Positions 1 to 64,000 of a DNA stretch of 64,000 nt are shown here, one piece after another. Each line of letters starts with the position of its first letter. The stretch's first letter is position 1. The stretch is from Planctomycetota bacterium. Its GTDB lineage: Bacteria > Planctomycetota > UBA1135 > GCA-002686595. Made by a program: the position numbers and the translations under genes. Under the pieces are notes generated by a model. It searched no databases and was not told the origin of the DNA. It saw nothing but the letters and a program-made list of their open reading frames with translations. The stretch spans positions 620,001 through 684,000 of the forward strand of contig JAEUHY010000015.1 of the NCBI GenBank assembly GCA_016795325.1, read 5' to 3'.

Positions 1-577
1 CGCGAAACAGCCGGTCGAACACGTTGCGAGGATCGGTCTCCTTGCCCAGCGGCGTGTGCGGCGAACTCCAGGAGATCGAGTTCGAGTACGCGCACGAGTA
101 GCCGCTGTCGCATTGACCGCCGAGCCGACCTGCTTCGTTGCCCAGCTCGAGCGAGCGCAGCCGCGTGAGGGCGCCGCGGGCGCGCGCCGCAATCTGGTCG
201 GCGGACACGCCGACGCGGATCGGGCCCTCGGACTTCAGCGCCTGCGCGCCCGTGAGAAAGGTCGCCGCGGCGCGCGCGTGATCGCCCGGCCCGTCGCCGT
301 TGGGGCGCGCCTTGTCGTGGACCAGGCCGCTGATCACGAGCAACTGCGCGCGCAGCGGCTCGAGCGCGGCGAGCGTCGGAGGCAGGGCCGCAAGTTCCCC
401 TTCGTTCGTCGGCGTCCACTCCGGCATGTGCACGCCGTTCGGCGCGTAGATCCACACCAGGCGCCGCGGCGCGGTCGGCGTGCTCGCGCGGGCGGGCGCC
501 ATCGCTTCGAGCAAAGGGATCGCGAGCGCGGCGCCTGCGCCGCGCAGAAGGGTGCGTCGATCGAGCGGTTGGAGCAT
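1..577 (-). CDS. DUF1552 domain-containing secreted protein (C-terminal part outside window)
   Basis: About 192 N-terminal codons are visible; the frame is open to the left edge, so the gene is truncated only by the window. The start ATG (575-577) lies 9 nt after the stop of the upstream DUF1592 gene and has a GAGG ribosome site just ahead of it. The protein begins with a twin-arginine-like signal (MLQPLDRRTLLRGAG then a hydrophobic stretch ending APARA), followed by the opening typical of planctomycete DUF1552 proteins (RRLVWIYAPNGVHMPEW, later a VISGLVHDKARPNGDGPGDH segment and FLTGAQ). DUF1552 genes are habitually paired with DUF1592-type genes and the two products are presumed to act together outside the cytoplasm. 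The biochemical function of the family is unknown to me. Confidence 0.85.
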   Translation of the reverse strand, partial: MLQPLDRRTLLRGAGAALAIPLLEAMAPARASTPTAPRRLVWIYAPNGVHMPEWTPTNEGELAALPPTLAALEPLRAQLLVISGLVHDKARPNGDGPGDHARAAATFLTGAQALKSEGPIRVGVSADQIAARARGALTRLRSLELGNEAGRLGGQCDSGYSCAYSNSISWSSPHTPLGKETDPRNVFDRLFR

Positions 578-586
578 GGCGTGGCC

Positions 587-2878
587 TCAGCGCGGCGGCG
601 CCGCACGGCGCCGGAAGGCGTCGAGCTCGACCACGGCGTGGATCAACTCGACCAGGGTGGGTTCGACGCTCAGTTCCTCGAGGGCCTGCTCGAGCGCAGG
701 TTCATCCGCGCCGCGCAGTCCGCGGCCGAGCGCGTAGATCGTCAGCTTCTCGAAGGCGCCGCGCACGAACGCGGGCGAGCGCGCGACGCGCGCCTCGAGC
801 GGCGCGGCGCCATCGAAGCGTTCACCGTCGTCGAACTCGCCGCTCGCGTCGATGGCGAACGCGCCGTCGTGCTCGCGCCAGCGTCCGACCGGGTCGTAGT
901 GCTCCAGCGCGAATCCCAGCGGATCCATGCGGTCGTGGCACACCGCGCAGGCCGCGTCTTCGCGGTGCCGCGCGAGACGTTCGCGCAGGCTCGCCGCGCC
1001 GCTCGCCTGCGGCGATTCGTCGAGCGTGTCGACGCCCGGCTGCGGCGCCAGCGGCGGCGCGCCGAGCAACACTTCGAGCACCCACTTGCCGCGCTTGACC
1101 GGCGAGGTGCGCGTCGGATTGCTCGTCACCGTGAGCACGCTCGCCTGCTGCAGGATCCCGCCGCGCACGGTGCGCTGCTCGTCGTCCAACCGCACGCGCT
1201 CGAGCTGCTCGCCGCGCACGCCCTCGATCCCATAGTGGCGCGCGAGTCGCGCGTTGAGGAACGTGAAGGACGGGTCGATCAACTCGCGCAGCGGCCGCTC
1301 CTCGCGCAGCACCGCTTCGAACAAGAGCTGCGTCTCCGCGAGCATCGCCGCGCGCAGCGCTGCGTCGAAGTCGGGGAAGCGCCCGGGGTCGGGTGTGAGC
1401 TGCTCGAGCTGTCCGAGCTGCAACCACTGCGTCGCAAAGCGCCGCGTGAGCTCGCTCGCGCGCGCGTCGCGCAGCATGCGGCGCACCTCGCGTGCGCGGC
1501 CTTCGGGACTGGCGAGTTCGCCGCGTTCCGCCGCGGCCAGCAACGCATCATCCGGCGTGCTGCTCCACAGGAAATACGCCAGGCGCGTCGCGAGTTCGAA
1601 ACCGTCGAGGTCGCGCACTTCGCCCGGCGCCGGATCGCGCTCGAAGCGAAACAGGAACTGCGGCGAACACAGCAGCGCTTCGAGCGCCGTGCGCACGCGC
1701 AGTTCGCGCGGCGCGTCATGCGGCGTGAGTTCGAGCAAACGCGCGACCTCCTCGTCGCCGACCGGTCGACGCCACGCGCGGCGCGCCAGCTCCGCCACGG
1801 CGCCGTGTGCGTCGACGCCTTCGCGCAGCGCGCGCCGTTGGAACTCGGTGGGCAGCACAGCCCCGATCGGCCCGGCGAGTTCGAACCACTGGACGTACAG
1901 GTTGCGGTCGCGTTGCGACTTGTCGGGGTGCTCGGGCTTGTAGTGGTCGTTCACGAACCACGTCTCGAGGCGCAGCGGACCGGGTTCGAGCGACAGTCGC
2001 GTCTGGTACTCCGCCGGCTCTTCGCGCACGGCGAGCACATCGTGGCGCGCGACTTCGCGCCCTCCGAGGCGGAACTCCAGCTTGGCGGGTTCGTCGCCGG
2101 CCTGCTGCGCATACGCGCGCGCGCGCAGCAAATATTCGCCCGCAACCGGAATCACGAAGTTCGAGCCGACGAAACCGACGGAGCTCAGCGCCCAGGCGTC
2201 GCCGCGGCGGTTCACGTTGGGCGAGTGCGTGATGGCCTCGGCGTCCGGGCGTTGGGTCGGCGGGCGCTGCGGATCGGCGACGAAGATCGCCCGCGCTGCG
2301 ATCTGCTCGGCCGCGTCGACGTAGCGCTCGAGCAGGATGTCCGGCATGGCGAGTACGTCGCCGAGCGTGTCGAAGCCTTGCCCGACTTCGTCGGGCGGCA
2401 GCGCGCTTTCGACATCGAACTCGACGCCGCACAGATCGCGCACGCTGTTGCGGTACTCGCTGCGGTTCAGGCGTCGCAAGGTGACCGCGCCGGGGTCGAT
2501 GGGGGTCGCGCGCGCGGCGAGGTGCGCACGGATCTGCTCGAGCAACGCTGCACGTTCCGTCGCGGACGGCTGCGGCGCCTTGCGCGGCGGCATGCGGCCG
2601 GTGGCGAGTTCGCGGCGGATGGCGCGCCAGGTTTCGAGCGCGTCGAGTGTCGCGCGTGCGAGTTCGAACTCGCCCTCGGCGTCGGGGCCGCTGTGGCACT
2701 CGGCGCAGTGCCGCGCGAGAAAGGCGGGGCCGCTGCGTTCGAGCGCTGCGGCGTCCGCGGCGGGCGCAGGGCTCGCAGCGTGCGCGTCGCGCGCGGTTTG
2801 CGAAGGCGCCGGCGTGCTCGCGAGCGCGCCGCCGAGCGCGGCCGCGAGCACGATCGAACTCTTCAGCAGCGCTCGCAT
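587..2878 (-). CDS. DUF1592/DUF1588/DUF1585 protein with two haem-binding CxxCH motifs (planctomycete cytochrome type)
   Basis: 763 aa with an N-terminal signal peptide (MRALLKSSIVLAAALGGALA). A CAECH motif at residues 58-62 starts a small cytochrome-c-like domain. DUF1587 follows (LRRLNRSEYRNSVRDL), then a carbohydrate-binding-like middle part, DUF1595 (ARRAWRRPVGDEEV), DUF1592 (LATRLAYFLWSSTPDD), DUF1588 (TRTSPVKRGKWVLEVLLG) with a second CxxCH (CAVCH, 644-648, followed by DRMDPLGFALE), and C-terminal DUF1585 (FEKLTIYALGRGLR). This is the standard order of the planctomycete family. I chose the ATG at 2878 over an ATG-like start ten codons upstream because it follows the previous stop and is preceded by GGAG. 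It forms a pair with the DUF1552 gene downstream. Substrate and partner are unknown; extracytoplasmic redox work is inferred from the haem motifs. Confidence 0.9.
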   Translation of the reverse strand: MRALLKSSIVLAAALGGALASTPAPSQTARDAHAASPAPAADAAALERSGPAFLARHCAECHSGPDAEGEFELARATLDALETWRAIRRELATGRMPPRKAPQPSATERAALLEQIRAHLAARATPIDPGAVTLRRLNRSEYRNSVRDLCGVEFDVESALPPDEVGQGFDTLGDVLAMPDILLERYVDAAEQIAARAIFVADPQRPPTQRPDAEAITHSPNVNRRGDAWALSSVGFVGSNFVIPVAGEYLLRARAYAQQAGDEPAKLEFRLGGREVARHDVLAVREEPAEYQTRLSLEPGPLRLETWFVNDHYKPEHPDKSQRDRNLYVQWFELAGPIGAVLPTEFQRRALREGVDAHGAVAELARRAWRRPVGDEEVARLLELTPHDAPRELRVRTALEALLCSPQFLFRFERDPAPGEVRDLDGFELATRLAYFLWSSTPDDALLAAAERGELASPEGRAREVRRMLRDARASELTRRFATQWLQLGQLEQLTPDPGRFPDFDAALRAAMLAETQLLFEAVLREERPLRELIDPSFTFLNARLARHYGIEGVRGEQLERVRLDDEQRTVRGGILQQASVLTVTSNPTRTSPVKRGKWVLEVLLGAPPLAPQPGVDTLDESPQASGAASLRERLARHREDAACAVCHDRMDPLGFALEHYDPVGRWREHDGAFAIDASGEFDDGERFDGAAPLEARVARSPAFVRGAFEKLTIYALGRGLRGADEPALEQALEELSVEPTLVELIHAVVELDAFRRRAAPPR

Positions 2879-2894
2879 GTCGGTGGTCTCCGCC

Positions 2895-3614
2895 TCAGCC
2901 CTGCGCACTCGCGGCGCGCGCGCGCCAGGCGATCACGACCACGACCAGGCCCAGCAGCGAGGCTTCGAGCCAGGGATGGACGCTGACGCGCTCGAAGGCG
3001 CCGCGGCGGGTGATCACCGCTTGGTACAGGTAGGGCAGCCAGGCGCCGATCGCGAGCGTGATTCCGTTGCGCAAGGAGATCAGCGGCGTCGGCTCGCTCT
3101 CGGGCAGCGCTTCACCACGCTCCAACGTGGCGCGGTCGAGTGCGTCGAGCGCGTCGGCGGCGCGGTCGACCAGACGCTGGTTCTCGCGCAGCGCGCGGTA
3201 CTCCTCCTGCAGGGCCCACAGGTTGAAAACCACGGCCATAACGCCGAACAGGAAGTGCCACGCGGGCGAGATACCGAACCCCCGCGCGCTGTAGCCGAGC
3301 ACTCCGGTGGCGACCAGCAGCGTCGCGCCCAGTCCGGCCAGCGGGTACGCGCGCTTGCGGGCGAAGAAGCGGTTCAATTCGTCGAGCAAGTCGGGCGCGA
3401 GCCGCCGCGAGCGGATGGCTTCGCGCAGCACGCGTCCCGTGACGAGCATGAACAGGATCACCAGTGTGTGCACGCCGACGCCGACGCAGGCGGTGAACAG
3501 GCCGGCCCACAGATGCTTGGGCGTGCCGTCGAAGAACACGCCGAGGAGCAGCGTCGCGAGCAGCGCGGGCGCGAGCAGCAGCGCGCCGACGAGGAAGTAG
3601 TGCCACATCCGCAT
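2895..3614 (-). CDS. Polytopic membrane protein of unknown function
   Basis: 239 aa with about five to six hydrophobic spans (residues ~5-27, 38-60, 90-108, 117-135, 183-200, 215-232) and a charged cytoplasmic-looking segment (EEYRALRENQRLVDRAADALDALDRATLERGEALPES region, ~136-175). I recognise no family. The stop lies 16 nt before the DUF1592 start, so the three genes from here to the left edge may be one operon. Start could be the first Met or the Met two codons later (MWHYFLVG). Confidence 0.7.
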   Translation of the reverse strand: MRMWHYFLVGALLLAPALLATLLLGVFFDGTPKHLWAGLFTACVGVGVHTLVILFMLVTGRVLREAIRSRRLAPDLLDELNRFFARKRAYPLAGLGATLLVATGVLGYSARGFGISPAWHFLFGVMAVVFNLWALQEEYRALRENQRLVDRAADALDALDRATLERGEALPESEPTPLISLRNGITLAIGAWLPYLYQAVITRRGAFERVSVHPWLEASLLGLVVVVIAWRARAASAQG

Positions 3615-3686
3615 GGTGAGCGGCCGAGTATCGCCGTTCGGCCCTCCGTGCGGAAGGCGCGGGACGCGCTCGGAGTGCGTAGTCGG

Positions 3687-4754
3687 TCAGCTCCGCGCGA
3701 GCGCTTCGAGCACCTGCGCCGCGTCGATCGAGGCCATGCACACGGGGCCCTCGGCGCGCCGACAGCGCCGCGCGAAGCACGGTGCGCAGTCGAGGTCGCG
3801 CCGGCTGCGCACCGCGCGGTGCGGACTCGCGCCGCGCGGGGAAGGTTCGGCCACGGGCCACGGGCCGGTGCGCTCGTGCGACTGCGGCCCGGCGATCAGC
3901 GTGACGCGCAGGCCGCAGGCTGCCGCGAGGTGGGTGGGCCCGGTGTCGGGTCCGACGAAGTCGCCCGCGCGTTCGGCGGCGGCGTGGAACAGGGCCGCGG
4001 CGCCGCGGATGCCGCGCTGTCCAACCCAGTGCGCGATACGTGCTTCGCCCGCCAGTTCGCGCGCCGCCTGCTCGCCCGCCGCGGCTTCGGAAGGACCGCT
4101 GAGCACGAGCACGTGGCGGCCGGAGCGCGCGGCGAGGCGCGCGAACTCGAGGCTGCGTTCGAGCGGCCAGGCGCGCACGTCGCCCGGTTGCGACAGTTGC
4201 AGGACGAGCGGCGCCGCCGCGCGACCCAGGCGCGCATCGAGTTCCGCGCGGCCGGCGCGCAATTCCGCTTCGCTCAGCGCCGGGTCGCGGCGCAGTTCGA
4301 CCTCGCCGCACAGTTCGCGCACGAGCGCACGCGTCAGGTCCGAGGCGTGCAACGCGCCAGGGTCGAGCGCTGCGCAGCGTTCGTTCCACGCGAGCCAGGC
4401 CCCGCGTTCCCGAGCGTCGCGTGCTGCGGGACCGACACGCCGTGGCGCACCGCTCGCGAGGCACGCCATGGCGCTCTTCCAATTGCCCTGAGCATCGACC
4501 GCGAGGTCCGGGGCGAAACGCGCCAAGTCGCGCTGCAGCGCCAACCACGCCCGCGCCCCGCCGCGGCGCTGGAACAGCACGACCCGCTCGAGGCCCTCGA
4601 GTCCCTCGACGAGTCCGGCGAATTCCGGTTGGATCACCCAGGCGAGCTTCGCCCGCGGAAAGCGCGCTCGCAGCGCGTGGAACAGCGGCAGCGCGAGCAC
4701 GACGTCGCCCAGGTGCGAGAGGCGGATCAGTGCGATGCGTTGCGGGTCGGGCAC
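3687..4754 (-). CDS. Glycosyltransferase family 9 (heptosyltransferase-like)
   Basis: 355 aa from a GTG start. The N-terminus IALIRLSHLGDVVLALPLFHAL is the classic GT9 opening, and the C-terminal half has the nucleotide-sugar site signature (FVGPDTGPTHLAAACG, then VTLIAGPQSHERTGPW). Family members transfer heptose or related sugars from an ADP- or UDP-donor to lipopolysaccharide core; the acceptor here cannot be told from sequence. The C-terminus is Cys-rich (RRDLDCAPCFARRCRRAEGPVCM), a feature common in this family and compatible with metal binding. A longer frame begins with TTG at 4826, but the extra 24 residues are a basic low-complexity tail, so the GTG is preferred. It is divergent from the histidine kinase at 4868. 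Confidence 0.88.
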   Translation of the reverse strand: MPDPQRIALIRLSHLGDVVLALPLFHALRARFPRAKLAWVIQPEFAGLVEGLEGLERVVLFQRRGGARAWLALQRDLARFAPDLAVDAQGNWKSAMACLASGAPRRVGPAARDARERGAWLAWNERCAALDPGALHASDLTRALVRELCGEVELRRDPALSEAELRAGRAELDARLGRAAAPLVLQLSQPGDVRAWPLERSLEFARLAARSGRHVLVLSGPSEAAAGEQAARELAGEARIAHWVGQRGIRGAAALFHAAAERAGDFVGPDTGPTHLAAACGLRVTLIAGPQSHERTGPWPVAEPSPRGASPHRAVRSRRDLDCAPCFARRCRRAEGPVCMASIDAAQVLEALARS

Positions 4755-4867
4755 GGTGGTGCGGTGCGAGAGGCTTGCGGTGCGCCGCGCAGCGCGCTTC
4801 GATGCGCGGGCATGGCGCGCGCCCAATCTATCCGGCTGCGGTCCGACGCGCGGTCGCGGAGGCGCCG

Positions 4868-6841
4868 TTGATCCGCCGCATCTCGACCAAGTTGCTGCTC
4901 GCCGTGCTCGCCGCGGTCGTGCTGCCGTTCCTCGGTTTCGCGCTGTTCGTCGAGAACCAGATGGCCGGCCGGTTGTCGAAGGACGTCGTGCTGTACTCGC
5001 TCAAGGGCATCGCCGCGGACCTCGCCCTGCGCGTGGAGCGCGACGTCGAGGAGTGGAACGCGAGCATCGCGCTGCTCGCCGCCGACCCGGGTTGTTACCT
5101 GGCCGTCGACGAGGCGTGGCGCGAAGAATCCGGCGAACTCGAACGCGAGGCGCCGGCCGAACGGCGCCTGATGCGCCGCACGCAGATCGAGCAGTTCAAC
5201 CACTGGATTTCCGCGCGGCGCGGCTACGACCTGTTCTTGCTCGTCGACGCGCAGGGACGTCTGGTCGCCTCGTCGACGGTCGGGAGCTCGGGGCTCGGGC
5301 TCGCTCCCGAAGTGAGCGCGGAGCTCCAGGCGCGGACCTACGAGCGCGAAGTGTGGTTCGAGGCCGCGAAGGCCGGCCGCGCGCACCGCGTCGACCAGCA
5401 CACGAGCCCGCTCTTGCCGCCGCGCAACGCCGCGGCGCCGCGCAGCCCCGAGAACTTCCACATCGGATTCTCTGCGCCTGTCGTGTGGCCCGAGGACGAA
5501 CTGCAGCCGGAGCTGTCCGGCGTATTCGTGGGCGCCGTGTTCGCGCTTGTGAACTGGAGCCGGGTGCAGGACGAACTCAACAGTCCGTTGCTCAAGGAGT
5601 ACTTCCAAGGCCTCGTTGGGCCCGACGAGTTTCCCTCGGCCTACGGCTGGGTGTGGAAGAGCGACGCCGACACGATCCTCGCGCACGCGCGCACGGAGCT
5701 GTACGGCGAGCGCGTTTCGCAGCCTCCGATTTCGTTGCCGCAGATGACCCAGGCGGCGCTCGCCAGCGACTGGGGGCTCTACCCCGAGTACAGCTTCGAC
5801 GGCGAACGCAAGAACGCGGCCTTCAAACACACGCGCAGTTTCGACGACGGCGGTTTCGGCTGGATCGTCGGCGTGGGCATCGACAACGACGACATCTTCC
5901 GCTCGGTGGGCGAGCTGCGCGCGCTGCTGTTCAAGGCGACGCTCGCGGTGCTGCTGGTGGCGGTGCTGTGGACCATGGTCATCGCGCGGCGCACGACGCA
6001 GCCGATCCTCGCCCTGCGCGAACACGTGCAGCGTGTCGCCGGCGGCGATCTCCAGGCGCGCGTCAGCGTTTCGAGCGGCGACGAGGTCGGCGAGCTCGCG
6101 CAGGCGCTCAACCGCATGACCGAGGAACTCGAGCACGGCCGCGAGGGCTTGATCCGCGCGCAGAAGGAGCTCGCCTGGCGCGAAATGGCGCGCCAGGTGG
6201 CCCACGACATCAAGAACCCGCTCACGCCGATCCAGCTCTCGATCGACCTGTGCAAGCGCGCCAAGGCCGAGCGCAATCCGCAGTTCGAGTCGATCCTCGA
6301 CCAGACGCTGCAGATCGTCGGCCGGCAGGTGAGCCATCTGCGCGAGATCAGTTCCGACTTCAGCGCGCTGACCGGCGCTCGCAAGGAGAACTTCGAGGTG
6401 CTCGACCTCGCGCCGCTGATCGGCGAAGTGCTCGACCTCGACGCCGCGTGGGCGCAGTCGTTGGGCGTCGATCTGAGGCGCTCGCTCGAGCCCGCGAACG
6501 TGCGCGGAGACCGGCTGCTGCTGCGCCGCGTCCTGCTCAACCTCGTGTCCAACGCGCTCGAAGCGATGCCCAAGGGCGGCGTGCTCGAGGCGCGGCTGCG
6601 CGTCGACGGCGCGCGCGTCGTGCTCGATCTCACCGACAGCGGCGTGGGAGTTCCGGCCGAAGTGCGCGCGCACTTGTTCGAGCCGTACTTCACCACGCGC
6701 TCGACCGGCACCGGCCTGGGGCTGGCGATCGCCAAGCGTGTGGTCGAGGACCACGGCGGGACGATCGAGCTGGCGGCGGGCGAGAACGGCGTGGGGACGC
6801 GTGTGCGCGTGAGTTTGCCGGCCGCGGGCGGTGCGGCGTGA
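4868..6841 (+). CDS. NtrY-like membrane sensor histidine kinase
   Basis: 657 aa from a TTG start with GGAGG (4858-4862) five bases upstream; no ATG lies near the true N-terminus. Layout: membrane span (~8-28), periplasmic Cache-like sensor of about 320 residues, second span (~360-380, FKATLAVLLVAVLWTMVIA), HAMP (TTQPILALREHVQRVAGGD), a short coiled linker, HisKA box with the phosphoacceptor H446 (RQVAHDIKNPLTPIQL), and an HATPase domain with N box (NLVSNALEAMPKGG), G1 (DSGVGVP), F (FEPYFTT) and G2 (GTGLGLAI). The H box with NPLTPIQL is typical of NtrY-type kinases. No response regulator is adjacent. Its stop overlaps the start of the SDR gene as GTGA, so the two are co-translated. Confidence 0.92.
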   Translation: MIRRISTKLLLAVLAAVVLPFLGFALFVENQMAGRLSKDVVLYSLKGIAADLALRVERDVEEWNASIALLAADPGCYLAVDEAWREESGELEREAPAERRLMRRTQIEQFNHWISARRGYDLFLLVDAQGRLVASSTVGSSGLGLAPEVSAELQARTYEREVWFEAAKAGRAHRVDQHTSPLLPPRNAAAPRSPENFHIGFSAPVVWPEDELQPELSGVFVGAVFALVNWSRVQDELNSPLLKEYFQGLVGPDEFPSAYGWVWKSDADTILAHARTELYGERVSQPPISLPQMTQAALASDWGLYPEYSFDGERKNAAFKHTRSFDDGGFGWIVGVGIDNDDIFRSVGELRALLFKATLAVLLVAVLWTMVIARRTTQPILALREHVQRVAGGDLQARVSVSSGDEVGELAQALNRMTEELEHGREGLIRAQKELAWREMARQVAHDIKNPLTPIQLSIDLCKRAKAERNPQFESILDQTLQIVGRQVSHLREISSDFSALTGARKENFEVLDLAPLIGEVLDLDAAWAQSLGVDLRRSLEPANVRGDRLLLRRVLLNLVSNALEAMPKGGVLEARLRVDGARVVLDLTDSGVGVPAEVRAHLFEPYFTTRSTGTGLGLAIAKRVVEDHGGTIELAAGENGVGTRVRVSLPAAGGAA

Positions 6842-7848
6842 GCGCAGCGCGGCGGGCGGTGTTCTTGACCGGGGCGACGGGGTTCGTCGGCGTCGAGCTC
6901 GCGCGCGAGCTGCACGCGCGCGGACACGAGCTCTACGTGTTCGCGAGGCGCAGCGCCGACCGCGCGCAGCTGGCCGGGATCCCCGTGCGCTGGCGCGACG
7001 GAGATCTGCGCGATGGCGCGGCGCTCGAGGCCGCGCTCGCCGACGTTTGCGCGCGCCGCCGCGAGCCGTGGGTCGTGCACAACGCCGCGGTGATCAGCTA
7101 CCGCACGCGTGACCGTGAGCTGCAGCGGGCTGCGAACGTGGAAGGCACGCGCAACGTCGTCGAGGCCTGCCGACGGCAACGAGTCGGCCGCCTGCTGCAC
7201 GTCAGTTCCGTCGTGGCGGTCGGCCAGGCGCCGGCCGGCGGGCTGATCGACGAGCGGGCGGAGTACAACCTCGCTCCGGTGCGTTGCGACTACGCGGACA
7301 CCAAGCGCGCGGCCGAGGAACTCGCGCTCGGCGCGGCGGCCGACGTGGACGTCGTCGCCGTGAATCCCGGCGCGATCTTCGGCGTCGGCGCGCGTGTGCC
7401 CAACACGCTGAAGTTCCTTCAGCAACTCGCGCATGGACCGCGCCTGGTGTTCACGCCGCCCGGTTCGCTCTCGGTGGTGGGCGTGCGCGACGTCGTGCTC
7501 GGCTGCCTCGCAGCGCTCGAGCGCGGCCGGCGCGGCGAGCGTTACCTGCTCGTCGAATCGGCCTGGACCGCGTTCGACGCCTTCAGCTTGGCCGCCCGCT
7601 TGTTGGGCGCGCCGCGTCCGCTCGCGGCGGCTCCGCGCCCGCTGTGGAGCGCCCTCGAACTGGGCCTGCGCGGCGTGGATCTGCTCGCGCCGCTCGAGCT
7701 GCTGACTCCGCAGTCGGCGCGCATGCTCGGCGTTCACTTCCGCTGCGACTCGGGCAAGGCGCGTTCCGAGTTGGGCTGGAGCGCCGAGCCTTTCGAGTCC
7801 GTGCTCGCGGACGTCATCGCCCGCTTGCGATCCCGCCGCGCCCTGTAG
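6838..7848 (+). CDS. NAD(P)-dependent epimerase/dehydratase (extended SDR)
   Basis: 336 aa. The Rossmann motif GATGFVG is close to the N-terminus, followed by DGDLRD, VHNAAV, the serine of LLHVSSVVAVG and the catalytic YADTK (YxxxK), then NPGAIFG. This is an extended short-chain dehydrogenase of the dihydroflavonol-reductase/HpnA-like group, acting on a nucleotide-sugar, sterol-like or aldehyde substrate that sequence does not settle. The GTG start overlaps the kinase stop by four bases (GTGA), implying translational coupling. Its last 115 nt overlap antisense with the convergent small membrane protein gene. Confidence 0.88.
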   Translation: MSAARRAVFLTGATGFVGVELARELHARGHELYVFARRSADRAQLAGIPVRWRDGDLRDGAALEAALADVCARRREPWVVHNAAVISYRTRDRELQRAANVEGTRNVVEACRRQRVGRLLHVSSVVAVGQAPAGGLIDERAEYNLAPVRCDYADTKRAAEELALGAAADVDVVAVNPGAIFGVGARVPNTLKFLQQLAHGPRLVFTPPGSLSVVGVRDVVLGCLAALERGRRGERYLLVESAWTAFDAFSLAARLLGAPRPLAAAPRPLWSALELGLRGVDLLAPLELLTPQSARMLGVHFRCDSGKARSELGWSAEPFESVLADVIARLRSRRAL

Positions 7849-8135
7849 GCGGCGAGCAACTTGGCGCTCGTCACGCGAAGCGCGACGCGCCAGCGCTGCG
7901 GCAAACGCGCCTCGAGGCGGTTGAGCGCATGGATCGTGCGCGGACTGGCCGCGCCCAGGAGCGCGAAGCCCACGACGTAGAAGGGGATGCCGGTCACGAC
8001 CGGCACCAGCCAGCCGATCACGCCGAGGACCATGAACAGCGCCGCGCCGCCGAGCAGCAACGCGCGCTTCCACAGCGGACGCGGCGCCTCGTCGGCTTCG
8101 AACAGGGGCGTCAGCGGCGGATCGAACGGGTTCAT
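7734..8135 (-). CDS. Small two-span membrane protein (PGPGW/DUF454-like)
   Basis: 133 aa starting at MNPFDPPLTP. One hydrophobic block of about 45 residues (ALLLGGAALFMVLGVIGWL, then VPVVTGIPFYVVGFALLGA) forms a helical hairpin, followed by a basic amphipathic part (LNRLEARLPQRWRVALR) and a polar tail. The GWLVPVVTGIPFYVVG segment resembles small inner-membrane proteins annotated PGPGW or DUF454; I hold that lightly. The 3' end runs 115 nt into the SDR gene on the other strand, and the tail encoded there is low in hydrophobicity and probably unconserved. Confidence 0.6.
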   Translation of the reverse strand: MNPFDPPLTPLFEADEAPRPLWKRALLLGGAALFMVLGVIGWLVPVVTGIPFYVVGFALLGAASPRTIHALNRLEARLPQRWRVALRVTSAKLLAAYRARRDRKRAMTSASTDSKGSALQPNSERALPESQRK

Positions 8136-8269
8136 GGCTCGAGCGCTAACTTGGGACCGCCGAGGGCGCCTCGCCAGTCGCGCTCCGCCCAAGACGTGCG
8201 GAATCCGCCCGCGGAGACGTTGCGAAGATCGTTGCGAGGCTTCGTGCTGGCCGCAGTGCTCCCCCGGCA

Positions 8270-8281
8270 CGACAATTGTCG
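8270..8281. promoter_or_regulatory. Perfect 12-bp palindrome in a divergent intergenic region
   Basis: CGACAATTGTCG is an exact inverted repeat, unusually AT-rich in its centre for this region. It lies 58 nt upstream of the large repeat-protein start and 134 nt upstream of the divergent small membrane protein. It has the form of an operator, but no regulator gene is nearby. Confidence 0.25.
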
Positions 8282-8339
8282 GCGCGGCCCGCGCAGCGCC
8301 CCTCGTCCCCTCCGCGTTTTTCGGTTCCCCACGTCCTTC

Positions 8340-11300
8340 ATGCTTCGAATTCGATCGCCGCGCTCCGGCGCGACCAAGCCGCTCGTCGTCGCGGCGCTCG
8401 CGGCTGCCGCTCTACTGCTCGCGCTGCTGTGGTTCGTCATCGGGACGTCTGCGGACCCCGCGGATTCCGCTGCGCTGCCCTCTGGCAACGCAGCGAGCAG
8501 CGCAGCGCCGGCGGCGCCGGTCGCCGACGACATGGGGCGCGAGGACGCGCAGCGCGCGACGTCGCAGCGCCCGATCTACTCCAACGAAGGCTTCGTCGTT
8601 CAGCCCGGCGTGCGGCTGTCGGGGCCAGGTCGACTGACCGGACGCGTGCTCGACCGCGCGAGCGGCGCGCCCGTCGCCGGCACGGGCGTCGAGTTGCTGC
8701 CCGTTCCCCCGGTCGCGCGCGAGTTCTTCGGACGTGTTCTGCGTCTGGCGAACGCCAGCGAAGGCTATTCCAGCCGCGTCGAGCCCGTCGCGATCGCGGT
8801 CAGCGAGCCCGACGGTTCGTTCTCGTTCGAGGGCGTGTACACCGGGACCTACTACATCCAGGCGCGCGGCGCGCGCCACGTCCCCGACAGCGTCGCACGC
8901 GCGTTCGTCGCGGCCTCGGGGGAGGGCGGACCGGTGGAGCTGTTCGTGCGCGGCGGCGGGCGTGTGCTCGGCGTCGTGCTGCGGCCCGACGGCGAACGCG
9001 CCGTGGGCGTGCAGGTGGCGTTGACGCTCGGGCCCGGGCTCGCGATCGAGAGCGCGCGCAGCGGTGACGCGTGTTACCTCGAGACCCGCACGGACGAGGA
9101 AGGCACGTTCGCGCTCGTCGGCGTGCCGGCCGGGCAGGGTTACGACATCACGGCGTCCGGCGCGGGCTTCGCGCTTTCGCACGCGCTCGACATCGACGTC
9201 GTCGCCGGCGAGGACACCACCGTCGTGGTGCGCACGCGCGCAGGCGGAAGCATCGAGGGGCGAGTGGTCGCTCGACCTGTCGGCGCCGATGCGAACGCGA
9301 CGCCGCGTCCGGTCGCAGGCGCGCATGTCGCGGTTGTGCCGCGCGGCCTGCGCAGCTTGCAGTTCGCCGAAGAGGTCCTCACGCAGACGCACGCGGTGAC
9401 CGGCGCCGACGGCCGCTTCCGCATCCTCGGCGCGCCTCCTGGCGAACTCGACCTCGTCGGCGTCGCCGACGGCTGCTTGCCGGCCAAGGGACCGCGCGTG
9501 GTGTGCGCCGACGGCGTCACGGCGAGCGCGTCCGACTTCGAATTGCCGCGTGGCCCGTTGGTTTCGGGGCGGCTCGTCGACAGCGCCGGCAAGCCGATCG
9601 AAGGCGCGGTCGTGCGCTGGAATCCCGTCGATTTCCGCAACTTCGAGTTCGACTTCTCGTTCGCGCCGCTGCTCGCCGCATCGGTCGACGGCTTCGAGTA
9701 TCCGCGCACGGACGCGGACGGTCGTTTCACCGCGGGCGCGTTCGCGGGCAAGCCGCCGCACCGCATCGACTTCTTCAAGCTCGGCTTCGCCAACCAGCGT
9801 CACGAGTGGGACCCGCTGAAGGAGCCCGATGGCATCGAGGTCGTGATGCGCGCGGGCGGCGCCGTCGAAGGCATCGTGATGGATCGCGCGCGCAAGGCGC
9901 CGCTGAGCACGTTCACGATCCAAACGCGCGACCGCGTCGAAACCCAGATCGACGCGCCCGGCAACAACAACCCCTTCTCGGGCGGCCTGGTGTTCGAGAG
10001 CGTCGACGGCCGCTTCCGCCTCGATCCAGTGAAGGGCGGCGACAAGATCAGCTTCACCGTGTCGGCCAAGGGCTACCTCGACAAGACCGTCGCGGATTTG
10101 AAGGTCGCGGAAGGCGAAACGCTGCGCGGCGTGATCGTCGAGCTGCAACTCGGCGGACGAGTGAAGGGCACGGTGGTGGACGGCGAGGGGAAACCTGTCG
10201 CGGGAGCGCAGGTCTTCGCACTGCCGGCCGAGCGCGCCGACAACTTCGAACGCCGTGACCGCGGCGAGCGGCGCGCCATGCGCGGCCCGCCCGAGTTGGA
10301 GCAGATTCCGCCTGGTTTTCGCGACTTTGCGGCGCAGCTGGGCCTGCTCGGCGATCGCGCCGTGCTCTCGGATCGCGAGGGTGCATTCGAACTCGTCGGA
10401 CTCGAGCCCGGAGCGACGGTGGTGCTCGCTTCGCACCGCGACTACGTGATCGGACGCTCGGATCCGGTCGTGGTCGCGCTCGAGGGCGAGCCTGCTGAGG
10501 TCGAGATCGAGATGTCCACGGGCAGCGGCGTGTTCGGGCGCGCGCTCGATCGTTTCGGCCGGCCGGTGGCTGGCGCGATCGTGATCGCGGCGTCGCCTGC
10601 GAACATGAGCGGCGAAGGTCGTGCGAACGGCGGCGCGCTCTACCAAGGCCGAACCGACGCGGCCGGGCAGTATCGCATCGAGCGCATGGCGCCGGGCGGC
10701 TACTTCCTGGTGCTCACGCGCGGCGACGAAGCGCTCAACCCCGTGAGCTTTTTGGGCACGCTCAACTTCGATCTCGTGACCGTGCCGCCCGGTGAGCGCG
10801 TCGAGTACGACATCCTCGATTCGTCGAGCGGCGCCACGCGCGTCTTCGGGCGTGTGCTCGACGCCGGCCGCCCCGTGAATCGCGGCGCGATCACCGCGTT
10901 GTCCTTCGAAGCGGAGAGCGTGCTCGGACTGGACCTCAAGATCACGCAGATCGGCGCGGATGGCTCGTTCGAGTTCGCCGGCCTCGCGCCGGGCGAGTAC
11001 CAGTTCAACATCGACGCGCAGGGGCGGCGCGGCGTGCGCGTGCGCGCCGAGATCCCGGACGCGCCCGACTTCCAGCTCGATCTGCGCTTCCCGGAGGGCT
11101 CGATCGAGGGTCGTGTGGTCGACGCGAGCGACGGCGCGCCGCTGGCTGGCGTGCGAGTCACGGCGCGGCGCGTGCAGGAGCAGGAGGCGAGCGGTTGGCT
11201 CGGCCAACTCGTGGCGCAGGAGTCGACGCTCGCGCGTGAGACCACGGCCGAGGACGGCACGTTCCGTTTCGCGCGGCTGGATGCGGGCGTGTTCCAGCTC

Positions 11301-11963
11301 AGCGTCGCGCCGCGGCGCGAGGGGGAACGTCGCTATGGCGCCGCCGCTCCGTTCCGTGTCGAGCTCGGCAGCGACCAGAAGGTGCGCGAGGTGGAGATCG
11401 CGTTGCCGCCGGCGGTTGAACTTGCCGGTCGCGTGCTGGCGCCCGATGGTTCGCCGGTGCGCGATGCGCAGCTGATCGCCACACGTTCCGACGCGCCCGG
11501 TGTCGCGCCGGAGCGCGCCACCAGCGACGCGGAAGGCGCGTACCGCTTCGACACACTTGCCGAGGGCAAGTACGACATCAGCGCCAGCGCGGACGGATTC
11601 GCCGACACATCGGCGTCCGCCGTGCAGGTTTCGGCGCAGCGCAGCGAGCCGCTCGAACTCACGTTGCGCGCGGGCGTGAGCGTCAGCGTGCGAGTGACGA
11701 GTGCGGGACGCCCGGTCACCGGCGCCACGGGTCGGCTCGCGCCGCTCGAGGGCGGTTCGACGCCCACGGGCGCCGACGTCGGGCGCACGCTCTCCAATCT
11801 GTTCGCCGGAAAGGGCGTGTCCGACACCTCCGGCGTGCTGGAGCTCGGCGTCCACGCGCCCGGCCAGTACCGCCTCGAGGTGCAGCGCGGACTGGACAAG
11901 GTCGTCGAGACCGTGACGATCGAAGCGACGGACAAGCAGGAGTTGCGCGTGCGGCTGAAGTGA
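8340..11963 (+). CDS. Anchored protein with about eleven carboxypeptidase-regulatory-like (Ig-fold) repeats
   Basis: 1207 aa. An N-terminal membrane span (LVVAALAAAALLLALLWFVIG, ~17-37) is followed by roughly eleven beta-sandwich modules. Each opens with a G-x-V-x-G-R/T-V/L pattern and a 'pV.ga.V' strand, for example GRLTGRVLDRASGAPVAG, GGRVKGTVVDGEGKPVAG, EGSIEGRVVDASDGAPLAG and AVELAGRVLAPDGSPV. Modules are linked by D(A/E)EG.Y/F.(F/I)..L...-type turns. This fold is known from carboxypeptidase D and bacterial surface proteins. No catalytic domain is visible, so a structural, adhesive or envelope-spanning role is inferred. The start ATG directly precedes the membrane anchor. A similar 1112-aa protein lies at 40878-44216. 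Confidence 0.85.
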   Translation: MLRIRSPRSGATKPLVVAALAAAALLLALLWFVIGTSADPADSAALPSGNAASSAAPAAPVADDMGREDAQRATSQRPIYSNEGFVVQPGVRLSGPGRLTGRVLDRASGAPVAGTGVELLPVPPVAREFFGRVLRLANASEGYSSRVEPVAIAVSEPDGSFSFEGVYTGTYYIQARGARHVPDSVARAFVAASGEGGPVELFVRGGGRVLGVVLRPDGERAVGVQVALTLGPGLAIESARSGDACYLETRTDEEGTFALVGVPAGQGYDITASGAGFALSHALDIDVVAGEDTTVVVRTRAGGSIEGRVVARPVGADANATPRPVAGAHVAVVPRGLRSLQFAEEVLTQTHAVTGADGRFRILGAPPGELDLVGVADGCLPAKGPRVVCADGVTASASDFELPRGPLVSGRLVDSAGKPIEGAVVRWNPVDFRNFEFDFSFAPLLAASVDGFEYPRTDADGRFTAGAFAGKPPHRIDFFKLGFANQRHEWDPLKEPDGIEVVMRAGGAVEGIVMDRARKAPLSTFTIQTRDRVETQIDAPGNNNPFSGGLVFESVDGRFRLDPVKGGDKISFTVSAKGYLDKTVADLKVAEGETLRGVIVELQLGGRVKGTVVDGEGKPVAGAQVFALPAERADNFERRDRGERRAMRGPPELEQIPPGFRDFAAQLGLLGDRAVLSDREGAFELVGLEPGATVVLASHRDYVIGRSDPVVVALEGEPAEVEIEMSTGSGVFGRALDRFGRPVAGAIVIAASPANMSGEGRANGGALYQGRTDAAGQYRIERMAPGGYFLVLTRGDEALNPVSFLGTLNFDLVTVPPGERVEYDILDSSSGATRVFGRVLDAGRPVNRGAITALSFEAESVLGLDLKITQIGADGSFEFAGLAPGEYQFNIDAQGRRGVRVRAEIPDAPDFQLDLRFPEGSIEGRVVDASDGAPLAGVRVTARRVQEQEASGWLGQLVAQESTLARETTAEDGTFRFARLDAGVFQLSVAPRREGERRYGAAAPFRVELGSDQKVREVEIALPPAVELAGRVLAPDGSPVRDAQLIATRSDAPGVAPERATSDAEGAYRFDTLAEGKYDISASADGFADTSASAVQVSAQRSEPLELTLRAGVSVSVRVTSAGRPVTGATGRLAPLEGGSTPTGADVGRTLSNLFAGKGVSDTSGVLELGVHAPGQYRLEVQRGLDKVVETVTIEATDKQELRVRLK

Positions 11964-11993
11964 CGCGCCGCGCGGGTTAGCATCGCTCGCACC

Positions 11994-13241
11994 ATGTCGT
12001 TCACGCCGCTTGTGTTGTTCGTCACCTGCGGCGGCGCCTTGTCCGCCGGAGTCCACGCCCAGGCTCCGGCGAGCGCCCCCGCCCAGGTCCAGGCGTCGCC
12101 CGCGACGCGCGTCGAACTCGAGTTGGTCGAGTCCGCGCCGCTGGAGACCGAGCTCGACAACCCCGACCTGCGCAACACGACGGAAGTGTGGCTCGAGATG
12201 GTGGGCCGCGCCCGTCGCTCGCTGGACCTCGCGCACTTCTACGCCAGCGACCAGGCGCCCAGTGCGCTCACCGGAGTGATCGAAGCGCTCGAGTCCGCGG
12301 CCGCGCGGGGCGTGAAGGTGCGTTTTCTAGCCGAGGAGAAGTTCTACGCGACGTATCCGCAGACGCTCGATCGGCTGGCGCGCCTTCCGGGTGCGCAGGT
12401 GCGCCGCTTCGACGTCGCCAAGAGCTACGGAGGCGTCCTGCACGCCAAGTACTTCGTGGTCGACGGCGAGGAGGTGTTCATCGGCAGCCAGAACTTCGAT
12501 TGGCGCTCGCTCGAGCACATCGTCGAGCTGGGACTGCGTTTGCGCGCACCGGGCGCGGCCGCGAGTTTCCAGACGCTGTTCGAGGCCGACTGGCAGGTCG
12601 CGGGCGCCGCGGACGCGAAGGCGGTGTTCGCCGGCCTCGCCGAACTTCCTGCGCCGGGTGACTCGATCGACGGCGCCAGCGTGCGTTACCGCTTCAGCCC
12701 TCGCAGCGCGTTGCCGAACGAGGCTTGGTGGGATCTGCCGCTGCTCGTCGAGTGGATCGACTCCGCGCAGCGCAACGTCGACGTCCAGCTCCTCACCTAC
12801 AAGTCGATCACGCGCGCCAAGGAGTACTGGGACGAGTTGGAGAGCGCCCTGCGACGCGCCGCGGCGCGGGGAGCGCAGGTGCGCTTGCTCGTCGCGGATT
12901 GGGGCAAGCGCAAGGGCACGATCGAGGGACTCCAAAGCCTCGAACCGCTGGCCAACTTCGAGGTGCGCATGGTGACGGTGCCGGCGCACTCCAGCGGACA
13001 CGTGCCGTTCGCACGCGTGATCCACTCCAAGTACATGGTGGTCGACGGCGCGCGCCTGTGGCTCGGCACGAGCAACTGGGAGCGCGACTACTTCGAGCAG
13101 AGCCGCAACGCGAGCGTGTTCGTCGAAGGCGGCGCCGCTCCGGCGCGCACGCAGCGCTATTTCGAACGGCTCTGGACAGCGTCGTGCGCGTACCGCGTGG
13201 ATCCGTCCGCGCAGTACCAGGCGCCCCGCGTGGGGGACTAG
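11994..13241 (+). CDS. Secreted phospholipase-D-fold protein resembling PLD3/PLD4
   Basis: 415 aa with a signal peptide (VLFVTCGGALSAGVHAQA). There are two HKD motifs: H150-x-K152-x4-D157 (HAKYFVVDGEEVFIGSQNFDWRSL, split here at the F) and H344-x-K346-x4-D351 (HSKYMVVDGARLWLGTSN, then WERDYFEQSRN). The NFDWRSL...ELG and GTSNW..DYF contexts match the animal PLD3/PLD4 and poxvirus F13 branch more than cardiolipin synthases. In mammals PLD3/4 are lysosomal 5' exonucleases and transphosphatidylases; whether this periplasmic or secreted bacterial form acts on nucleic acid or lipid is unknown. It starts 30 nt after the repeat-protein gene and is followed after 4 nt by the parvulin gene, so an operon is likely. 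Confidence 0.85.
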   Translation: MSFTPLVLFVTCGGALSAGVHAQAPASAPAQVQASPATRVELELVESAPLETELDNPDLRNTTEVWLEMVGRARRSLDLAHFYASDQAPSALTGVIEALESAAARGVKVRFLAEEKFYATYPQTLDRLARLPGAQVRRFDVAKSYGGVLHAKYFVVDGEEVFIGSQNFDWRSLEHIVELGLRLRAPGAAASFQTLFEADWQVAGAADAKAVFAGLAELPAPGDSIDGASVRYRFSPRSALPNEAWWDLPLLVEWIDSAQRNVDVQLLTYKSITRAKEYWDELESALRRAAARGAQVRLLVADWGKRKGTIEGLQSLEPLANFEVRMVTVPAHSSGHVPFARVIHSKYMVVDGARLWLGTSNWERDYFEQSRNASVFVEGGAAPARTQRYFERLWTASCAYRVDPSAQYQAPRVGD

Positions 13242-13245
13242 TCGA

Positions 13246-15159
13246 ATGTGGAGTGTGCTCCTGTTCGCGTTCGCGCAGAGTTCGACCATGGCGGCGCCGT
13301 TGCACCTGGGCGAGAGCGCGCCGCCGACGCGTGCGATCGCGGCGCTGCGGGTCGCCGATCGCGAAGGCGAAAGCGGTTCCGCCCAGCGCGAAGTGCAGGC
13401 CCTGCTCGCCGAACTGCGCGCGCCCGAGGACTTCACCGCGCTCGCCAAGTCGCTCGCCGGCAAGCGCAGCGCCACGCGCACGGCCATGTACGGAGTCGTG
13501 CCTCCCGGGCTGTTGGCTGCGCCGCTCGACCAACGTTTGGCCTCGCTCGCGGTCGGCGAAATCGGTGCGCCGTTCGAGCATCAGGGCGCGCAGTGGATCG
13601 TGCAGCGCATCGAGGACTCGGCCGGTTGTCGCCAGATCTTCATCGCGGGTGTGGACGCGGCCGCGCGCGAGCGCGCCGAGCGAGTGGTTGCGACCGCGCG
13701 CGGCGGCGCGGACTTCGCGCAGCTCGCGCGCGAACACTCCGACGAACGCGCCAGTGCGCTGCGCGGCGGCGATTTCGCGATCTTCGAGCGCGGCCCTGCG
13801 GACGCTGGCGTGCGCGCCGCGACGTTCGCTGCGCGGATCGGCGAGATCGTCGGTCCGCTCGAGACGCCGCTGGGATTTCACATCCTGCAGCGCGTCGGCG
13901 TCGAGTCGCTCGACCCGCGGTTGCGGGACGACAGCTGGGCGCGCGTGCGCTGCATCCTCGTCGCCTTCCGGGGCGCGCCCAACTCGGGGGTCGAAGTCGA
14001 GCGGCGCCACGACGAAGCGCAGGCGCTCGCGGACGACCTCGCGGTGCGCATCCGCCGCGGCGAGGACATGGCGCAACTGGCGCGCGAGCACACCGACGAC
14101 CGCGGGCTGCGCGCCTTCGGCGGCGAGGTCGGCTGGGTGCGCCGCGGCGTCACGCGCATGCCGCCGCTGTTCGATCGCGTGTTCGTCGAACCACCCGGCC
14201 AACTGATCGGTCCCTTGCCGTCCACCGCGGGCTTCGTGCTGCTGCGGCGCGAAGATCCGGGCCCGCGCACCCGACTGGACCTGCGTGTCGAGCGCTTCAC
14301 CGATCTCGTGCTCAGCCTGCGGGCGAGCTCGGAGCGAGTCGACGTGACCACGCGCTCCGAGGCGCTGACGGCGGCGCTCGAAGCCCTTCGCGCGCTCGCA
14401 CCGCAGGACGGCGCCGAGAGCTGGCGGATCGCCGAGGAACTTCTCGGCCGCAGCGCCTCGAGCTCCGACTTCGCGGCGCTGCTCGAAGCGCGTTGCCCGG
14501 ATGCGTCGGGTCAAGCAGCGGGCCAAGCGTGGTGCGCGCCGCTGCGCGCCTTCGCCGCAGCGCTCGCGCGCCTGGAGGCCGAGCACCTCGAACTGGTCTG
14601 GCTCGCCCACCAGCGCCACGCGGAGGCTGCACTGACCGAGCTGCGCGTGGAGTGGAATCGGCTCGGCGCGAGCGCGCTCGAGGCGCTGCTCGCCGCGCTG
14701 GAGAGCGACGATCCGCGCGTCGTTGTTCAAGTGCGCTATGTCGCGGACGGGCCGTCTCCTGGGGCCGGGCTGTGGCCCGCAGCCGGTGTTCCCCAGGTGT
14801 GGGTCGACGTCGACGCCACATCGAGCCCGATGTTGCTCGAACGCACGCTCGTGCAGGTGGCTCGAGCGTTGCTCGCGCGCCGGCCCGAAGCTTTCGGGTT
14901 GCGCGCCAGCCTTCACGAAGCTTGCGCGGCGGCGTCGATTCCGACCTCGAGCGCCGCCGTACTTGCTGCGGAGCACGCGCTGCTGGACGCGGCCGTGGAG
15001 CACGTCGTGCAGCGCGTGTTCGAGCGGAGCACGTCGCTCGGCGGCGTCGGCGAACTCGAGTCCTCTCTGCGCGCGGCCTGGAGCGAGTATTTCCGGGCGA
15101 GCGTGACGCGCTCGCAGGCGCTCGAGCGAGTTGTCGCCGAACTCGTGGCTCGGCGCTGA
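13246..15159 (+). CDS. Multi-parvulin (PpiC-type) peptidyl-prolyl isomerase-like protein with a novel C-terminal half
   Basis: 637 aa with a weak signal-like N-terminus. Two clear rotamase (parvulin) domains are seen. One covers ~120-222 (FAQLAREHSDERASALRGGDF ... GEIVGPLETPLGFHILQ). The other covers ~232-345 (MAQLAREHTDDRGLRAFGGEVGW ... PGQLIGPLPSTAGFVLL). A degenerate third copy precedes them (~40-112, FTALAKSLAGKRSATR ... VGEIGAPFEHQGAQWIVQRIE). The remaining ~285 residues, rich in Ala and Glu, match nothing I know. Parvulins of this kind usually assist folding of exported proteins; the PLD-fold protein 4 nt upstream is a possible client. Confidence 0.8.
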   Translation: MWSVLLFAFAQSSTMAAPLHLGESAPPTRAIAALRVADREGESGSAQREVQALLAELRAPEDFTALAKSLAGKRSATRTAMYGVVPPGLLAAPLDQRLASLAVGEIGAPFEHQGAQWIVQRIEDSAGCRQIFIAGVDAAARERAERVVATARGGADFAQLAREHSDERASALRGGDFAIFERGPADAGVRAATFAARIGEIVGPLETPLGFHILQRVGVESLDPRLRDDSWARVRCILVAFRGAPNSGVEVERRHDEAQALADDLAVRIRRGEDMAQLAREHTDDRGLRAFGGEVGWVRRGVTRMPPLFDRVFVEPPGQLIGPLPSTAGFVLLRREDPGPRTRLDLRVERFTDLVLSLRASSERVDVTTRSEALTAALEALRALAPQDGAESWRIAEELLGRSASSSDFAALLEARCPDASGQAAGQAWCAPLRAFAAALARLEAEHLELVWLAHQRHAEAALTELRVEWNRLGASALEALLAALESDDPRVVVQVRYVADGPSPGAGLWPAAGVPQVWVDVDATSSPMLLERTLVQVARALLARRPEAFGLRASLHEACAAASIPTSSAAVLAAEHALLDAAVEHVVQRVFERSTSLGGVGELESSLRAAWSEYFRASVTRSQALERVVAELVARR

Positions 15160-15209
15160 ACGCGCACACCGCGCAAGTGCTGCGCGGGATGGTGCGGGTC
15201 GCGAGAGGC

Positions 15210-15614
15210 TCAGCCGTCGACGTCCTGCGCGGGAACCTTCGGCTCGGCAGGTTGCGTCGAGCTCGAACCGCTGGGAGGCGGATCGCCGGCTTGCGCGCCC
15301 GAGAAGCCCCAGGTTCCTTCGATCCGCGCCCAGCGGATCCCGATGATGTCGACCAGCCAATCCCACCAGCCCAGGTCGGGAGTGACCGAGCTCGAGGTGA
15401 CCTGCATGTTCGTCAGGCGTGCGTCCACCGCGTTGTCGCGCGCGATGAGGATCGCCGGGCGCGGGATGTCGATCGCCGCGATGGTGAAGGCGACGCCCTT
15501 CGAAACGAAGCGCCCCGAGGTCTGCGTCTCGCGCGTGAACTCGATGCTCGCGCAGGCGCTTGCGCAGGCGCACAGCAGCGTTGCGAGGGCGAACTGACGG
15601 GTGGCGCGGGACAT
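15210..15614 (-). CDS. Small putative lipoprotein
   Basis: 134 aa. The N-terminus MSRATRQFALATLLCACASACASIEF is a short signal with several cysteines; C17 (LCAC) or C21 could be the lipidated residue, so the lipobox is not clean. The mature part has a two-strand-rich core (GRFVSKGVAFTIAAIDIPRP) and a Trp-rich motif (DLGWWDWLVDIIGIRWARIEG), ending in a Pro/Ser tail. I do not recognise the family. It converges with the parvulin gene and is divergent from the galactokinase-like gene. Confidence 0.65.
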   Translation of the reverse strand: MSRATRQFALATLLCACASACASIEFTRETQTSGRFVSKGVAFTIAAIDIPRPAILIARDNAVDARLTNMQVTSSSVTPDLGWWDWLVDIIGIRWARIEGTWGFSGAQAGDPPPSGSSSTQPAEPKVPAQDVDG

Positions 15615-15741
15615 GGTCAGGACGATAGCGCCGTGCGCGGAGCGGCGCCAATGCTCGCGGCGAGCGCTCGTTCCCGCGGCGTCGAGCGCCGTTTGCGCGT
15701 CGCGCGCCGCGGCGCGTCGCGAGCTATCTTCGTCGCTCGAT

Positions 15742-16950
15742 ATGGGGACGACTCCCGATCACGCGCCGCCGGAAGGACGCGCGCGCGAACTCGAGCGCGC
15801 ACTGGCGCGTCACGCGGAGCGTTTCGTCGAGCTGTTCGGCGGCGCGCGGCCGCGCACGTTCTTCTCGCCGGGCCGGGTCAACTTGATGGGGGCCCACCTG
15901 GACTACAACGGAGGCCCGGTGGCCCCGATGGCGATCGACCGCGGGACCTACTTCGCGGTGCGCGCGCGCTCGGACCGCCGCGTCCGGCTGGCGTCGAATT
16001 CCGAGCCGGGCGTGCTCGAGACCAGTCTGGATCGTTTGCCCGCTGTCCGCACTGCGCGCTGGTTCGACTACCCGCTCGGCGTGTTGCGCCAACTGGCGGC
16101 GCAAGGCCGCGCCTCCGCCGGTCTGGACCTGTACTTCGGCGGCGACCTGCCGGTCGGCGCGGGGCTCTCGTCGTCGGCTTCGATCTGCGTCGGATCGGCG
16201 TTCGTGTTCGACGCGGTTTGGGGACTGGGGCTTCAGGCGCGCGAGCGCGTCGCCTTGGCGCTTGTCGCCGAGCGCGAGTTCGTCGGCGTGCGCTGCGGAA
16301 TCATGGATCCGTACGCGGTCGGGCTGGCGCGGCCGGGCCACATCCTCTGGCTCGATTGCAAGGACGAACAGTTCGAGCACCTTCCGCTCGACCACCAGCG
16401 GCACTGCGTCGCCGTGGCCGACACGTTGGTGCGGCGTGAGCTCGCCCAGAGTGCGTTCAACCAGCGCGTGGCGGAGGCGGCCGAGGCCTTCGAACGCTTG
16501 CGGCCGTACGCACCGCAGGCGCGCGTCCTGCGCGACATTCCGGCGCAGGTGCTCGCGGCCCACGAGCGCGAACTCGCGCCCGAACTGGCGCGCCGCGCAC
16601 GCCACGTCGTGGAAGAGGTGGAGCGCACGTTCGACGCGCGCGCTGCGCTGCTCGCCGGCGACGAGCGTCGCTTCGGCGCCCAGATGTTCGCCGCGCACCG
16701 TTCGCTGCGCGAGTTGTACGAGGTCTCGGCGCCGGAGCTCGACTGCCTCGTCGACGCGGCGCAGCTCGAACGGGCCGTCTGCGGTGCGCGTTTGACGGGG
16801 GCCGGCTTCGGCGGCTGCGTTGTGATGTTGCTCGAGCGCGACGGCGCGGAAGCGGCGCTCGAATCCGTGGCGCAGCGTTTCGACGAGCGCTTCGGCCGGC
16901 GTCCCGCCGTGCAGATCTTTGGCCCTGACGCCGGGCCGCGAGAACTCTGA
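15742..16950 (+). CDS. galK: Galactokinase-like GHMP sugar kinase
   Basis: 402 aa, normal for a galactokinase. It has the three GHMP motifs: substrate/phosphate signature at 44-58 (GRVNLMGAHLDYNGG), ATP-binding GAGLSSSAS at 139-147, and LTGAGFGGCV near the C-terminus. The catalytic base D189 lies in CGIMDPYAVG. In characterised galactokinases the signature reads GEH-x-D-Y, with the Glu contacting sugar hydroxyls; here that Glu is Ala (A51) while H52 and D54 are kept. The reaction is presumably ATP-dependent C1 phosphorylation of galactose or a relative, in the cytoplasm. No galT or galE is adjacent. The ATG start directly precedes the conserved body; in-frame codons upstream look non-coding. 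Confidence 0.82.
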   Translation: MGTTPDHAPPEGRARELERALARHAERFVELFGGARPRTFFSPGRVNLMGAHLDYNGGPVAPMAIDRGTYFAVRARSDRRVRLASNSEPGVLETSLDRLPAVRTARWFDYPLGVLRQLAAQGRASAGLDLYFGGDLPVGAGLSSSASICVGSAFVFDAVWGLGLQARERVALALVAEREFVGVRCGIMDPYAVGLARPGHILWLDCKDEQFEHLPLDHQRHCVAVADTLVRRELAQSAFNQRVAEAAEAFERLRPYAPQARVLRDIPAQVLAAHERELAPELARRARHVVEEVERTFDARAALLAGDERRFGAQMFAAHRSLRELYEVSAPELDCLVDAAQLERAVCGARLTGAGFGGCVVMLLERDGAEAALESVAQRFDERFGRRPAVQIFGPDAGPREL

Positions 16951-17090
16951 CTCGGAGAGCGACAACTTCGGCGTCGCGCGCTCTTGGCTGGTCCCGACGC
17001 GTTGGGAGACCGAGCCAACTCCCACGCGCCCGGCGAGCGCGGTCGACAGGCGCTGCTCTTGCGCACTTGGTCGCTGCGCCCGAATGCAAG

Positions 17091-17114
17091 GGGGGCGAGC
17101 ACTTGCCCGCCCCC
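17091..17114. terminator. GC-rich hairpin between convergent genes
   Basis: GGGGGCG (17091-17097) pairs perfectly with CGCCCCC (17108-17114) around a 10-nt loop. It sits 27 nt from the stop of the TPR gene and 140 nt after the galK-like stop. There is no T-tract, so it may be a pausing or factor-dependent structure instead of a classic terminator. Confidence 0.35.
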
Positions 17115-17140
17115 GCGTGGTCGCAGTCGTCGGCCGCGGC

Positions 17141-19372
17141 TCAGCCTCGCCCGAGCGCGCGCTTGGCGGCTTCGAGGATCGTCTTTCCGACGGGTTCATT
17201 GCGCGCGTTGGCGCTCGCGCCCGCCTCGAGCAGGTCGACGGCCAACGCGGGCTTGCGGCCGAACAAATAGTTCGCCGCCAGAAGGATGCGCGCGTCGTCG
17301 TCGCTGGGATGGTCGGCGAGGAAGCGCTCGAGCAGCTGCAGTTGCGCGCCGAACTCCTTGGGATCGGCGTAGAACTCGTGCTTGTCGAGATCCGTGGAGG
17401 CCAGGCTCGGGTCGAGCTCGAGCGCTCGGCGCAAGGCGAACGCTCCATAGTGGTAATCGCCGGTCGCGAGCAAAGCGTCCGCGAGCACGAGGTACATCAC
17501 GCCCTCGTTCGGGCGGAACTCGATGGCCTTGGCGTAGTGGAGCACGGCGTCGCCGTAGCGGCGCTCGCGGAAGGCCACGTCGCCCTGCTCCAAGTACTGG
17601 TTGGCAAGGCGTGACAAGGTGTCGGGACCGCGTTCGAGCGAGCTGAGCGGGTTCTTCGCCGGGGCGGCCCGCCCCGCCTCAGCCGGGGCCGGCTCGCTCG
17701 CGCCGGTGTCGACTGCTTCGCCGACGCGTGCGGCGCCGTCGTACACAGGCTGTCCGTCTTCGTAGACCGTGACCGAACTGCCTTCGTCCACGTACACGAC
17801 GACCGTGTCGGTGTCGGCGGGCTGGCTGTTGTTCACGAGCACGCTGCCCCAGAACACCGGCGCGTAGCCCCAGTAGTTCGTGTGCCAGCGCGGCCAGCAC
17901 TGACCGCCCCAGCCCCAGCCCCAGCCGCCGCCCCACCACAGGCTTTGGTTCCAGGCGAACGGGTGGCACCACCAGGAGTTGGGGTAGGCGCCCCAGCCCC
18001 AGCCGTTGCTCCAGTAGGACACGTTGTTCCAACCGAAGCCGCCGCCGCCCCACCACCAACCGGCGCCCGGCCAGCAGTTGTTCCACCAGGCGTTCCAGTT
18101 GGCGCCATAGGGCGAGCACCACGAGAACCCAAGGCTGAGGCCCAGTCCGACGCCGTAGCCGTGGCAGGCGGCGACAGCGCCGCCTTGTTTGGTCAAGTCG
18201 TCGAACGCCTGCGGCGACGCAGCGCGACGCCGGAACTCGCGCGTCTGCGCTTCCGCGAAGTTCTCCTTGCGGGTTTCGTAGCGGCGTTGTTGCTCGGCGT
18301 TCCACTCCCCGCGCCGCGCGGCGACCTTCTCGGTCTGGGCGGCGCGGTACTCGTCGCGCGCCTGGCGGATCTGCTGCGCTTCGCGCTGTGCGTTCGCACG
18401 CGCATCGAGCTTCGAAGCTTGCTCGGCTCGGTGCGCGTCCCGACGCTCGCGCACGGCCGCGCCGTCGTCCGAGTCACGGGGAGCTTCCGGACGCAGCGCC
18501 TCGCCTTCGAGGCTCGGACGGCGGTAGCGTTCGAGCACGCGTTCGCGATCGATCGGGCGGGCGCCCGGAGCGGTGTCCGAGCGAGTCGGCCGTTCCACAG
18601 GCGGCGTCGACGCAATCCGTTCGCGATCCGACGGCGCGGCGCGGTCGACCAGGCCAGGACCGCGGGGCCTCTCGCGGCCGACTTCGGAGTCGCGGGTGGG
18701 AACGCGCGACGAGGGGGAGCGCGCAGGCGGCGCTTCGGAGTCCCGCGTCGAGCCCGGACGCAGGGGTTGGGCCGGCGCGACGCGCGGGAACGGCTGGCGG
18801 CGCGGCAGGGCTTCGAACGTGACGCCCGAGTCGCGGTCCGCGTCGGGAGTCGGAGTCGGCAGGGGCTGGCGGGGCCGGGTCGCGGGCGCCGCCGGCGGGC
18901 GAACGGGACTGGGCGCGGTGCGCGGCTCCGCGCTCGGCGCGCTCGGGCGAAGCGCGCCCGGTTGTGAGCCCGGTTGTGAGCCCGACGGCGGGGTCGCCGG
19001 GGAGCGGGTGGAGCGCGGAGTCGTCGGCGCGGGCCGCGAAGGCGCCGACGGCGCCGGGCGCGAGGGTGCCGACGGCGTCGGACGCGACGGAGCGGGCCGG
19101 GACGGCGCCGACGGCGCAGGCCGCGAAGGGGCGGGGCGTGAGGGCGCGGACGGCGCGGGTCGGGACGGCGCGGGGCGAGAAGGCGCCGAAGGCGCCGGGC
19201 GGGAGGGCGCAGGACGGGAAGGGGCGGGGCTGGGCCGAGACTGCGAGCCACCACCGCGCCCGCCGCCGCCGCGTCCGCCGGAGTCGCCGCGTTGAGCGAG
19301 CAGTTCGGCGGGAGAGACGGCGATCAGCAGGGCGAGCGCTGCAACGATCTTTCTCAGGGCTTGGCGGTCCAT
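17141..19372 (-). CDS. Secreted protein: Pro-rich repeats, Trp/Gly-rich core, C-terminal TPR
   Basis: 743 aa. After a signal peptide (ALALLIAVSPAELLAQ) come a Gly/Arg stretch and ~80 residues of repeated APSRPAP/SAPSRP units (~44-124). A long disordered Pro/Arg/Ser region follows (to ~270), then a charged Q/R/E coiled-coil-like stretch (~300-390, EREAQQIRQARDEY type). Next is an extraordinary Trp/Gly/Asn-rich segment (~400-512; WWWGGGGFGWNN, GWGWGAYPNSWW, WWGGGWGWGWGG). The last ~160 residues form TPR repeats (GDVAFRERRYGDAVLHYAKAIEFRPNEG and two more). No enzyme domain. The TPR part suggests protein binding; the aromatic/Gly part recalls structural, surface or carbohydrate-binding material. 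It is convergent with the galK-like gene. Confidence 0.75.
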   Translation of the reverse strand: MDRQALRKIVAALALLIAVSPAELLAQRGDSGGRGGGGRGGGSQSRPSPAPSRPAPSRPAPSAPSRPAPSRPAPSAPSRPAPSRPAPSAPSRPAPSRPTPSAPSRPAPSAPSRPAPTTPRSTRSPATPPSGSQPGSQPGALRPSAPSAEPRTAPSPVRPPAAPATRPRQPLPTPTPDADRDSGVTFEALPRRQPFPRVAPAQPLRPGSTRDSEAPPARSPSSRVPTRDSEVGRERPRGPGLVDRAAPSDRERIASTPPVERPTRSDTAPGARPIDRERVLERYRRPSLEGEALRPEAPRDSDDGAAVRERRDAHRAEQASKLDARANAQREAQQIRQARDEYRAAQTEKVAARRGEWNAEQQRRYETRKENFAEAQTREFRRRAASPQAFDDLTKQGGAVAACHGYGVGLGLSLGFSWCSPYGANWNAWWNNCWPGAGWWWGGGGFGWNNVSYWSNGWGWGAYPNSWWCHPFAWNQSLWWGGGWGWGWGGQCWPRWHTNYWGYAPVFWGSVLVNNSQPADTDTVVVYVDEGSSVTVYEDGQPVYDGAARVGEAVDTGASEPAPAEAGRAAPAKNPLSSLERGPDTLSRLANQYLEQGDVAFRERRYGDAVLHYAKAIEFRPNEGVMYLVLADALLATGDYHYGAFALRRALELDPSLASTDLDKHEFYADPKEFGAQLQLLERFLADHPSDDDARILLAANYLFGRKPALAVDLLEAGASANARNEPVGKTILEAAKRALGRG

Positions 19373-19529
19373 GTCAGTCCTCTCGGTAGGTCAGCGAGTC
19401 GGGGCTTTCCCATCCGTGGCAAATGCTGATCCATGCTCGTCCCAAGTGCGACCTGTCGCCAGCCCTGAACGGCTTTTGCGCGCCACGATCGCACCTTGAC
19501 GCGCGCGGAGCGGACCGCTGCCGGTTCGC

Positions 19530-20714
19530 TCACTTCGCCGGCGCGAGACAGGCGACCAGCTGCGCCTTCGTCGTGGCTTCCCAGCCATCCGGCAGGCTCA
19601 ACAGCCAACGTCCAACCCGAGCGTCGGCTGGCGTGGCGCGCTGCAACGTGCGCAGCGGCTCCTCCAGGGTCGTCGCCGGCCAAGCTGTGCTCACGAGCAG
19701 GGCCTGGGTCTGCGCCACGCGGCCGATTCCCTCGGGCGCTGGGCCCGTGCCGCGTGCGCGCAACACGAGAGCGAGCGGCGTTCCGTCTGCCGCGACCTCG
19801 ATCCAGGCGCCCGCGAGGGGCTGCCAGCCGGCCGGCAGGGTCGTTGTCCAAGCCGCACTCTCGCGTGTCCAAGCGACGCCCGCGGCCTTCCAATCACTGG
19901 GGCGCGGAAGTTCGATCCGTCGCTCCCAGGCCTCCGGAGCGTCGAAGTGGCTGACGGCCGACGCGGCCCCTGGCGCCGCACTGGAGCGGCGATCCGTGGG
20001 GAGGAAGTACAGGTCGAGCACCGCCAAGCTGGTGGATACGGCTTCGACCTGCTCGGTCCAGACGGCCTCGGCGCCGCTCCACAGTTCGAGGCGTTCGGGC
20101 CACCAACGCGCGCCGCGTTGGCGCCACTCCTGCACGCGGATTTGCTCCGCCGTGCCGTCGAGCCACATGCGTCGCGGGCGCCCGTCGTCGCCGAGTTCCG
20201 CCATGAGCGTGCGCCCGCAGTCGGCGGGCGCGGAGCGCTGCGCCGCGCCGGAGGCCGTCCAGGCGTAGCCATCCGGCCACAGAAACGCAGCCCGACGCAG
20301 CTCCAGCATTTCGCAGCGTGCGCGGCGCTCGGACTCACGTGGTCCTCCCGCGGCTAGGTGCAGCGAGCGATCACGCCCTTGCTCGAGCACGAAGTAGTCC
20401 GCGCCGTAGCGGTACTCGATGTGCCGGCCGAGTTCGGCTTCGCCGCGCACACGCAGTTGCCAACGCGCGCGATCGGGGAAGACGTACGTGCACGCAAGCT
20501 CGTGTTCGGTTTTCTGGTCGGCCGCGTAGTGCAGGCGCGAAACCGCCTCGAAACCCGCGAGCCCGGCGACCGGAGCACGCGGCGCCAACGCGCGCGGTGC
20601 GGCGGCGTCCGTCGTGGCGCTCGGCGCCTGCGCCGGTTCGCGCGCCGCGGTCGCGACCAACACGACCGCCAGTACAGCGGCGTGGGCGACGGCGCTCGAC
20701 AACCGAACGCTCAA
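19530..20714 (-). CDS. Secreted protein of unknown function, coupled to the aminotransferase
   Basis: 394 aa from a TTG start that overlaps the aminotransferase stop as TTGA, with a run of G (GGGGG) at ribosome-site distance. The signal peptide is AVAHAAVLAVVLVATAAREPAQA. The mature N-terminal half has a strand pattern (SRLHYAADQKTEHELACTYVFPDRARWQLR ... YRYGADYFVLEQGRDRSLHL, broken here at natural turns) reminiscent of LolA-like lipoprotein carriers, a fold guess only. No motif gives a catalytic role. In-frame codons upstream of the TTG lie inside the aminotransferase gene and are basic nonsense, which supports the chosen start. Confidence 0.65.
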   Translation of the reverse strand: MSVRLSSAVAHAAVLAVVLVATAAREPAQAPSATTDAAAPRALAPRAPVAGLAGFEAVSRLHYAADQKTEHELACTYVFPDRARWQLRVRGEAELGRHIEYRYGADYFVLEQGRDRSLHLAAGGPRESERRARCEMLELRRAAFLWPDGYAWTASGAAQRSAPADCGRTLMAELGDDGRPRRMWLDGTAEQIRVQEWRQRGARWWPERLELWSGAEAVWTEQVEAVSTSLAVLDLYFLPTDRRSSAAPGAASAVSHFDAPEAWERRIELPRPSDWKAAGVAWTRESAAWTTTLPAGWQPLAGAWIEVAADGTPLALVLRARGTGPAPEGIGRVAQTQALLVSTAWPATTLEEPLRTLQRATPADARVGRWLLSLPDGWEATTKAQLVACLAPAK

Positions 20715-21886
20715 CCGCGCGCCCCCAGCCGTGCCTCGAGCACCGCCGCGGCGCGCTCCAGCGTCGACAGTCGCTTCGCGAAGCAAAAACGCACCAGGCG
20801 CCGACCGTCGGCTGGGTCGAGGAAGAAGCTCGACCCGGGCACCGTGGCGACGCCGCCGGCGCGCACGAGCTCGAGTGCGAACTGCACGTCGTCGAGCGGA
20901 CTGAGCTCCGAGAAGTCCGTCATCGCGTAGTACGCGCCGCCCGGCTGGAACACGCGCAATCCGACGCGCGCGAGTGCGCTGCACAGCAGGTCGCGCCGCT
21001 GCGCGTAGTCGGCGGACAATCGCTGGAAGTACTCAGGGCCGAACGCGAGCGCGCTCGCTGCAGCCGCTTGGAGCGGCGCGGGCGCACCGACGGTGAGGAA
21101 GTCGTGCACCTTGCGAATCGCGCTCGTGAGCGCGGCGGGCGCGACGCACCAGCCGATGCGCCACCCGGTCGCGCTCCAGGTCTTCGACAGGCCGCTGATC
21201 GTGATCGTGCGCTCCGCCATGCCGGGCAACGTGGCCAGCGAAAGGTGCTCGCGCCCGTCGTACAGCATGTACTCGTAGATCTCGTCCGTGATGGCGAGGG
21301 CGTCGAACTCGCGGCACAACGCCGCGATCGACTCGAGTTCGTCGCGCCTGAAGACCTTGCCGGTCGGATTGTGCGGCGTGTTGACGATGATCGCGCGCGT
21401 GCGCGGGCCGAAGGCCGCGCGCAGTTCCGCGGGATCGAAGGACCAATCCGGCGCGCGCAACTTCACCATGCGCGGCGTGGCGCCGCTGAGGATGCAATCG
21501 GGGCCGTAGTTCTCGTAGAACGGCTCGAAGATGACCACTTCGTCGCCTGGGTCGGCGACGGCGAGCAACGCCGCGATCATCGCTTCGGTCGCGCCGCAGC
21601 ACACGGTCACGTCGCTGTCGGGGTCGGTTTCGATCCCGTTGTAATCGGCCGTGCGCCGCGCGATCGCTTGACGCAGCGCCGGCGCGCCCCACGTCACGGC
21701 GTACTGGTTGATGTCGGCGCGGATCGCGGCGCAGGCCGCTTCCTTCATCTCGTGCGGCGCTTCGAAGTCTGGGAATCCCTGCGCGAGGTTGACGCCGCCC
21801 TCGCGCGCGCAGACGCGCGACATCTCGCGGATCACCGACTCCTTGAAGCGTTGCGCCTTGATCGAGACACGTGCCGGGCCGCTCAT
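20711..21886 (-). CDS. PLP-dependent class I/II aminotransferase
   Basis: 391 aa, full length for fold-type I. Markers: NLAQGFPDFEAP and NQYAVTWGAPALRQAIA near the N-terminus, NTPHNPTGKVF (~169-179), ITDEIYEYM with the PLP-contacting Asp and Tyr (~199-207), the PLP lysine K235 in SGLSKTWSATGWRIGW, and the carboxylate-binding Arg in RLVRFCFAK. The NLAQGFPDF opening and NQY motif are typical of the kynurenine/methionine/glutamine-phenylpyruvate aminotransferase branch. Amino donor not decided. It is the first gene of a two-gene unit with the secreted protein at 19530-20714. Confidence 0.9.
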   Translation of the reverse strand: MSGPARVSIKAQRFKESVIREMSRVCAREGGVNLAQGFPDFEAPHEMKEAACAAIRADINQYAVTWGAPALRQAIARRTADYNGIETDPDSDVTVCCGATEAMIAALLAVADPGDEVVIFEPFYENYGPDCILSGATPRMVKLRAPDWSFDPAELRAAFGPRTRAIIVNTPHNPTGKVFRRDELESIAALCREFDALAITDEIYEYMLYDGREHLSLATLPGMAERTITISGLSKTWSATGWRIGWCVAPAALTSAIRKVHDFLTVGAPAPLQAAAASALAFGPEYFQRLSADYAQRRDLLCSALARVGLRVFQPGGAYYAMTDFSELSPLDDVQFALELVRAGGVATVPGSSFFLDPADGRRLVRFCFAKRLSTLERAAAVLEARLGARG

Positions 21887-21918
21887 GCGTGACCCAAGTC
21901 TACGCCGCGTGCCGCCCT

Positions 21919-21936
21919 CTGGCGCGCGCGCGCCAG
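21919..21936. terminator. Perfect 18-bp palindrome between two minus-strand genes
   Basis: CTGGCGCGCGCGCGCCAG is an exact inverted repeat. It lies 42 nt past the HEAT-lipoprotein stop and 33 nt ahead of the aminotransferase start, so as RNA it would form a 7-8-bp hairpin in the linker between them. No T-tract follows. It may attenuate or terminate transcription of the upstream gene. Confidence 0.3.
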
Positions 21937-21942
21937 GGCCGG

Positions 21943-21987
21943 TCGCTTGAGGGCAGCTCGCTTCAGGGCAGTTCGCGTCAGGGCAGC
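21943..21987. repeat. Three tandem 15-bp repeats spanning a stop codon
   Basis: Units at 21943-21957, 21958-21972 and 21973-21987 read TCGCTTGAGGGCAGC, TCGCTTCAGGGCAGT and TCGCGTCAGGGCAGC on the plus strand. The rightmost unit contains the stop and last codons of the HEAT-repeat lipoprotein gene, so the gene's end has been duplicated twice downstream. Confidence 0.7.
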
Positions 21988-22940
21988 TTCTGCGCCCACT
22001 CGAGCCACAGGCCCGGATCGTCGCCGTAGTTGACGTCCGAGATCCGCACGAGCGCCGACTTCGCGCGTCGCTTCAGCTTCGCGTCGCTCTTGGTGTAGAG
22101 CTCCACCAGACCGCGACCGACGCGCCCCTTTTCCTCGGGGTGCTTGCGGGAGACTCCCACCAGGGCCTCCGCCGCCGCGTCGCCGACGAGCGAGACCGGA
22201 TCGTAGAGCAGGTCGAGCAGCGCCGGCACGGAGGGCGCATCGGCGAGCAAGCCGAGCGTCAGTGCGCACTGCGAGCGCACGAACGGTTCGGTGTCGTTGA
22301 TCCCGCGCCGCGACGCGCCCGTGACGCTGGCGCCCTCGCCGCCGGCGGCCACGATGCAGCGCACGGCGTACGCGGCCTGTGCGCGCGTCTGCGGATCGAT
22401 GTGGTTTTCGAGCAGCGCGACGATCTCGTCCAGCGGCGTGTCGGCGCGTCCGAGGATCGCAAGCGAGGTCAAGGCGTTGTGCACGACGTCCGGGTGTGGA
22501 TCGTGCAGCGCGGCGAGCAGCGGTCCCTGGGCGCGCGCCGATTGCGAGAAACCGAGCGCGCCCGCGGCGCGGATGCGGTTGATCGGCGGTCCCAGTTCGA
22601 GGGCTTCCACCAGTTCCTCGCAGCGCTTGCTCGACTGCTCGACGATCACCGCTTCGAGCAGGCGCGCCTCACGCTGCTGTGCGGGAGTGTTTGCGGTGAG
22701 CGTGAGCGCGTTCCAGCGCGTGATCGCCGAATCCAGGTCCACGAGCAGCTTGCCGAGCGGCTCGTCCACCGGCGGTTGGATGCGTTGCGCCGCCGCTGCA
22801 TCGGCCTTCTTGTCTGCGGTGGACGCACATCCGGTGAGCGCGGCGCACACCAGCGCGGCGAGCGCTGCGGCTCGGAGCGAAGGCGTCGGTCGGGCGGTGG
22901 TCGATGCGGCGTCGAGTGACGGATGCGGTGCGCGCTGCAC
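21978..22940 (-). CDS. HEAT-repeat lipoprotein
   Basis: 320 aa from the GTG at 22940. A signal with lipobox LTGC (AALAALVCAALTGCAST) is followed by a short linker and then about five HEAT-like helical pairs (IRAAGALGFSQSARAQGPLLAALHD, VVHNALTSLAILGRAD, TRAQAAYAVRCIVAAGG, VRSQCALTLGLLADAPSVPALLDLL, GDAAAEALVGVSRKH). Such proteins are scaffolds on the membrane surface; the partner is unknown. An alternative GTG at 23024 has a better ribosome site (GGAG, 8 nt) but would put ~60 residues before the signal's hydrophobic core, so I prefer the shorter form. Confidence 0.75.
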   Translation of the reverse strand: MQRAPHPSLDAASTTARPTPSLRAAALAALVCAALTGCASTADKKADAAAAQRIQPPVDEPLGKLLVDLDSAITRWNALTLTANTPAQQREARLLEAVIVEQSSKRCEELVEALELGPPINRIRAAGALGFSQSARAQGPLLAALHDPHPDVVHNALTSLAILGRADTPLDEIVALLENHIDPQTRAQAAYAVRCIVAAGGEGASVTGASRRGINDTEPFVRSQCALTLGLLADAPSVPALLDLLYDPVSLVGDAAAEALVGVSRKHPEEKGRVGRGLVELYTKSDAKLKRRAKSALVRISDVNYGDDPGLWLEWAQKLP

Positions 22941-23124
22941 GGGGGCTCGCTGGGCTGGAGTTGGCGGAGCGCGGAGGGACGCTCGGCAGCCGCCGATCTT
23001 CCCAAGGCTCCGCCGCGTTTGCACCAGCCGCGCTCCGCGTAATTCGTGGGCTACGTGCGGGGATGCACGCGGTGCGAATGCGGCGCGCCACTAGACTGAC
23101 GGCGCAACGCCACGCGCGGTCCGC

Positions 23125-24174
23125 ATGAACTTCGACGCACTGGAAACCTGGCAACGTGAGGGCTTCGAGCAGCTCACGGCGTTTCGCGACCCCCGTTCCG
23201 GCGCGCGCGGCGTCTTGGCGCTGCACTCGACGCAACTGGGGCCCGCGTTCGGCGGGATCCGGCGCTGGTCCTATTCCGACCTGAGCGCCGCGGCCCGAGA
23301 CGCGCTTCGCCTCGCTCGGGCCATGACCCACAAGTGCGCGCTCGCTGACCTGCCGGCTGGCGGCGGCAAGATCGTGCTGCTCGACACGCCCGGGGTTCCG
23401 CTCGAAGCGCAGTACGAGCATGTGGGCGACCTCGTGCAGGGTCTCAACGGGCGGTACTTCGCCGGCCCCGACGTCGGTGCGGGCGAGGCCGAGCTCGCCG
23501 CCGTGCGCCGTCGGACGCGCTGGGTCACGGACCCGGGGCCCGACGGTCCCGGCGAACTGTCGGCTGCGACGGCGACGGGGGTCGTGCACGGCATCGAGGC
23601 CGCGCTCGAGTTCCTCGACGGCGCCGCCGATTGGCCGCGGCGAACGATCGTGGTCCAGGGACTTGGCGAGGTGGGCGCGCGCGTAGCCGCGCAATTGCGC
23701 GAACGCGGAGTTCGGGTGCTGGCCGCCGACGTCGACGCGGTCCGCGCGGAGCGCGTCGCGGCCGAGGTCGGGCTCGAACTGATCGATCCGACGGCCCAAC
23801 TCGACACTCCGTGCGACGTCTTCGCTCCGTGCGCACTCGGAGGGATCCTGCACGACGTGACGCTCGTGCGCGCGCGCTGCCGCGTGCTCGCCGGATCGGC
23901 CAACAACGTGTTGGCGGCGCCCGAGCACGGCGATCGACTGCACGCGCGCGGTGTGCTGTTCGTTCCCGACATCGCCATCTCGTCGGGCGCGCTGATCCGC
24001 GGCGCAACGTTCGCTCTCAGCGGCGCCCGCACGCCGCTGGAGGAAATCGGGGCGCGCGTCGCAGCGGTGGTTCGCCACGTGCTGGCGAGCGCGGCGGCTC
24101 GCGGCGAGCCTCCCGCTCGTTTCGCGGAACGCGAAGCCGAGCGGCGAGTCGAACTGGCGGGAGCCGTGCGCTAG
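23125..24174 (+). CDS. Leucine/valine/phenylalanine dehydrogenase (Glu/Leu/Phe/Val family)
   Basis: 349 aa, the length of leucine dehydrogenases. MTHK (K70) and PAGGGK (catalytic K82) match the substrate and catalytic lysines of the family. NGRYFAGPDVG and TATGVVHGIEAA follow, then a Rossmann GLGEVG at 179-184 and LAGSANNVL. It catalyses NAD-dependent reversible oxidative deamination of a branched-chain or aromatic amino acid. Substrate preference cannot be read from the sequence. It is divergent from the HEAT lipoprotein and followed by the DUF3108 gene 38 nt downstream. Confidence 0.9.
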   Translation: MNFDALETWQREGFEQLTAFRDPRSGARGVLALHSTQLGPAFGGIRRWSYSDLSAAARDALRLARAMTHKCALADLPAGGGKIVLLDTPGVPLEAQYEHVGDLVQGLNGRYFAGPDVGAGEAELAAVRRRTRWVTDPGPDGPGELSAATATGVVHGIEAALEFLDGAADWPRRTIVVQGLGEVGARVAAQLRERGVRVLAADVDAVRAERVAAEVGLELIDPTAQLDTPCDVFAPCALGGILHDVTLVRARCRVLAGSANNVLAAPEHGDRLHARGVLFVPDIAISSGALIRGATFALSGARTPLEEIGARVAAVVRHVLASAAARGEPPARFAEREAERRVELAGAVR

Positions 24175-24212
24175 AACCTTTGGGCGGCGCCGGGGCGCGC
24201 ACAGCAACACGC

Positions 24213-25295
24213 ATGATCCTCACGCACGCCGCACGCCTTGCGCTCGCCACGCTCGCGCTGCTCGTCTCCGCGGCGTACGCGAGCTGGCAGTCCGCCCCCG
24301 AGGCGGGCGAGTCCGCTCCGCCGCTCCAGCGCGGCCCGTTCGTGATGAACCGCGGCCCCGACCGGCTGGCCGTGCGCTTCCCGCGGGACGAGGAGCTGCA
24401 GTACAGCGTGTCGATCGCGCTCGGCGTGCTGGGCACGCCGACGGTGGGCAAGGTGACGATGTCGTCCAAGGTCGAGCCCTTCACGCCGACCGACGCGCCG
24501 CTGCTCGAGGGCGCACAGCCCACGCTCGAGCAGGTGCTCGTGTCCGCCGTCGCCGAGGGCAGCTACGCCGTCTACTCCGTCAAGGAGGTCATCGCGACGC
24601 GCGTGCTTCCGCAACTGTTCCCGCGCCTGGAGCACACCACGACGCAAACCGGCAGCGAGAATCGCCGCCGCGAATTGCTGATCGGCCGGCGCGACGACGC
24701 CCCGATTTCGACCTACCGCTCCGACGGACACTGCAAGGGCTGCAAGGAACGCAAGCACTTCGTCGAATCGACTTGGCCGTGGAAGGACGCAGCGCACTGC
24801 GACGGCTGCAAACGCGGCGAGCACCGCGACTGGCGCGATCCACGCACCAAGGAGATTCCCGAAGGCGTGCTCGACATGGTTTCGGCGGTCATGCTCGCGC
24901 GCACCATGGTCGAGCAAGGCCGCAGCGAAGTTCAGTTCACGCTGCTCGACCGCGAGAAGCTGTGGGAGGTCGAACTCAAGCGTGGGCGGCGCGGGCGGCG
25001 CAAGGTCAGCGCCGGCGAGTACGACGTGGTCGAGGTGCTTCTGGGCGCGCGCGCCGGCGTCGCGGCGGGCGACGACTCCAAGGGGCAGGGCGAGAAGAAG
25101 GAGGAGTTCGTCGGCCTGTTCGGCATGCACGGCTCCATCTCGATCTGGATGCACCCGGAGTCCGGCGTTCCCGTCGCGATCACCGGGCTCGTCCCGGCGG
25201 GGCCGGTCACGCTCGACGTCGTCGTGGAGTTGATCCGCGCTCGAGGAGCGCCCGAGTCGTTCCGCGCAGTCGTGAAGCCGCCGGCCAAGCGCTGA
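24213..25295 (+). CDS. DUF3108-like secreted protein with two CxxC pairs
   Basis: 360 aa with a signal peptide (LALATLALLVSAAYAS). The body has the beta-rich layout of DUF3108 (RFPRDEELQYSVSIALGVLG at the N-terminus; SAVMLARTMVEQG in the middle; YDVVEVLLG and ISIWMHPESGVPVAITGLV at the end). In the middle two CxxC pairs (CKGC ... CDGC, with nearby His) sit 31 residues apart inside a basic loop, which looks like an inserted zinc-ribbon or disulfide knuckle; I do not know it as part of the family. Converges with the YgfZ-like gene. DUF3108 proteins are periplasmic with no settled function. Confidence 0.72.
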   Translation: MILTHAARLALATLALLVSAAYASWQSAPEAGESAPPLQRGPFVMNRGPDRLAVRFPRDEELQYSVSIALGVLGTPTVGKVTMSSKVEPFTPTDAPLLEGAQPTLEQVLVSAVAEGSYAVYSVKEVIATRVLPQLFPRLEHTTTQTGSENRRRELLIGRRDDAPISTYRSDGHCKGCKERKHFVESTWPWKDAAHCDGCKRGEHRDWRDPRTKEIPEGVLDMVSAVMLARTMVEQGRSEVQFTLLDREKLWEVELKRGRRGRRKVSAGEYDVVEVLLGARAGVAAGDDSKGQGEKKEEFVGLFGMHGSISIWMHPESGVPVAITGLVPAGPVTLDVVVELIRARGAPESFRAVVKPPAKR

Positions 25296-25324
25296 ATTGC
25301 AAGCGCTGGATCACGGGCGCCGGA

Positions 25325-26431
25325 TCACTCGAACTCGCCGGTCACTGCGAGTGCATCAGGCCGCACGGGCAGCGGCACGACCGTCGCCTGTCCCAGCGGT
25401 TGCTGCGGGTCGCCGAGCACGAACCGGCCTGCGAGCGCTTGGTGGCGGCGTTTGACGTACGCCAGCACCAGTCCGGTGTCGAGCACGAACGAATAGGCCC
25501 ACGACGTGCACACGCCCAGGTCGCGCCATTCGCCGCCGTCGTCGCGCCACAGGCGTGTTCCGCGCGGGATCGGGTTGTCGTGGTCGATCGAGAGCGCCAC
25601 CAGCCGCTTGTTGAGTCCGCCGTAGGTGTCGATCTTCGCGACGACCTCTTGTCCGATGTAGCAGCCCTTGTCGAGCGCGAAGGCGCGTTCCAGGCGCGCC
25701 TCCTGCGGATAGACGTTCTCGTCGATGTCGTCGCCCGGCTCGGCCCAACCGGCCTCGACGCGCAGGCAGTCGTACGCGATGCGGCCCGCGGGCGTCGCAC
25801 CCGCCGTGAGGAGCGCTCGCCAGAGTTCGGCCACGTTGTGGGGGCCGACGTCGACGCGCACGCCGTCGGAGCCCGCGACGGGCTGGCGCGTGATGCGCGC
25901 GGGTGCGCCGGCGAACTGGCCGAGCGTCCAGTGGTAGGGGAGCGCTGGCGCTGCGGCGCCGCACACGCGCGCGACGATGTCCAGCGCCGCCGGACCGCAC
26001 AACGCCAGCGGAGCGTGCTCCGCGCTGCGATCGGCCAGAGCGACCTTCTCGCTGAACAAGTACATGTCCAACGCCTTGAGCAGCGCGGACGCTTGAGCGG
26101 GTTGCGTCGAGAGCAGCAGCCGCTCGCTCTCCACGCACAGATCGAAGTCGAACAGCACCTTGCCCTTGGCCGAGAGCAACAGGTTGCGCACGCCCTGACC
26201 TGCGCTGAGCTTGCGCACTTCGTTGGCGGTCAAGCGGTGCAGGAAGCTCGCCGCGTCCGCGCCACGCAACTCCACGGCCCCGCGTTCGGTTTGGTCGAAC
26301 AGCGCTGCGCCGTGGCGTGCGTCGCGGTACTCCGCGGGCACGTCACCGAAGGCGAGCACGAGCGGCGCGGCGCCGCCCGCCACGGTGGCATTGCGCTCGC
26401 GGTGGAGCGCCAGGAGAGGTGAGTTCTGCAC
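25325..26431 (-). CDS. ygfZ: YgfZ/GcvT-like folate-binding protein
   Basis: 368 aa from a GTG that places the N-terminus at SPLLALHRERNATV, where the family normally begins. Hallmarks: GALFD-type HGAALFDQTERGAVELRG, FLHRLTANEV, and the YgfZ signature KGCYIGQEVVAK, followed by the C-terminal barrel domain. YgfZ binds tetrahydrofolate and helps maintain or assemble iron-sulfur clusters in the cytoplasm. The frame stays open upstream to an in-frame ATG at 26515 and further, but the extra residues are Arg/Pro-rich and unlike the family. Divergent from the cytochrome operon. Confidence 0.85.
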   Translation of the reverse strand: MQNSPLLALHRERNATVAGGAAPLVLAFGDVPAEYRDARHGAALFDQTERGAVELRGADAASFLHRLTANEVRKLSAGQGVRNLLLSAKGKVLFDFDLCVESERLLLSTQPAQASALLKALDMYLFSEKVALADRSAEHAPLALCGPAALDIVARVCGAAAPALPYHWTLGQFAGAPARITRQPVAGSDGVRVDVGPHNVAELWRALLTAGATPAGRIAYDCLRVEAGWAEPGDDIDENVYPQEARLERAFALDKGCYIGQEVVAKIDTYGGLNKRLVALSIDHDNPIPRGTRLWRDDGGEWRDLGVCTSWAYSFVLDTGLVLAYVKRRHQALAGRFVLGDPQQPLGQATVVPLPVRPDALAVTGEFE

Positions 26432-26820
26432 GCGTTCGATGTTCGGAGGTGGCGCGGTTCGCCGTGGGCGGCCGCCACGGTCGGTTAGGCGGACTCGGAG
26501 GAAACCGCCGAGCATAGTCCACGCCGGGTCGCGCTCCGCGGTGCTCCGCAGCGTGTTCGTACCCACCCGCGATCCTTGACTCGTTCCCGGGTCCGCGTAC
26601 CCTGACAGGATCTTTGCAGGCCGCACGTTTCGTTCCACTCGCGCGCGGGTGGAGCGCAACGCACGCGCCCGCAGCGATGCTTGTCCGTCGGATCGTGGTT
26701 CGAGGACGGGGCGCGCGCGCGTCGCGAGGGCACCGTACCTGGAGCTGCGGGCTGACGCCCTCCCCAGAACGCCGGATTTGACCCGGCGTCACGCCCCCGA
26801 CTCCCGCCCCGTCGACGTCG
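26432..26820. other. Divergent intergenic region (389 nt) between ygfZ-like gene and cytochrome operon
   Basis: No gene is seen. It holds a sigma-70-like promoter facing the cytochrome operon (26576-26603) and a leader of about 210 nt. The leader contains a hairpin, ACGCCGG (26769-26775) pairing with CCGGCGT (26783-26789), 31 nt before the cytochrome c start codon. Its proximity to the start codon would suit post-transcriptional control. Confidence 0.5.
26576..26603 (+). promoter_or_regulatory. Putative sigma-70 promoter of the cytochrome c / cox operon
   Basis: TTGACT (26576-26581) and TACCCT (26598-26603) are separated by 16 bp. This is the best -35/-10 pair in the region and faces the cytochrome c gene 217 nt downstream. 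Assigned by eye in a GC-rich background. Confidence 0.4.
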
Positions 26821-28227
26821 ATGCGTATTCGAACCCGTTCCTGTGTCCTCGCAGGCCTCGCGCTGTGGGGCGCGGGGTGCCAACTCGACTTTGCGCCCGA
26901 ACCCGCTGCGCCCGTGGTGCACTACGCCCTCGGACCGGCGACTACCGCCGTCGACGAGGCCGGTGACCCGGTGGTGCCGCTGCACGTGCAGGAGCACATC
27001 GCCGGCTCGCTCGGCATGCTGTTCGGCACGCCTAGCAGTCCGCGGTACCTGCTGACCGAAGAGTGGGTGGACGAGGGCTTCGATCCGAACTGGCCGACGG
27101 CGGCCGCGGACGACCAGGGCAGCGGCGAATTCAGCGAGGACGAACTCGCCCGCATCAAGGCCGACAACGAGCGCGATTTCCGGCGCGAATTGGCCGCGAT
27201 CGAGGCGGGCGACTTCGACGCGGTGCGCATCCCCAGCTGGATGCCCGACCTGGAACAGAGCTGGCGCGACCTGCTCGCGGGCAAGCCGGCCGAGCAGCGC
27301 GACGACGCATTCAAGGGGGAGGCGAAGGCGCTCTTTGTCGACTACTACCCGACCTTGCGGGAGTCGGCGGAGCACTTCCGCCAGCAGTGCGTGCACTGCC
27401 ACGGCGTCGAGGGCGGCGGCGACGGCCCGACCGCGCGCTTCCTCAACCCGCGGCCCCGCGACTATCGCCCGGGCATCTTCAAGTTCACGGCGCAGGCGGA
27501 CAAGTCGGTGCCGCGCCGCGCCGACCTCTACACCATCCTCGACGAGGGTGTGACCGGCACCGCGATGCCCTCCTTCCGGCGGCTCTCCAAGGCGGAGCTG
27601 CACGGGCTGGTCGACTACGTGCGGCTGCTCTCGATCCGCGGCATGGTCGAGCGCGATCTGGTCACAACCTACCTCTCCGACGATGCGTTGCCGGCCGAGG
27701 CGGTGCTCGAGTCGTACGCGTCGATCTGGTCCAAGTGGAAGGGCGCCGACGAGAAGAAGACGAAGTACGACGGCGATGTGCCGGCGCCGAGTCCCGAGTC
27801 GATCGAGCGCGGGCGGACGCTGTTCATGGACGCCGCGACCGGGAACTGCTTCTCGTGCCACGGGGAGCAGGGGCGCGGCAACGGCGCGAGCGCGTTCACC
27901 ACGTCCCCGGAAACCGGCGAGGTCGTGCCGGCCTACAAGGACGACTGGGGCAACGTGATCATCCCGCGCAACCTGCGCCAGGGGATCTTCCGCGGCGGTC
28001 GTCGGCCGATCGACATCTACTACCGCATCAAGAACGGCATCAACGGCACCCCGATGCCGGCGGCCGTGTCCAGCATGACCGACGCCGACATCTGGGCCCT
28101 CGTCCACTACGTGGGCTCACTGTCGAGCCAGCCGCGCACCCGCGCGCACCGCAGTGCAGGCCACGCGCCGCACGACGCGACCGATCCCCAGCAATCGTCC
28201 CCTGGCCAAACGTCGTCGGGCCACTAG
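26821..28227 (+). CDS. Dihaem cytochrome c lipoprotein of the cox operon
   Basis: 468 aa with lipobox LWGAGC (C20), so likely anchored to the outer face of the cytoplasmic membrane. Two class I cytochrome c domains: CVHCH at 190-194 with an axial Met in GTAMPSF (M250), and CFSCH at 343-347 with NGTPMPAA giving the second Met. A ~170-residue N-terminal region precedes the first haem, and the C-terminus is a His/Ser/Gln-rich tail. It opens the cox operon, 24 nt before coxB, and is the probable electron donor feeding the CuA centre, since coxB here carries no fused cytochrome c. Confidence 0.9.
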   Translation: MRIRTRSCVLAGLALWGAGCQLDFAPEPAAPVVHYALGPATTAVDEAGDPVVPLHVQEHIAGSLGMLFGTPSSPRYLLTEEWVDEGFDPNWPTAAADDQGSGEFSEDELARIKADNERDFRRELAAIEAGDFDAVRIPSWMPDLEQSWRDLLAGKPAEQRDDAFKGEAKALFVDYYPTLRESAEHFRQQCVHCHGVEGGGDGPTARFLNPRPRDYRPGIFKFTAQADKSVPRRADLYTILDEGVTGTAMPSFRRLSKAELHGLVDYVRLLSIRGMVERDLVTTYLSDDALPAEAVLESYASIWSKWKGADEKKTKYDGDVPAPSPESIERGRTLFMDAATGNCFSCHGEQGRGNGASAFTTSPETGEVVPAYKDDWGNVIIPRNLRQGIFRGGRRPIDIYYRIKNGINGTPMPAAVSSMTDADIWALVHYVGSLSSQPRTRAHRSAGHAPHDATDPQQSSPGQTSSGH

Positions 28228-28251
28228 CCGCCGCGCCCGGAGTCCCAGCCC

Positions 28252-29031
28252 ATGATGCGACTGATCGCCTTCTTGCTCTTGATCGCGGTGCCGATCTTGG
28301 GCGTTTACACCTTCGTCAACGCGCAAGAGCACAACTGGTGGTTCCCGCCCGCGTACTCGACGTTCGCGCCGGACATCGACTGGCTGTTCAACTTCATCAT
28401 GTACATGGTGGCGTTCACGTTCATCGTGACCGAGGTCGCGCTGGCGTGGTTCGTTTGGCAGTACTCGGCCAAGCGCAACGACAAGGGCGTGTTCACCCAC
28501 GGCAGCCACAAGCTCGAGATGATCTGGACCGCAATCCCGGCCGTCGCGCTGCTGGTGATCGCGTTCACGCAGATGGAGACCTTCGCGAAGATCAAGTTCG
28601 CGAGCGGATTCCCGACGGACGGGCCCTACACGCGCGAGAAGCCGATCGCCGAGGTTTGGGCCAGCCAATTCGACTGGCGCTTCCGCTACCCGGGCGACGA
28701 CGGCGTGCTCGGCACCGTGGATGACCTCGAGAGTTCCTTCGAGTTCGTCGTGCCCGTCGGCGTGAACGTGGTGTTCCACCTGCGCGCGCGGGACGTCATC
28801 CACAGCTGGTTCGTCCCCGAGTTCCGCCTCAAGCAGGACGCGCTGCCCGGCCACACCATTCCGGTCTGGTTCCAGGCGACGAAGGAAGGCAGCTACGACT
28901 TGGTCTGCGCCGAGTTGTGCGGCTGGGGGCATTACAAGATGGCGGGCCGCGTGCGCGTGGTTTCAGCCCAAGAGTTCGACGCGTACATGGCCGAGCTGAA
29001 GGCCAAGTGGTTCTCCAACGGCAAGGAGTGA
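28252..29031 (+). CDS. coxB: Cytochrome c oxidase subunit II
   Basis: 259 aa. Two N-terminal helices (one at ~4-22 that doubles as signal/anchor, plus ~48-70 and ~94-110) precede the CuA cupredoxin domain. CuA ligands are all present: H184 (HSWFVPEF), C219, E221, C223, H227 and M230 in CAELCGWGHYKM. It passes electrons from cytochrome c to haem a of CoxA at the periplasmic face. No cytochrome c domain is fused to it, unlike caa3-type CoxB; the separate dihaem protein upstream would serve. Its stop precedes the coxA start by 7 nt. Confidence 0.95.
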   Translation: MMRLIAFLLLIAVPILGVYTFVNAQEHNWWFPPAYSTFAPDIDWLFNFIMYMVAFTFIVTEVALAWFVWQYSAKRNDKGVFTHGSHKLEMIWTAIPAVALLVIAFTQMETFAKIKFASGFPTDGPYTREKPIAEVWASQFDWRFRYPGDDGVLGTVDDLESSFEFVVPVGVNVVFHLRARDVIHSWFVPEFRLKQDALPGHTIPVWFQATKEGSYDLVCAELCGWGHYKMAGRVRVVSAQEFDAYMAELKAKWFSNGKE

Positions 29032-29038
29032 TGCGACC

Positions 29039-30880
29039 GTGAATCCCGTTTCCACACCCTCTGCGCCGGTCATCACGCACCACGCGCCTCATCTTCAACC
29101 TGGAGAAGGCGAGCCGGGGACCGTGCGCGAAAGCCACGACCACCACGAGCTCGGCTTCCTGCGCAAGTACGTCTTCTCGCTCGACCACAAGATCATCGGA
29201 CTCCAGTTCCTGTTCTCAGGTCTGGTGTTCCTGGTCCTGGGCGGCCTGATGGCGATGGCGATCCGCTACCAGCTCGCGTGGCCGTGGACGCCGATGCCGG
29301 GACTCTCGTGGATGTTCCCCGCCACCGGCGGAGCGATCACGCCCGAGTTCTACACCATGCTCTTCACCATGCATGGGACGATCATGATCTTCTTCGTGAT
29401 CATCCCGCTGCTGACGGGCGCGTTCGGCAACTTCTTGATTCCGCTCATGATCGGCGCGGCCGACATGGCGTTCCCGAAGCTCAACATGTTCGGGTACTGG
29501 GCCATGTGGCCGGCCTTCGTGCTGATCCTCATGGGCTTCTTCGTCGAGGGCGGCCACGCCGCCGGTGGATGGACCAGCTATCCGCCGCTGTCGACGATCG
29601 AAAGCGCCGCGCCCGGTTCGCTGAGCGGACAAACGTACTGGCTGATGTCGCTGACGTGGGTCGGCGTCAGCTCGATGATGGGCGCGGTCAACTACGTGAC
29701 GACCATCGTGAAGATGCGCGCGCCGGGCATGACGCTCATGCGCATGCCGCTGTCCGTGTGGGGCCTGTTCATCGCCGCGTTCCTGCAGCTCTTCGCGCTG
29801 CCTGTGCTCACGGCCGCGAGCATCATGCAGCTGCTCGACCGCGTGATCGACACCGGGTTTTTCACGCCGACGAATCTGATCGTCAACAACCTGACGCCCG
29901 ACTCGTTCGCGCACGGCATGCCCGCCGCCGCCGCGGGTGGACAGCCGCTGCTTTGGCAGCACCTGTTCTGGTTCTACAGCCACCCGGCCGTGTACATCCT
30001 GGTCGTGCCGGCGATGGGCTTCACGTCGGACATCCTCGCCGTGCACGCCCGCAAGCCGATCTTCGGCTACAAGCCGATGGTCTACTCGATGGCGGCCATC
30101 GCAGGCCTGGGCTTCATCGTGTGGGGCCACCACATGTTCACGTCCGGCATGAACCCGGCGCTGGGCATGAGCTTCATGGTGGCGACGATCATGATCGCCT
30201 TGCCGTCGGCCATTAAGGTCTTCAACTGGCTCGGCACGCTGTGGGGCGGACGCATCCGCCTCAACACGCCGATGCTGTTTGCGATCGGCTTCGTGTCGAT
30301 GTTCATCATCGGCGGCCTGTCGGGCATCTGGATGGCCGCTACGCCGGTCGACATCTACATCCACGACACCTACATCGTGGTGGCGCACTTCCACTACGTC
30401 GTGTTCGCCGGATCGATGTTCGCGATCTTCTCCGCGATCTATCACTGGTACCCGAAGATGTTCGGGCGGGTGATGAACGAAACGCTGGGCAAGATCCACT
30501 TCGTCGGCACGTTCATCTTCACCAACTGCACCTTCTACATGATGCACCAACTCGGCGTGGCCGGGCTGATGCGTCGCACGGCGGACCCCTACGCGTACGA
30601 CGTCTACGCGCACCTGCAGCCGCTGAACGAGTTCATCACGCTGTCCGCGTTCTGCATGTTCGCGTGGCAGATCTTCTTCGTGGTGAACTTCTTCCACTCG
30701 CTGTTCTGGGGCTATCGCGTCGGCCGCAATCCGTGGCAGGCGAACTCGCTCGAGTGGGATGCGCCCTCGCCTCCGGGGCACGGCAACTTCGATGGCCCGC
30801 TGGTCGTGCACCGCGGACCCTACGAGTACAGCTCGCCCGAAGTGGCCGAGGACTACCTGCCGCAGACGCGCGCCGTCTGA
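29039..30880 (+). CDS. coxA: Cytochrome c oxidase subunit I (A2-type haem-copper oxidase)
   Basis: 613 aa, twelve or more membrane helices. Haem a ligand H112 (TMHGTIMIFF), CuB ligands H315 in WFYSHPAVYIL and H364/H365 in WGHHMFTSG, and haem a3/a ligands in HDTYIVVAHFHYV are all present. D142 (GAADMAFPKLN) of the D-channel is kept. The usual HPEV glutamate is replaced (HPAV) and preceded by Tyr-Ser, the YS signature of A2-family oxidases. The start is a GTG after AAGGAG. It catalyses O2 reduction to water coupled to proton pumping. Confidence 0.96.
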   Translation: MNPVSTPSAPVITHHAPHLQPGEGEPGTVRESHDHHELGFLRKYVFSLDHKIIGLQFLFSGLVFLVLGGLMAMAIRYQLAWPWTPMPGLSWMFPATGGAITPEFYTMLFTMHGTIMIFFVIIPLLTGAFGNFLIPLMIGAADMAFPKLNMFGYWAMWPAFVLILMGFFVEGGHAAGGWTSYPPLSTIESAAPGSLSGQTYWLMSLTWVGVSSMMGAVNYVTTIVKMRAPGMTLMRMPLSVWGLFIAAFLQLFALPVLTAASIMQLLDRVIDTGFFTPTNLIVNNLTPDSFAHGMPAAAAGGQPLLWQHLFWFYSHPAVYILVVPAMGFTSDILAVHARKPIFGYKPMVYSMAAIAGLGFIVWGHHMFTSGMNPALGMSFMVATIMIALPSAIKVFNWLGTLWGGRIRLNTPMLFAIGFVSMFIIGGLSGIWMAATPVDIYIHDTYIVVAHFHYVVFAGSMFAIFSAIYHWYPKMFGRVMNETLGKIHFVGTFIFTNCTFYMMHQLGVAGLMRRTADPYAYDVYAHLQPLNEFITLSAFCMFAWQIFFVVNFFHSLFWGYRVGRNPWQANSLEWDAPSPPGHGNFDGPLVVHRGPYEYSSPEVAEDYLPQTRAV

Positions 30881-30906
30881 CGCGCAGCGGGACCTGGATC
30901 CGAACG

Positions 30907-31920
30907 ATGAACCTCGACGCCGCCAACGAAGCAGGCAGCGCGCTCTGGGCGCGACGGCTTGCTTGGGGAGTGTGGATCAGCACCGCGGTGCTGGTCGCCT
31001 TCGGCGGCGTGATCACCACCCTGCGCGCAGGTATGGCGATCGACGGCTGGTGGGTGCTCGACCGCGGCAACGGCGATCACTTCCTGCTCCTGTACCCGCT
31101 CGAGAAGTGGTTCGCGAACTCGGGCACGTTCTCGGAGCACACCCACCGCTTGGTCGGAGTTGTCGTGGGGTTGCTGTCGATCGGCTATGTCGTCGCGCGC
31201 TGGATCGAGCGGCCTCGGAACGGCCTCAAGTTCAAGCTGGCGGTCGCCGGTCTGCTCGCGGTGTGCGCGCAAGGCGCGGTGGGTGGGTTCCGCGTGCTCG
31301 AGAACAGCGATAACCTCGCCTTCCTGCACGGCGCGCTCGCCCAACTGGTGTTCGCGCTGCTGGGCGTCAACGTTGTGCTGAGTTCGCGTGACTGGGACCG
31401 CGTGCGCCTCGCGGGCGAACCTCGCACGAGCGAAGCCGGCGCGTTGCCGTCGGCGCGGGTCGCCTGGATCGCCGCCGCGGTGATCTACGCGCAGACGGTC
31501 CTCGGCGCGTGGCTGCGTCACACCGGCTTCGAGCTCGCGCTGGCCCTGCATTTGGTGTTCGCGGCCGTCGCCGTCGGGGTTGTGCTGAACCTCTCGCGCA
31601 CGCTGCGCCGCGCTGCGCCCGCCGCGCCGCTGCTCGAGCGCGCCGGCCGACGTCTGCTGCACTTGCTGATGCTGCAACTGTCGCTGGGCCTGGCGACGCT
31701 GCTTGCGATCGTCGTGAGCGGCGGCTTCAAGGCTGAGGTGACCGCGCTCGAGACGATCACCGCGACCTCGCACGTCCTGATCGGCGCGCTGCTGCTCCAA
31801 CAGGCCGTCGCCGGCGCGCTGTGGATCCGGCGCTTGTCGAGCGTGGCGCCGGCCGTCGCGCGTCAAGCACCGTCACGCTCGGAGCAGACGCCGAGCTTGA
31901 GCTGGAAGGCAGCGCCGTGA
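30907..31920 (+). CDS. ctaA: Haem A synthase CtaA (COX15 family)
   Basis: 337 aa with eight predicted membrane helices in two pseudo-symmetric halves. The conserved histidines are seen in SEHTHRLVGVVVG, FLHGALAQLVFAL, ALHLVFAAVAVG and TATSHVLIGALLL. GGVITTLRAGMA near the first helix matches the family. It hydroxylates the C8 methyl of haem O to give haem A for CoxA. The ATG start lies 26 nt after coxA, and its stop overlaps the ctaB start as GTGA. Confidence 0.93.
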   Translation: MNLDAANEAGSALWARRLAWGVWISTAVLVAFGGVITTLRAGMAIDGWWVLDRGNGDHFLLLYPLEKWFANSGTFSEHTHRLVGVVVGLLSIGYVVARWIERPRNGLKFKLAVAGLLAVCAQGAVGGFRVLENSDNLAFLHGALAQLVFALLGVNVVLSSRDWDRVRLAGEPRTSEAGALPSARVAWIAAAVIYAQTVLGAWLRHTGFELALALHLVFAAVAVGVVLNLSRTLRRAAPAAPLLERAGRRLLHLLMLQLSLGLATLLAIVVSGGFKAEVTALETITATSHVLIGALLLQQAVAGALWIRRLSSVAPAVARQAPSRSEQTPSLSWKAAP

Positions 31921-32843
31921 GCGAAGGTTCGCGTTCCGCGCCGATCGCCGTTGCGCAGGAGAGCGTGCTCTCCGCGTGGGCCACGTTGAGCAAGGCGCGC
32001 ATCACGGGGATGGTGGGGTTCGCGGCGTTCGTGGGCGGCATGCTCGCCGCCGGCGTGAACGCCGACGTGGCGCGTGTCGCCGAGTCCGCACTATGGATCG
32101 CCTTGGTGTCGGCTTCCTCGTGCATGTTCAACCAGTTGCTCGAGCGCGACGTCGACGCCCGCATGGAGCGCACGCAGCGCCGTCCGCTGGTGACCGGACG
32201 CGTGCGGGCGCGTGACGTGGTGCTGGTCGCGGCGGTCCTCGCGCTGGTCGGCGTGTTGGCGCTCGCGCTGCGCTTCAACACGCTCTCGGCGCTGCTCGCG
32301 CTCGCGACCCTCGCGGCCTACGCGCTCGTCTACACGCCGCTCAAGCGGCTCAGCACGCTCAACACCGCAGTCGGCGCGATTCCGGGCGCGATGCCGCCGC
32401 TGATCGGCTTCGTCGCCGCCGCGGGCGCGCCGCACGGCTGGGCCTGGTACCTGTTTGCGGTGCTGTTCATGTGGCAGTTCCCGCACTTCCTGGCGATCGC
32501 GTGGCTGTACCGCCACGACTATGCGCGCGCCGGGCTGAAGATGCTGCCCGCGGTGCAAGGCAGCGAAGGCATCGCCGGACGCCAAGCGCTGCTCTACAGC
32601 CTTGCGCTGGTGCCTCTCTCGCTGCTGCCCGTGTTGCGCGGCGACGCCGGCCCGGTCTACGCGACGGCCGCGCTCGTGCTCGGCGGCGGCTACTGCGCTG
32701 CTGCGCTCGGCTTCGCGCTGCGCGAGAACGCAGTGCGCGCCCGCATCCTGCTGTATGCCTCGCTGGCTTACCTGCCGGCGCTGTATTCGATCACGTTGAT
32801 GGACCCGCTGGTGCGCTCACTCGGCGCCCAGCTGACCCCGTAA
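31917..32843 (+). CDS. ctaB: Protohaem IX farnesyltransferase (haem O synthase) CtaB
   Basis: 308 aa, about nine membrane helices (UbiA superfamily). First Asp-rich motif FNQLLERDVDARMERTQRRP (Mg/prenyl-diphosphate binding) and the second conserved region YTPLKRLSTLNTAVGAIPGA followed by PPLIG, then WQFPHFLAIAWLYRHDY. It farnesylates haem B to haem O. The GTG start overlaps the ctaA stop (GTGA) and has GGAAGG upstream. A longer frame beginning inside ctaA adds a non-conserved polar extension and was rejected. Confidence 0.94.
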   Translation: MSEGSRSAPIAVAQESVLSAWATLSKARITGMVGFAAFVGGMLAAGVNADVARVAESALWIALVSASSCMFNQLLERDVDARMERTQRRPLVTGRVRARDVVLVAAVLALVGVLALALRFNTLSALLALATLAAYALVYTPLKRLSTLNTAVGAIPGAMPPLIGFVAAAGAPHGWAWYLFAVLFMWQFPHFLAIAWLYRHDYARAGLKMLPAVQGSEGIAGRQALLYSLALVPLSLLPVLRGDAGPVYATAALVLGGGYCAAALGFALRENAVRARILLYASLAYLPALYSITLMDPLVRSLGAQLTP

Positions 32844-32856
32844 TGCCTCGACCGCG

Positions 32857-33492
32857 ATGACAACGACCGCAGCGATCGCTCCCTACGATCCGGCCGTGGA
32901 TGCGCCCAAGCCGCACCACGCCATCTACGACTACGACAGCGGCCCGCCGGTGAATCGCGGCAAGTTCGCGATCTGGCTGTTCCTCGCGACCGAGATCATG
33001 TTCTTCACGGGCTTGATCGGCGCGTACGTGGTGCTGCGCATCGGCGCCGACAGCTGGCCGGATCCGGAGAACCGACTCGCGGTGCTCATCACCGCGATCA
33101 ACACGTTCATCCTGATCGTCAGCTCCGCGACGATGGTGAAGGCGGTCGAACGCGCGATGCTCGGCGACAACGACGGGCTCGTGAAATGGCTCGGCGCCAC
33201 CGTCGTGATCGGCGCCACCTTCGTCGGCGTGCAGGTGTACGAATACGCCGAGCTGATCAAGGCCGGCAACCTGCCGAACGTCGACATCTTCTGGTCGACC
33301 TTCTACGCCATGACCGGCTTCCACGGCCTGCACGTGACCGTGGGCGTGATCTGGAACCTGGTGGTCATGATCGCGGCCATGCGCCGCAAGATCCCGCAGG
33401 AGAAGTACATGACGGTGGAACTCGCCGGGTTGTACTGGCACTTCGTCGACCTCGTGTGGGTGCTCCTGTTCACGATCGTGTACCTGATGTGA
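32857..33492 (+). CDS. coxC: Cytochrome c oxidase subunit III
   Basis: 211 aa, the short five-helix form. Core motifs: KFAIWLFLATEIMFFTGLIG, the AINTFILIVSSATM helix, and near the end TGFHGLHVTVGV and YWHFVDLVWVLLFTIVYL, the standard subunit III C-terminus. It supports proton uptake and stability of CoxA. Located 13 nt after ctaB. Confidence 0.95.
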   Translation: MTTTAAIAPYDPAVDAPKPHHAIYDYDSGPPVNRGKFAIWLFLATEIMFFTGLIGAYVVLRIGADSWPDPENRLAVLITAINTFILIVSSATMVKAVERAMLGDNDGLVKWLGATVVIGATFVGVQVYEYAELIKAGNLPNVDIFWSTFYAMTGFHGLHVTVGVIWNLVVMIAAMRRKIPQEKYMTVELAGLYWHFVDLVWVLLFTIVYLM

Positions 33493-33550
33493 TCGCCGCT
33501 CGATCCTGAGCCAATCGCCAATCCCAACGCACGCCGTTCATCCATCTCCC

Positions 33551-33988
33551 ATGAGTCACGAAAAGGGCCTCGGCTACAGCATCTGGAACATCTTCGTCGC
33601 GCTGTTCGTGCTGACGGCCGTCGAAGTTGCTTGGGGCTACGCGTTCCACCACAACACCGGACTGCTCCTCAAGATGCCGGTCTGGCTGTTCTGGGGCGGC
33701 CTGCTGCTGATGGCGCTCGTCAAGGGCCTGCTGATCTTCATGTACTTCATGCACATGCGCTTCGAGCGCTGGATCGTGTGGGGCTTGATCCTGCCGACCC
33801 CGCTCCTGGTGATGATCGTGCTCGCGGCCAACATGCCGGACACCTCGTTCAACGAGCAGCGCGATCACCCGATCGGCTACCTCGAAGACCAAACCGGCGA
33901 GATCGTCAACGCGCTCGACACGCTGCACCCCGCCAAGGGGCGCGGCACGTTGCATGGCGCGGCGGCGGAAGGCGGCGGCGGTCACTAG
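33551..33988 (+). CDS. coxD: Cytochrome c oxidase subunit IV-like protein
   Basis: 145 aa with three hydrophobic helices (IWNIFVALFVLTAVEVAWGY; VWLFWGGLLLMALVKGLLIF; WIVWGLILPTPLLVMIVLAA) and the MYFMHMRFE motif characteristic of prokaryotic subunit IV. The C-terminal ~50 residues are polar and periplasmic or cytoplasmic by prediction. Last gene of the cox operon before a strong terminator. Confidence 0.88.
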   Translation: MSHEKGLGYSIWNIFVALFVLTAVEVAWGYAFHHNTGLLLKMPVWLFWGGLLLMALVKGLLIFMYFMHMRFERWIVWGLILPTPLLVMIVLAANMPDTSFNEQRDHPIGYLEDQTGEIVNALDTLHPAKGRGTLHGAAAEGGGGH

Positions 33989-34036
33989 CGCGTACGTCGC
34001 TCGCGAGCGCGCACGCGCTCGACGAGTCCGATCCCA

Positions 34037-34068
34037 AGCCGAAGCGCCCAGGGCGGTTCGGCTTTTTT
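34037..34068 (+). terminator. Rho-independent terminator of the cox operon
   Basis: AGCCGAA (34037-34043) pairs exactly with TTCGGCT (34057-34063), an inner CGCC/GGCG stem extends it, and six T (34063-34068) follow. It lies 49 nt after the coxD stop. This is the clearest terminator in the window. Confidence 0.85.
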
Positions 34069-34156
34069 CGTGCCGCGGCGAGCCGTTCGGCTCCAATCGT
34101 GTGCGCCGCGTGCCAAGATCGCCGACGCCCCTTCGACTTCTCAGGACCGACCCCAC

Positions 34157-34597
34157 GTGGATCTGCACCTACCCGCTGTCAACGCCTCGCTGAACGCGCT
34201 CGCAGCGCTCTTGCTGCTCTGCGGTCTGGTTGCGATCAAGCGCGGAGCGCGGCGCGGGCACGAACGCTTCATGCTCGCCGCGCTGGCGACGAGCGCGACG
34301 TTCCTCGCCTGCTACCTCTACTACCACTTCGCTGTCGCGCGCGGCATCCACACGAGCTTCAACGGCCAGGGCTGGACGCGTCCGGCGTACTACACGTTGC
34401 TCTTGTCGCACACCGTGCTCGCGGTGGTGAATCTGCCGATGGTGCTGCGCACCTTCTGGCTCGCGCACCGTGAGCGCTGGGACGCCCACCGTCGCTGGGC
34501 GAAGTGGACCTTCCCGTTGTGGCTCTACGTGTCGGTGACCGGTGTGGCGGTCTACCTCGTGCTGTACCACTTCAATCCGCCTGCGCCGGTACAATGA
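34157..34597 (+). CDS. DUF420 membrane protein (cytochrome oxidase-associated)
   Basis: 146 aa from a GTG, four membrane helices. Motifs VNASLNALAALLLLCGLVAI, a conserved HERFMLAALATSATFLACYL and an FNGQGWTRPAYYTLLLSHTV segment match DUF420, a family found beside cox genes and thought to help oxidase assembly. It is separated from the cox operon by the terminator at 34037-34068, so it may have its own promoter in 34069-34156. Its stop overlaps the start of the next gene (ATGA), implying they are translated together. Confidence 0.85.
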   Translation: MDLHLPAVNASLNALAALLLLCGLVAIKRGARRGHERFMLAALATSATFLACYLYYHFAVARGIHTSFNGQGWTRPAYYTLLLSHTVLAVVNLPMVLRTFWLAHRERWDAHRRWAKWTFPLWLYVSVTGVAVYLVLYHFNPPAPVQ

Positions 34598-34923
34598 CGC
34601 CGATGGCGTTCCAGTTCCTCAGCCGCGCCCTGACGAGCGCGGTGACGCGCGGTCTGCTCGTAGCCGTTGCTGTCGCACTCGGTGCGCGCAGCGGCTATGC
34701 CTGAGACAGCTGCAAGGAGGCGGTCGCCTCCCAGAACGGTTCGCTCGCCGAGGGCCTGAACACGAGCATCTTGTTCATGCTCTCGATGGTGTTCGCGATT
34801 CCCGCGGGCTTCGCGTGGCTGATCTGGCGCTCATTCCGCTCCGAGTCCGAGCGGCGCGCGCGCGGCGAACTGGTCTCGACGCCGGGCGCCGTGCGCTGGA
34901 CGCCCGAGCAGTTCCCGAGTTGA
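34594..34923 (+). CDS. Candidate selenoprotein: secreted/membrane UxxC protein with in-frame TGA
   Basis: 109 residues if TGA at 34702-34704 is read as selenocysteine (U37). The ATG overlaps the DUF420 stop (ATGA). Residues 1-36 form a signal peptide (FLSRALTSAVTRGLLVAVAV, then ALGARSGYA). The mature protein would begin U-D-S-C-K-E-A, a U-x-x-C redox motif. A single helix follows (SILFMLSMVFAIPAGFAWLI), then a basic/polar tail ending WTPEQFPS at a normal TGA (34921-34923). The 72 codons after the internal TGA stay open with the same GC-rich third positions as the neighbours. A SECIS-like hairpin follows the TGA immediately. Context beside cox and DUF420 genes suggests a thiol/selenol role in copper delivery or oxidase assembly. 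The alternative is a nonsense mutation or base error in a Cys codon. No sel genes lie in this window. Confidence 0.72.
34716..34731 (+). other. Bacterial SECIS-like hairpin
   Basis: GGAGGC (34716-34721) and GCCTCC (34726-34731) form a perfect 6-bp stem closing a GGTC tetraloop (34722-34725). In RNA the loop is GGUC. The stem starts 11 nt after the TGA, and the loop G-U lies at positions 22-23 counted from the U of UGA. In the E. coli formate dehydrogenase SECIS, SelB recognises a G and U in the apical loop at nearly the same distance. The upper stem is all Watson-Crick. Confidence 0.65.
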
Positions 34924-35006
34924 GCGCGCGCGCTGAGTCGCCGCGCTGAGTTGCCGCGCTGAGTTGCCGCGCTGGGTTGCCGCGCTGGGTTGCCGCGCTG
35001 GGTTCT
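34922..35006 (+). repeat. 13-bp tandem repeat, six copies plus a partial one
   Basis: Consensus GAGTTGCCGCGCT. Full units begin at 34922 (degenerate, contains the last two bases of the selenoprotein stop), 34935, 34948, 34961, 34974 and 34987, with a partial unit at 35000. Units 3' of 34974 read GGGTTGCCGCGCT. The array runs straight into ten consecutive G (35007-35016). The period of 13 shifts reading frame each unit, so it is not coding. Confidence 0.9.
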
Positions 35007-35010
35007 GGGG

Positions 35011-35041
35011 GGGGGGCGACGCCCGCCTAGTTTTCGTTTTT
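35011..35041 (+). terminator. Possible terminator after the selenoprotein gene and repeat
   Basis: GGGC (35014-35017) pairs with GCCC (35021-35024) around GAC, extended by two more G-C pairs past one mismatch, and is followed by TTTTCGTTTTT (35031-35041). The stem is short, but this is the only T-rich stretch between the genes and would end the DUF420-selenoprotein transcript. Confidence 0.4.
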
Positions 35042-35099
35042 CGCCCGCCACCGCGCAGGTGCGCTGTGCGTCCGTGCCTGAGAAGGAGGAACTCAGGCT

Positions 35100-36263
35100 G
35101 TGGGCGGACATCGAAGCAGGTGGCGGCTTGGCGGGTCGAGGATCGTGGTTTTGGCGCGGCGCGCGCTCGGCGCCAGCGCGGCGCTGGCGGGGGGCGGCGC
35201 TATCGGATTGTTGTGCGCCGCCGAGCCGACGCGCGGCGCCGCGGGCGTGTGGGCCGCGCCGGCGCCGCGAACGGACGCGAATGAAGGCGCGGGCGGCGCC
35301 GGCTCGGCGCTGCACGAGTTTCTCGAGCGACCGATCGCGCCCAGCAGCGCAGCCGCTGCGGCGCCGGCGGGTTCCGGCGCGGCGCAACTGGTCGCCACGG
35401 ACCGCGACGCGGGCGCGGTGGTCGTGCTCGACGCCGATCTGATCGAGGTTCGGCGCTTCAACGTACCGTACGCGCTCGAAGTGGAGCTGCGTACGGACGG
35501 TCGGCTGTGGGTCGTGGCCGCCAGCGCACTCGGGCCGCTCGGGCCGCACACGCTGCTCACGCTGGAGCCCAGCGGCGCCGTTGCAGCGCAGGCGTCGATC
35601 GGCCCGCTCCTCGACCTCGCTTGCCTCGACGGCGGCGCGGCTTTGCTGGTCCTGCTCCGACCCGACGGGCAGCGCGACGCCGTGCTGCACCCGGCCGCGG
35701 GGCAGCCGCTGACTCTGGGCGTCGGCGCTGCCTGGGCTTCGATCGCCGGACAGTCGAACAGCGTGCTCGTCGCGGGGCACGACGGGAGCCTCGTCAGCTA
35801 CGCGGTCGGACCAGTGACGGGGCCCGCGGCGCAGCGTCAGTTCGGCGGCGTGATCGCCGACGTCGCGCCCGGTCCTCAACGCGGCACGTGGTACGTGCTC
35901 AACGTCGGCGGTCCGCCGAGCCAGCGGCGGCTCGCCGTGCTCGACGCGCAGCTCGCCACGCTCTGGTCGGCGCCGCTGGGCTGCGGAGCGCTGCACCTGT
36001 GCGTTTCACCGGACCGCCAACGAGTTTGGGTGGCCGACGGTGCGGCGGGCTTCGCGCGTCGCTTCGGCCCGCAAGGCGCTTTGGAACTTGCCTGGGCGAC
36101 GCTTCCGGTGATGGGCTGCGAGCGCGGCGTCGTGCGCGCGGACGGGAGCGTGGTCTTCGCGGCGCCCGGCGCCTTGGTGCGGCTCGCGTCGGATGGAAGC
36201 GTGTTGCCCGGGCAGGGCGGCTTCACGTTTCTCGTCGACGTCGCCGCGCGTCGCCAGCCGTGA
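35100..36263 (+). CDS. Secreted beta-propeller-like protein of unknown function
   Basis: 387 aa from a GTG with AAGGAGG (35083-35089) ten bases upstream. A Tat-like or plain signal (SRIVVLARRALGASAALAGGGAI) leads into a low-complexity Ala/Gly linker (to ~100). Repeating ~45-residue units of the type 'LVATDRDAGAVVVLDADLI', 'LRTDGRLWVVAAS', 'LCVSPDRQRVWVADG' and 'RADGSVVFAAPGALVRLASDG' follow. This resembles NHL/SMP-30-type propeller blades. No catalytic residues can be assigned. It converges with the FGE-fold gene. Confidence 0.7.
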   Translation: MGGHRSRWRLGGSRIVVLARRALGASAALAGGGAIGLLCAAEPTRGAAGVWAAPAPRTDANEGAGGAGSALHEFLERPIAPSSAAAAAPAGSGAAQLVATDRDAGAVVVLDADLIEVRRFNVPYALEVELRTDGRLWVVAASALGPLGPHTLLTLEPSGAVAAQASIGPLLDLACLDGGAALLVLLRPDGQRDAVLHPAAGQPLTLGVGAAWASIAGQSNSVLVAGHDGSLVSYAVGPVTGPAAQRQFGGVIADVAPGPQRGTWYVLNVGGPPSQRRLAVLDAQLATLWSAPLGCGALHLCVSPDRQRVWVADGAAGFARRFGPQGALELAWATLPVMGCERGVVRADGSVVFAAPGALVRLASDGSVLPGQGGFTFLVDVAARRQP

Positions 36264-36342
36264 CGTGGCGCAGCGCGGGTGGCGTGAGCGCAGCGCGTCC
36301 GCCGCGTGGCGTACACGCTGCGTCAGCGACGCCGTGCGACTC

Positions 36343-38178
36343 TCAGGGCGTCGCTTTGGGGTGACGCCACGTGTTCGAAATCGCGCCCGCCGCGAACACG
36401 AGCCGCAGGGAGTACCCGAAGCCCTTGTTCGAGACCTTGGTGGGCGAGTTGAGCTTCAGCGTGGCGACGCTCACCGCTTCCTCGACCTGGGTCTGCTTGC
36501 CGTCGTCGCCGGTCTTCGTCACCCGACGCTTCTCGTCGGTGATCGTCATGGTCGGCGCGAGCGGGCGCGTGTAGTCCAGCGACGGCGCCGGCATCCAGCC
36601 CACGGGCTCGCCGTCGGCGCGGTAGAAGATCAACGTGTCGACGTCGTGGGGCCAGCCCTCCGGCGTGCGGATCACGACCGGGGCGGGTTCGGCAGGCTTG
36701 GCCGGCTCGTCCTTGCCGTCTCCTTCCTTGGGCTTGTCGGCGTCGCGCTTCTTGCCCTTGCCCTTGTCCTTTCCCTTGTCCTTGTCCTTGTCGCCCGCAC
36801 CGGCCGACTTCTCGTCCGTGGCCGCGGCCTCCGTGCCCGGCGCCTCGCGCGTGGATCCGCGCAGCGCGACCAGGTAGGCCCCGGCCGGCAGCGGCGGATC
36901 GACGACCGGCACGGTGGTGGACAGCAGGCCGAGCGGCACGAACCCTTGCGCCACGCTCAGGCTGAGCAGGGCCGTTCCGGAGGTCGTATCCAGATCGGCG
37001 GACGGGACGTACAGCAGGTGCTCGTAGCCGGCGATGACCGCGTAGTTCGGCACCTTGGCGGAACCCGGTTTGGTGCGCCAGAAATCGGCCGCCAACGCGC
37101 GCGCCGCGTCGAACACCGCGTTCTCGGGTCGGTTCTCGACCGGGAAGATGTCGCTCAGCAGCGTGTTGGCGATGTCCGCGCCCGGTCGCGGAGACGCGGC
37201 GCAGCGGAATCCGAGCCCGGACGTCGACTGCTCGCGGTCGGTGGGACGGCGCGTCGTCAGCCGCGCCACGACCATCGAGGTCTCGTAGCTCCCGCCGACG
37301 GCGACGCGCAGGTTCGGGTCCCAACCCACGTCGCCGACGATCTCCTTGCGCGAGCCCTTGCCGCCCGTGTCGAACTTCAGAACCTTGAAGCGCGGGAACG
37401 GCGCGAACGGCGACGAGGTCCACTCGAACACGCTGCCGGACAGGTCGTGGATTCCGGCGGCCGTGGCGCCGTTGGCGTAGCTGCCGACCGGCTGCGTGTC
37501 GCGCAGCTTCATGGCCTGGTTCGCGCAGCGCGTGCCGTCCGCCTCGTTGCCCCACGGATACAGCGAGTTGGTCTTGCCGCGACCCGCGCGTTGATACTCG
37601 AACTCCGTCGGGAGCCGCAGGCCAGCCCAGCGCGCGTACGCGCGGGCGTCGGCGTAGCTGACGAACACGACCGGGTGCGATTCCTTGCCCTTGGGGATCT
37701 CCCAGTTCTTGCCCTCGCCGTTGCGGCGCCACCACTCCGGTCGGTCGAAGACCTTGGCTTCATAGGGTTGGCCGGCTTCCTTGGCCTTCTTCTTCGCCTC
37801 CGCCTCGGCGAGCAGGAACGCAGCCTGGGCTTCATCGATCGTCGCGGCGGCCCAGTGTTCGGGCGCGCGCCGACCGGTGGCGCGGACGAACTCCGCGAAC
37901 TGCTCGTTGGTGACCTCGGTCACCATCACGCAGAAGTCGTCGACCTGCAGGTCGTGCTGCGGCGTCTCGCACACGATCTTCTGGAACAGCGAGTCGTTTT
38001 GCTCGGCGAGCTTCATCACGTCTTCGACCGTCGAGCCGATCTTCGTCGTGCCTCCTTCGATCCAGACCATGCCCGGCGGGGGCGCGGGTTTGGCGGCCGC
38101 GCCCTGGGGGGCCGGCACGCACGCCGACGAGATGGCGAAAGCAAAGGAAGTCAGGGAGGACGCGAGGGTCGGGAGCAT
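36343..38178 (-). CDS. Secreted sulfatase-modifying-factor (FGE-fold) protein with charged linker and extra C-terminal domain
   Basis: 611 aa. Signal peptide (LASSLTSFAFAISSACVP), then an FGE-sulfatase domain (~35-325): GMVWIEGG, EVTNEQFAEFV, HPVVFVSYADARAYARWAG, RLPTEFEYQRAGRG, YPWGNE, GIHDLSGSVFEWTSS, VAVGGSYET, STSGLGFRC. The last third has no known fold and contains a Lys/Asp/Gly run (DKDKDKGKDKGKGKKRD, ~460-490) encoded by 6-bp repeats. Formylglycine-generating enzymes carry an active-site Cys pair near the RGGSW motif; here that segment lacks cysteine, so a binding or structural role is more likely than sulfatase activation. No sulfatase gene is nearby. Confidence 0.82.
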   Translation of the reverse strand: MLPTLASSLTSFAFAISSACVPAPQGAAAKPAPPPGMVWIEGGTTKIGSTVEDVMKLAEQNDSLFQKIVCETPQHDLQVDDFCVMVTEVTNEQFAEFVRATGRRAPEHWAAATIDEAQAAFLLAEAEAKKKAKEAGQPYEAKVFDRPEWWRRNGEGKNWEIPKGKESHPVVFVSYADARAYARWAGLRLPTEFEYQRAGRGKTNSLYPWGNEADGTRCANQAMKLRDTQPVGSYANGATAAGIHDLSGSVFEWTSSPFAPFPRFKVLKFDTGGKGSRKEIVGDVGWDPNLRVAVGGSYETSMVVARLTTRRPTDREQSTSGLGFRCAASPRPGADIANTLLSDIFPVENRPENAVFDAARALAADFWRTKPGSAKVPNYAVIAGYEHLLYVPSADLDTTSGTALLSLSVAQGFVPLGLLSTTVPVVDPPLPAGAYLVALRGSTREAPGTEAAATDEKSAGAGDKDKDKGKDKGKGKKRDADKPKEGDGKDEPAKPAEPAPVVIRTPEGWPHDVDTLIFYRADGEPVGWMPAPSLDYTRPLAPTMTITDEKRRVTKTGDDGKQTQVEEAVSVATLKLNSPTKVSNKGFGYSLRLVFAAGAISNTWRHPKATP

Positions 38179-38503
38179 CGTGCGGACGGGCGAAGATCGG
38201 AACTGGACGGGCGGCGCAGGCGAACCGCACCGAGAGTTGGCGCAGCGGCGTATAGCCCCGCTGCACTGCGGAGGGCACGCACCCTCCGCCGGGCATCTAG
38301 CTAGAGAGCGGCGGATGTTACCGCGGCGCGGAAGATCCGGGCGCGCGCAGGCGCGGACAGCGTGCGCCGCCGCGCCTCCGGCCGGACGCTCTCACGCGCG
38401 CAGTCGGGGTCGCTCCGCGGGCCGACGGCGCGGCGCACGCCCGTCGCTCGGCCTCTCCGATCGAACTGAGGGCCCGCGCCCCGAGGCGGACCGCCGCTGT
38501 GGC
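38179..38503. other. 325-nt intergenic region with two adjacent hairpins
   Basis: Lies between the HD-GYP gene (stop at 38504) and the FGE-fold gene (start at 38178), both on the minus strand. No gene is seen. Two perfect inverted repeats stand side by side: GCAGCGG/CCGCTGC (38242-38248 with 38258-38264) and GCGGAGGG/CCCTCCGC (38268-38275 with 38282-38289). Neither is followed by a T-run. They could end the HD-GYP transcript or act in the leader of the FGE-fold gene. Confidence 0.5.
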
Positions 38504-39583
38504 TCAGACGGCGATGCCGCGTTGCGCCGCGCCGGTGGCCGCGGGCGTCGCAGCGGGGATGAGGCTGGTCGGCGTCGAACGCGAGCGGTCCAGCTGGGGC
38601 TGCGCGATCCAGCGTTCCCCGTGCTGATGCAGGAGGCCCAGGAACGCGTCGAGCACGTCAGGGTCGAAGGCCTGCTCGCGCTGCGAATCGAAGAAGTCGA
38701 GCACCTTCTGCAGGCCCCAGGCGTCCTTGTAGGAGCGTTTGGTCGCCAGGCTGTCGAAGACTTCGACGACACACAGCACGCGCCCCGGCAGCGAGATCTG
38801 CTCGCCGCGTTTGCGGTGGGGGTACCCCGTTCCGTCCCAGCGCTCGTGGTGTTCCGCCACCCACTGGCACACCTCGCGCAGCCGACTGTGGCTGCCCAGT
38901 TTCTCCGCTCCCAGCAGCGGGTGCCGCTGCACCTGCTGGTACTCCCCGGCTGTCAGCTGCCCCTTCTTGGTCAGGAAGGTCAGATCGTCGAGGTAGATCT
39001 TGCCGTAGTCGTGGGCGATCGCGGCGAGTTGCAGGCGTTCGCGGGTGTGCAGGTCGATCCCGATGCGCTCCGCGAGCAGGTTGCAGTAGCGCCGTGTGCG
39101 CTCGCCGTGCCCGGCGGTGTAGGGATCGATGCGTTCGATCGTGTTGGCGACCATCCCCGAGAGGATCTCCACCAGCTCGTCGAAGCCCAGGCTCTCGTGG
39201 TCCCAGGTGCGCTCGCGGATCGCGCGGTGCAGCTGCGCCGCCAGCACCAACGGATCGACCGGCTTCTGCAGGTAGTCGAACGCGCCGCGCTTGATCGCCG
39301 AAACCGCGCCCTCGAGCAGCGGATGTCCGGTCATGAGCACGACGACGGACGTCGGCTGGAGCTCGCGCGCCGCGCGCAGCACTTCGAGTCCGTCCGCTGC
39401 GCCTTCGAAGAGCACGTCGCTCACGACGGCGTCGAAGTTGCGGCGCTCGAGCAACTCGGCGGCGTCTTGCGACGAGCACGCGAGCGACACGCTGAACCCA
39501 TGGCGTTCCAGGACCGCGCCGATCATTTCGATCGTGCGGGCTTCGTCGTCCACGAGCAGCACGGTGCGTTGGGCTTCGTGCAT
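38504..39583 (-). CDS. Response regulator with HD-GYP domain (c-di-GMP phosphodiesterase type)
   Basis: 359 aa from the ATG at 39583. Receiver domain ~6-120 with acidic pocket D12-D13, phosphoacceptor D56 (DAVVSDVLFE), T85 and K107 (LQKPVD). HD-GYP domain ~140-325: GHGERTRRY, HDYGKIYLDD (HD at 191-192), HPLLGAEKL, HHERWDGTGYPHRKRGEQI, RVLCVVEVFDSLATKR, FDP at the end. The HD metal ligands and the GYP triad are present, so hydrolysis of cyclic di-GMP (or cGAMP) controlled by phosphorylation is expected. No cognate kinase is adjacent. The upstream in-frame start 11 codons earlier is possible but adds a short basic leader. Confidence 0.92.
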   Translation of the reverse strand: MHEAQRTVLLVDDEARTIEMIGAVLERHGFSVSLACSSQDAAELLERRNFDAVVSDVLFEGAADGLEVLRAARELQPTSVVVLMTGHPLLEGAVSAIKRGAFDYLQKPVDPLVLAAQLHRAIRERTWDHESLGFDELVEILSGMVANTIERIDPYTAGHGERTRRYCNLLAERIGIDLHTRERLQLAAIAHDYGKIYLDDLTFLTKKGQLTAGEYQQVQRHPLLGAEKLGSHSRLREVCQWVAEHHERWDGTGYPHRKRGEQISLPGRVLCVVEVFDSLATKRSYKDAWGLQKVLDFFDSQREQAFDPDVLDAFLGLLHQHGERWIAQPQLDRSRSTPTSLIPAATPAATGAAQRGIAV

Positions 39584-39775
39584 GGCAGTCGCAGCAAATC
39601 GTGCGAGCGAGCGCACGTCTAGGAACTTGGGGAGAACCTGTGAGCAATTCTGCCCGCCGCGTCACAGAGTTGAAACGATCATCTGGAACGGGTGCGTCCG
39701 GAGGGCCGGCAACTCGCCCCTAAGTCACTTGCACCCTTGCGGTGGCGCCACCGAATCTTGTAGGCATGGGTGACG

Positions 39776-40759
39776 ATGACCACAGGATCTGAGGGGGCGG
39801 CCGGACCGGAGCCCATCCGACTGCGCACTTCTTCGGATCTGAAACGCGCCCGAATCGACCGCGTTCTCGTGGGACTTTTGCCGCAGCTCTCGCGCACCCA
39901 CATCAAGGAGCTGATCGACGGCGGGCACGTCCAGCTCAACGGCGCCTCGATCCGCCGCGCCGGCGACCTCATAGAAGGCGAGTGCGAATTCGTCGTCACG
40001 CTCGCTCCGCGCCGCAACCTGCGCATCGAGCCGGGCGACCCGAGCGCGCTCACGGTGCTCCACGAAGACGAGGCGCTGATCGTGATCGACAAGCCGCCGG
40101 GCATGCTCGCTCATCCCACCGAGAGCGCGCGCGGCAACTCGGTCGCGGAACTCGCGGCGTTGCGTTTCGGCGCGTTGCCCGCCTTGCAAGGCGACGATCG
40201 TCCCGGCGTCGTGCATCGACTCGACGCGGGCACGAGCGGCGTGATGGTGCTCGCGCGCACCCGCGACGCGTTCGTCGCGCTCATGCAGCAGTTCCGCGCG
40301 CGCACCGTCGAGAAGACCTACAACGCGCTCTCCTACGGCGAGCCGCGCTTCGAAACCGGCTGGATCGATGCGCCGATCACGCGCGATCCGCGCGACTCGG
40401 GACGCATGGCGCTCGCGGCGCCGGGCGAAGGGCGCGAGGCGCGGACGTTCTATCGAGTGCTGGAGCGCTTCACTGGGTTGGCGCTGCTCGAGGCGCAGCC
40501 CAAGACCGGTCGCACGCACCAGATTCGTGTGCACCTCACTTCGATCGGCATGCCGCTGGTCGGTGACAAGCTCTACCGCCGCAAGGGCGGGCACTCGATC
40601 CAACTTCCCCGCACGGCGCCGATTCCGGCTCGACAGTGCCTGCACGCGCGCGCGATCACGCTCGAGCACCCCACGAGCGGTGCGCGGGTGACCTACGAAG
40701 CGCCGCTCGCGGCGGATTTCGCCGCCATGCTCGAGTGGCTCCGCTCCGGCGCGCTCTAA
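39776..40759 (+). CDS. RluA-family pseudouridine synthase
   Basis: 327 aa. N-terminal S4 RNA-binding domain (RIDRVLVGLLPQLSRTHIKELI, then GHVQLNG) and a RluA catalytic domain with the aspartate D150 in HRLDAGTSGVMV. ALIVIDKPPGMLAHP, KTYNALSYG and PKTGRTHQIRVHL are also typical. It isomerises uridine in rRNA or tRNA; RluD-like (23S rRNA) is plausible. The ATG at 39776 is preferred; a GTG two codons earlier is possible. Convergent with the repeat-protein gene downstream. Confidence 0.93.
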   Translation: MTTGSEGAAGPEPIRLRTSSDLKRARIDRVLVGLLPQLSRTHIKELIDGGHVQLNGASIRRAGDLIEGECEFVVTLAPRRNLRIEPGDPSALTVLHEDEALIVIDKPPGMLAHPTESARGNSVAELAALRFGALPALQGDDRPGVVHRLDAGTSGVMVLARTRDAFVALMQQFRARTVEKTYNALSYGEPRFETGWIDAPITRDPRDSGRMALAAPGEGREARTFYRVLERFTGLALLEAQPKTGRTHQIRVHLTSIGMPLVGDKLYRRKGGHSIQLPRTAPIPARQCLHARAITLEHPTSGARVTYEAPLAADFAAMLEWLRSGAL

Positions 40760-40877
40760 CGCTGTTGCGCCCGCGCTGATCCGCGCGCGCGCGGCGTTCC
40801 ACGACGGCGTCGACGCAACGCAGCGTCGTCGCGCCGCTCGGCCGCCGCCCACGCGGTCTCGCCGAGCCACCCGCGCC

Positions 40878-43800
40878 TCAGTCGCCGATCCTCACCTTGA
40901 GCGAGCGTTCACTCTGGCCGCTCAGCGTCACGCTCTTCCACTCCGTCTTTCCGCCGGGCGGAGTCACGTAGACCTTGTACTTGCCCGGAGCGAGCGGGCC
41001 GACGCGCCGGCGTGTCGACGACATGCCGCCGCTCATCAGCTTCTGGATCGAGTCCATGCTCATCATCGTGGCGTGGTCGTGGCCCGCCTCGTCGAGCACG
41101 CGCACCTGGTAGCGCACGGCGCCGCCGGCTTCGTTCTCGATCTCGATGTCGAGCATCGTGGCCGCCGCTGCGCTCAGTTCGACTTCGCTCACGGCGCCTG
41201 ACGTGACGCGCACCGAGCTCGATGCGCCGGTCGCGGAACTCGCGCCGCGCGCGGCGACGGAGTACTCACCCGGGGCCGCCGACTCGTAGCGGAAACGCCC
41301 GAGTCCGTCCGTGCGGGTGTTCGAGAAGGGATTGATCAGCACGCCCTTGGCGTCGCGCACGAACACGCTCGCGTCGGCGAGCGGCTCGCCGTCGGCGCCG
41401 CGCACGACGCCGGCGATGGTTCCCGGCGCCTGGAGTTCGAACTCGACGTACGCTGCGCTGTCCGCGCCGACCGTTACACCCGAACGCACCGCGGCGCCCC
41501 AGGCTGCGCTCGCACCGAAGCCGGCGCCGCCAGCGCGCACGGTGTACACGCCCGGCGCGAGGCTCGGAATCTCGAACGCGCCCTGCTCGTCGGTCGTGTT
41601 GGGCCGCCCCATGTCGAACATCGTCAGGCCGCCGACGCCTTCGAGTTCGTGGCGCACCGCGACCCCACGCAACGGCGCGCCGTCGGCGCCGACGACGCGT
41701 CCGCGGATGGCGCCGCCGGGCAGCGCGAGGTCGAGCCGGTGCTCGGCGACCGCGGGGATCTCGACGAAGAACTCGACGCCGCCAGCGTCACCCATGCGGC
41801 GTCCGACGATGAGCGTGTAGCGGCCGGGCTTGTCGAGCGTGAGCGCGTAGTCGCCCTGCGCGCCGAGCGCGGCGAACTTGAGCGACTCCAGCATCGAGCC
41901 GCCTTCGGCGATCGCCGTCAGCGAGCCTTCGCGCACGGGCTCGTCGCCGCGCGTCACGCGGCCGCTGAGCTTCACCGGCGCCGCGGGCGGTGCGCCGAGC
42001 ACGACTTGCGACGTCTGGCCGTCGAAGACTTCGACGCTGGTCATCTTGAGCGAGGCCATCATCGAAGCCGGGTTGGAGTCGCGGCCCAGCGAGTTCATGC
42101 GCGGCGTCGCGACGAGGTTGTGCGTTCCGGGCGTGACGTGTTCGAGCGTGAAGCGGCCCGCGGCGTCGCTCGTCGCCTGGCCCGCCATGTCGCCGCCCGA
42201 GCCGGGACCGAACGAGCCGACGACGATCATGCGGCCGGCGTCGGGCGCGCCGCTCGCGTCGTACACCACGCCTTCGATGCGGCCGCCCACGCGCAGTTGC
42301 AGCACCACATCGTGCGCCGAGCCGCCGCTGTCGAGCTCGACCGTGCGCGGCTCGCTCGGTGCGAAGCCGTCGGCCCGCGCGACGAGCCGCACGGCGCCGG
42401 GGGAGAGCTTGGAGAGCACGAAGGCGCCCTTCTCGTCGCTGCGCGCGCTCGGACCTCCTCCGCCGCCACCGAATGGACCGCCGCCGAAACCGCGGCCGGT
42501 AGTGGCGCCGCTGCGGGCCTCGACGCGCGCTCCGCCGAGCGGCGCGCCCTGCGGAGAGAGCACGACGCCGGTCACTGCGGCCTGGCGGCGCAACACGAGC
42601 TCGAGCGGTGCTGCGAGCGGGACCTCGACGCGCGTCGCGGCCTCGTCGAGCGGCTCGAAACCTTCCGCGCTCACGCTCAGCTGGTGCTCGCCCGCGCCGA
42701 GCCAGATTTCGAAGGCGCCGTCGGGTGACTCGAACGGGCGTGCGTCGGCGTCGCTCGCGCGGCCAGCCACCCAGCGCGCGTTCAGTTGGAAACGTTGGAC
42801 CGGCGCCTGTTCGGTGTCGACGACGCGTCCGCGCACGGGCTGCGGCGGAGCGAGCACGAGCGCGAGCTGCGCGCCCGGTGCGACGTCCCGCTGCAGAGCG
42901 CTCCACTCGGCGTCGGCAGGAAGTTCCGGGCGGGCCGCGTCGGCGCCGCTCGCGCGCCGCGTCGCACGCACGTCGAAGCTTGTTCCGGTCAAGCCCGTGA
43001 ACGCGAAGCGTCCCGCGCTGTCCGACTTCATGCTCTTGCGCGAGCTGCGATTGGAAGGATTGACTTCGATGCACATCACTTCGGCGCCAGCCGCCGGCGC
43101 GCCATCCGGCGTGCTGACGAGGCCTTGGATGGACACGCCCGCGCCCAGCCGCAACTCGACCTGCGCCGTCTCTCCGTCCGCGAGTTCGAGGTCGGCGCTC
43201 GAGGCCTCGACGAATCCTTCGCGCGAGGCCGTGACGCGCAATTTGCCGGGCGAAACGCCGCGCAGGTCGAAACTGCCGTCCGCCGTGCTCTGCGCCGAAC
43301 GCGAGTCCCAACCGCCGCCGCCGAAGCCGCCGCGCGCCTCCGAACGCGCATTCGCCTGCGCGAGCGGTTGTCCATCGGGACCCAGCACGACGCCGCGCAC
43401 GCGCGCGCCGAGCTTCACCACGTATTCGCGCTGCGCCCGTTCACCGGCCGCCACGCGCAATTCGAAGTCGCGCACGTTCTGGAGCACCTGCGTGTCGACC
43501 GAGAGGAAGTACGACAGCCCAGGCCGGAGTCCGCCAAGTTCGAACTGCGTGCGCTCGACGAGCGTCGCGCTCGCGCTGTGCGAGTCCATGCCGCCGCCGC
43601 GCGCGCCGAAGCCCTGCGCCGTCGCCTTGAACGGCGCGAGCGCGTTCCAATCGACGTCCGCGGGCAGCGGGCTAGGCAGCACGAGCTTCGCGCTCAAGCA
43701 TCCGCCGAGCTTGGGCTCGAGCGTGACGCGCTCGAACGGCGCCGCGAGTTCCACTGCGCGCTCGAGGTACGAGTAGCGCGCGCTCAGGTTCAACGTCGCG

Positions 43801-44216
43801 CGCTCCACGCCGCGCGGCAGCGCGAGACTCGCGCGTCCGTTCGCATCGAGTTCGGCGCGCAGCTCCTCGCGCCCTTCGCCGCTGCGCTCGAACTCGACGA
43901 CCACGCTCGCGCGTTCATCGGCCGGCGTTCCCTCCGGCCAGCGCAGGTTGACCTCGAGCGTGCGCTCGCCCGGTGCGGCCGCCGCCGCGGTCCGCTGCGC
44001 GTCGCGCTCGACCTCGAGCGGCGCCACGTCCGTGGGCTGCGCCCCCGCGGGCCGCGCAGCATCGAGCTCGGCGCGCGCGCGCGGCGCCGCCGCCGTCGCG
44101 TCCGCGCCGCCGGACGCACCTGCTGACCCCGGCCGCGCGGTCGAGGTGTACCAAGCGAGGGCGCCGAGTCCGGCGACGACCAATCCGAGGACAGCGAAGA
44201 GCAGGTTTTTGTTCAT
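40878..44216 (-). CDS. Second anchored protein with about nine carboxypeptidase-regulatory-like repeats
   Basis: 1112 aa. Membrane anchor at the N-terminus (LLFAVLGLVVAGLGALAWY), Ala/Pro-rich linker (~25-75), then repeated beta-sandwich units, each opening G-x-(V/I)-x-G-x-V: GARVRGVVLGPDGQPLAQAN, GVSIQGLVSTPDGAPAAGAE, AAVTGVVLSPQGAPLGGARV, GGRIEGVVYDASGAPDAG, VKLSGRVTRGDEPV, GGAIRGRVVGADGAPLRG, PGTIAGVVRGADGEPLADAS. Two short Gly-rich loops (GRGFGGGPFGGGGGGP; GGFGGGGWDSR) occur. The layout parallels the 1207-aa protein at 8340-11963, so the two are likely paralogues. No enzyme domain; role inferred to be in the cell envelope. Confidence 0.84.
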   Translation of the reverse strand: MNKNLLFAVLGLVVAGLGALAWYTSTARPGSAGASGGADATAAAPRARAELDAARPAGAQPTDVAPLEVERDAQRTAAAAAPGERTLEVNLRWPEGTPADERASVVVEFERSGEGREELRAELDANGRASLALPRGVERATLNLSARYSYLERAVELAAPFERVTLEPKLGGCLSAKLVLPSPLPADVDWNALAPFKATAQGFGARGGGMDSHSASATLVERTQFELGGLRPGLSYFLSVDTQVLQNVRDFELRVAAGERAQREYVVKLGARVRGVVLGPDGQPLAQANARSEARGGFGGGGWDSRSAQSTADGSFDLRGVSPGKLRVTASREGFVEASSADLELADGETAQVELRLGAGVSIQGLVSTPDGAPAAGAEVMCIEVNPSNRSSRKSMKSDSAGRFAFTGLTGTSFDVRATRRASGADAARPELPADAEWSALQRDVAPGAQLALVLAPPQPVRGRVVDTEQAPVQRFQLNARWVAGRASDADARPFESPDGAFEIWLGAGEHQLSVSAEGFEPLDEAATRVEVPLAAPLELVLRRQAAVTGVVLSPQGAPLGGARVEARSGATTGRGFGGGPFGGGGGGPSARSDEKGAFVLSKLSPGAVRLVARADGFAPSEPRTVELDSGGSAHDVVLQLRVGGRIEGVVYDASGAPDAGRMIVVGSFGPGSGGDMAGQATSDAAGRFTLEHVTPGTHNLVATPRMNSLGRDSNPASMMASLKMTSVEVFDGQTSQVVLGAPPAAPVKLSGRVTRGDEPVREGSLTAIAEGGSMLESLKFAALGAQGDYALTLDKPGRYTLIVGRRMGDAGGVEFFVEIPAVAEHRLDLALPGGAIRGRVVGADGAPLRGVAVRHELEGVGGLTMFDMGRPNTTDEQGAFEIPSLAPGVYTVRAGGAGFGASAAWGAAVRSGVTVGADSAAYVEFELQAPGTIAGVVRGADGEPLADASVFVRDAKGVLINPFSNTRTDGLGRFRYESAAPGEYSVAARGASSATGASSSVRVTSGAVSEVELSAAAATMLDIEIENEAGGAVRYQVRVLDEAGHDHATMMSMDSIQKLMSGGMSSTRRRVGPLAPGKYKVYVTPPGGKTEWKSVTLSGQSERSLKVRIGD

Positions 44217-44317
44217 GGGGGGCTCGCGAGAGTGCTCAGGTCAGCACCTCGCAGCCCGCACTGCAACGGATGCGGCCGGTCTTTGGCCCGATTGCCGCGA
44301 AAACGCCCCGCGCGGCG

Positions 44318-45406
44318 CTAGTCGCACACCCAGCGCATGAATCCTTCGATGCCCGGTACGCGGCGTCGCTCCATCCAGGCGAGCAGCGGCCCGCACACGA
44401 GGAGGAAAACCAGGCCGAGCGCGAGCGCGGGGCCGGCGCCGAGCGCTTTCTTCCAGTAGCTGGTCAGCTCTTCGCCGCGCGAGTGCGCAAGCCACCACAG
44501 GGGCCAGAGATGCACCACGTGGTGCAACACGTAGAGGGTGAACGCGTGGCGGCTGTAGAGCCCGGTCACGGCCTCCAGGCGCGGCCACGGTGTTGCGCCA
44601 GGTGCGTCGAGCCAGCGCTGCGCGACCCCGAAGTACAGCAGCGCCACACCGAGAGTGCCGCTGACGAACTCTGGAGTGGCCGGATAGTTCGTCCACCCGC
44701 CGAGCCAGCGGCCCGCGATGCCGGAGGCGAGCGCAGGCCAGGCCGCACGCAGGGCGAGCGCGCCGAGGCTCGCTGCGAGCAATCCGGCGCCGAGCTTGGC
44801 GCTCCACGCCCAGCTGCGACGCCGCGTCGCTTGCGCGGCGAACAATTCGCCCGCGACGATGAAGCCCAGGAGCGGGTAGCACAGCCAGGGAAACAGCGGG
44901 AAGTAGCCCGTTGCGAAGAAGCCGCTGAGCACGTCCGAGGGCGTGAAGTCGGGGTCGTACGAGCCGCTGCTCCAGAACGATGCGTAGTCGACGGCGACGC
45001 GCGCCGCCGGACTGAGCACGAAGATGACGGCGCACGCACAGGCCACGACGCTCGGGCGCATGCGGCGCGCCCATTCCAGCGCGAGGTAGCCCACGCCGAG
45101 GAACGTGAGCACGTCCCAGTTGAAGGTGTCCTCGGGCAGCCACACGAGCACGTTGAACACGAACCCGGCGGCGAACAGGAACAGGCCGCGGCGCACCGTG
45201 CGCAGCGTGATCAGCGCGTCGCTGACGCCTCGCGCGTGCTGGGCGTCGAGCCACAGCCGGTAGCTCAGTCCGGAGAGCAGCGCGAACAGCGGTGCGCCGA
45301 AGCCGGAGAACGTCGGCACGAGCCCCGAGAGGTTCTCGACGAAGTGCACCACGACCATGATCACGATCGCGGTGCAGCGCAGCAGGTCGATGGACTTCAG
45401 GCGCAT
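44318..45406 (-). CDS. Membrane acyltransferase, HGSNAT/DUF1624-like
   Basis: 362 aa, about nine to ten hydrophobic helices. The N-terminal RLKSIDLLRCTAIVIMVVVH with its membrane-embedded His and the FSGFGAPLFALLSGLSY motif match the heparan-alpha-glucosaminide N-acetyltransferase catalytic domain (DUF1624). A later FTLYVLHHVVHLWPLWWL fits the C-terminal helices. The family transfers acetyl groups from cytoplasmic acetyl-CoA across the membrane to sugars. Acceptor unknown. It lies downstream of the DUF155-like gene with a 154-nt gap that shows no gene. Confidence 0.78.
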   Translation of the reverse strand: MRLKSIDLLRCTAIVIMVVVHFVENLSGLVPTFSGFGAPLFALLSGLSYRLWLDAQHARGVSDALITLRTVRRGLFLFAAGFVFNVLVWLPEDTFNWDVLTFLGVGYLALEWARRMRPSVVACACAVIFVLSPAARVAVDYASFWSSGSYDPDFTPSDVLSGFFATGYFPLFPWLCYPLLGFIVAGELFAAQATRRRSWAWSAKLGAGLLAASLGALALRAAWPALASGIAGRWLGGWTNYPATPEFVSGTLGVALLYFGVAQRWLDAPGATPWPRLEAVTGLYSRHAFTLYVLHHVVHLWPLWWLAHSRGEELTSYWKKALGAGPALALGLVFLLVCGPLLAWMERRRVPGIEGFMRWVCD

Positions 45407-45560
45407 GTTCGGTGTGCGCTCCGCGGCGCCTGCGTGCAGCGGGCGAGCGGCGCGCCGCGTGTGTGCGACGAGCCGCTGCGTTCAACGCGCATGCGAGCTT
45501 CGCTCTCCGCGCAGCTGGTCCGTTCTCGTGTTTGCATGCACGCTTTCCCGGCGTCGCACG

Positions 45561-46427
45561 CTAGCTCTTGCTCGCACTGCCGAGCAGGTCGAGGAGCCAC
45601 AGCACGGTTTGCGCGGCGAGGAACACGATGATGATCCACTCGAGCGTGTGGCCGCGGCGCGCGAGCGAGAACTCGGTCAAACGCTGGCTGCAGAGCTCGA
45701 AAACGCGCTCCTGGGCTTCCAGCCTTCCGCCGGCGGCGTCCAAGCGCTCCTGAAGTCGCAGCCGCTCGCGCAAGCGCTCACCGACCTGGCTCGCGAGCGT
45801 CGGCGGATACACCTGCGGCGCCAGGATGCGCGGCGAGAGTTGCGCGAGCCTGCTGCGCAGGCCGACCAACGCCACGAATCGCGCCGCGAGCTCGGGCCGT
45901 CGCTCGAGCGAACGTTCGTCGAACTCGAAGGCCAGCGGCGCCACCTGCTCCATCGGCGCCCAACCGGCTTCGATCGCCGCTTCGATCTCGTGCAGTTCCT
46001 GTGCGACGCACGCGCCTTCGAGCGCGGCGCGCGCGGTCTGCGCCAGGCGCTCCGCCGGCGCGCACACCGCTAGCGCGCGCTCGCTGTGGGCGAGGACCGC
46101 GCCAGGCAGCTGCAGCACCGTGCACGGCGCGCCCGGCGCCGCGAAACGCTCCTTGAGCGCGTCGCGCAGCACGTGCGCCCACTCGGGCTGCTCGTCGTCC
46201 TCGCACGGCACGAGCAGCAACTGAAGCGTGATCTGCGGATCGGCGCTCGGCGCGAACTCCTGCAGTTGCTGCGGCGCCGTCGATGCGCGCTCGACCGGTT
46301 TGCGCCCGCCGACGCCGTTTGCGCCCAGGCATGCCGCTGCGGGGTCGGTGAGCGGAGCGAGAGCGATGGCGACGAGGCGCGTGCCCGCGGGAAACGAAGG
46401 GATGTTGGTCCGTGTGGTCGAGTTCAT
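45561..46427 (-). CDS. RMD1/DUF155-like membrane-anchored protein
   Basis: 288 aa. The second half is a helical coiled-coil region (VGERLRERLRLQERLDAAGG ... EAQERVFELCSQRLTEFSL) followed by one C-terminal span in the form HTLEWIIIVFLAAQTVLWLL. That end, coiled coil then EWIIIV plus one helix, is the signature arrangement of the RMD1/DUF155 family, so the call rests on architecture. The ATG overlaps the stop of the FAD oxidoreductase gene upstream (ATGA), indicating coupling. Function in bacteria is unknown. Confidence 0.55.
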   Translation of the reverse strand: MNSTTRTNIPSFPAGTRLVAIALAPLTDPAAACLGANGVGGRKPVERASTAPQQLQEFAPSADPQITLQLLLVPCEDDEQPEWAHVLRDALKERFAAPGAPCTVLQLPGAVLAHSERALAVCAPAERLAQTARAALEGACVAQELHEIEAAIEAGWAPMEQVAPLAFEFDERSLERRPELAARFVALVGLRSRLAQLSPRILAPQVYPPTLASQVGERLRERLRLQERLDAAGGRLEAQERVFELCSQRLTEFSLARRGHTLEWIIIVFLAAQTVLWLLDLLGSASKS

Positions 46428-47869
46428 GGGTAGCGCAGCGGAGCAGCGCCGCGCTGCGCGCTTTCGAAGGACGGTGGGCTCGCCGGGGGCCGGTCACCGC
46501 CCTGTTCGAGCCGCGCAGCGAGTTCTTGCGCGACGTAGTGCGCCGACTCGAGCACGCCGTTGAGCGTCGAGTCGAACAGATAGTCGCCGACGATGTGCAG
46601 GCTCGGACCGGCGCGACCGCACGGCAGGTGCCGTCGTTCGAGCGGCGCGGCTACACGCCCGCCCGGCATCGCGTTGACGGCGCCGATCCAACGCTGGACG
46701 CGGCCTTCGAGGAACACTTCGCGCGCGCCGGCGAACTCCGCGGGAAGTGCGTCGAGGGCGAGCTCGATCAGCTCCGCGTCGCTGCGCGAGGCGTGTTCGC
46801 ACGCCGCGTCGCCGCCGAGCAGCCAACCGAGCACGCCGTAAGGCGCCTCCGGGCGCCGCGCGGATTCGTCGTACAAGCAGGCGCCGCCAAAACGCTCCGA
46901 CATACCGAAGGATTCGTCGAACGCCCCGCGCCAGGGCGCGCGCGAAAAGAGCAGCGAGATGCGCAGGTAGTGCGCCGGATGGTCGTAGTGCGCGATGTGC
47001 CGGCGCAGGTCCGAGTGCAGCGGTTCGCCCTCGAAGCGCACCTGCGCCAGGCGGTCGAGGGGCAGCGCGAGCACGACGTGTTCGAACTCGCGTTCGAGCG
47101 GGCCGTCCGGCGTGCGCAGCGTCAGCCGCACACGTCCTGCTCCGCCGGCGCTCACGCTCTCGAGCGCGCAGCCGAACTTCACGCTCGCCCGCTGGCGTTG
47201 CGCGAGCTCGTGCACGATGCGCTCGTTGCCGCCTTCGATCGCGTACAGCCGCATGTACGCCGGGTCGTTCATCAAGTAGTTCTGCAGCCCGTAGCGCAGG
47301 TTGGTCTGGTGCGGCTCCGCGGCCAGATCCGAGTGGATCAGCCGCTCGATGTAGCGGCGCGTGAACGGATCGTCGATGCGCTCGAGCCAGCGCGCGAAGA
47401 GCGCCGGCGTGCGTTCGTCGGCGAAGCTCTCCGGCACATCGGAGTCGTAGAACTGCCGCGCGCCCATCCAACCGTGTGCGGCGCGATCGAAGGCTTCGAA
47501 GGCGCGCTCCGCCGGCGCTCCGCCGCGGCGGCGCAGGTCTTCGAGCGTCGCGACCCGCTCGCCGTCGAGCCACACCGCGCCGCCGTTCATCGCGACCGTC
47601 GGAAGCCCGAGTTCGGCGACCAGTTCGCGGAGCGGATCCTCGTCGACGGGGGAGTTGTCGTACAGCTCCGCAGCGCCGGCTTCATAGGGCGCGTCCAATG
47701 TCTGAAAGCGCGCCGTCAGCAGCTTGCCGCCGAGCCGCTCGCTGGCTTCGAAGACGGTTGCTTCGAACGGGCGAGCGGCGTGGCGCTCGAGCAGATGGGC
47801 GGTGAAGAGGCCGCCGGGCCCGCCGCCGACGATCGCCACCCGCGGAATGTGGGCCCAGGAGCGCTTCAC
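46424..47869 (-). CDS. FAD-dependent amine-oxidase-type oxidoreductase
   Basis: 481 aa from a GTG. Dinucleotide-binding motif at the N-terminus (PRVAIVGGGPGGLFTAHLLE), the GG-motif ERLGGKLLTARF, and the C-terminal FAD-closing motif LHIVGDYLFDSTLNGVLESA. The layout fits flavin monoamine oxidase/protoporphyrinogen-oxidase/phytoene-desaturase relatives. Substrate unknown. The frame is open for 43 more codons upstream, but these are Arg/Pro-rich. It lies 172 nt after the glycogen fusion gene and is coupled to the DUF155-like gene. Confidence 0.82.
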   Translation of the reverse strand: MKRSWAHIPRVAIVGGGPGGLFTAHLLERHAARPFEATVFEASERLGGKLLTARFQTLDAPYEAGAAELYDNSPVDEDPLRELVAELGLPTVAMNGGAVWLDGERVATLEDLRRRGGAPAERAFEAFDRAAHGWMGARQFYDSDVPESFADERTPALFARWLERIDDPFTRRYIERLIHSDLAAEPHQTNLRYGLQNYLMNDPAYMRLYAIEGGNERIVHELAQRQRASVKFGCALESVSAGGAGRVRLTLRTPDGPLEREFEHVVLALPLDRLAQVRFEGEPLHSDLRRHIAHYDHPAHYLRISLLFSRAPWRGAFDESFGMSERFGGACLYDESARRPEAPYGVLGWLLGGDAACEHASRSDAELIELALDALPAEFAGAREVFLEGRVQRWIGAVNAMPGGRVAAPLERRHLPCGRAGPSLHIVGDYLFDSTLNGVLESAHYVAQELAARLEQGGDRPPASPPSFESAQRGAAPLRYP

Positions 47870-48041
47870 GGGAACGAACAGGGCAGGCGGGCAGGGCGGA
47901 GACTGGGCACGGGAAGCGCTCAACCCGCGCCGCACTGCGGAGTTCCGCTCGGGCGAGCGACTTGCGCGGCCCGTGCGCGCCCTCGCGGGGCGGCGCACGA
48001 GCCGCGTCGTGTTGCGGGGGCTTGCTTGCGACCCGGCTGCT

Positions 48042-51000
48042 TCAGGCCCAGACGATCAGGTCGCTCAGGCCTTCGTCGAGCGTGCTCGGGCTCGCCGCGC
48101 GCACCCGCAGCCCGTACCCGAAGTTGCCCGAACGCGCGATGCGTTGGGCGCCGCGGAAGAGCTGCACCCCGTCGACCGGCGCGCCCTTGGGCTCGAGCAG
48201 GGCGACGAGGGGATTGCGCAGATCCGTCCCGTCCTTCGCGTGGCCGAGCAGCAGTTCGACGCGCAGCGCTTCGGGCGCGAGTCCCGCGAGCTTCACGCTC
48301 ACGCGCGCCTCGACCACGTCGCCCACGTGCAGGCCGGAGAGTTCGCTGACCTGCGCATCGACGATGCGCAACTCGGCGAACGCCTTGGAGAGCGCGGAGC
48401 GCTGTTCGACGTGGGCCCGCAGCGGCGCGAAGCGTTCGCGGCTGAGCTCCTTCGCGCGCGCCGCCAACTGCAGGTAGGCGCGGTCGCGGTACTCGCCGAC
48501 CATGCGATCGGTGTTGAACCAGGTCGGGATCGTCTCGAGGTTGCGCACGCACTTCTCGAGCCAGTGGCGCGGCACGCCGTGCTCGTCGCGCTCGAAGAAC
48601 AGGGGCAGGAGCTCATCGCGCAAGAGCCGCGCGATGTCCGCGCTGTCGAGTTCGTCCTGGTGAGCCGCGTGCGGCCAAACGCGACCTTCGCCGACGTTCC
48701 AGCCGTTGCGCCCGTCGTAGCCTTCGATCCACCAACCGTCGGGCACCGAGAGGTTGAGGCCGCCGTTGGCCGAGACCTTCATGCCCGAGGTTCCGCTCGC
48801 CTCGAGGTTGCGCACCGGGTTGTTGAGCCACACGTCCACGCCCTGCACGAGCGCGCGCGCCAGCTCCATGTCGTAGTCCTCGAGGAAGAACACGCGGCCG
48901 GCGAATTCCTTGCGGCGCGTGAGCTCGACGACGGCCTTGAGGATCTCCTGGCCCTGCAAGTCGCGCGGGTGAGCCTTGCCTGCGAAGAACAGGCGCAGCG
49001 GCCGTTCGGTCTGCTCGAACAGCCCCCGCAGGCGCTCGAGGTCGCGGAAGATCAGGTTGGCGCGTTTGTACGGCGCGAAGCGCCGCGCGAAGCCGACGAG
49101 CAGCGCGTTCTCTTCGAGACCCGCGAGCACGCTCGACATCAGCGCCGGACTGTCGTGGCGGTCGAGGAACGCGCGTTCGACGTTTTCGGCCGCGCGCGCG
49201 AGCAGGTTGGAGCGCAGCTCGCGGCGCACGCGCCACAGTTCGGCGAGGTCGAGGTTGTGCGCCCGACTCGCGAGGTCCGCTCCGTTGATGGGCCGCTCGC
49301 CGGCGCCGACCAAGGCGGCGATCTTCGGATGCGTCCAGGTCGCCAGGTGGATGCCGTTGGTGACCGCGCGCACCGGGACCTCGCTCTTGAGCAGGCGCGG
49401 CCAGTACGAGCGCAGCAAGTCCTTGGAGACCTCGCCGTGCAACCGGCTCACTCCGTTGACGAACCCCGCGAAGCTCAGCGCGAGGTAGGTCATGTTGAAG
49501 CTCGAGCGGTCCTCTTCGGTCTGACCCAGCGCAAGGAAACGCTCCCAGGTCACGCCGAGCCAACTCTCGATGTTCGAGAAGTAGCGCCGCATCAAGTCTT
49601 CGCCGAAGCGGTCATGCCCCGCCGGCACCGGTGTGTGCGTGGTGAAGACGGTGTTCGAGCGCACCAACTCGCGCGCTTGTTCGAACGTGAGCCCGTGCGC
49701 CGAGATCAACTGGCCGACGCGGCTCAGCACGAGGAACGCGGCGTGCCCTTCGTTGATGTGCCACACCGCGGGCTGGATGCCCAACGCCTTGATGAGCTTC
49801 GCGCCGCCGCGGCCGAGCACGATCTCCTGGCGCAGTCGGTGCTCGTGGTCGCCGCCGTAGAGCTGGCGCGTGATCGCGCGGTCCTCGGGGCGGTTCGACT
49901 CGACATCGCTGTCGAGCAGGTACAGGTCCGTGCGACCGACGGCGACCTTCCAGGCGCGCAGGCGCAGCTCGGAGGAAGGCATGTGCACGAGCACTTCGAC
50001 CGGACGACCTTGCCCATCGCGCACCAGCTCGAGCGGCAGGTTGCGCGGATCGTTGAACGCGTCCTCGGCGAGTTGTTCGCCCGTGGCCGTGATGCGCTGG
50101 CGCAAGTAGCCCGCTCGGTAGAACAAGCCGACGCCGATCATCGGCACGCCGATGTCGCTGGCCGACTTGAGGTGGTCGCCGGCCAGGATTCCCAGGCCGC
50201 CGCTGTAGACGCGCAGCGACTCGTGGAGGCCGAATTCGGCGCTGAAGTACGCGACCGGATGCTCGGCGCTGATCTCGCCGGCGTGCAGCGTGGGCTTCTC
50301 CGCCATGTAGGCGTCGAAGCGCGCGAGCACGCGGCGGAGCTTGGCGAGGAACGCGACGTCGGCGGACTTGGCGGTCAAATCCTCGGGGAACACGAGGCGC
50401 AGGAACGAGACGGGATTGCGTCCCGAGGTGGCCCAACCGACGGGCGAGATCTCCTCGAAGAGCGAGCTCGCCTCCGGATCCCAGCACCAGTAGAAGTTGC
50501 GCGCGAGGCGCTCGAGCCCGGCCAGTTCCGCGGGCAAGGTCGCCGCCACTTGGAAGTTGAACAGGCGCGGCTTGTGCGCTTCGGCAGTGGGCGCGACGGC
50601 GACGTTGACGCGCGGGCGGAAGCTCGAGAGCGGGAGTTGATCCGCGCGCAACTTCGCTGCAGCGGCCGCTGCGTCGAAGGCCTTGTAGTAGTGCTGGACC
50701 AAGTCCTTCCAGGCCGTGCGCTGCGCCGTGCGCCGGCAGGTCTCTTGCATGTCCGGACGGCCGAGGTCCTCGGCGATGAAGCGCTCGATACTGCGCGCCA
50801 ACTCGGCGGTCGCATCCGCGAAGCTGACACCGGCGCGGGGCAGGATCCACACGCCGTCAGAGGGCGCGAGCTTCTCGGCCTTGGCCCACAGGCCGAAACC
50901 GGCGAGATCCGTCGTGACGGTCGGCACTCCGACGGCCAAGCTCTCCTCCGGCGTGTAGCCCCAGGGCTCGTAGAACGAGGGGAAGAGCGACAGATCCGCG

Positions 51001-52283
51001 GCGCGCAGCACCGCTTCGTACGGCAGGTTGAGCACGCCGTCGGCTTCGTGCAGGTAGATCGGGACCTGCACGATGCTGACGCGATCGAGCGCCTTGTTGT
51101 CCAGGCCCAGGCGTTTGGCGGCCTGCTGGATCGGATCGTGGTCGGGGTCGATCAGGTTGTGCGTCGAAGCGCCGATCGCCGCGCCGTTCTCTCGGAAGCC
51201 CTCTTCGAGTCGCTGGCGCAGCCCTTGGCACACGCCCGACTGACCGGCGGGCACCGTGAAGAACACGACGACGCGCCGCCCAGGGTTGGTGTTCACCTTG
51301 GCGCACGCTTCGAGCAGCAGGTCGATGCCCTTATTGTGGAACTCGTAGCGGCCCGAGTTGAGCAGCACGACCGCGTCGTCGACGGAGCGGCCGAGCATGA
51401 GGCGCGCGACGTTGAGCAGCCGCGCGCGCGCCTCGGGGCGCTGCACGGGGCCGGCGATTTCGTCGACGACCGACAGGTCGATCCCGTTGGGCAGCAGCGG
51501 GCTGGGTGCGCGGCCGAGCAGCAGCTCGGCCTCCGTCGCCGTGATGTTGCTCACGGTCGTGAACACGTCCGCTTCGCGCGCGCAGACCGACTCCATCGAG
51601 TGCTTGGAGCGCACGCCGACGTCCGTCGCGGCCTGTTCCGGCGTGCGGCCGGCGAGCCCCTCGGCCGGAGTCTTGCCCGAACTTGACACGCTGCGCCCGA
51701 GGATCGTGGCGTGCGTCGTGAACACCGTGCCGACGGCGGGTTGCTGCTGCTTGAGGTACAGCAGCCCCGAGCCCGTCATCCACTCGTGGAACTGCGCGAC
51801 GGCGAGCGCGTTGTTCCGCGCACCGTAGGCCTGCATCCAGCGCTCGATCACCATGCCCGCGGCCCAGCCGAACATCACCGGCTCGTCGTAGTCCCAGCCG
51901 CCGGAGATCGAGTCGACCTTGAACTTGTCCCACAACGTGGCGAGCACGTCGTTCTTCTTGGCGAACAGGCCCGAGAACTCGACCAGGATCGTGCGCGGCC
52001 GGCCCGGGATCTTCCAGCGTCCGACGCGCACCGGCACGCCGAGAGCGCGGCAATTCTCCGCAAAGCTCTCGAAGCCGGGCTCCTCGTCGAACACCTGCGA
52101 GGCCTCGCGGCCGCCCAGCATCCACGGCCCGATGGTGACGTAGTCATCACCGAAGCGCTCGACCAGCGTCTTGGCCTTGGTCGAGACGACGGTGTGGATG
52201 CCGCCGACCTTGTTGCAGACTTCCCAACTGACTTCAAACAGCGTGAAACTCACAGGGGACGGCTCAGGTTGTCGATGCGGCAA
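48042..52283 (-). CDS. Fusion of GT3 glycogen synthase and GT35 alpha-glucan phosphorylase
   Basis: 1413 aa. Residues ~10-560 are a eukaryotic-type GT3 glycogen synthase (LFEVSWEVCNKVGGIHTVVS; VFTTHATILGR; LLNSGRYEFHNKGIDLLLEA; SFYEPWGYTPEESLAVGVP). Residues from ~573 begin with DUF3417 (FNFQVAATLPAELAGL) and continue as a GlgP-type phosphorylase (AYFSAEFGLHESL; VWHINEGHAAF; THTPVPAGHDRF; PLP lysine K1169 in EASGTSGMKVSANGG). A ~100-residue beta domain ends the protein. One chain thus carries a nucleotide-sugar-dependent synthase and a phosphate-dependent degrading enzyme. Start: TTG at 52283 with GAGGA upstream, overlapping the GH57 end by 20 nt; GTG at 52253 is the alternative. Last gene of the alpha-glucan operon. 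Confidence 0.92.
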   Translation of the reverse strand: MPHRQPEPSPVSFTLFEVSWEVCNKVGGIHTVVSTKAKTLVERFGDDYVTIGPWMLGGREASQVFDEEPGFESFAENCRALGVPVRVGRWKIPGRPRTILVEFSGLFAKKNDVLATLWDKFKVDSISGGWDYDEPVMFGWAAGMVIERWMQAYGARNNALAVAQFHEWMTGSGLLYLKQQQPAVGTVFTTHATILGRSVSSSGKTPAEGLAGRTPEQAATDVGVRSKHSMESVCAREADVFTTVSNITATEAELLLGRAPSPLLPNGIDLSVVDEIAGPVQRPEARARLLNVARLMLGRSVDDAVVLLNSGRYEFHNKGIDLLLEACAKVNTNPGRRVVVFFTVPAGQSGVCQGLRQRLEEGFRENGAAIGASTHNLIDPDHDPIQQAAKRLGLDNKALDRVSIVQVPIYLHEADGVLNLPYEAVLRAADLSLFPSFYEPWGYTPEESLAVGVPTVTTDLAGFGLWAKAEKLAPSDGVWILPRAGVSFADATAELARSIERFIAEDLGRPDMQETCRRTAQRTAWKDLVQHYYKAFDAAAAAAKLRADQLPLSSFRPRVNVAVAPTAEAHKPRLFNFQVAATLPAELAGLERLARNFYWCWDPEASSLFEEISPVGWATSGRNPVSFLRLVFPEDLTAKSADVAFLAKLRRVLARFDAYMAEKPTLHAGEISAEHPVAYFSAEFGLHESLRVYSGGLGILAGDHLKSASDIGVPMIGVGLFYRAGYLRQRITATGEQLAEDAFNDPRNLPLELVRDGQGRPVEVLVHMPSSELRLRAWKVAVGRTDLYLLDSDVESNRPEDRAITRQLYGGDHEHRLRQEIVLGRGGAKLIKALGIQPAVWHINEGHAAFLVLSRVGQLISAHGLTFEQARELVRSNTVFTTHTPVPAGHDRFGEDLMRRYFSNIESWLGVTWERFLALGQTEEDRSSFNMTYLALSFAGFVNGVSRLHGEVSKDLLRSYWPRLLKSEVPVRAVTNGIHLATWTHPKIAALVGAGERPINGADLASRAHNLDLAELWRVRRELRSNLLARAAENVERAFLDRHDSPALMSSVLAGLEENALLVGFARRFAPYKRANLIFRDLERLRGLFEQTERPLRLFFAGKAHPRDLQGQEILKAVVELTRRKEFAGRVFFLEDYDMELARALVQGVDVWLNNPVRNLEASGTSGMKVSANGGLNLSVPDGWWIEGYDGRNGWNVGEGRVWPHAAHQDELDSADIARLLRDELLPLFFERDEHGVPRHWLEKCVRNLETIPTWFNTDRMVGEYRDRAYLQLAARAKELSRERFAPLRAHVEQRSALSKAFAELRIVDAQVSELSGLHVGDVVEARVSVKLAGLAPEALRVELLLGHAKDGTDLRNPLVALLEPKGAPVDGVQLFRGAQRIARSGNFGYGLRVRAASPSTLDEGLSDLIVWA

Positions 52284-53517
52284 TTTGTTCCTCGTCGAGC
52301 GTCGCGAGCGCAGCGCGGATGCGCCGCGCCAGGTCGTCGTAGACGTTCATGAACGAGATGAACGCGTCGTGCGGGGTGGCGTAGGGGGAGAAATACTTGT
52401 GCACGTCCCCATCGGAAAACCACTTGGTGCACATGTAGTAGACGTGGTCAGAAGTGCTCAGCTTGCGCCACTCGAGGTAGGGCTCGACGACGCCGGCGCG
52501 GGCGAGCTTCCAGGCGTCGGGCAGCAGTTGGTACAGCGCTTCGTGCGCCGCCTTCTGCATCTGGTTGCCCAGCCAGGCGGTCAGGTCGCGTTCCGCGTCG
52601 GCCCACGAAATCGGGCGCGGGATGTCCAGGCGCGCCACGGGGTCGAGTTCCTGCCCGATCTCGCGCGGCGTCTGGAAGCGCAGCTTGTTCGTGGCGAGGC
52701 ACGCGCCGGGGAGTTCGCGCATGAAGCGGAAGATCCCGGTGTTCTCCCACTGGTGCTCACCGAAGGTCTCGTAGTCCATGAACAGGCCTACGAACTTCTC
52801 GCGCGGTCCGAGCGCGGCGAGCCAGCCGGCGAAACGCTCCGCGCTCAGCGGGTACTCGGGCCACTCCTTGTTCGAGAAGCGGAAGGCGATGTCGTCGGAA
52901 TAGCGGTACGAGCGCAGCAGGAGCTTGATCTTCTCGCAGCCCTCGGGGCGGTACACGCGGTTGGGGCTGCGCCAGCCCAGCAGCGGGTCGGCGCCCTCGC
53001 CGAGGATCACCTCGAACCCCAGCTCCTCGGCGCGCCGCGCGATCGCGTTGGAGATCACCAATTCGGTGTTGCGGAAGGTCGTGGGGCGACGGCCGAAGAG
53101 CTTTTCGATGCGCTCGGCGTGGCTGATCACCTGGCGGTCGAACTCGTCCATCGAGACCAGTCCCGCCAGGGAGTGGCTCGCCGTCTCGCCCAGGAACTCG
53201 ACGCAGCCGGTCGCGGCGAGCGCCTGGAAGCTGGTCAGCGCTTCGGGAACCCAGCGTTCGAACTGCTCGAGCGCCGTGCCGGTGATCGAGAACGCGACGC
53301 GGAAGCGACCGTCGAACTTCTCGATCTGCTCGGCGAGCAGCTTGTTCATCGGCAGGTAGCACTTCTCCGCCACGCGCCGCACGATGCGCGCGTTCTCCGC
53401 GTCGTCGAAGCGCTCGGCGCCCGCGCCGATGTCGAAGAACGAGAAGCGCCGCAGCCGAAAGGGCTGGTGCACCTGGAAGTAGAAGACGATCGAACGCATG
53501 TGCGCGCCGTCTGTCAT
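52264..53517 (-). CDS. GH57 alpha-amylase-type glycoside hydrolase
   Basis: 417 aa. GH57 motifs in order: VHQPFR near the N-terminus, GETASHSL, the nucleophile E152 in FRNTELVISN, the acid/base D248 in FMDYETFGEHQ, and a C-terminal helical part. The family covers alpha-amylases, 4-alpha-glucanotransferases and branching enzymes; this is the short alpha-amylase form. No signal peptide, so it acts on cytoplasmic alpha-glucan. A second Met six codons on (MRSIVFYF) is a possible start. Confidence 0.9.
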   Translation of the reverse strand: MTDGAHMRSIVFYFQVHQPFRLRRFSFFDIGAGAERFDDAENARIVRRVAEKCYLPMNKLLAEQIEKFDGRFRVAFSITGTALEQFERWVPEALTSFQALAATGCVEFLGETASHSLAGLVSMDEFDRQVISHAERIEKLFGRRPTTFRNTELVISNAIARRAEELGFEVILGEGADPLLGWRSPNRVYRPEGCEKIKLLLRSYRYSDDIAFRFSNKEWPEYPLSAERFAGWLAALGPREKFVGLFMDYETFGEHQWENTGIFRFMRELPGACLATNKLRFQTPREIGQELDPVARLDIPRPISWADAERDLTAWLGNQMQKAAHEALYQLLPDAWKLARAGVVEPYLEWRKLSTSDHVYYMCTKWFSDGDVHKYFSPYATPHDAFISFMNVYDDLARRIRAALATLDEEQIAASTT

Positions 53518-53576
53518 ACCGTTTCCGAGCGGTCGGTGCAGCACTCCAGGCGCCGCGTCGGCCTGCGCGCCACGTT

Positions 53577-55154
53577 TCAGCGCACGAGTTCGGCGTACAC
53601 GTCGTGCAGGCGCTTGCCGCGGTCGGTCCAGCTCATCGCGCGCACTTCGTCGCCGCCCGCGGCGAGCACGTGCTCGCGCAGCGCCGGGTAGCGCAGCAGC
53701 GCGAGAATTTTGTTGGCGATTTCTTCGACGTCCCAGAAGTCGACCTTCAGCGCGTTCGAGAGCACCTCGGCCACGCCGCTCTGGCGTGAGACGATGACCG
53801 GCGTGTCGAGCGCCAGCGCTTCGAGCGGCGAGATTCCGAACGGCTCCGACACCGAGGGCATCACGTACACGTCGGCCATCGAGTAGATGCGTTCGACGTC
53901 GGGCCCCTTGAGGAAGCCGGTGAAGTGCACGTGCCGCGCCAAGCCCATGCGCGCGGCGCGCTCGACCATCTTCGGCAGCATGTCGCCGGCGCCGACCATC
54001 ACGAACTTCACGTTGGGCTCGACCTCGACGACGCGCTTGGCGGCCTCGAGGAAGTAGTCGGGCCCCTTCTGGAACGTGACGCGGCCGAGGAACAGCACGA
54101 GCGGCTCGGCGAAGTTCTTCACCGCGCGCAGGCGCTCGCGTTGCTCCTTGCGCGTGACGGCGTTGTGCACCACGCGCAGCCGCGCCTCGTCGACGCCGTA
54201 ACGTTCGCGCAGGATTCCCGCGGTGTAGTGGCTCACGCACACCACGCGTGCGGCCGAGTCGACGCCCGCTTGTTCCAAACGCCGGATGCGTTCGTCGACG
54301 TTGTCGCCGCTGCGGTCGTACTCACAGGCGTGCACGTGCACGACGAGCGGAACACCCAGGCGCCGCGCCGCGAGCGCGCCAGCGGGGAAGGTCATCCAGT
54401 CGTGGGCGTGCACCAGGTCGAAGTGCTCGCTCGCGGAGAGTTGGTCGACGCAGCGCGCGTAGCGCTCGACCTCCGCGAAGAGATCTGCGCCGTAGTCGCC
54501 GCGAAACTCGTAGCGCTCGTGACGCGGCTGCCAGGGCGCGTGCGCCTGGGGCTGCGCGTCGGATTGCGGCGCATTGGATTGCGGCGCGTCGAAAGCGGGC
54601 GCGCTCGGCGGTTCAGCCTCCGATGCGTCGAGCTCGGCGAAGGCGACGTTCGCTCCGTCGAGCGCTTCCAACTCGGCGGCCGCCTCGCGAGCGAGCGCCG
54701 CGTGCTCCCGCTGCTCGCGCGCCTGCTGCAGCGCGAGATCGTGCAACTCCGACAACGCGGCGAGCCACTGCTCGTACTGCTCGGCGCTGAAGTACGCCGA
54801 GAGCGGCGCCACCACGGGCTCGGGCGCCACGAAGCGGATCGGCTCGCGAGGAGCCTCTCTCCGGACCTTGATCGCTGTCGCAGTGCGCGCGGGCGAGCGC
54901 CGTGCGCTGTGGGGCGCGGCGCCGAGTGTCGCAGGCTGCGCTACGAGGCGTTCCGGCTGCGCGCGCTCGATCCAAACTTGGTTCGCGCCGACCACGCGCG
55001 CGAAGCGGGCGTCCTCGTCACCGACGGCGCGCGGCACCATGAACGTCACCTCGACGCCCGCGGCCTTCAGGCCTTCGCACAGGCCCAGACACGCTGTGGC
55101 CAGACCTCCGGTGATGTGCGGCGGGAATTCCCAGCCGAGCATGAGCACTTTCAT
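53577..55154 (-). CDS. GT4 glycosyltransferase, alpha-glucan synthase-like
   Basis: 525 aa. Opens MKVLMLGWEFPPHITGGLAT, as in GT4/GT5 alpha-glucan synthases. A ~130-residue insertion rich in Ala/Glu/Pro (~80-215, including DAPQSNAPQSDAQPQAHAP) interrupts the first Rossmann domain before HFDLVHAHDWMTFPAG. The C-terminal domain has VLFLGRVTFQKGPDYFLEA and the EX7E motif in SVSEPFGISPLEALALDTPV. Donor presumably a nucleotide-glucose. It is 20 nt after the debranching enzyme gene and 59 nt before the GH57 gene. Confidence 0.88.
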   Translation of the reverse strand: MKVLMLGWEFPPHITGGLATACLGLCEGLKAAGVEVTFMVPRAVGDEDARFARVVGANQVWIERAQPERLVAQPATLGAAPHSARRSPARTATAIKVRREAPREPIRFVAPEPVVAPLSAYFSAEQYEQWLAALSELHDLALQQAREQREHAALAREAAAELEALDGANVAFAELDASEAEPPSAPAFDAPQSNAPQSDAQPQAHAPWQPRHERYEFRGDYGADLFAEVERYARCVDQLSASEHFDLVHAHDWMTFPAGALAARRLGVPLVVHVHACEYDRSGDNVDERIRRLEQAGVDSAARVVCVSHYTAGILRERYGVDEARLRVVHNAVTRKEQRERLRAVKNFAEPLVLFLGRVTFQKGPDYFLEAAKRVVEVEPNVKFVMVGAGDMLPKMVERAARMGLARHVHFTGFLKGPDVERIYSMADVYVMPSVSEPFGISPLEALALDTPVIVSRQSGVAEVLSNALKVDFWDVEEIANKILALLRYPALREHVLAAGGDEVRAMSWTDRGKRLHDVYAELVR

Positions 55155-55174
55155 GGCGTGCGGCGCGGCGCTCG

Positions 55175-57193
55175 TCAGGTTGTCTCGCACAGCGCGTACG
55201 CGCGCAGCAACTCGGCGCTGCTCCAAGCCTGCGCGAAACAGCCGCCGGGGCGGTGCGGCGGATCGCCGTCGAAGACTTCCGAGACGTGGTTGAGGCCGTG
55301 GCCGCCGAGTTCGACCGCGAAGCCGTCGAGCAGCCGCCGCAAGTGCGAGCGCGTCGTGGCGTTGGCGCCGTGCGCGCGCAGGTACGCCTCGACGTAGAAA
55401 CCCGTGAGCCACGGCCACACGGTTCCTTGGTGGTAGGCGCGGTCGCGCTCGAGCGTCCCGCCGCCGTAGCGGCCGATGTACGCCGGATCACGCGGCGCCA
55501 ACGTGCGCAGTCCGCGCGGCGTGAGCAGATCGTTCTCGGCGACGCGCACGATGTCGGCGCGCTGGAGCACGCTCAGCGGCGAGAACTCGAGCGCGGCGGC
55601 GAGCACCATGTTGGGCCGCACGCTCATGTCCGCGCGTCCGTCGAGCCAGACGTCGGCGAGGTGCCGGCGCTCGGGCAGCCAGAAACGCTGCAGGAAACTC
55701 GCGCCGGCCTTCTCGCGCGCGCTGCGCCACTGCGCGGTCTGCGCGCTCTTTCCGCTGCGGCCGGCGAGCTCCTCCAAGTGCGCGAGCAGCGCGTACCACA
55801 GCGCGTTGATCTCCACCGCAAAACCGTGGCGCGGCGTCACCGGACCGCTGGGCGTGACCGCGTCCATCCAGGTCGCGTTGGTGCGCGCGTCGCCGGCGCG
55901 GATGAGCAGCCCGTCGTCGCACGCGATGCCCAGCGCCGTGCCGCGCGCGTAGCACTCCGCGATCTCGACCAGCGCGGGCCGCAAGCGGCGCTCGATGCGC
56001 TCCTCATCGCCTCCGGCGAGTTCGTACAGCCGCACGGCGCGCGCGAACCACAGCGATGCGTCGACGGATCCGTAGTGGCTCGTCGCCGCATCGCGCCCGA
56101 AGATGTTGGGCATCAACCCGTCGCGCATCAGGCGCGTCGCGCCTTCGAGCGCTTCACCGCACTCTTCGACGCGGCCGCGCGCGAGCAACAGGCCGGGCAA
56201 CGAGATGTACGTGTCGCGGCCCCACTCGAGGAACCAGGGGAAGCCGGCGATCACGCCCAGACGCCCGTCGCGCGAGCGGTAGAGGAAGTCGTCGGCGCCC
56301 AGTTGCAGCGCGAGCGGCGCGCTGGCGAGCGTGGCGCCGGCGCGTTCGCGGCGTTGGCGCTCCTGCAGGTTCCACAGCTGCTCGAGGTCGACCGGCGGCT
56401 CGCGCAGCGTCGCGCAGACGAACGCCGACTGGCCCGGCTCGAGCCGCACGCGGAACTGTCCGGGGCTGAAGTGGTCTTCGTGGCCGTCGTAGCCGCGCTC
56501 GAGGTCCACGCGCAACTCGACGTTGCGGTACCACAGCGGATCGGCGTGGAAAGCGCCGTCGCCCGCGAGCTGGAGCGCCATCGCCGGCAACGCTTCGTAG
56601 GGCTTGAAGCGCAACGTGCGCTTGGCGCTGTCCAAGTACTGCACCTCGGGATGCAGGTCCACGTTCTCGTGCGTCAGCGCGTCGGCCTCGCGGAACGTGC
56701 ACAGGGGCCGCAGCCGCAGCTCGATCGGCGCCTGCGCGTCGAGCCAGTCGTGGCGGATGAGCACCGTGGGCGAACCCTTGACCATCAGCAGCGAGCGCAC
56801 GAGCGTCGCGCCGCCGATGCGGTGCGTCCAGGTCGGATACGGCCGCAGCTCGAAGCTCTCGAGCGTCTGGTGTCCGGCCGGATTCCACGCGCCGGGATAA
56901 CGCACGAGCGACAGCGCGAAGTGTTTCTCGCCGCCGTCCGCCAGCGCGACTTCGCTGGTGCTGTGCACGCTCTCTTCGAAGCGCGCGAGGAACGAGTAGC
57001 GCTTCTCGCTGAGCGACGTGGGCGCCACCAGCATCCCGTGGTAGCGACGCGTCGGGCACTGCAGCACGGTCGACGACGCGTAGCCGCCGAGCCCGTCGGT
57101 CTCGAGCCACTCCTTGGTGAGCGCGTAGTCGAGCTCGAGCAGGCGCTCGCGTTCGAGGCGCAGCAGCGGGGGACGGGTGCGAGGGCGGGCCAT
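55175..57193 (-). CDS. Glycogen debranching enzyme (amylo-alpha-1,6-glucosidase, GH133 type)
   Basis: 672 aa. N-terminal beta-rich domain (KEWLETDGLGGYASSTVLQC; PTRRYHGMLVA) and a C-terminal (alpha/alpha)6 barrel with GFPWFLEWGRDTYISLPGLL, GSVDASLWFARAV, NATWMDAVTPSG, MSVRPNMVLAAAL and YHQGTVWPWLTGFYVEAYL. It removes alpha-1,6-linked glucose stubs. It is first in the operon that continues with GT4, GH57 and the synthase-phosphorylase fusion. The Met at 57193 heads the conserved body; upstream in-frame residues appear random. Confidence 0.93.
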   Translation of the reverse strand: MARPRTRPPLLRLERERLLELDYALTKEWLETDGLGGYASSTVLQCPTRRYHGMLVAPTSLSEKRYSFLARFEESVHSTSEVALADGGEKHFALSLVRYPGAWNPAGHQTLESFELRPYPTWTHRIGGATLVRSLLMVKGSPTVLIRHDWLDAQAPIELRLRPLCTFREADALTHENVDLHPEVQYLDSAKRTLRFKPYEALPAMALQLAGDGAFHADPLWYRNVELRVDLERGYDGHEDHFSPGQFRVRLEPGQSAFVCATLREPPVDLEQLWNLQERQRRERAGATLASAPLALQLGADDFLYRSRDGRLGVIAGFPWFLEWGRDTYISLPGLLLARGRVEECGEALEGATRLMRDGLMPNIFGRDAATSHYGSVDASLWFARAVRLYELAGGDEERIERRLRPALVEIAECYARGTALGIACDDGLLIRAGDARTNATWMDAVTPSGPVTPRHGFAVEINALWYALLAHLEELAGRSGKSAQTAQWRSAREKAGASFLQRFWLPERRHLADVWLDGRADMSVRPNMVLAAALEFSPLSVLQRADIVRVAENDLLTPRGLRTLAPRDPAYIGRYGGGTLERDRAYHQGTVWPWLTGFYVEAYLRAHGANATTRSHLRRLLDGFAVELGGHGLNHVSEVFDGDPPHRPGGCFAQAWSSAELLRAYALCETT

Positions 57194-57316
57194 CGGTCCG
57201 TGCAGGGTAGCGGTCGGACGGGTCCGCGAGAACGCGCAGTTCCCCTGGGTGTCGACGCGGGAAGGCGTCTTCACGAACCGAACGCCATCCACGAGCCGCT
57301 ACGATGCGCGCGCCAC

Positions 57317-59146
57317 GTGTTCGCCAATCCCCTCGGGCTCCTCGCGTTGCTCGCCGTCCCGGCGGTGCTCGCGCTGCATCTTTACCGCCGGCGCTTCGAG
57401 CCGCGCGAGGTCGCGGGCCTGTTCTTGTGGGCTGCGCAAGATCACGCACCCGTCGCGGGCCGCCAGCGCGAACCGCTGCGCACCAACGCCTCGCTGTGGT
57501 TCGAGTTGCTCTGCGCGGCGTTGCTCGCGCTGGCCTTCAGCGGACCGCGTTCCTCCTGCGCGGCCTCGCGCGGCGAACACCTGGTCGTGGTGCTCGACGG
57601 CTCGGCCTCGATGCAGGCTGCCGACGCACGTGGCAGCACGCGCGAGCGGGCGCTGGAGCGACTGCGCGAGCGTCTCGACGCGTTGCCGCGCGGCTCGCGC
57701 GTGACGCTCGTCGAAAGCGGCCGCCGGCCGCGTCTGCTCGCAGGTCCGGCGGCGCTCGTCGCGCAGGCGCGCGAGGCGCTCGAGACGTGGCGGCCGCAGG
57801 CCGTCACGCACGACGTGTCGGGTGCGTTGGCCCTCGCGCTGCAATTCGCTTCGAGCGCGCGCCTGCTCGTCATCACCGACCACTTCGCGCCGGAAAAATG
57901 GCCCGAGAATGTCGAGCTCCTCGCCGTGGGCGAGCCGCGCGACAACTGGGCCATCACGCACGCGGCGCGCACGCTCGAGCGCGACGAGGCCGGCGTCGAG
58001 CGCGAGCGGCTGTTCCTGACGTTGGCGAGCTTTGCTGCGAAGGCGCGCGAGTTCGAGCTCGTCGTGTCGAGCAGCGGCCGCGAACTCGCGCGCAGCGCGG
58101 TCAAGCTCGGGCCCGGCGAGCGCTCGCACCTCGCCTTGGCCGTCCCGGTCGGCGCCGGCGCGCTCGAAGTGCGCGCGCCCTCCGACGCGCTCGGAGTCGA
58201 CGACGCCGTGTTCCTCGCGCCGCCGCTCGATCGTCCGCTCGCGCTCTGGTGCGAGTGGCCGCTCGAGACGCAGCGTGCGCTCGGACTCGCCCAGGCCGAG
58301 GGCGAAGGTTTGGCGCGTTGGCGTGCGCTTGTTCCGCGCAGTTCGGAGGCGACGGATCTCGAACGCGCGCACCTCGTGCTCGGATCGCCGCGCGCGACGT
58401 CCGGGCCGGCCTGGTTCGTCGAGCTCGCGGAACTCGGGTCCGAGCGCCGCGATTGGCTCGGCCCGTTCCTCGTCGACCGCACGCACCCGCTGCTCGAAGG
58501 CGTGACGCTCGACGGTGCGGTGTGGAGCGGCGACCCGCAGTTGCGCCTCGCGGGCGCGCCGTTGATTTCGATCGGAGACGTGCCGCTGCTCAGCGAAGAG
58601 CGCGCCGGCGGGCGTCGCATCTGGCGCCTCAACCTCGATCCGCAGCGCTCCTCGCTGCAGCGCACGCCTGACTGGCCCATTCTGCTCGCGAACTTCGCCG
58701 AGTTGCGCCGCACGGCCCTGCCCGGCCCCGAGCGCACGAACCTGGCCCTCGGACAGCGCTTCGTACACCGCCCCGGCGACGAGGTCGCAGGTCTCGAGGC
58801 CGACGCGTGGCTCTACACGCTGCGTGGACCGCTGCAAACGCAGCCGTCGCCGGAGCGCGAGCTGCGCGCGCGCAGCGTGCTCGAGTTCGACGGCTTCGAA
58901 ACGCCCGGTTGGTACGAATTCGCGTTCGGTCAGCGAGTGCTGACGCGACTTGGGGTGTCGTTCCTCGACGCCGCCGAGTCCGATTTGCGCGCCGCCGGCG
59001 CCGGACGGCGCGAGTCGAGCGCCGAACTCGCGCGCATCGACGAAGAGCTCTCGTGGCTCGAGCTGGCGGCGCTCGCCGGCGCGCTCGCGTGCGCGTGCCT
59101 CGACTGGTGGGTGCTGTCGCGCGCGTCCGCGGCGAGGAGGAGCTAG
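57317..59146 (+). CDS. BatA-like membrane protein with vWA domain
   Basis: 609 aa from a GTG. N-terminal aerotolerance BatA module (FANPLGLLALLAVPAVLALH, LYRRR) with two helices, then a von Willebrand A domain starting LVVVLDGSASMQA, where the MIDAS is D-x-S-x-S and complete in this strand. A long extracytoplasmic part is closed by one helix near the C-terminus (LAALAGALACACLDWWVLS). Partners in the family are MoxR ATPases and DUF58 proteins. It is divergent from the debranching enzyme gene and abuts the next gene by one shared base. Confidence 0.82.
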   Translation: MFANPLGLLALLAVPAVLALHLYRRRFEPREVAGLFLWAAQDHAPVAGRQREPLRTNASLWFELLCAALLALAFSGPRSSCAASRGEHLVVVLDGSASMQAADARGSTRERALERLRERLDALPRGSRVTLVESGRRPRLLAGPAALVAQAREALETWRPQAVTHDVSGALALALQFASSARLLVITDHFAPEKWPENVELLAVGEPRDNWAITHAARTLERDEAGVERERLFLTLASFAAKAREFELVVSSSGRELARSAVKLGPGERSHLALAVPVGAGALEVRAPSDALGVDDAVFLAPPLDRPLALWCEWPLETQRALGLAQAEGEGLARWRALVPRSSEATDLERAHLVLGSPRATSGPAWFVELAELGSERRDWLGPFLVDRTHPLLEGVTLDGAVWSGDPQLRLAGAPLISIGDVPLLSEERAGGRRIWRLNLDPQRSSLQRTPDWPILLANFAELRRTALPGPERTNLALGQRFVHRPGDEVAGLEADAWLYTLRGPLQTQPSPERELRARSVLEFDGFETPGWYEFAFGQRVLTRLGVSFLDAAESDLRAAGAGRRESSAELARIDEELSWLELAALAGALACACLDWWVLSRASAARRS

Positions 59147-61935
59147 TGGGTTTCGCGCATCCGCAACTGCTGCTGCTCGCGCTCCCGGCCGGTTTGGCCT
59201 GGTTCGCCTGGCGCGGACCGACGCGCGCTGGCGCCTGGGTGCGCGCGCTCGTGCTCGGCCTCGCTGTGCTCGCCGCAGCCGGACCGTACTGGCGCACGGG
59301 CACGCCTGGCCGCGATCTCGTGGTGCTGTTCGACCGCTCGCGTTCGATGCCCGCGGCGTCCGACGCGCGCCTTGCGGAGATGCTCGAACTCGCGCGGCGG
59401 GCGAGCGAGCGCGGCGACCGTGTCTCGCTCGTGAGTTTCGGCGCGCAAGCGGCGGTCGAAGCGCCGCCGACCGAAGACCTGCGCTGGGACGGCGGTTTCA
59501 CGCGCGCGCTCGACCGCGACGGCAGCAATCTCGGCGCGGCGCTCGAGCTCGGCCTGGCGCTCATCCCGGCCGGACGTCCGGGTGCGCTGCTGCTCGTGTC
59601 GGACGGCGAATCGAACGGGCGCGATCCGCTCGCCGCCGCCCGCGCTGCGTTCGCGCGCGGCGTGCGCGTCGACGTGCTTCCGCAAGTGCGGCCCGCGGGC
59701 GGCGACGTTGCTGTCGAGAGTCTCGACACGCCGCTCGAAGCGGGCGTGTTCGAACCGTTCCCGATCCATGCCTGGGTGCGCTCCGATGCGGCGCGCGAGG
59801 TGGAGTACGTGCTCGAGCGCGACGGCGAGGAGCTCTCGCGCGGCGTGCGCACGCTCCAGCCCGGCGTGCAGCGTTGGACCTTCCGCGACTTGGTCGTCAA
59901 GCCAGGGATCGCGCAGGTGCGGCTGCGCATCGTCGGCGCCGCCGACGCCGCGCCGGAGAACGACAGCGCACTCGCCGCGCTGCGTGTGCACGGACAACGG
60001 CCGGTGCTGATCGTGAACCAGGACGGCGCCGAGGACACGCTCAGCGCCGCACTGCGCCAAGCTGCGATTCCCGTGGAGGTCGTCGCGCCGAACTCGCCGC
60101 GTTTGGAGCGCCTCGCGCTCGGCGGCGCGCGCGCGGTGATCCTCGAGAACGTTCCCGCCAAGGCGCTCGGCAGCGCGCGTTTGGCGGCGCTGCGAGAGTT
60201 CGTGCGCGAGCGCGGCGGCGGCCTGCTCGTCACCGGAGGCCGCGCGAGCTTTGGCCTCGGCGGTTACCACCGCTCGCCGCTCGACGAAGTGCTGCCCGTG
60301 TCGCTCGAAATGCGCCAGGAGGTGCGCAAGCTCGGACTCGCCTTGGTCCTCGCGCTCGATCGTTCCGGCTCCATGGCGGTCGAAGTCAAACCGGGCGTGC
60401 AGAAGATGCACCTCGCCAACCTCGGCACGTGCGCGGCGATCGAGCTGCTCTCGCCGATCGATTCGGTGGGCGTGATCGCGGTCGACTCCGCGCCGCACGA
60501 GGTGCAGCCGCTCGCTTCGGTCGACGAACTCGCGCCGATCCTCGCGCGCGTGCGGCGCATCGAGTCCACCGGCGGCGGGATCTACTGCTACTCCGCGCTC
60601 AGCGCCGCGGCGCGCATGATCGAGGATGCGCCGCAGCGCCAGCGCCACATCGTGCTGTTCGCCGACGCGGCCGACTCCGAGGAGCAAGAGGGCTGCGCCG
60701 ACCTGATCGAGCGCCTGGCGCGCGCCGGCGTCACGTTGAGCGTGGTTGCGCTCGGCTCGGAGAGCGACAGCGACGCGCAATTCCTCAAAGACAGCGCGGC
60801 GGCGGGCGGCGGGCAGTGTTACTTCACGACCGACGCGACCGAGTTGCCGCGGCTGTTCGCCCAGGACACGCTGACGATCGCGCGCGCCACCTTCATCGAC
60901 GAGCCCGCGCCGTGCGAGCCGCTGCCCGACCTCGTAGGGCTCGGCGATGCCCGCGCGCTCACGCAGGGTTTCGCGAGCTTCGACGGCTACAACATCACGT
61001 GGTTGCGCGAGGGCGCGTCGGCGGGCGCGCTGGTGCAGAACGAATACCGCTCGCCGGCCTTCGCCTTCTGGCAGCACGGCCTCGGCCGCGCCGCGGCGTT
61101 CACCGGGCAAGTGGGCGGCGAGTACGGCGCGTCGGTCGTCGCCTGGCCGGGTTTTTCGAGCTTCTTCGTCACGCTCGCGCGCTGGCTCGCGGGCCAAGAG
61201 GAACCCAGCGAAGTGTTCGCGAGCGTGCGCCGCGAGGGCCGCGAGGCGCGTATCCGCATCGAGGTGGATCCCGCCGCGCCCACGCCGCCGGATCTGGCGC
61301 GTTTCGAGCTCAACCTGTCGGGCGCCGACGGGCTCGCGCGGCGCGTCGAACTCGAGCGCGTGGGCGAGCACGCCTTCGAGGCGCGCGCGCCGCTCGAACG
61401 CGAAGGCGTGGCGCTCGCGACCTTGGCGCTGGGCGACGGCCGCACGCTCGCGCTGCCGCCGCTGTCGTTGCCGTACAGCCCCGAGTTCGAAGTCGGCCCG
61501 GATCCGGGCCGCGGCGAAGCGTTGCTGCGCGAGATCGCGCGCGAGTCCGGCGGCATCGTCGGGCCGTCCGCGGGCGAACTGCTGCGTGGAGCGCGCGGGG
61601 GCGACGGTTGGCGCGTGGTCTCACGCGAACTCGCGCTCGCCGCGCTGCTCTTGCTCGTGCTCGAAATCGCCGCGCGGCGGCTCGAGTTGTGGGGGAGCTT
61701 CGCGGCGCCGGTCCAGGCGCTCGTGCGGCGTTGGCGCGCGCGCAGCGCGAGCGCCCCGGCGCCGGTCGCGGTTGAAACTGCGCCCGCGCCGCTTCGAGGT
61801 TCGCCGGCGCCGAACAGGGCCGCGCCGGCTGCGTCGGAGGCCGCGCCGCGTGCGAACGTTCCACAGCCGGGCGGGTCGCTCGAGGACGCGCTCGCCAAGG
61901 CGAGGCGTTCGGCCGGACGCGAACTCGAGCGCTGA
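59146..61935 (+). CDS. Large membrane protein with two vWA domains and a glutamine-amidotransferase-like fold between
   Basis: 929 aa. The GTG shares its G with the previous TAG (TAGTG) and follows GAGGAGGAG, so the pair is coupled. Two N-terminal helices, a first vWA-like domain (DLVVLFDRSRSM), a linker with an Ig-like strand region, a GATase-like part (ALREFVRERGGGLLVTGG, ASFGLGGYH), a second vWA with intact MIDAS (LGLALVLALDRSGSM), a beta-rich domain, a helix (ELALAALLLLVLEIA) and a disordered Pro/Ala tail. This is the common planctomycete 'vWA plus GATase' architecture. Likely part of a MoxR-type chaperone or assembly system. Confidence 0.83.
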   Translation: MGFAHPQLLLLALPAGLAWFAWRGPTRAGAWVRALVLGLAVLAAAGPYWRTGTPGRDLVVLFDRSRSMPAASDARLAEMLELARRASERGDRVSLVSFGAQAAVEAPPTEDLRWDGGFTRALDRDGSNLGAALELGLALIPAGRPGALLLVSDGESNGRDPLAAARAAFARGVRVDVLPQVRPAGGDVAVESLDTPLEAGVFEPFPIHAWVRSDAAREVEYVLERDGEELSRGVRTLQPGVQRWTFRDLVVKPGIAQVRLRIVGAADAAPENDSALAALRVHGQRPVLIVNQDGAEDTLSAALRQAAIPVEVVAPNSPRLERLALGGARAVILENVPAKALGSARLAALREFVRERGGGLLVTGGRASFGLGGYHRSPLDEVLPVSLEMRQEVRKLGLALVLALDRSGSMAVEVKPGVQKMHLANLGTCAAIELLSPIDSVGVIAVDSAPHEVQPLASVDELAPILARVRRIESTGGGIYCYSALSAAARMIEDAPQRQRHIVLFADAADSEEQEGCADLIERLARAGVTLSVVALGSESDSDAQFLKDSAAAGGGQCYFTTDATELPRLFAQDTLTIARATFIDEPAPCEPLPDLVGLGDARALTQGFASFDGYNITWLREGASAGALVQNEYRSPAFAFWQHGLGRAAAFTGQVGGEYGASVVAWPGFSSFFVTLARWLAGQEEPSEVFASVRREGREARIRIEVDPAAPTPPDLARFELNLSGADGLARRVELERVGEHAFEARAPLEREGVALATLALGDGRTLALPPLSLPYSPEFEVGPDPGRGEALLREIARESGGIVGPSAGELLRGARGGDGWRVVSRELALAALLLLVLEIAARRLELWGSFAAPVQALVRRWRARSASAPAPVAVETAPAPLRGSPAPNRAAPAASEAAPRANVPQPGGSLEDALAKARRSAGRELER

Positions 61936-61944
61936 GTCGAGCGT

Positions 61945-62793
61945 TCAGCGCGCCGCGAGCAAGCCCGCTTCGAGCAGCGGGCCTCGCGCGAGCTCGTCGA
62001 GCGCCGCGTCGGCGCCGAGCGACGCGAAACGCGCTCCGGCGCGGCGACATTCTTCGCTCAGCGCGGCGTTGAGCGCCGCGAGGCGCGCGAGGTAGCCCTC
62101 GACGACCCGCGCGTCGAGGACGAGGTCGAGCGAAGCATCGTTCTCGCAATCGACCAGGCGCAGCGCGCGGCCCGGTTGCGGCGCGCGTTCGTCGTGCGAG
62201 AGCACTTGCACGCAGCCCAGCGCTCCCGCGCGTGTAGCGAGCGGCGCGAGCAGCTCGCGCGGCGCGTGGGGAAACAGAAAATCGCTGATCACGAGCACGA
62301 CGCAGCCGCGCCGCACGTGTTCGAGCGCCTCGCGCACTCCGGCGTCGAACGGCTCGCGCGAGTCGAACTCGACGCCACGCGCTTCGAACTCGTCGGGAGC
62401 GAGCGGCAGCGAACGCGCGCCGACGGGCACGATGCGCGCGCTCGAGCCGTTGCGTTGCGCGCTGAGCGCGAAGACCTGGGCGAGGTCGACGGCGAGCTGG
62501 GCCTTGCGCGGATCGATTCCCATCGAACGCGATACGTCGAGCAGCACTTCGACGCGCGCCAGGAGCTCCTCGCGCCACACGCGCACCATCAGTTGGTCGC
62601 TGCGCGCGAAGGCGCGCCAGTCGATGCTCCGCACGTCGTCGCCGAGCTGGTAGGGCCGCGAGTCGTGGAACTCCGTGCCCGCGCCGCCGCTGCGGGCGAG
62701 GCGCTCACCGCTGCGGCCCGGCGGCGGAGCGCTGTCGAGGGCGAGCTCGAAGCGCTCGGCCACGGCCGCAGCTTCACGCGAAGGGCGCGGCAT
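61945..62793 (-). CDS. DUF58 domain-containing protein
   Basis: 282 aa. Key motif YQLGDDVRSIDWRAFARSDQ with the following VRVWREE, then a vWA-like fold beginning VEVLLDVSRSMG (D-x-S-x-S). DUF58 proteins act with MoxR ATPases and BatA/BatB proteins. Its ATG is 3 nt after the stop of the ABC permease gene upstream. It ends 9 nt from the converging vWA gene, so the Bat-type genes here are split over both strands. Confidence 0.9.
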   Translation of the reverse strand: MPRPSREAAAVAERFELALDSAPPPGRSGERLARSGGAGTEFHDSRPYQLGDDVRSIDWRAFARSDQLMVRVWREELLARVEVLLDVSRSMGIDPRKAQLAVDLAQVFALSAQRNGSSARIVPVGARSLPLAPDEFEARGVEFDSREPFDAGVREALEHVRRGCVVLVISDFLFPHAPRELLAPLATRAGALGCVQVLSHDERAPQPGRALRLVDCENDASLDLVLDARVVEGYLARLAALNAALSEECRRAGARFASLGADAALDELARGPLLEAGLLAAR

Positions 62794-62796
62794 CGC

Positions 62797-64000
62797 TCAC
62801 GAGCGTTCGACGGGTTTGGCGCGCCGCTCTGCGCTGGCGGCGAGCACCTCGCGCACGCCTTGGATCATGCGCGGGGCGTTGAGCGCCAGCGACAGCAACG
62901 TGAGCGCGGCGAGTGCGAGTTCGACCAGCTTGGTCATCTCGCGGCTGTCCATCAGCGCGCCCAGCGCGGTCGCAGGGTTGAACGGATGCAACGGGTCGCT
63001 CAAGCCGGAGATGCCGAGCACCAGCCCGACCAGCAGGGGACCGAGCATGACCACGGGCAGTAGGAACACGATGCCCATGCGCGTCACCACGCGGCCGCGC
63101 AGCGAACGCACGAAGAAGCTCGCCGCGCCTGCGGGAATGCCCATGTAGATCCAAGCGTAGGCGTAGACGCCGAGCAGGCCGAAGAACGCCGCGCTTCGCC
63201 GCACAGGGTCGACTGGGCCGAACGCCATGCAGGCCAGCGCGCCGAACGCCGCGAGCAGCATGTGCAGCAGCATGAGCAATGCGCCGCGACCGCCGCCGGG
63301 CAGGAACGGCGCGCTCAACGCCGCGAGCAGCGGGTTGCGGCTGACGTGCAGGCGCACGTGCCGGCCGAGCGGCTCGGGTTCGGTGAGGAAGAACAGCCAC
63401 GCGACCGCGAGCGGAAAGAGTGCGGCGACTTGCAGGCCCCAGGCGAAGTCGGGCGCCGAGTGCCCCCAGCTCATCCACGCTCCGAAGGCCAGCGCGCTGA
63501 TCACGATCGCGACGCTCAGCACGCGCAGTCCGCTCGAGCGGTTCTCTTCTTCGTGCGAGAGCCGCGCGACGGCGATCGCGGCGAAGAAGGCGCCGGCGAG
63601 CAGGATCGAGACCACGGTTCCGGCGAGCATCACCAGCGCCTCGGGCTCGCGCAGCATCTGCGGGCTGTAGACCACGCCGCTGGACATGCCCAGCGACATG
63701 CCCCAGAACATCACCAGCCCGATTCCGAACAGCGCCATCAGCACCACACGCGGCGCCTTGGCGGCCGAAAGGCTGGCGAGCGCCACGCCCAGCAGCGTGA
63801 GCGATGCGCAGGACGCCATGGACACGAACAAGATCGCGCCGAGCGCGGCGAGGTCGACGCCGTTGAGCAGGAAGGCGAAGACCAGGAACGGCCCGAAGGT
63901 CGAGTAGTACAGGAGCGCCTGCACGAGCGCGGAGCACAGCTTGCCGTAGACGATCTGGCGCGGCCGCAGGTTCGAGAGCACGAGCAGATCGTGCGTGTTT
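62797..64000 (-). CDS. ABC-2-type transporter permease (N-terminal part outside window)
   Basis: At least 401 aa are visible; the frame is open through the right edge (…NTHDLLVLSNLRPRQIVYGK), so the start lies outside. About eleven hydrophobic helices. The cytoplasmic motif LLVLSNLRPRQIVYGKL is characteristic of ABC-2 permeases of the gliding/copper type. Together with an ATPase presumably to the right it would export an unknown substrate. It forms an operon with the DUF58 gene. Confidence 0.8.
   Translation of the reverse strand, partial: NTHDLLVLSNLRPRQIVYGKLCSALVQALLYYSTFGPFLVFAFLLNGVDLAALGAILFVSMASCASLTLLGVALASLSAAKAPRVVLMALFGIGLVMFWGMSLGMSSGVVYSPQMLREPEALVMLAGTVVSILLAGAFFAAIAVARLSHEEENRSSGLRVLSVAIVISALAFGAWMSWGHSAPDFAWGLQVAALFPLAVAWLFFLTEPEPLGRHVRLHVSRNPLLAALSAPFLPGGGRGALLMLLHMLLAAFGALACMAFGPVDPVRRSAAFFGLLGVYAYAWIYMGIPAGAASFFVRSLRGRVVTRMGIVFLLPVVMLGPLLVGLVLGISGLSDPLHPFNPATALGALMDSREMTKLVELALAALTLLSLALNAPRMIQGVREVLAASAERRAKPVERS

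Follow-up and report, generated by a model that had tools for sequence, protein, structure and literature searches.

In textbook glycogen control, synthase and phosphorylase are separate enzymes that are oppositely regulated. Several described systems come close to the locus discussed here, in which a GT3 glycogen synthase and a DUF3417-GT35 phosphorylase form one polypeptide. The nearest is the split pair of GT3 and glgP in Bacteroides, Parabacteroides, and Segatella relatives, where the same short GT3 and the same DUF3417-GT35 type occur in the same gene order, but as two separate adjacent genes. Annotated split examples come from Bacteroides finegoldii and Parabacteroides distasonis; these two split pairs, unlike the fusion, do not adjoin the GDE-GT4-GH57 gene module introduced below. 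Eukaryotic GT3 enzymes (human GYS1 and yeast Gsy2p) have their fold and catalytic residues in common with the synthase half of the fusion, but the latter lacks the arginines for glucose-6-phosphate and the tetramerization insert, and it carries a phosphorylase. A long, eukaryote-like GT3 of some Planctomycetota and Bacteroidota belongs to the same family and, unlike the fusion, does have the insert. On the phosphorylase side, the DUF3417 phosphorylases (TIGR02094; Thermococcus, Meiothermus, and unfused planctomycete proteins) match the whole GT35 half, including DUF3417 and the C-terminal region, but are devoid of a GT3 part. The TreS-Mak/Pep2 bifunctional fusion is likewise a covalent joining of two alpha-glucan pathway enzymes, although, according to excerpts of a 2024 review (PMC11046441), it concerns other enzymes and another pathway, with both steps in the same direction. 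Those excerpts, from a review that does treat bacterial GT3, do not name the GT3-GT35 fusion, and our search of openly licensed papers found no published description of it.

The window (the whole stretch of planctomycete DNA that was analyzed, 64,000 nucleotides long) holds the fusion as a single open frame of 1413 codons with zero internal stops. Its parts, in window coordinates, are the following.

48042..52283, minus strand: fused GT3 glycogen synthase :: DUF3417-GT35 alpha-glucan phosphorylase, 1413 aa (GTG at 52253 as another possible start)
50649..52247, minus strand: GT3 glycogen synthase domain (PF05693), residues 13-545, short bacterial type without tetramerization insert
50544..50648, minus strand: linker of low conservation, residues 546-580, core 559-577 predicted to be disordered (pLDDT <50)
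50214..50537, minus strand: DUF3417 domain (PF11897, 103 bits), residues 583-690
48414..50213, minus strand: GT35 phosphorylase core (TIGR02094, 741 bits), residues 691-1290, nearest solved structure 9l6i
48777..48779, minus strand: codon of the PLP lysine K1169, invariant among fused, split, and unfused relatives
48045..48413, minus strand: C-terminal extension, residues 1291-1413, into which alignments with an unfused DUF3417 phosphorylase model and an 852-aa solved chain reach

Both halves are recognized well above curated cut-offs, confirming the earlier note's claim that a GT3 synthase and a DUF3417/GT35 phosphorylase share one polypeptide in one frame. The Pfam model PF05693 (Glycogen_syn), with a cut-off of 27 bits, scores 290.8 over two stretches (best 17-347), and Pfam also places DUF3417 (583-690) and Phosphorylase (839-1187) above their cut-offs. 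In NCBIfam, residues 677-1271 reach 741 bits against a cut-off of 191.7 for TIGR02094 (alpha-glucan family phosphorylase); the classical GlgP/MalP profile TIGR02093 is not reached by the fusion (76.8 bits, cut-off 552.9). A family search of the source genome returned the fusion as a single copy.

An AlphaFold2 model of residues 13-1203, built with 50 fused homologues, has a mean pLDDT of 89 and a pTM of 0.86, and falls below a pLDDT of 50 in the linker core. Both folds are thus confidently modeled, with a linker predicted to be disordered between them, and the pTM hints that the domains may have a preferred arrangement. In Foldseek searches, the modeled GT3 half matches the human and yeast glycogen synthases, and the GT35 half resembles its Segatella copri homologue 9l6i (41% identity), which was deposited in the PDB as a glycogen phosphorylase.

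Since adjacent split genes do occur in Bacteroides-type genomes, one may ask whether an assembly or frameshift artefact has merged two genes. The probability of this is negligible. A congener has the same frame, with 85% identity across all 1413 residues, and many independent assemblies repeat it: the named genome collection holds the in-frame fusion at 76 of 80 loci; of the remaining four, three run off their contigs and the last is interrupted by an in-frame stop. Three-base periodicity is continuous across the linker (GC3 0.86). Between source and congener, linker divergence at codon positions 1 to 3 is 0.29, 0.17, and 0.57; because change is greatest at third positions, the linker evolves as coding sequence. 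The frame error that the earlier note had kept in mind is therefore excluded by the linker periodicity and the shared frame in independent genomes. Separately, we observed two fused genes from Bacteroidota with a single in-frame stop, reflecting either an assembly error or a pseudogene.

The fusion is the last gene of a module on the minus strand, in the order debranching enzyme, GT4, GH57, fusion. Its three partners are listed here.

55175..57193, minus strand: glycogen debranching enzyme (amylo-alpha-1,6-glucosidase, GDE_N + GDE_C; PF06202 + PF12439), first in the module
53577..55154, minus strand: GT4 glycosyltransferase of ~525 aa, supported by synteny, with maltose-1-phosphate synthase GlgM as the nearest solved chain (weak match)
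52264..53499, minus strand: GH57 enzyme of ~411 aa, assigned from PF03065 (222 bits) and synteny

The debranching enzyme scores 327 bits against TIGR01561, slightly below the cut-off, and the GH57 enzyme has the catalytic-type motifs HQP, NTE, and DYETFGEHQ. The start of the fusion is ambiguous (TTG at 52283, or GTG at 52253 directly past the GH57 stop); as the GH57 gene ends at 52264, the two genes abut or overlap depending on the start chosen. Where a locus extends far enough to judge, the debranching enzyme, GT4, and GH57 all precede the fusion on its own strand in 16 of 24 loci from Planctomycetota, 36 of 48 from Bacteroidota, and 4 of 5 from Desulfobacterota. The GT4 of the source lineage has a low-complexity, Ala/Glu-rich insert between its halves, which Bacteroidota relatives seem to lack. 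Outside the conserved module, a flavin amine-oxidase family protein is encoded directly downstream of the fusion (46424-47998, minus strand), and a probably exported protein of 1112 aa with seven carboxypeptidase-regulatory-like repeats lies at 40878-44216 (minus strand).

Elsewhere in the source genome, the genes for GlgC and a GT5 GlgA are separated by ~13 kb, and a second GT5 GlgA is also encoded, so that the GT3 half is not its sole possible glycogen synthase. No GH13 branching enzyme was found in this assembly (90% complete), and the GH57 enzyme of the module is a candidate for the branching activity. A second, weak GH57 match in the genome was discounted, as the high GC content of the DNA makes a frame arising by chance the probable cause.

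The earlier note supposed that related fusions may exist in other phyla. This is borne out in Bacteroidota and Desulfobacterota, but the rarity that it implied is wrong, as the fusion is usual in Bacteroidales and present in many Planctomycetota. In fact, short bacterial GT3 is usually fused in Planctomycetota, Desulfobacterota, and Bacteroidales alike. GT3 occurs in 60 of 392 planctomycete genomes (42 of the short bacterial and 18 of the long eukaryote-like type), and all 40 short-type copies that could be determined are fused, some of these 40 having been followed only to a contig end; the other two look unfused because their contigs end inside the synthase half. In Desulfobacterota (the phylum of Avidesulfovibrio), GT3 is found in 9 of 198 genomes and is fused in 9 of 9. 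In Bacteroidales (the order of Dysgonomonas), 175 of 198 genomes have GT3, and among the matches listed, the 145 short-type entries comprise 119 fused (~82%), 23 split-sized, and 3 unclear ones by our own count from open-frame length. Examples of named, cultured bacteria with the fusion are Capnocytophaga canis, Dysgonomonas, Labilibacter, and Plebeiobacterium. The fusion is old and common; far from being a one-off oddity, it belongs to a widespread but under-described family. The long eukaryote-like GT3 (~585-600 aa) covers the full PF05693 model with the tetramerization insert present, and none of those sampled has a GT35 part. In the tree, planctomycete and Bacteroidota sequences of this long type are intermixed, a pattern suggestive of horizontal transfer.

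Trees of the GT3 and GT35 halves agree in outline, with Bacteroidota (including split forms), Desulfobacterota, and most Planctomycetota as matching groups. The split pairs are nested in this same family tree: all 14 split loci, in each of which (14 of 14) the synthase and phosphorylase genes remain neighbors, form one clade (support 1.0) beside fused Labilibacter and Plebeiobacterium (0.989 and 0.999 in the two half-trees), a placement repeated in the concatenated tree (99). Because the split genes are one clade nested among fused ones, the separate adjacent genes of Bacteroides, Parabacteroides, and relatives probably arose by fission. When the fused Bacteroidota are constrained to a single clade, the concatenated data (p-AU 0.024) and the GT35 half (0.005) reject the constraint, and the GT3 half does not (0.42). 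A group uniting all fused forms has good support in the GT3 half (0.907) but not in the GT35 half (0.307). The simplest reading is a single old fusion followed by a single fission, with repeated fusion as the alternative to fission. Fission in Bacteroides relatives would mean that the tether is dispensable, which counts against the tethered enzyme proposed below.

The signature motifs, described earlier as intact on both sides, are so for the residues examined, and the loss of catalytic residues in one half, which would have spoken against that description, was not observed. On the synthase side, alignment to the human and yeast enzymes points to R197, R312, K318, E439, and E447, which we take from yeast Gsy2p numbering to be involved in donor binding and catalysis; nearly all of the 95 fused or split sequences of the short type retain them. 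On the phosphorylase side, twelve GT35 residues are invariant in 114 of 114 sequences. Among them is K1169, in the motif EASGTSGMK, previously proposed as the PLP lysine and upheld by this comparison.

Features of eukaryotic regulation, on the other hand, are missing from the GT3 half. Human GYS1 binds glucose-6-phosphate through R579, R582, and R586 (PMC9287172). These align to L507, P510, and E514 of the fusion, and no conserved arginine occurs at the equivalent positions across the fused family. The tetramerization-helix segment is ~30 aa long in the short type versus 78-83 in the long one, and GYS1 residues 373-443 are mostly without a match in the alignment with the fusion. Loss of the insert as a consequence of fusion is ruled out, as split Bacteroides-type GT3 also lacks it. 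With both the arginines and the helices absent, the control by glucose-6-phosphate hinted at earlier is not favored.

We therefore propose, with a probability of about 0.75, a tethered bifunctional storage-glucan enzyme in which substrate levels, and not the eukaryotic glucose-6-phosphate/phosphorylation switch, determine the direction. The GT3 half would add glucose, probably from UDP-glucose, at the non-reducing ends of glycogen, and the tethered DUF3417/GT35 half would take glucose off the same ends as glucose-1-phosphate. A single operon may supply the fusion, debranching enzyme, GT4, and GH57 by co-transcription. The tether would impose a 1:1 stoichiometry and may keep both activities on one glucan particle, where the levels of UDP-glucose versus phosphate and glucose-1-phosphate would decide the net direction. 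Tight flux control or a degradation/resynthesis cycle, as put forward in the earlier note, are plausible purposes of such a fusion.

Other roles can be envisaged. The second synthase route offered by GlgC and the two GT5 GlgA genes would fit an enzyme with only one catalytic half, the other being a glucan-binding or scaffold part; for example, GT3 might anchor the phosphorylase while the GT5 GlgA synthesizes. We consider this unlikely, since a scaffold would allow residue loss, whereas very divergent sequences from three phyla have retained the catalytic residues on both sides. Moreover, GlgC is reviewed as missing from gut Bacteroidetes, yet Bacteroides fragilis still accumulates polymer (PMC10395257). 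The action of both enzymes on the same non-reducing ends, together with the debranching enzyme in the gene cluster, could also point to a cycle of outer-chain trimming by the phosphorylase and regrowth by the synthase, which would adjust chain length and not net storage; it would waste nucleotide sugar, and we deem it improbable. Equally doubtful is a self-priming synthase, in which the reversed phosphorylase would use glucose-1-phosphate to make or rescue maltodextrin primers for a primer-dependent GT3 half; were it true, a tethered phosphorylase would do the job of glycogenin in bacteria.

For the tethered bifunctional storage enzyme that we favor, the implications extend beyond the source lineage. 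As most Bacteroidales sampled have a fusion devoid of the eukaryotic glucose-6-phosphate site, bacteria that are abundant in the gut and the environment may balance storage and use differently from the textbook scheme. The derived split pairs of Bacteroides relatives, finally, would provide a natural comparison of fused and separate enzymes in tractable organisms.
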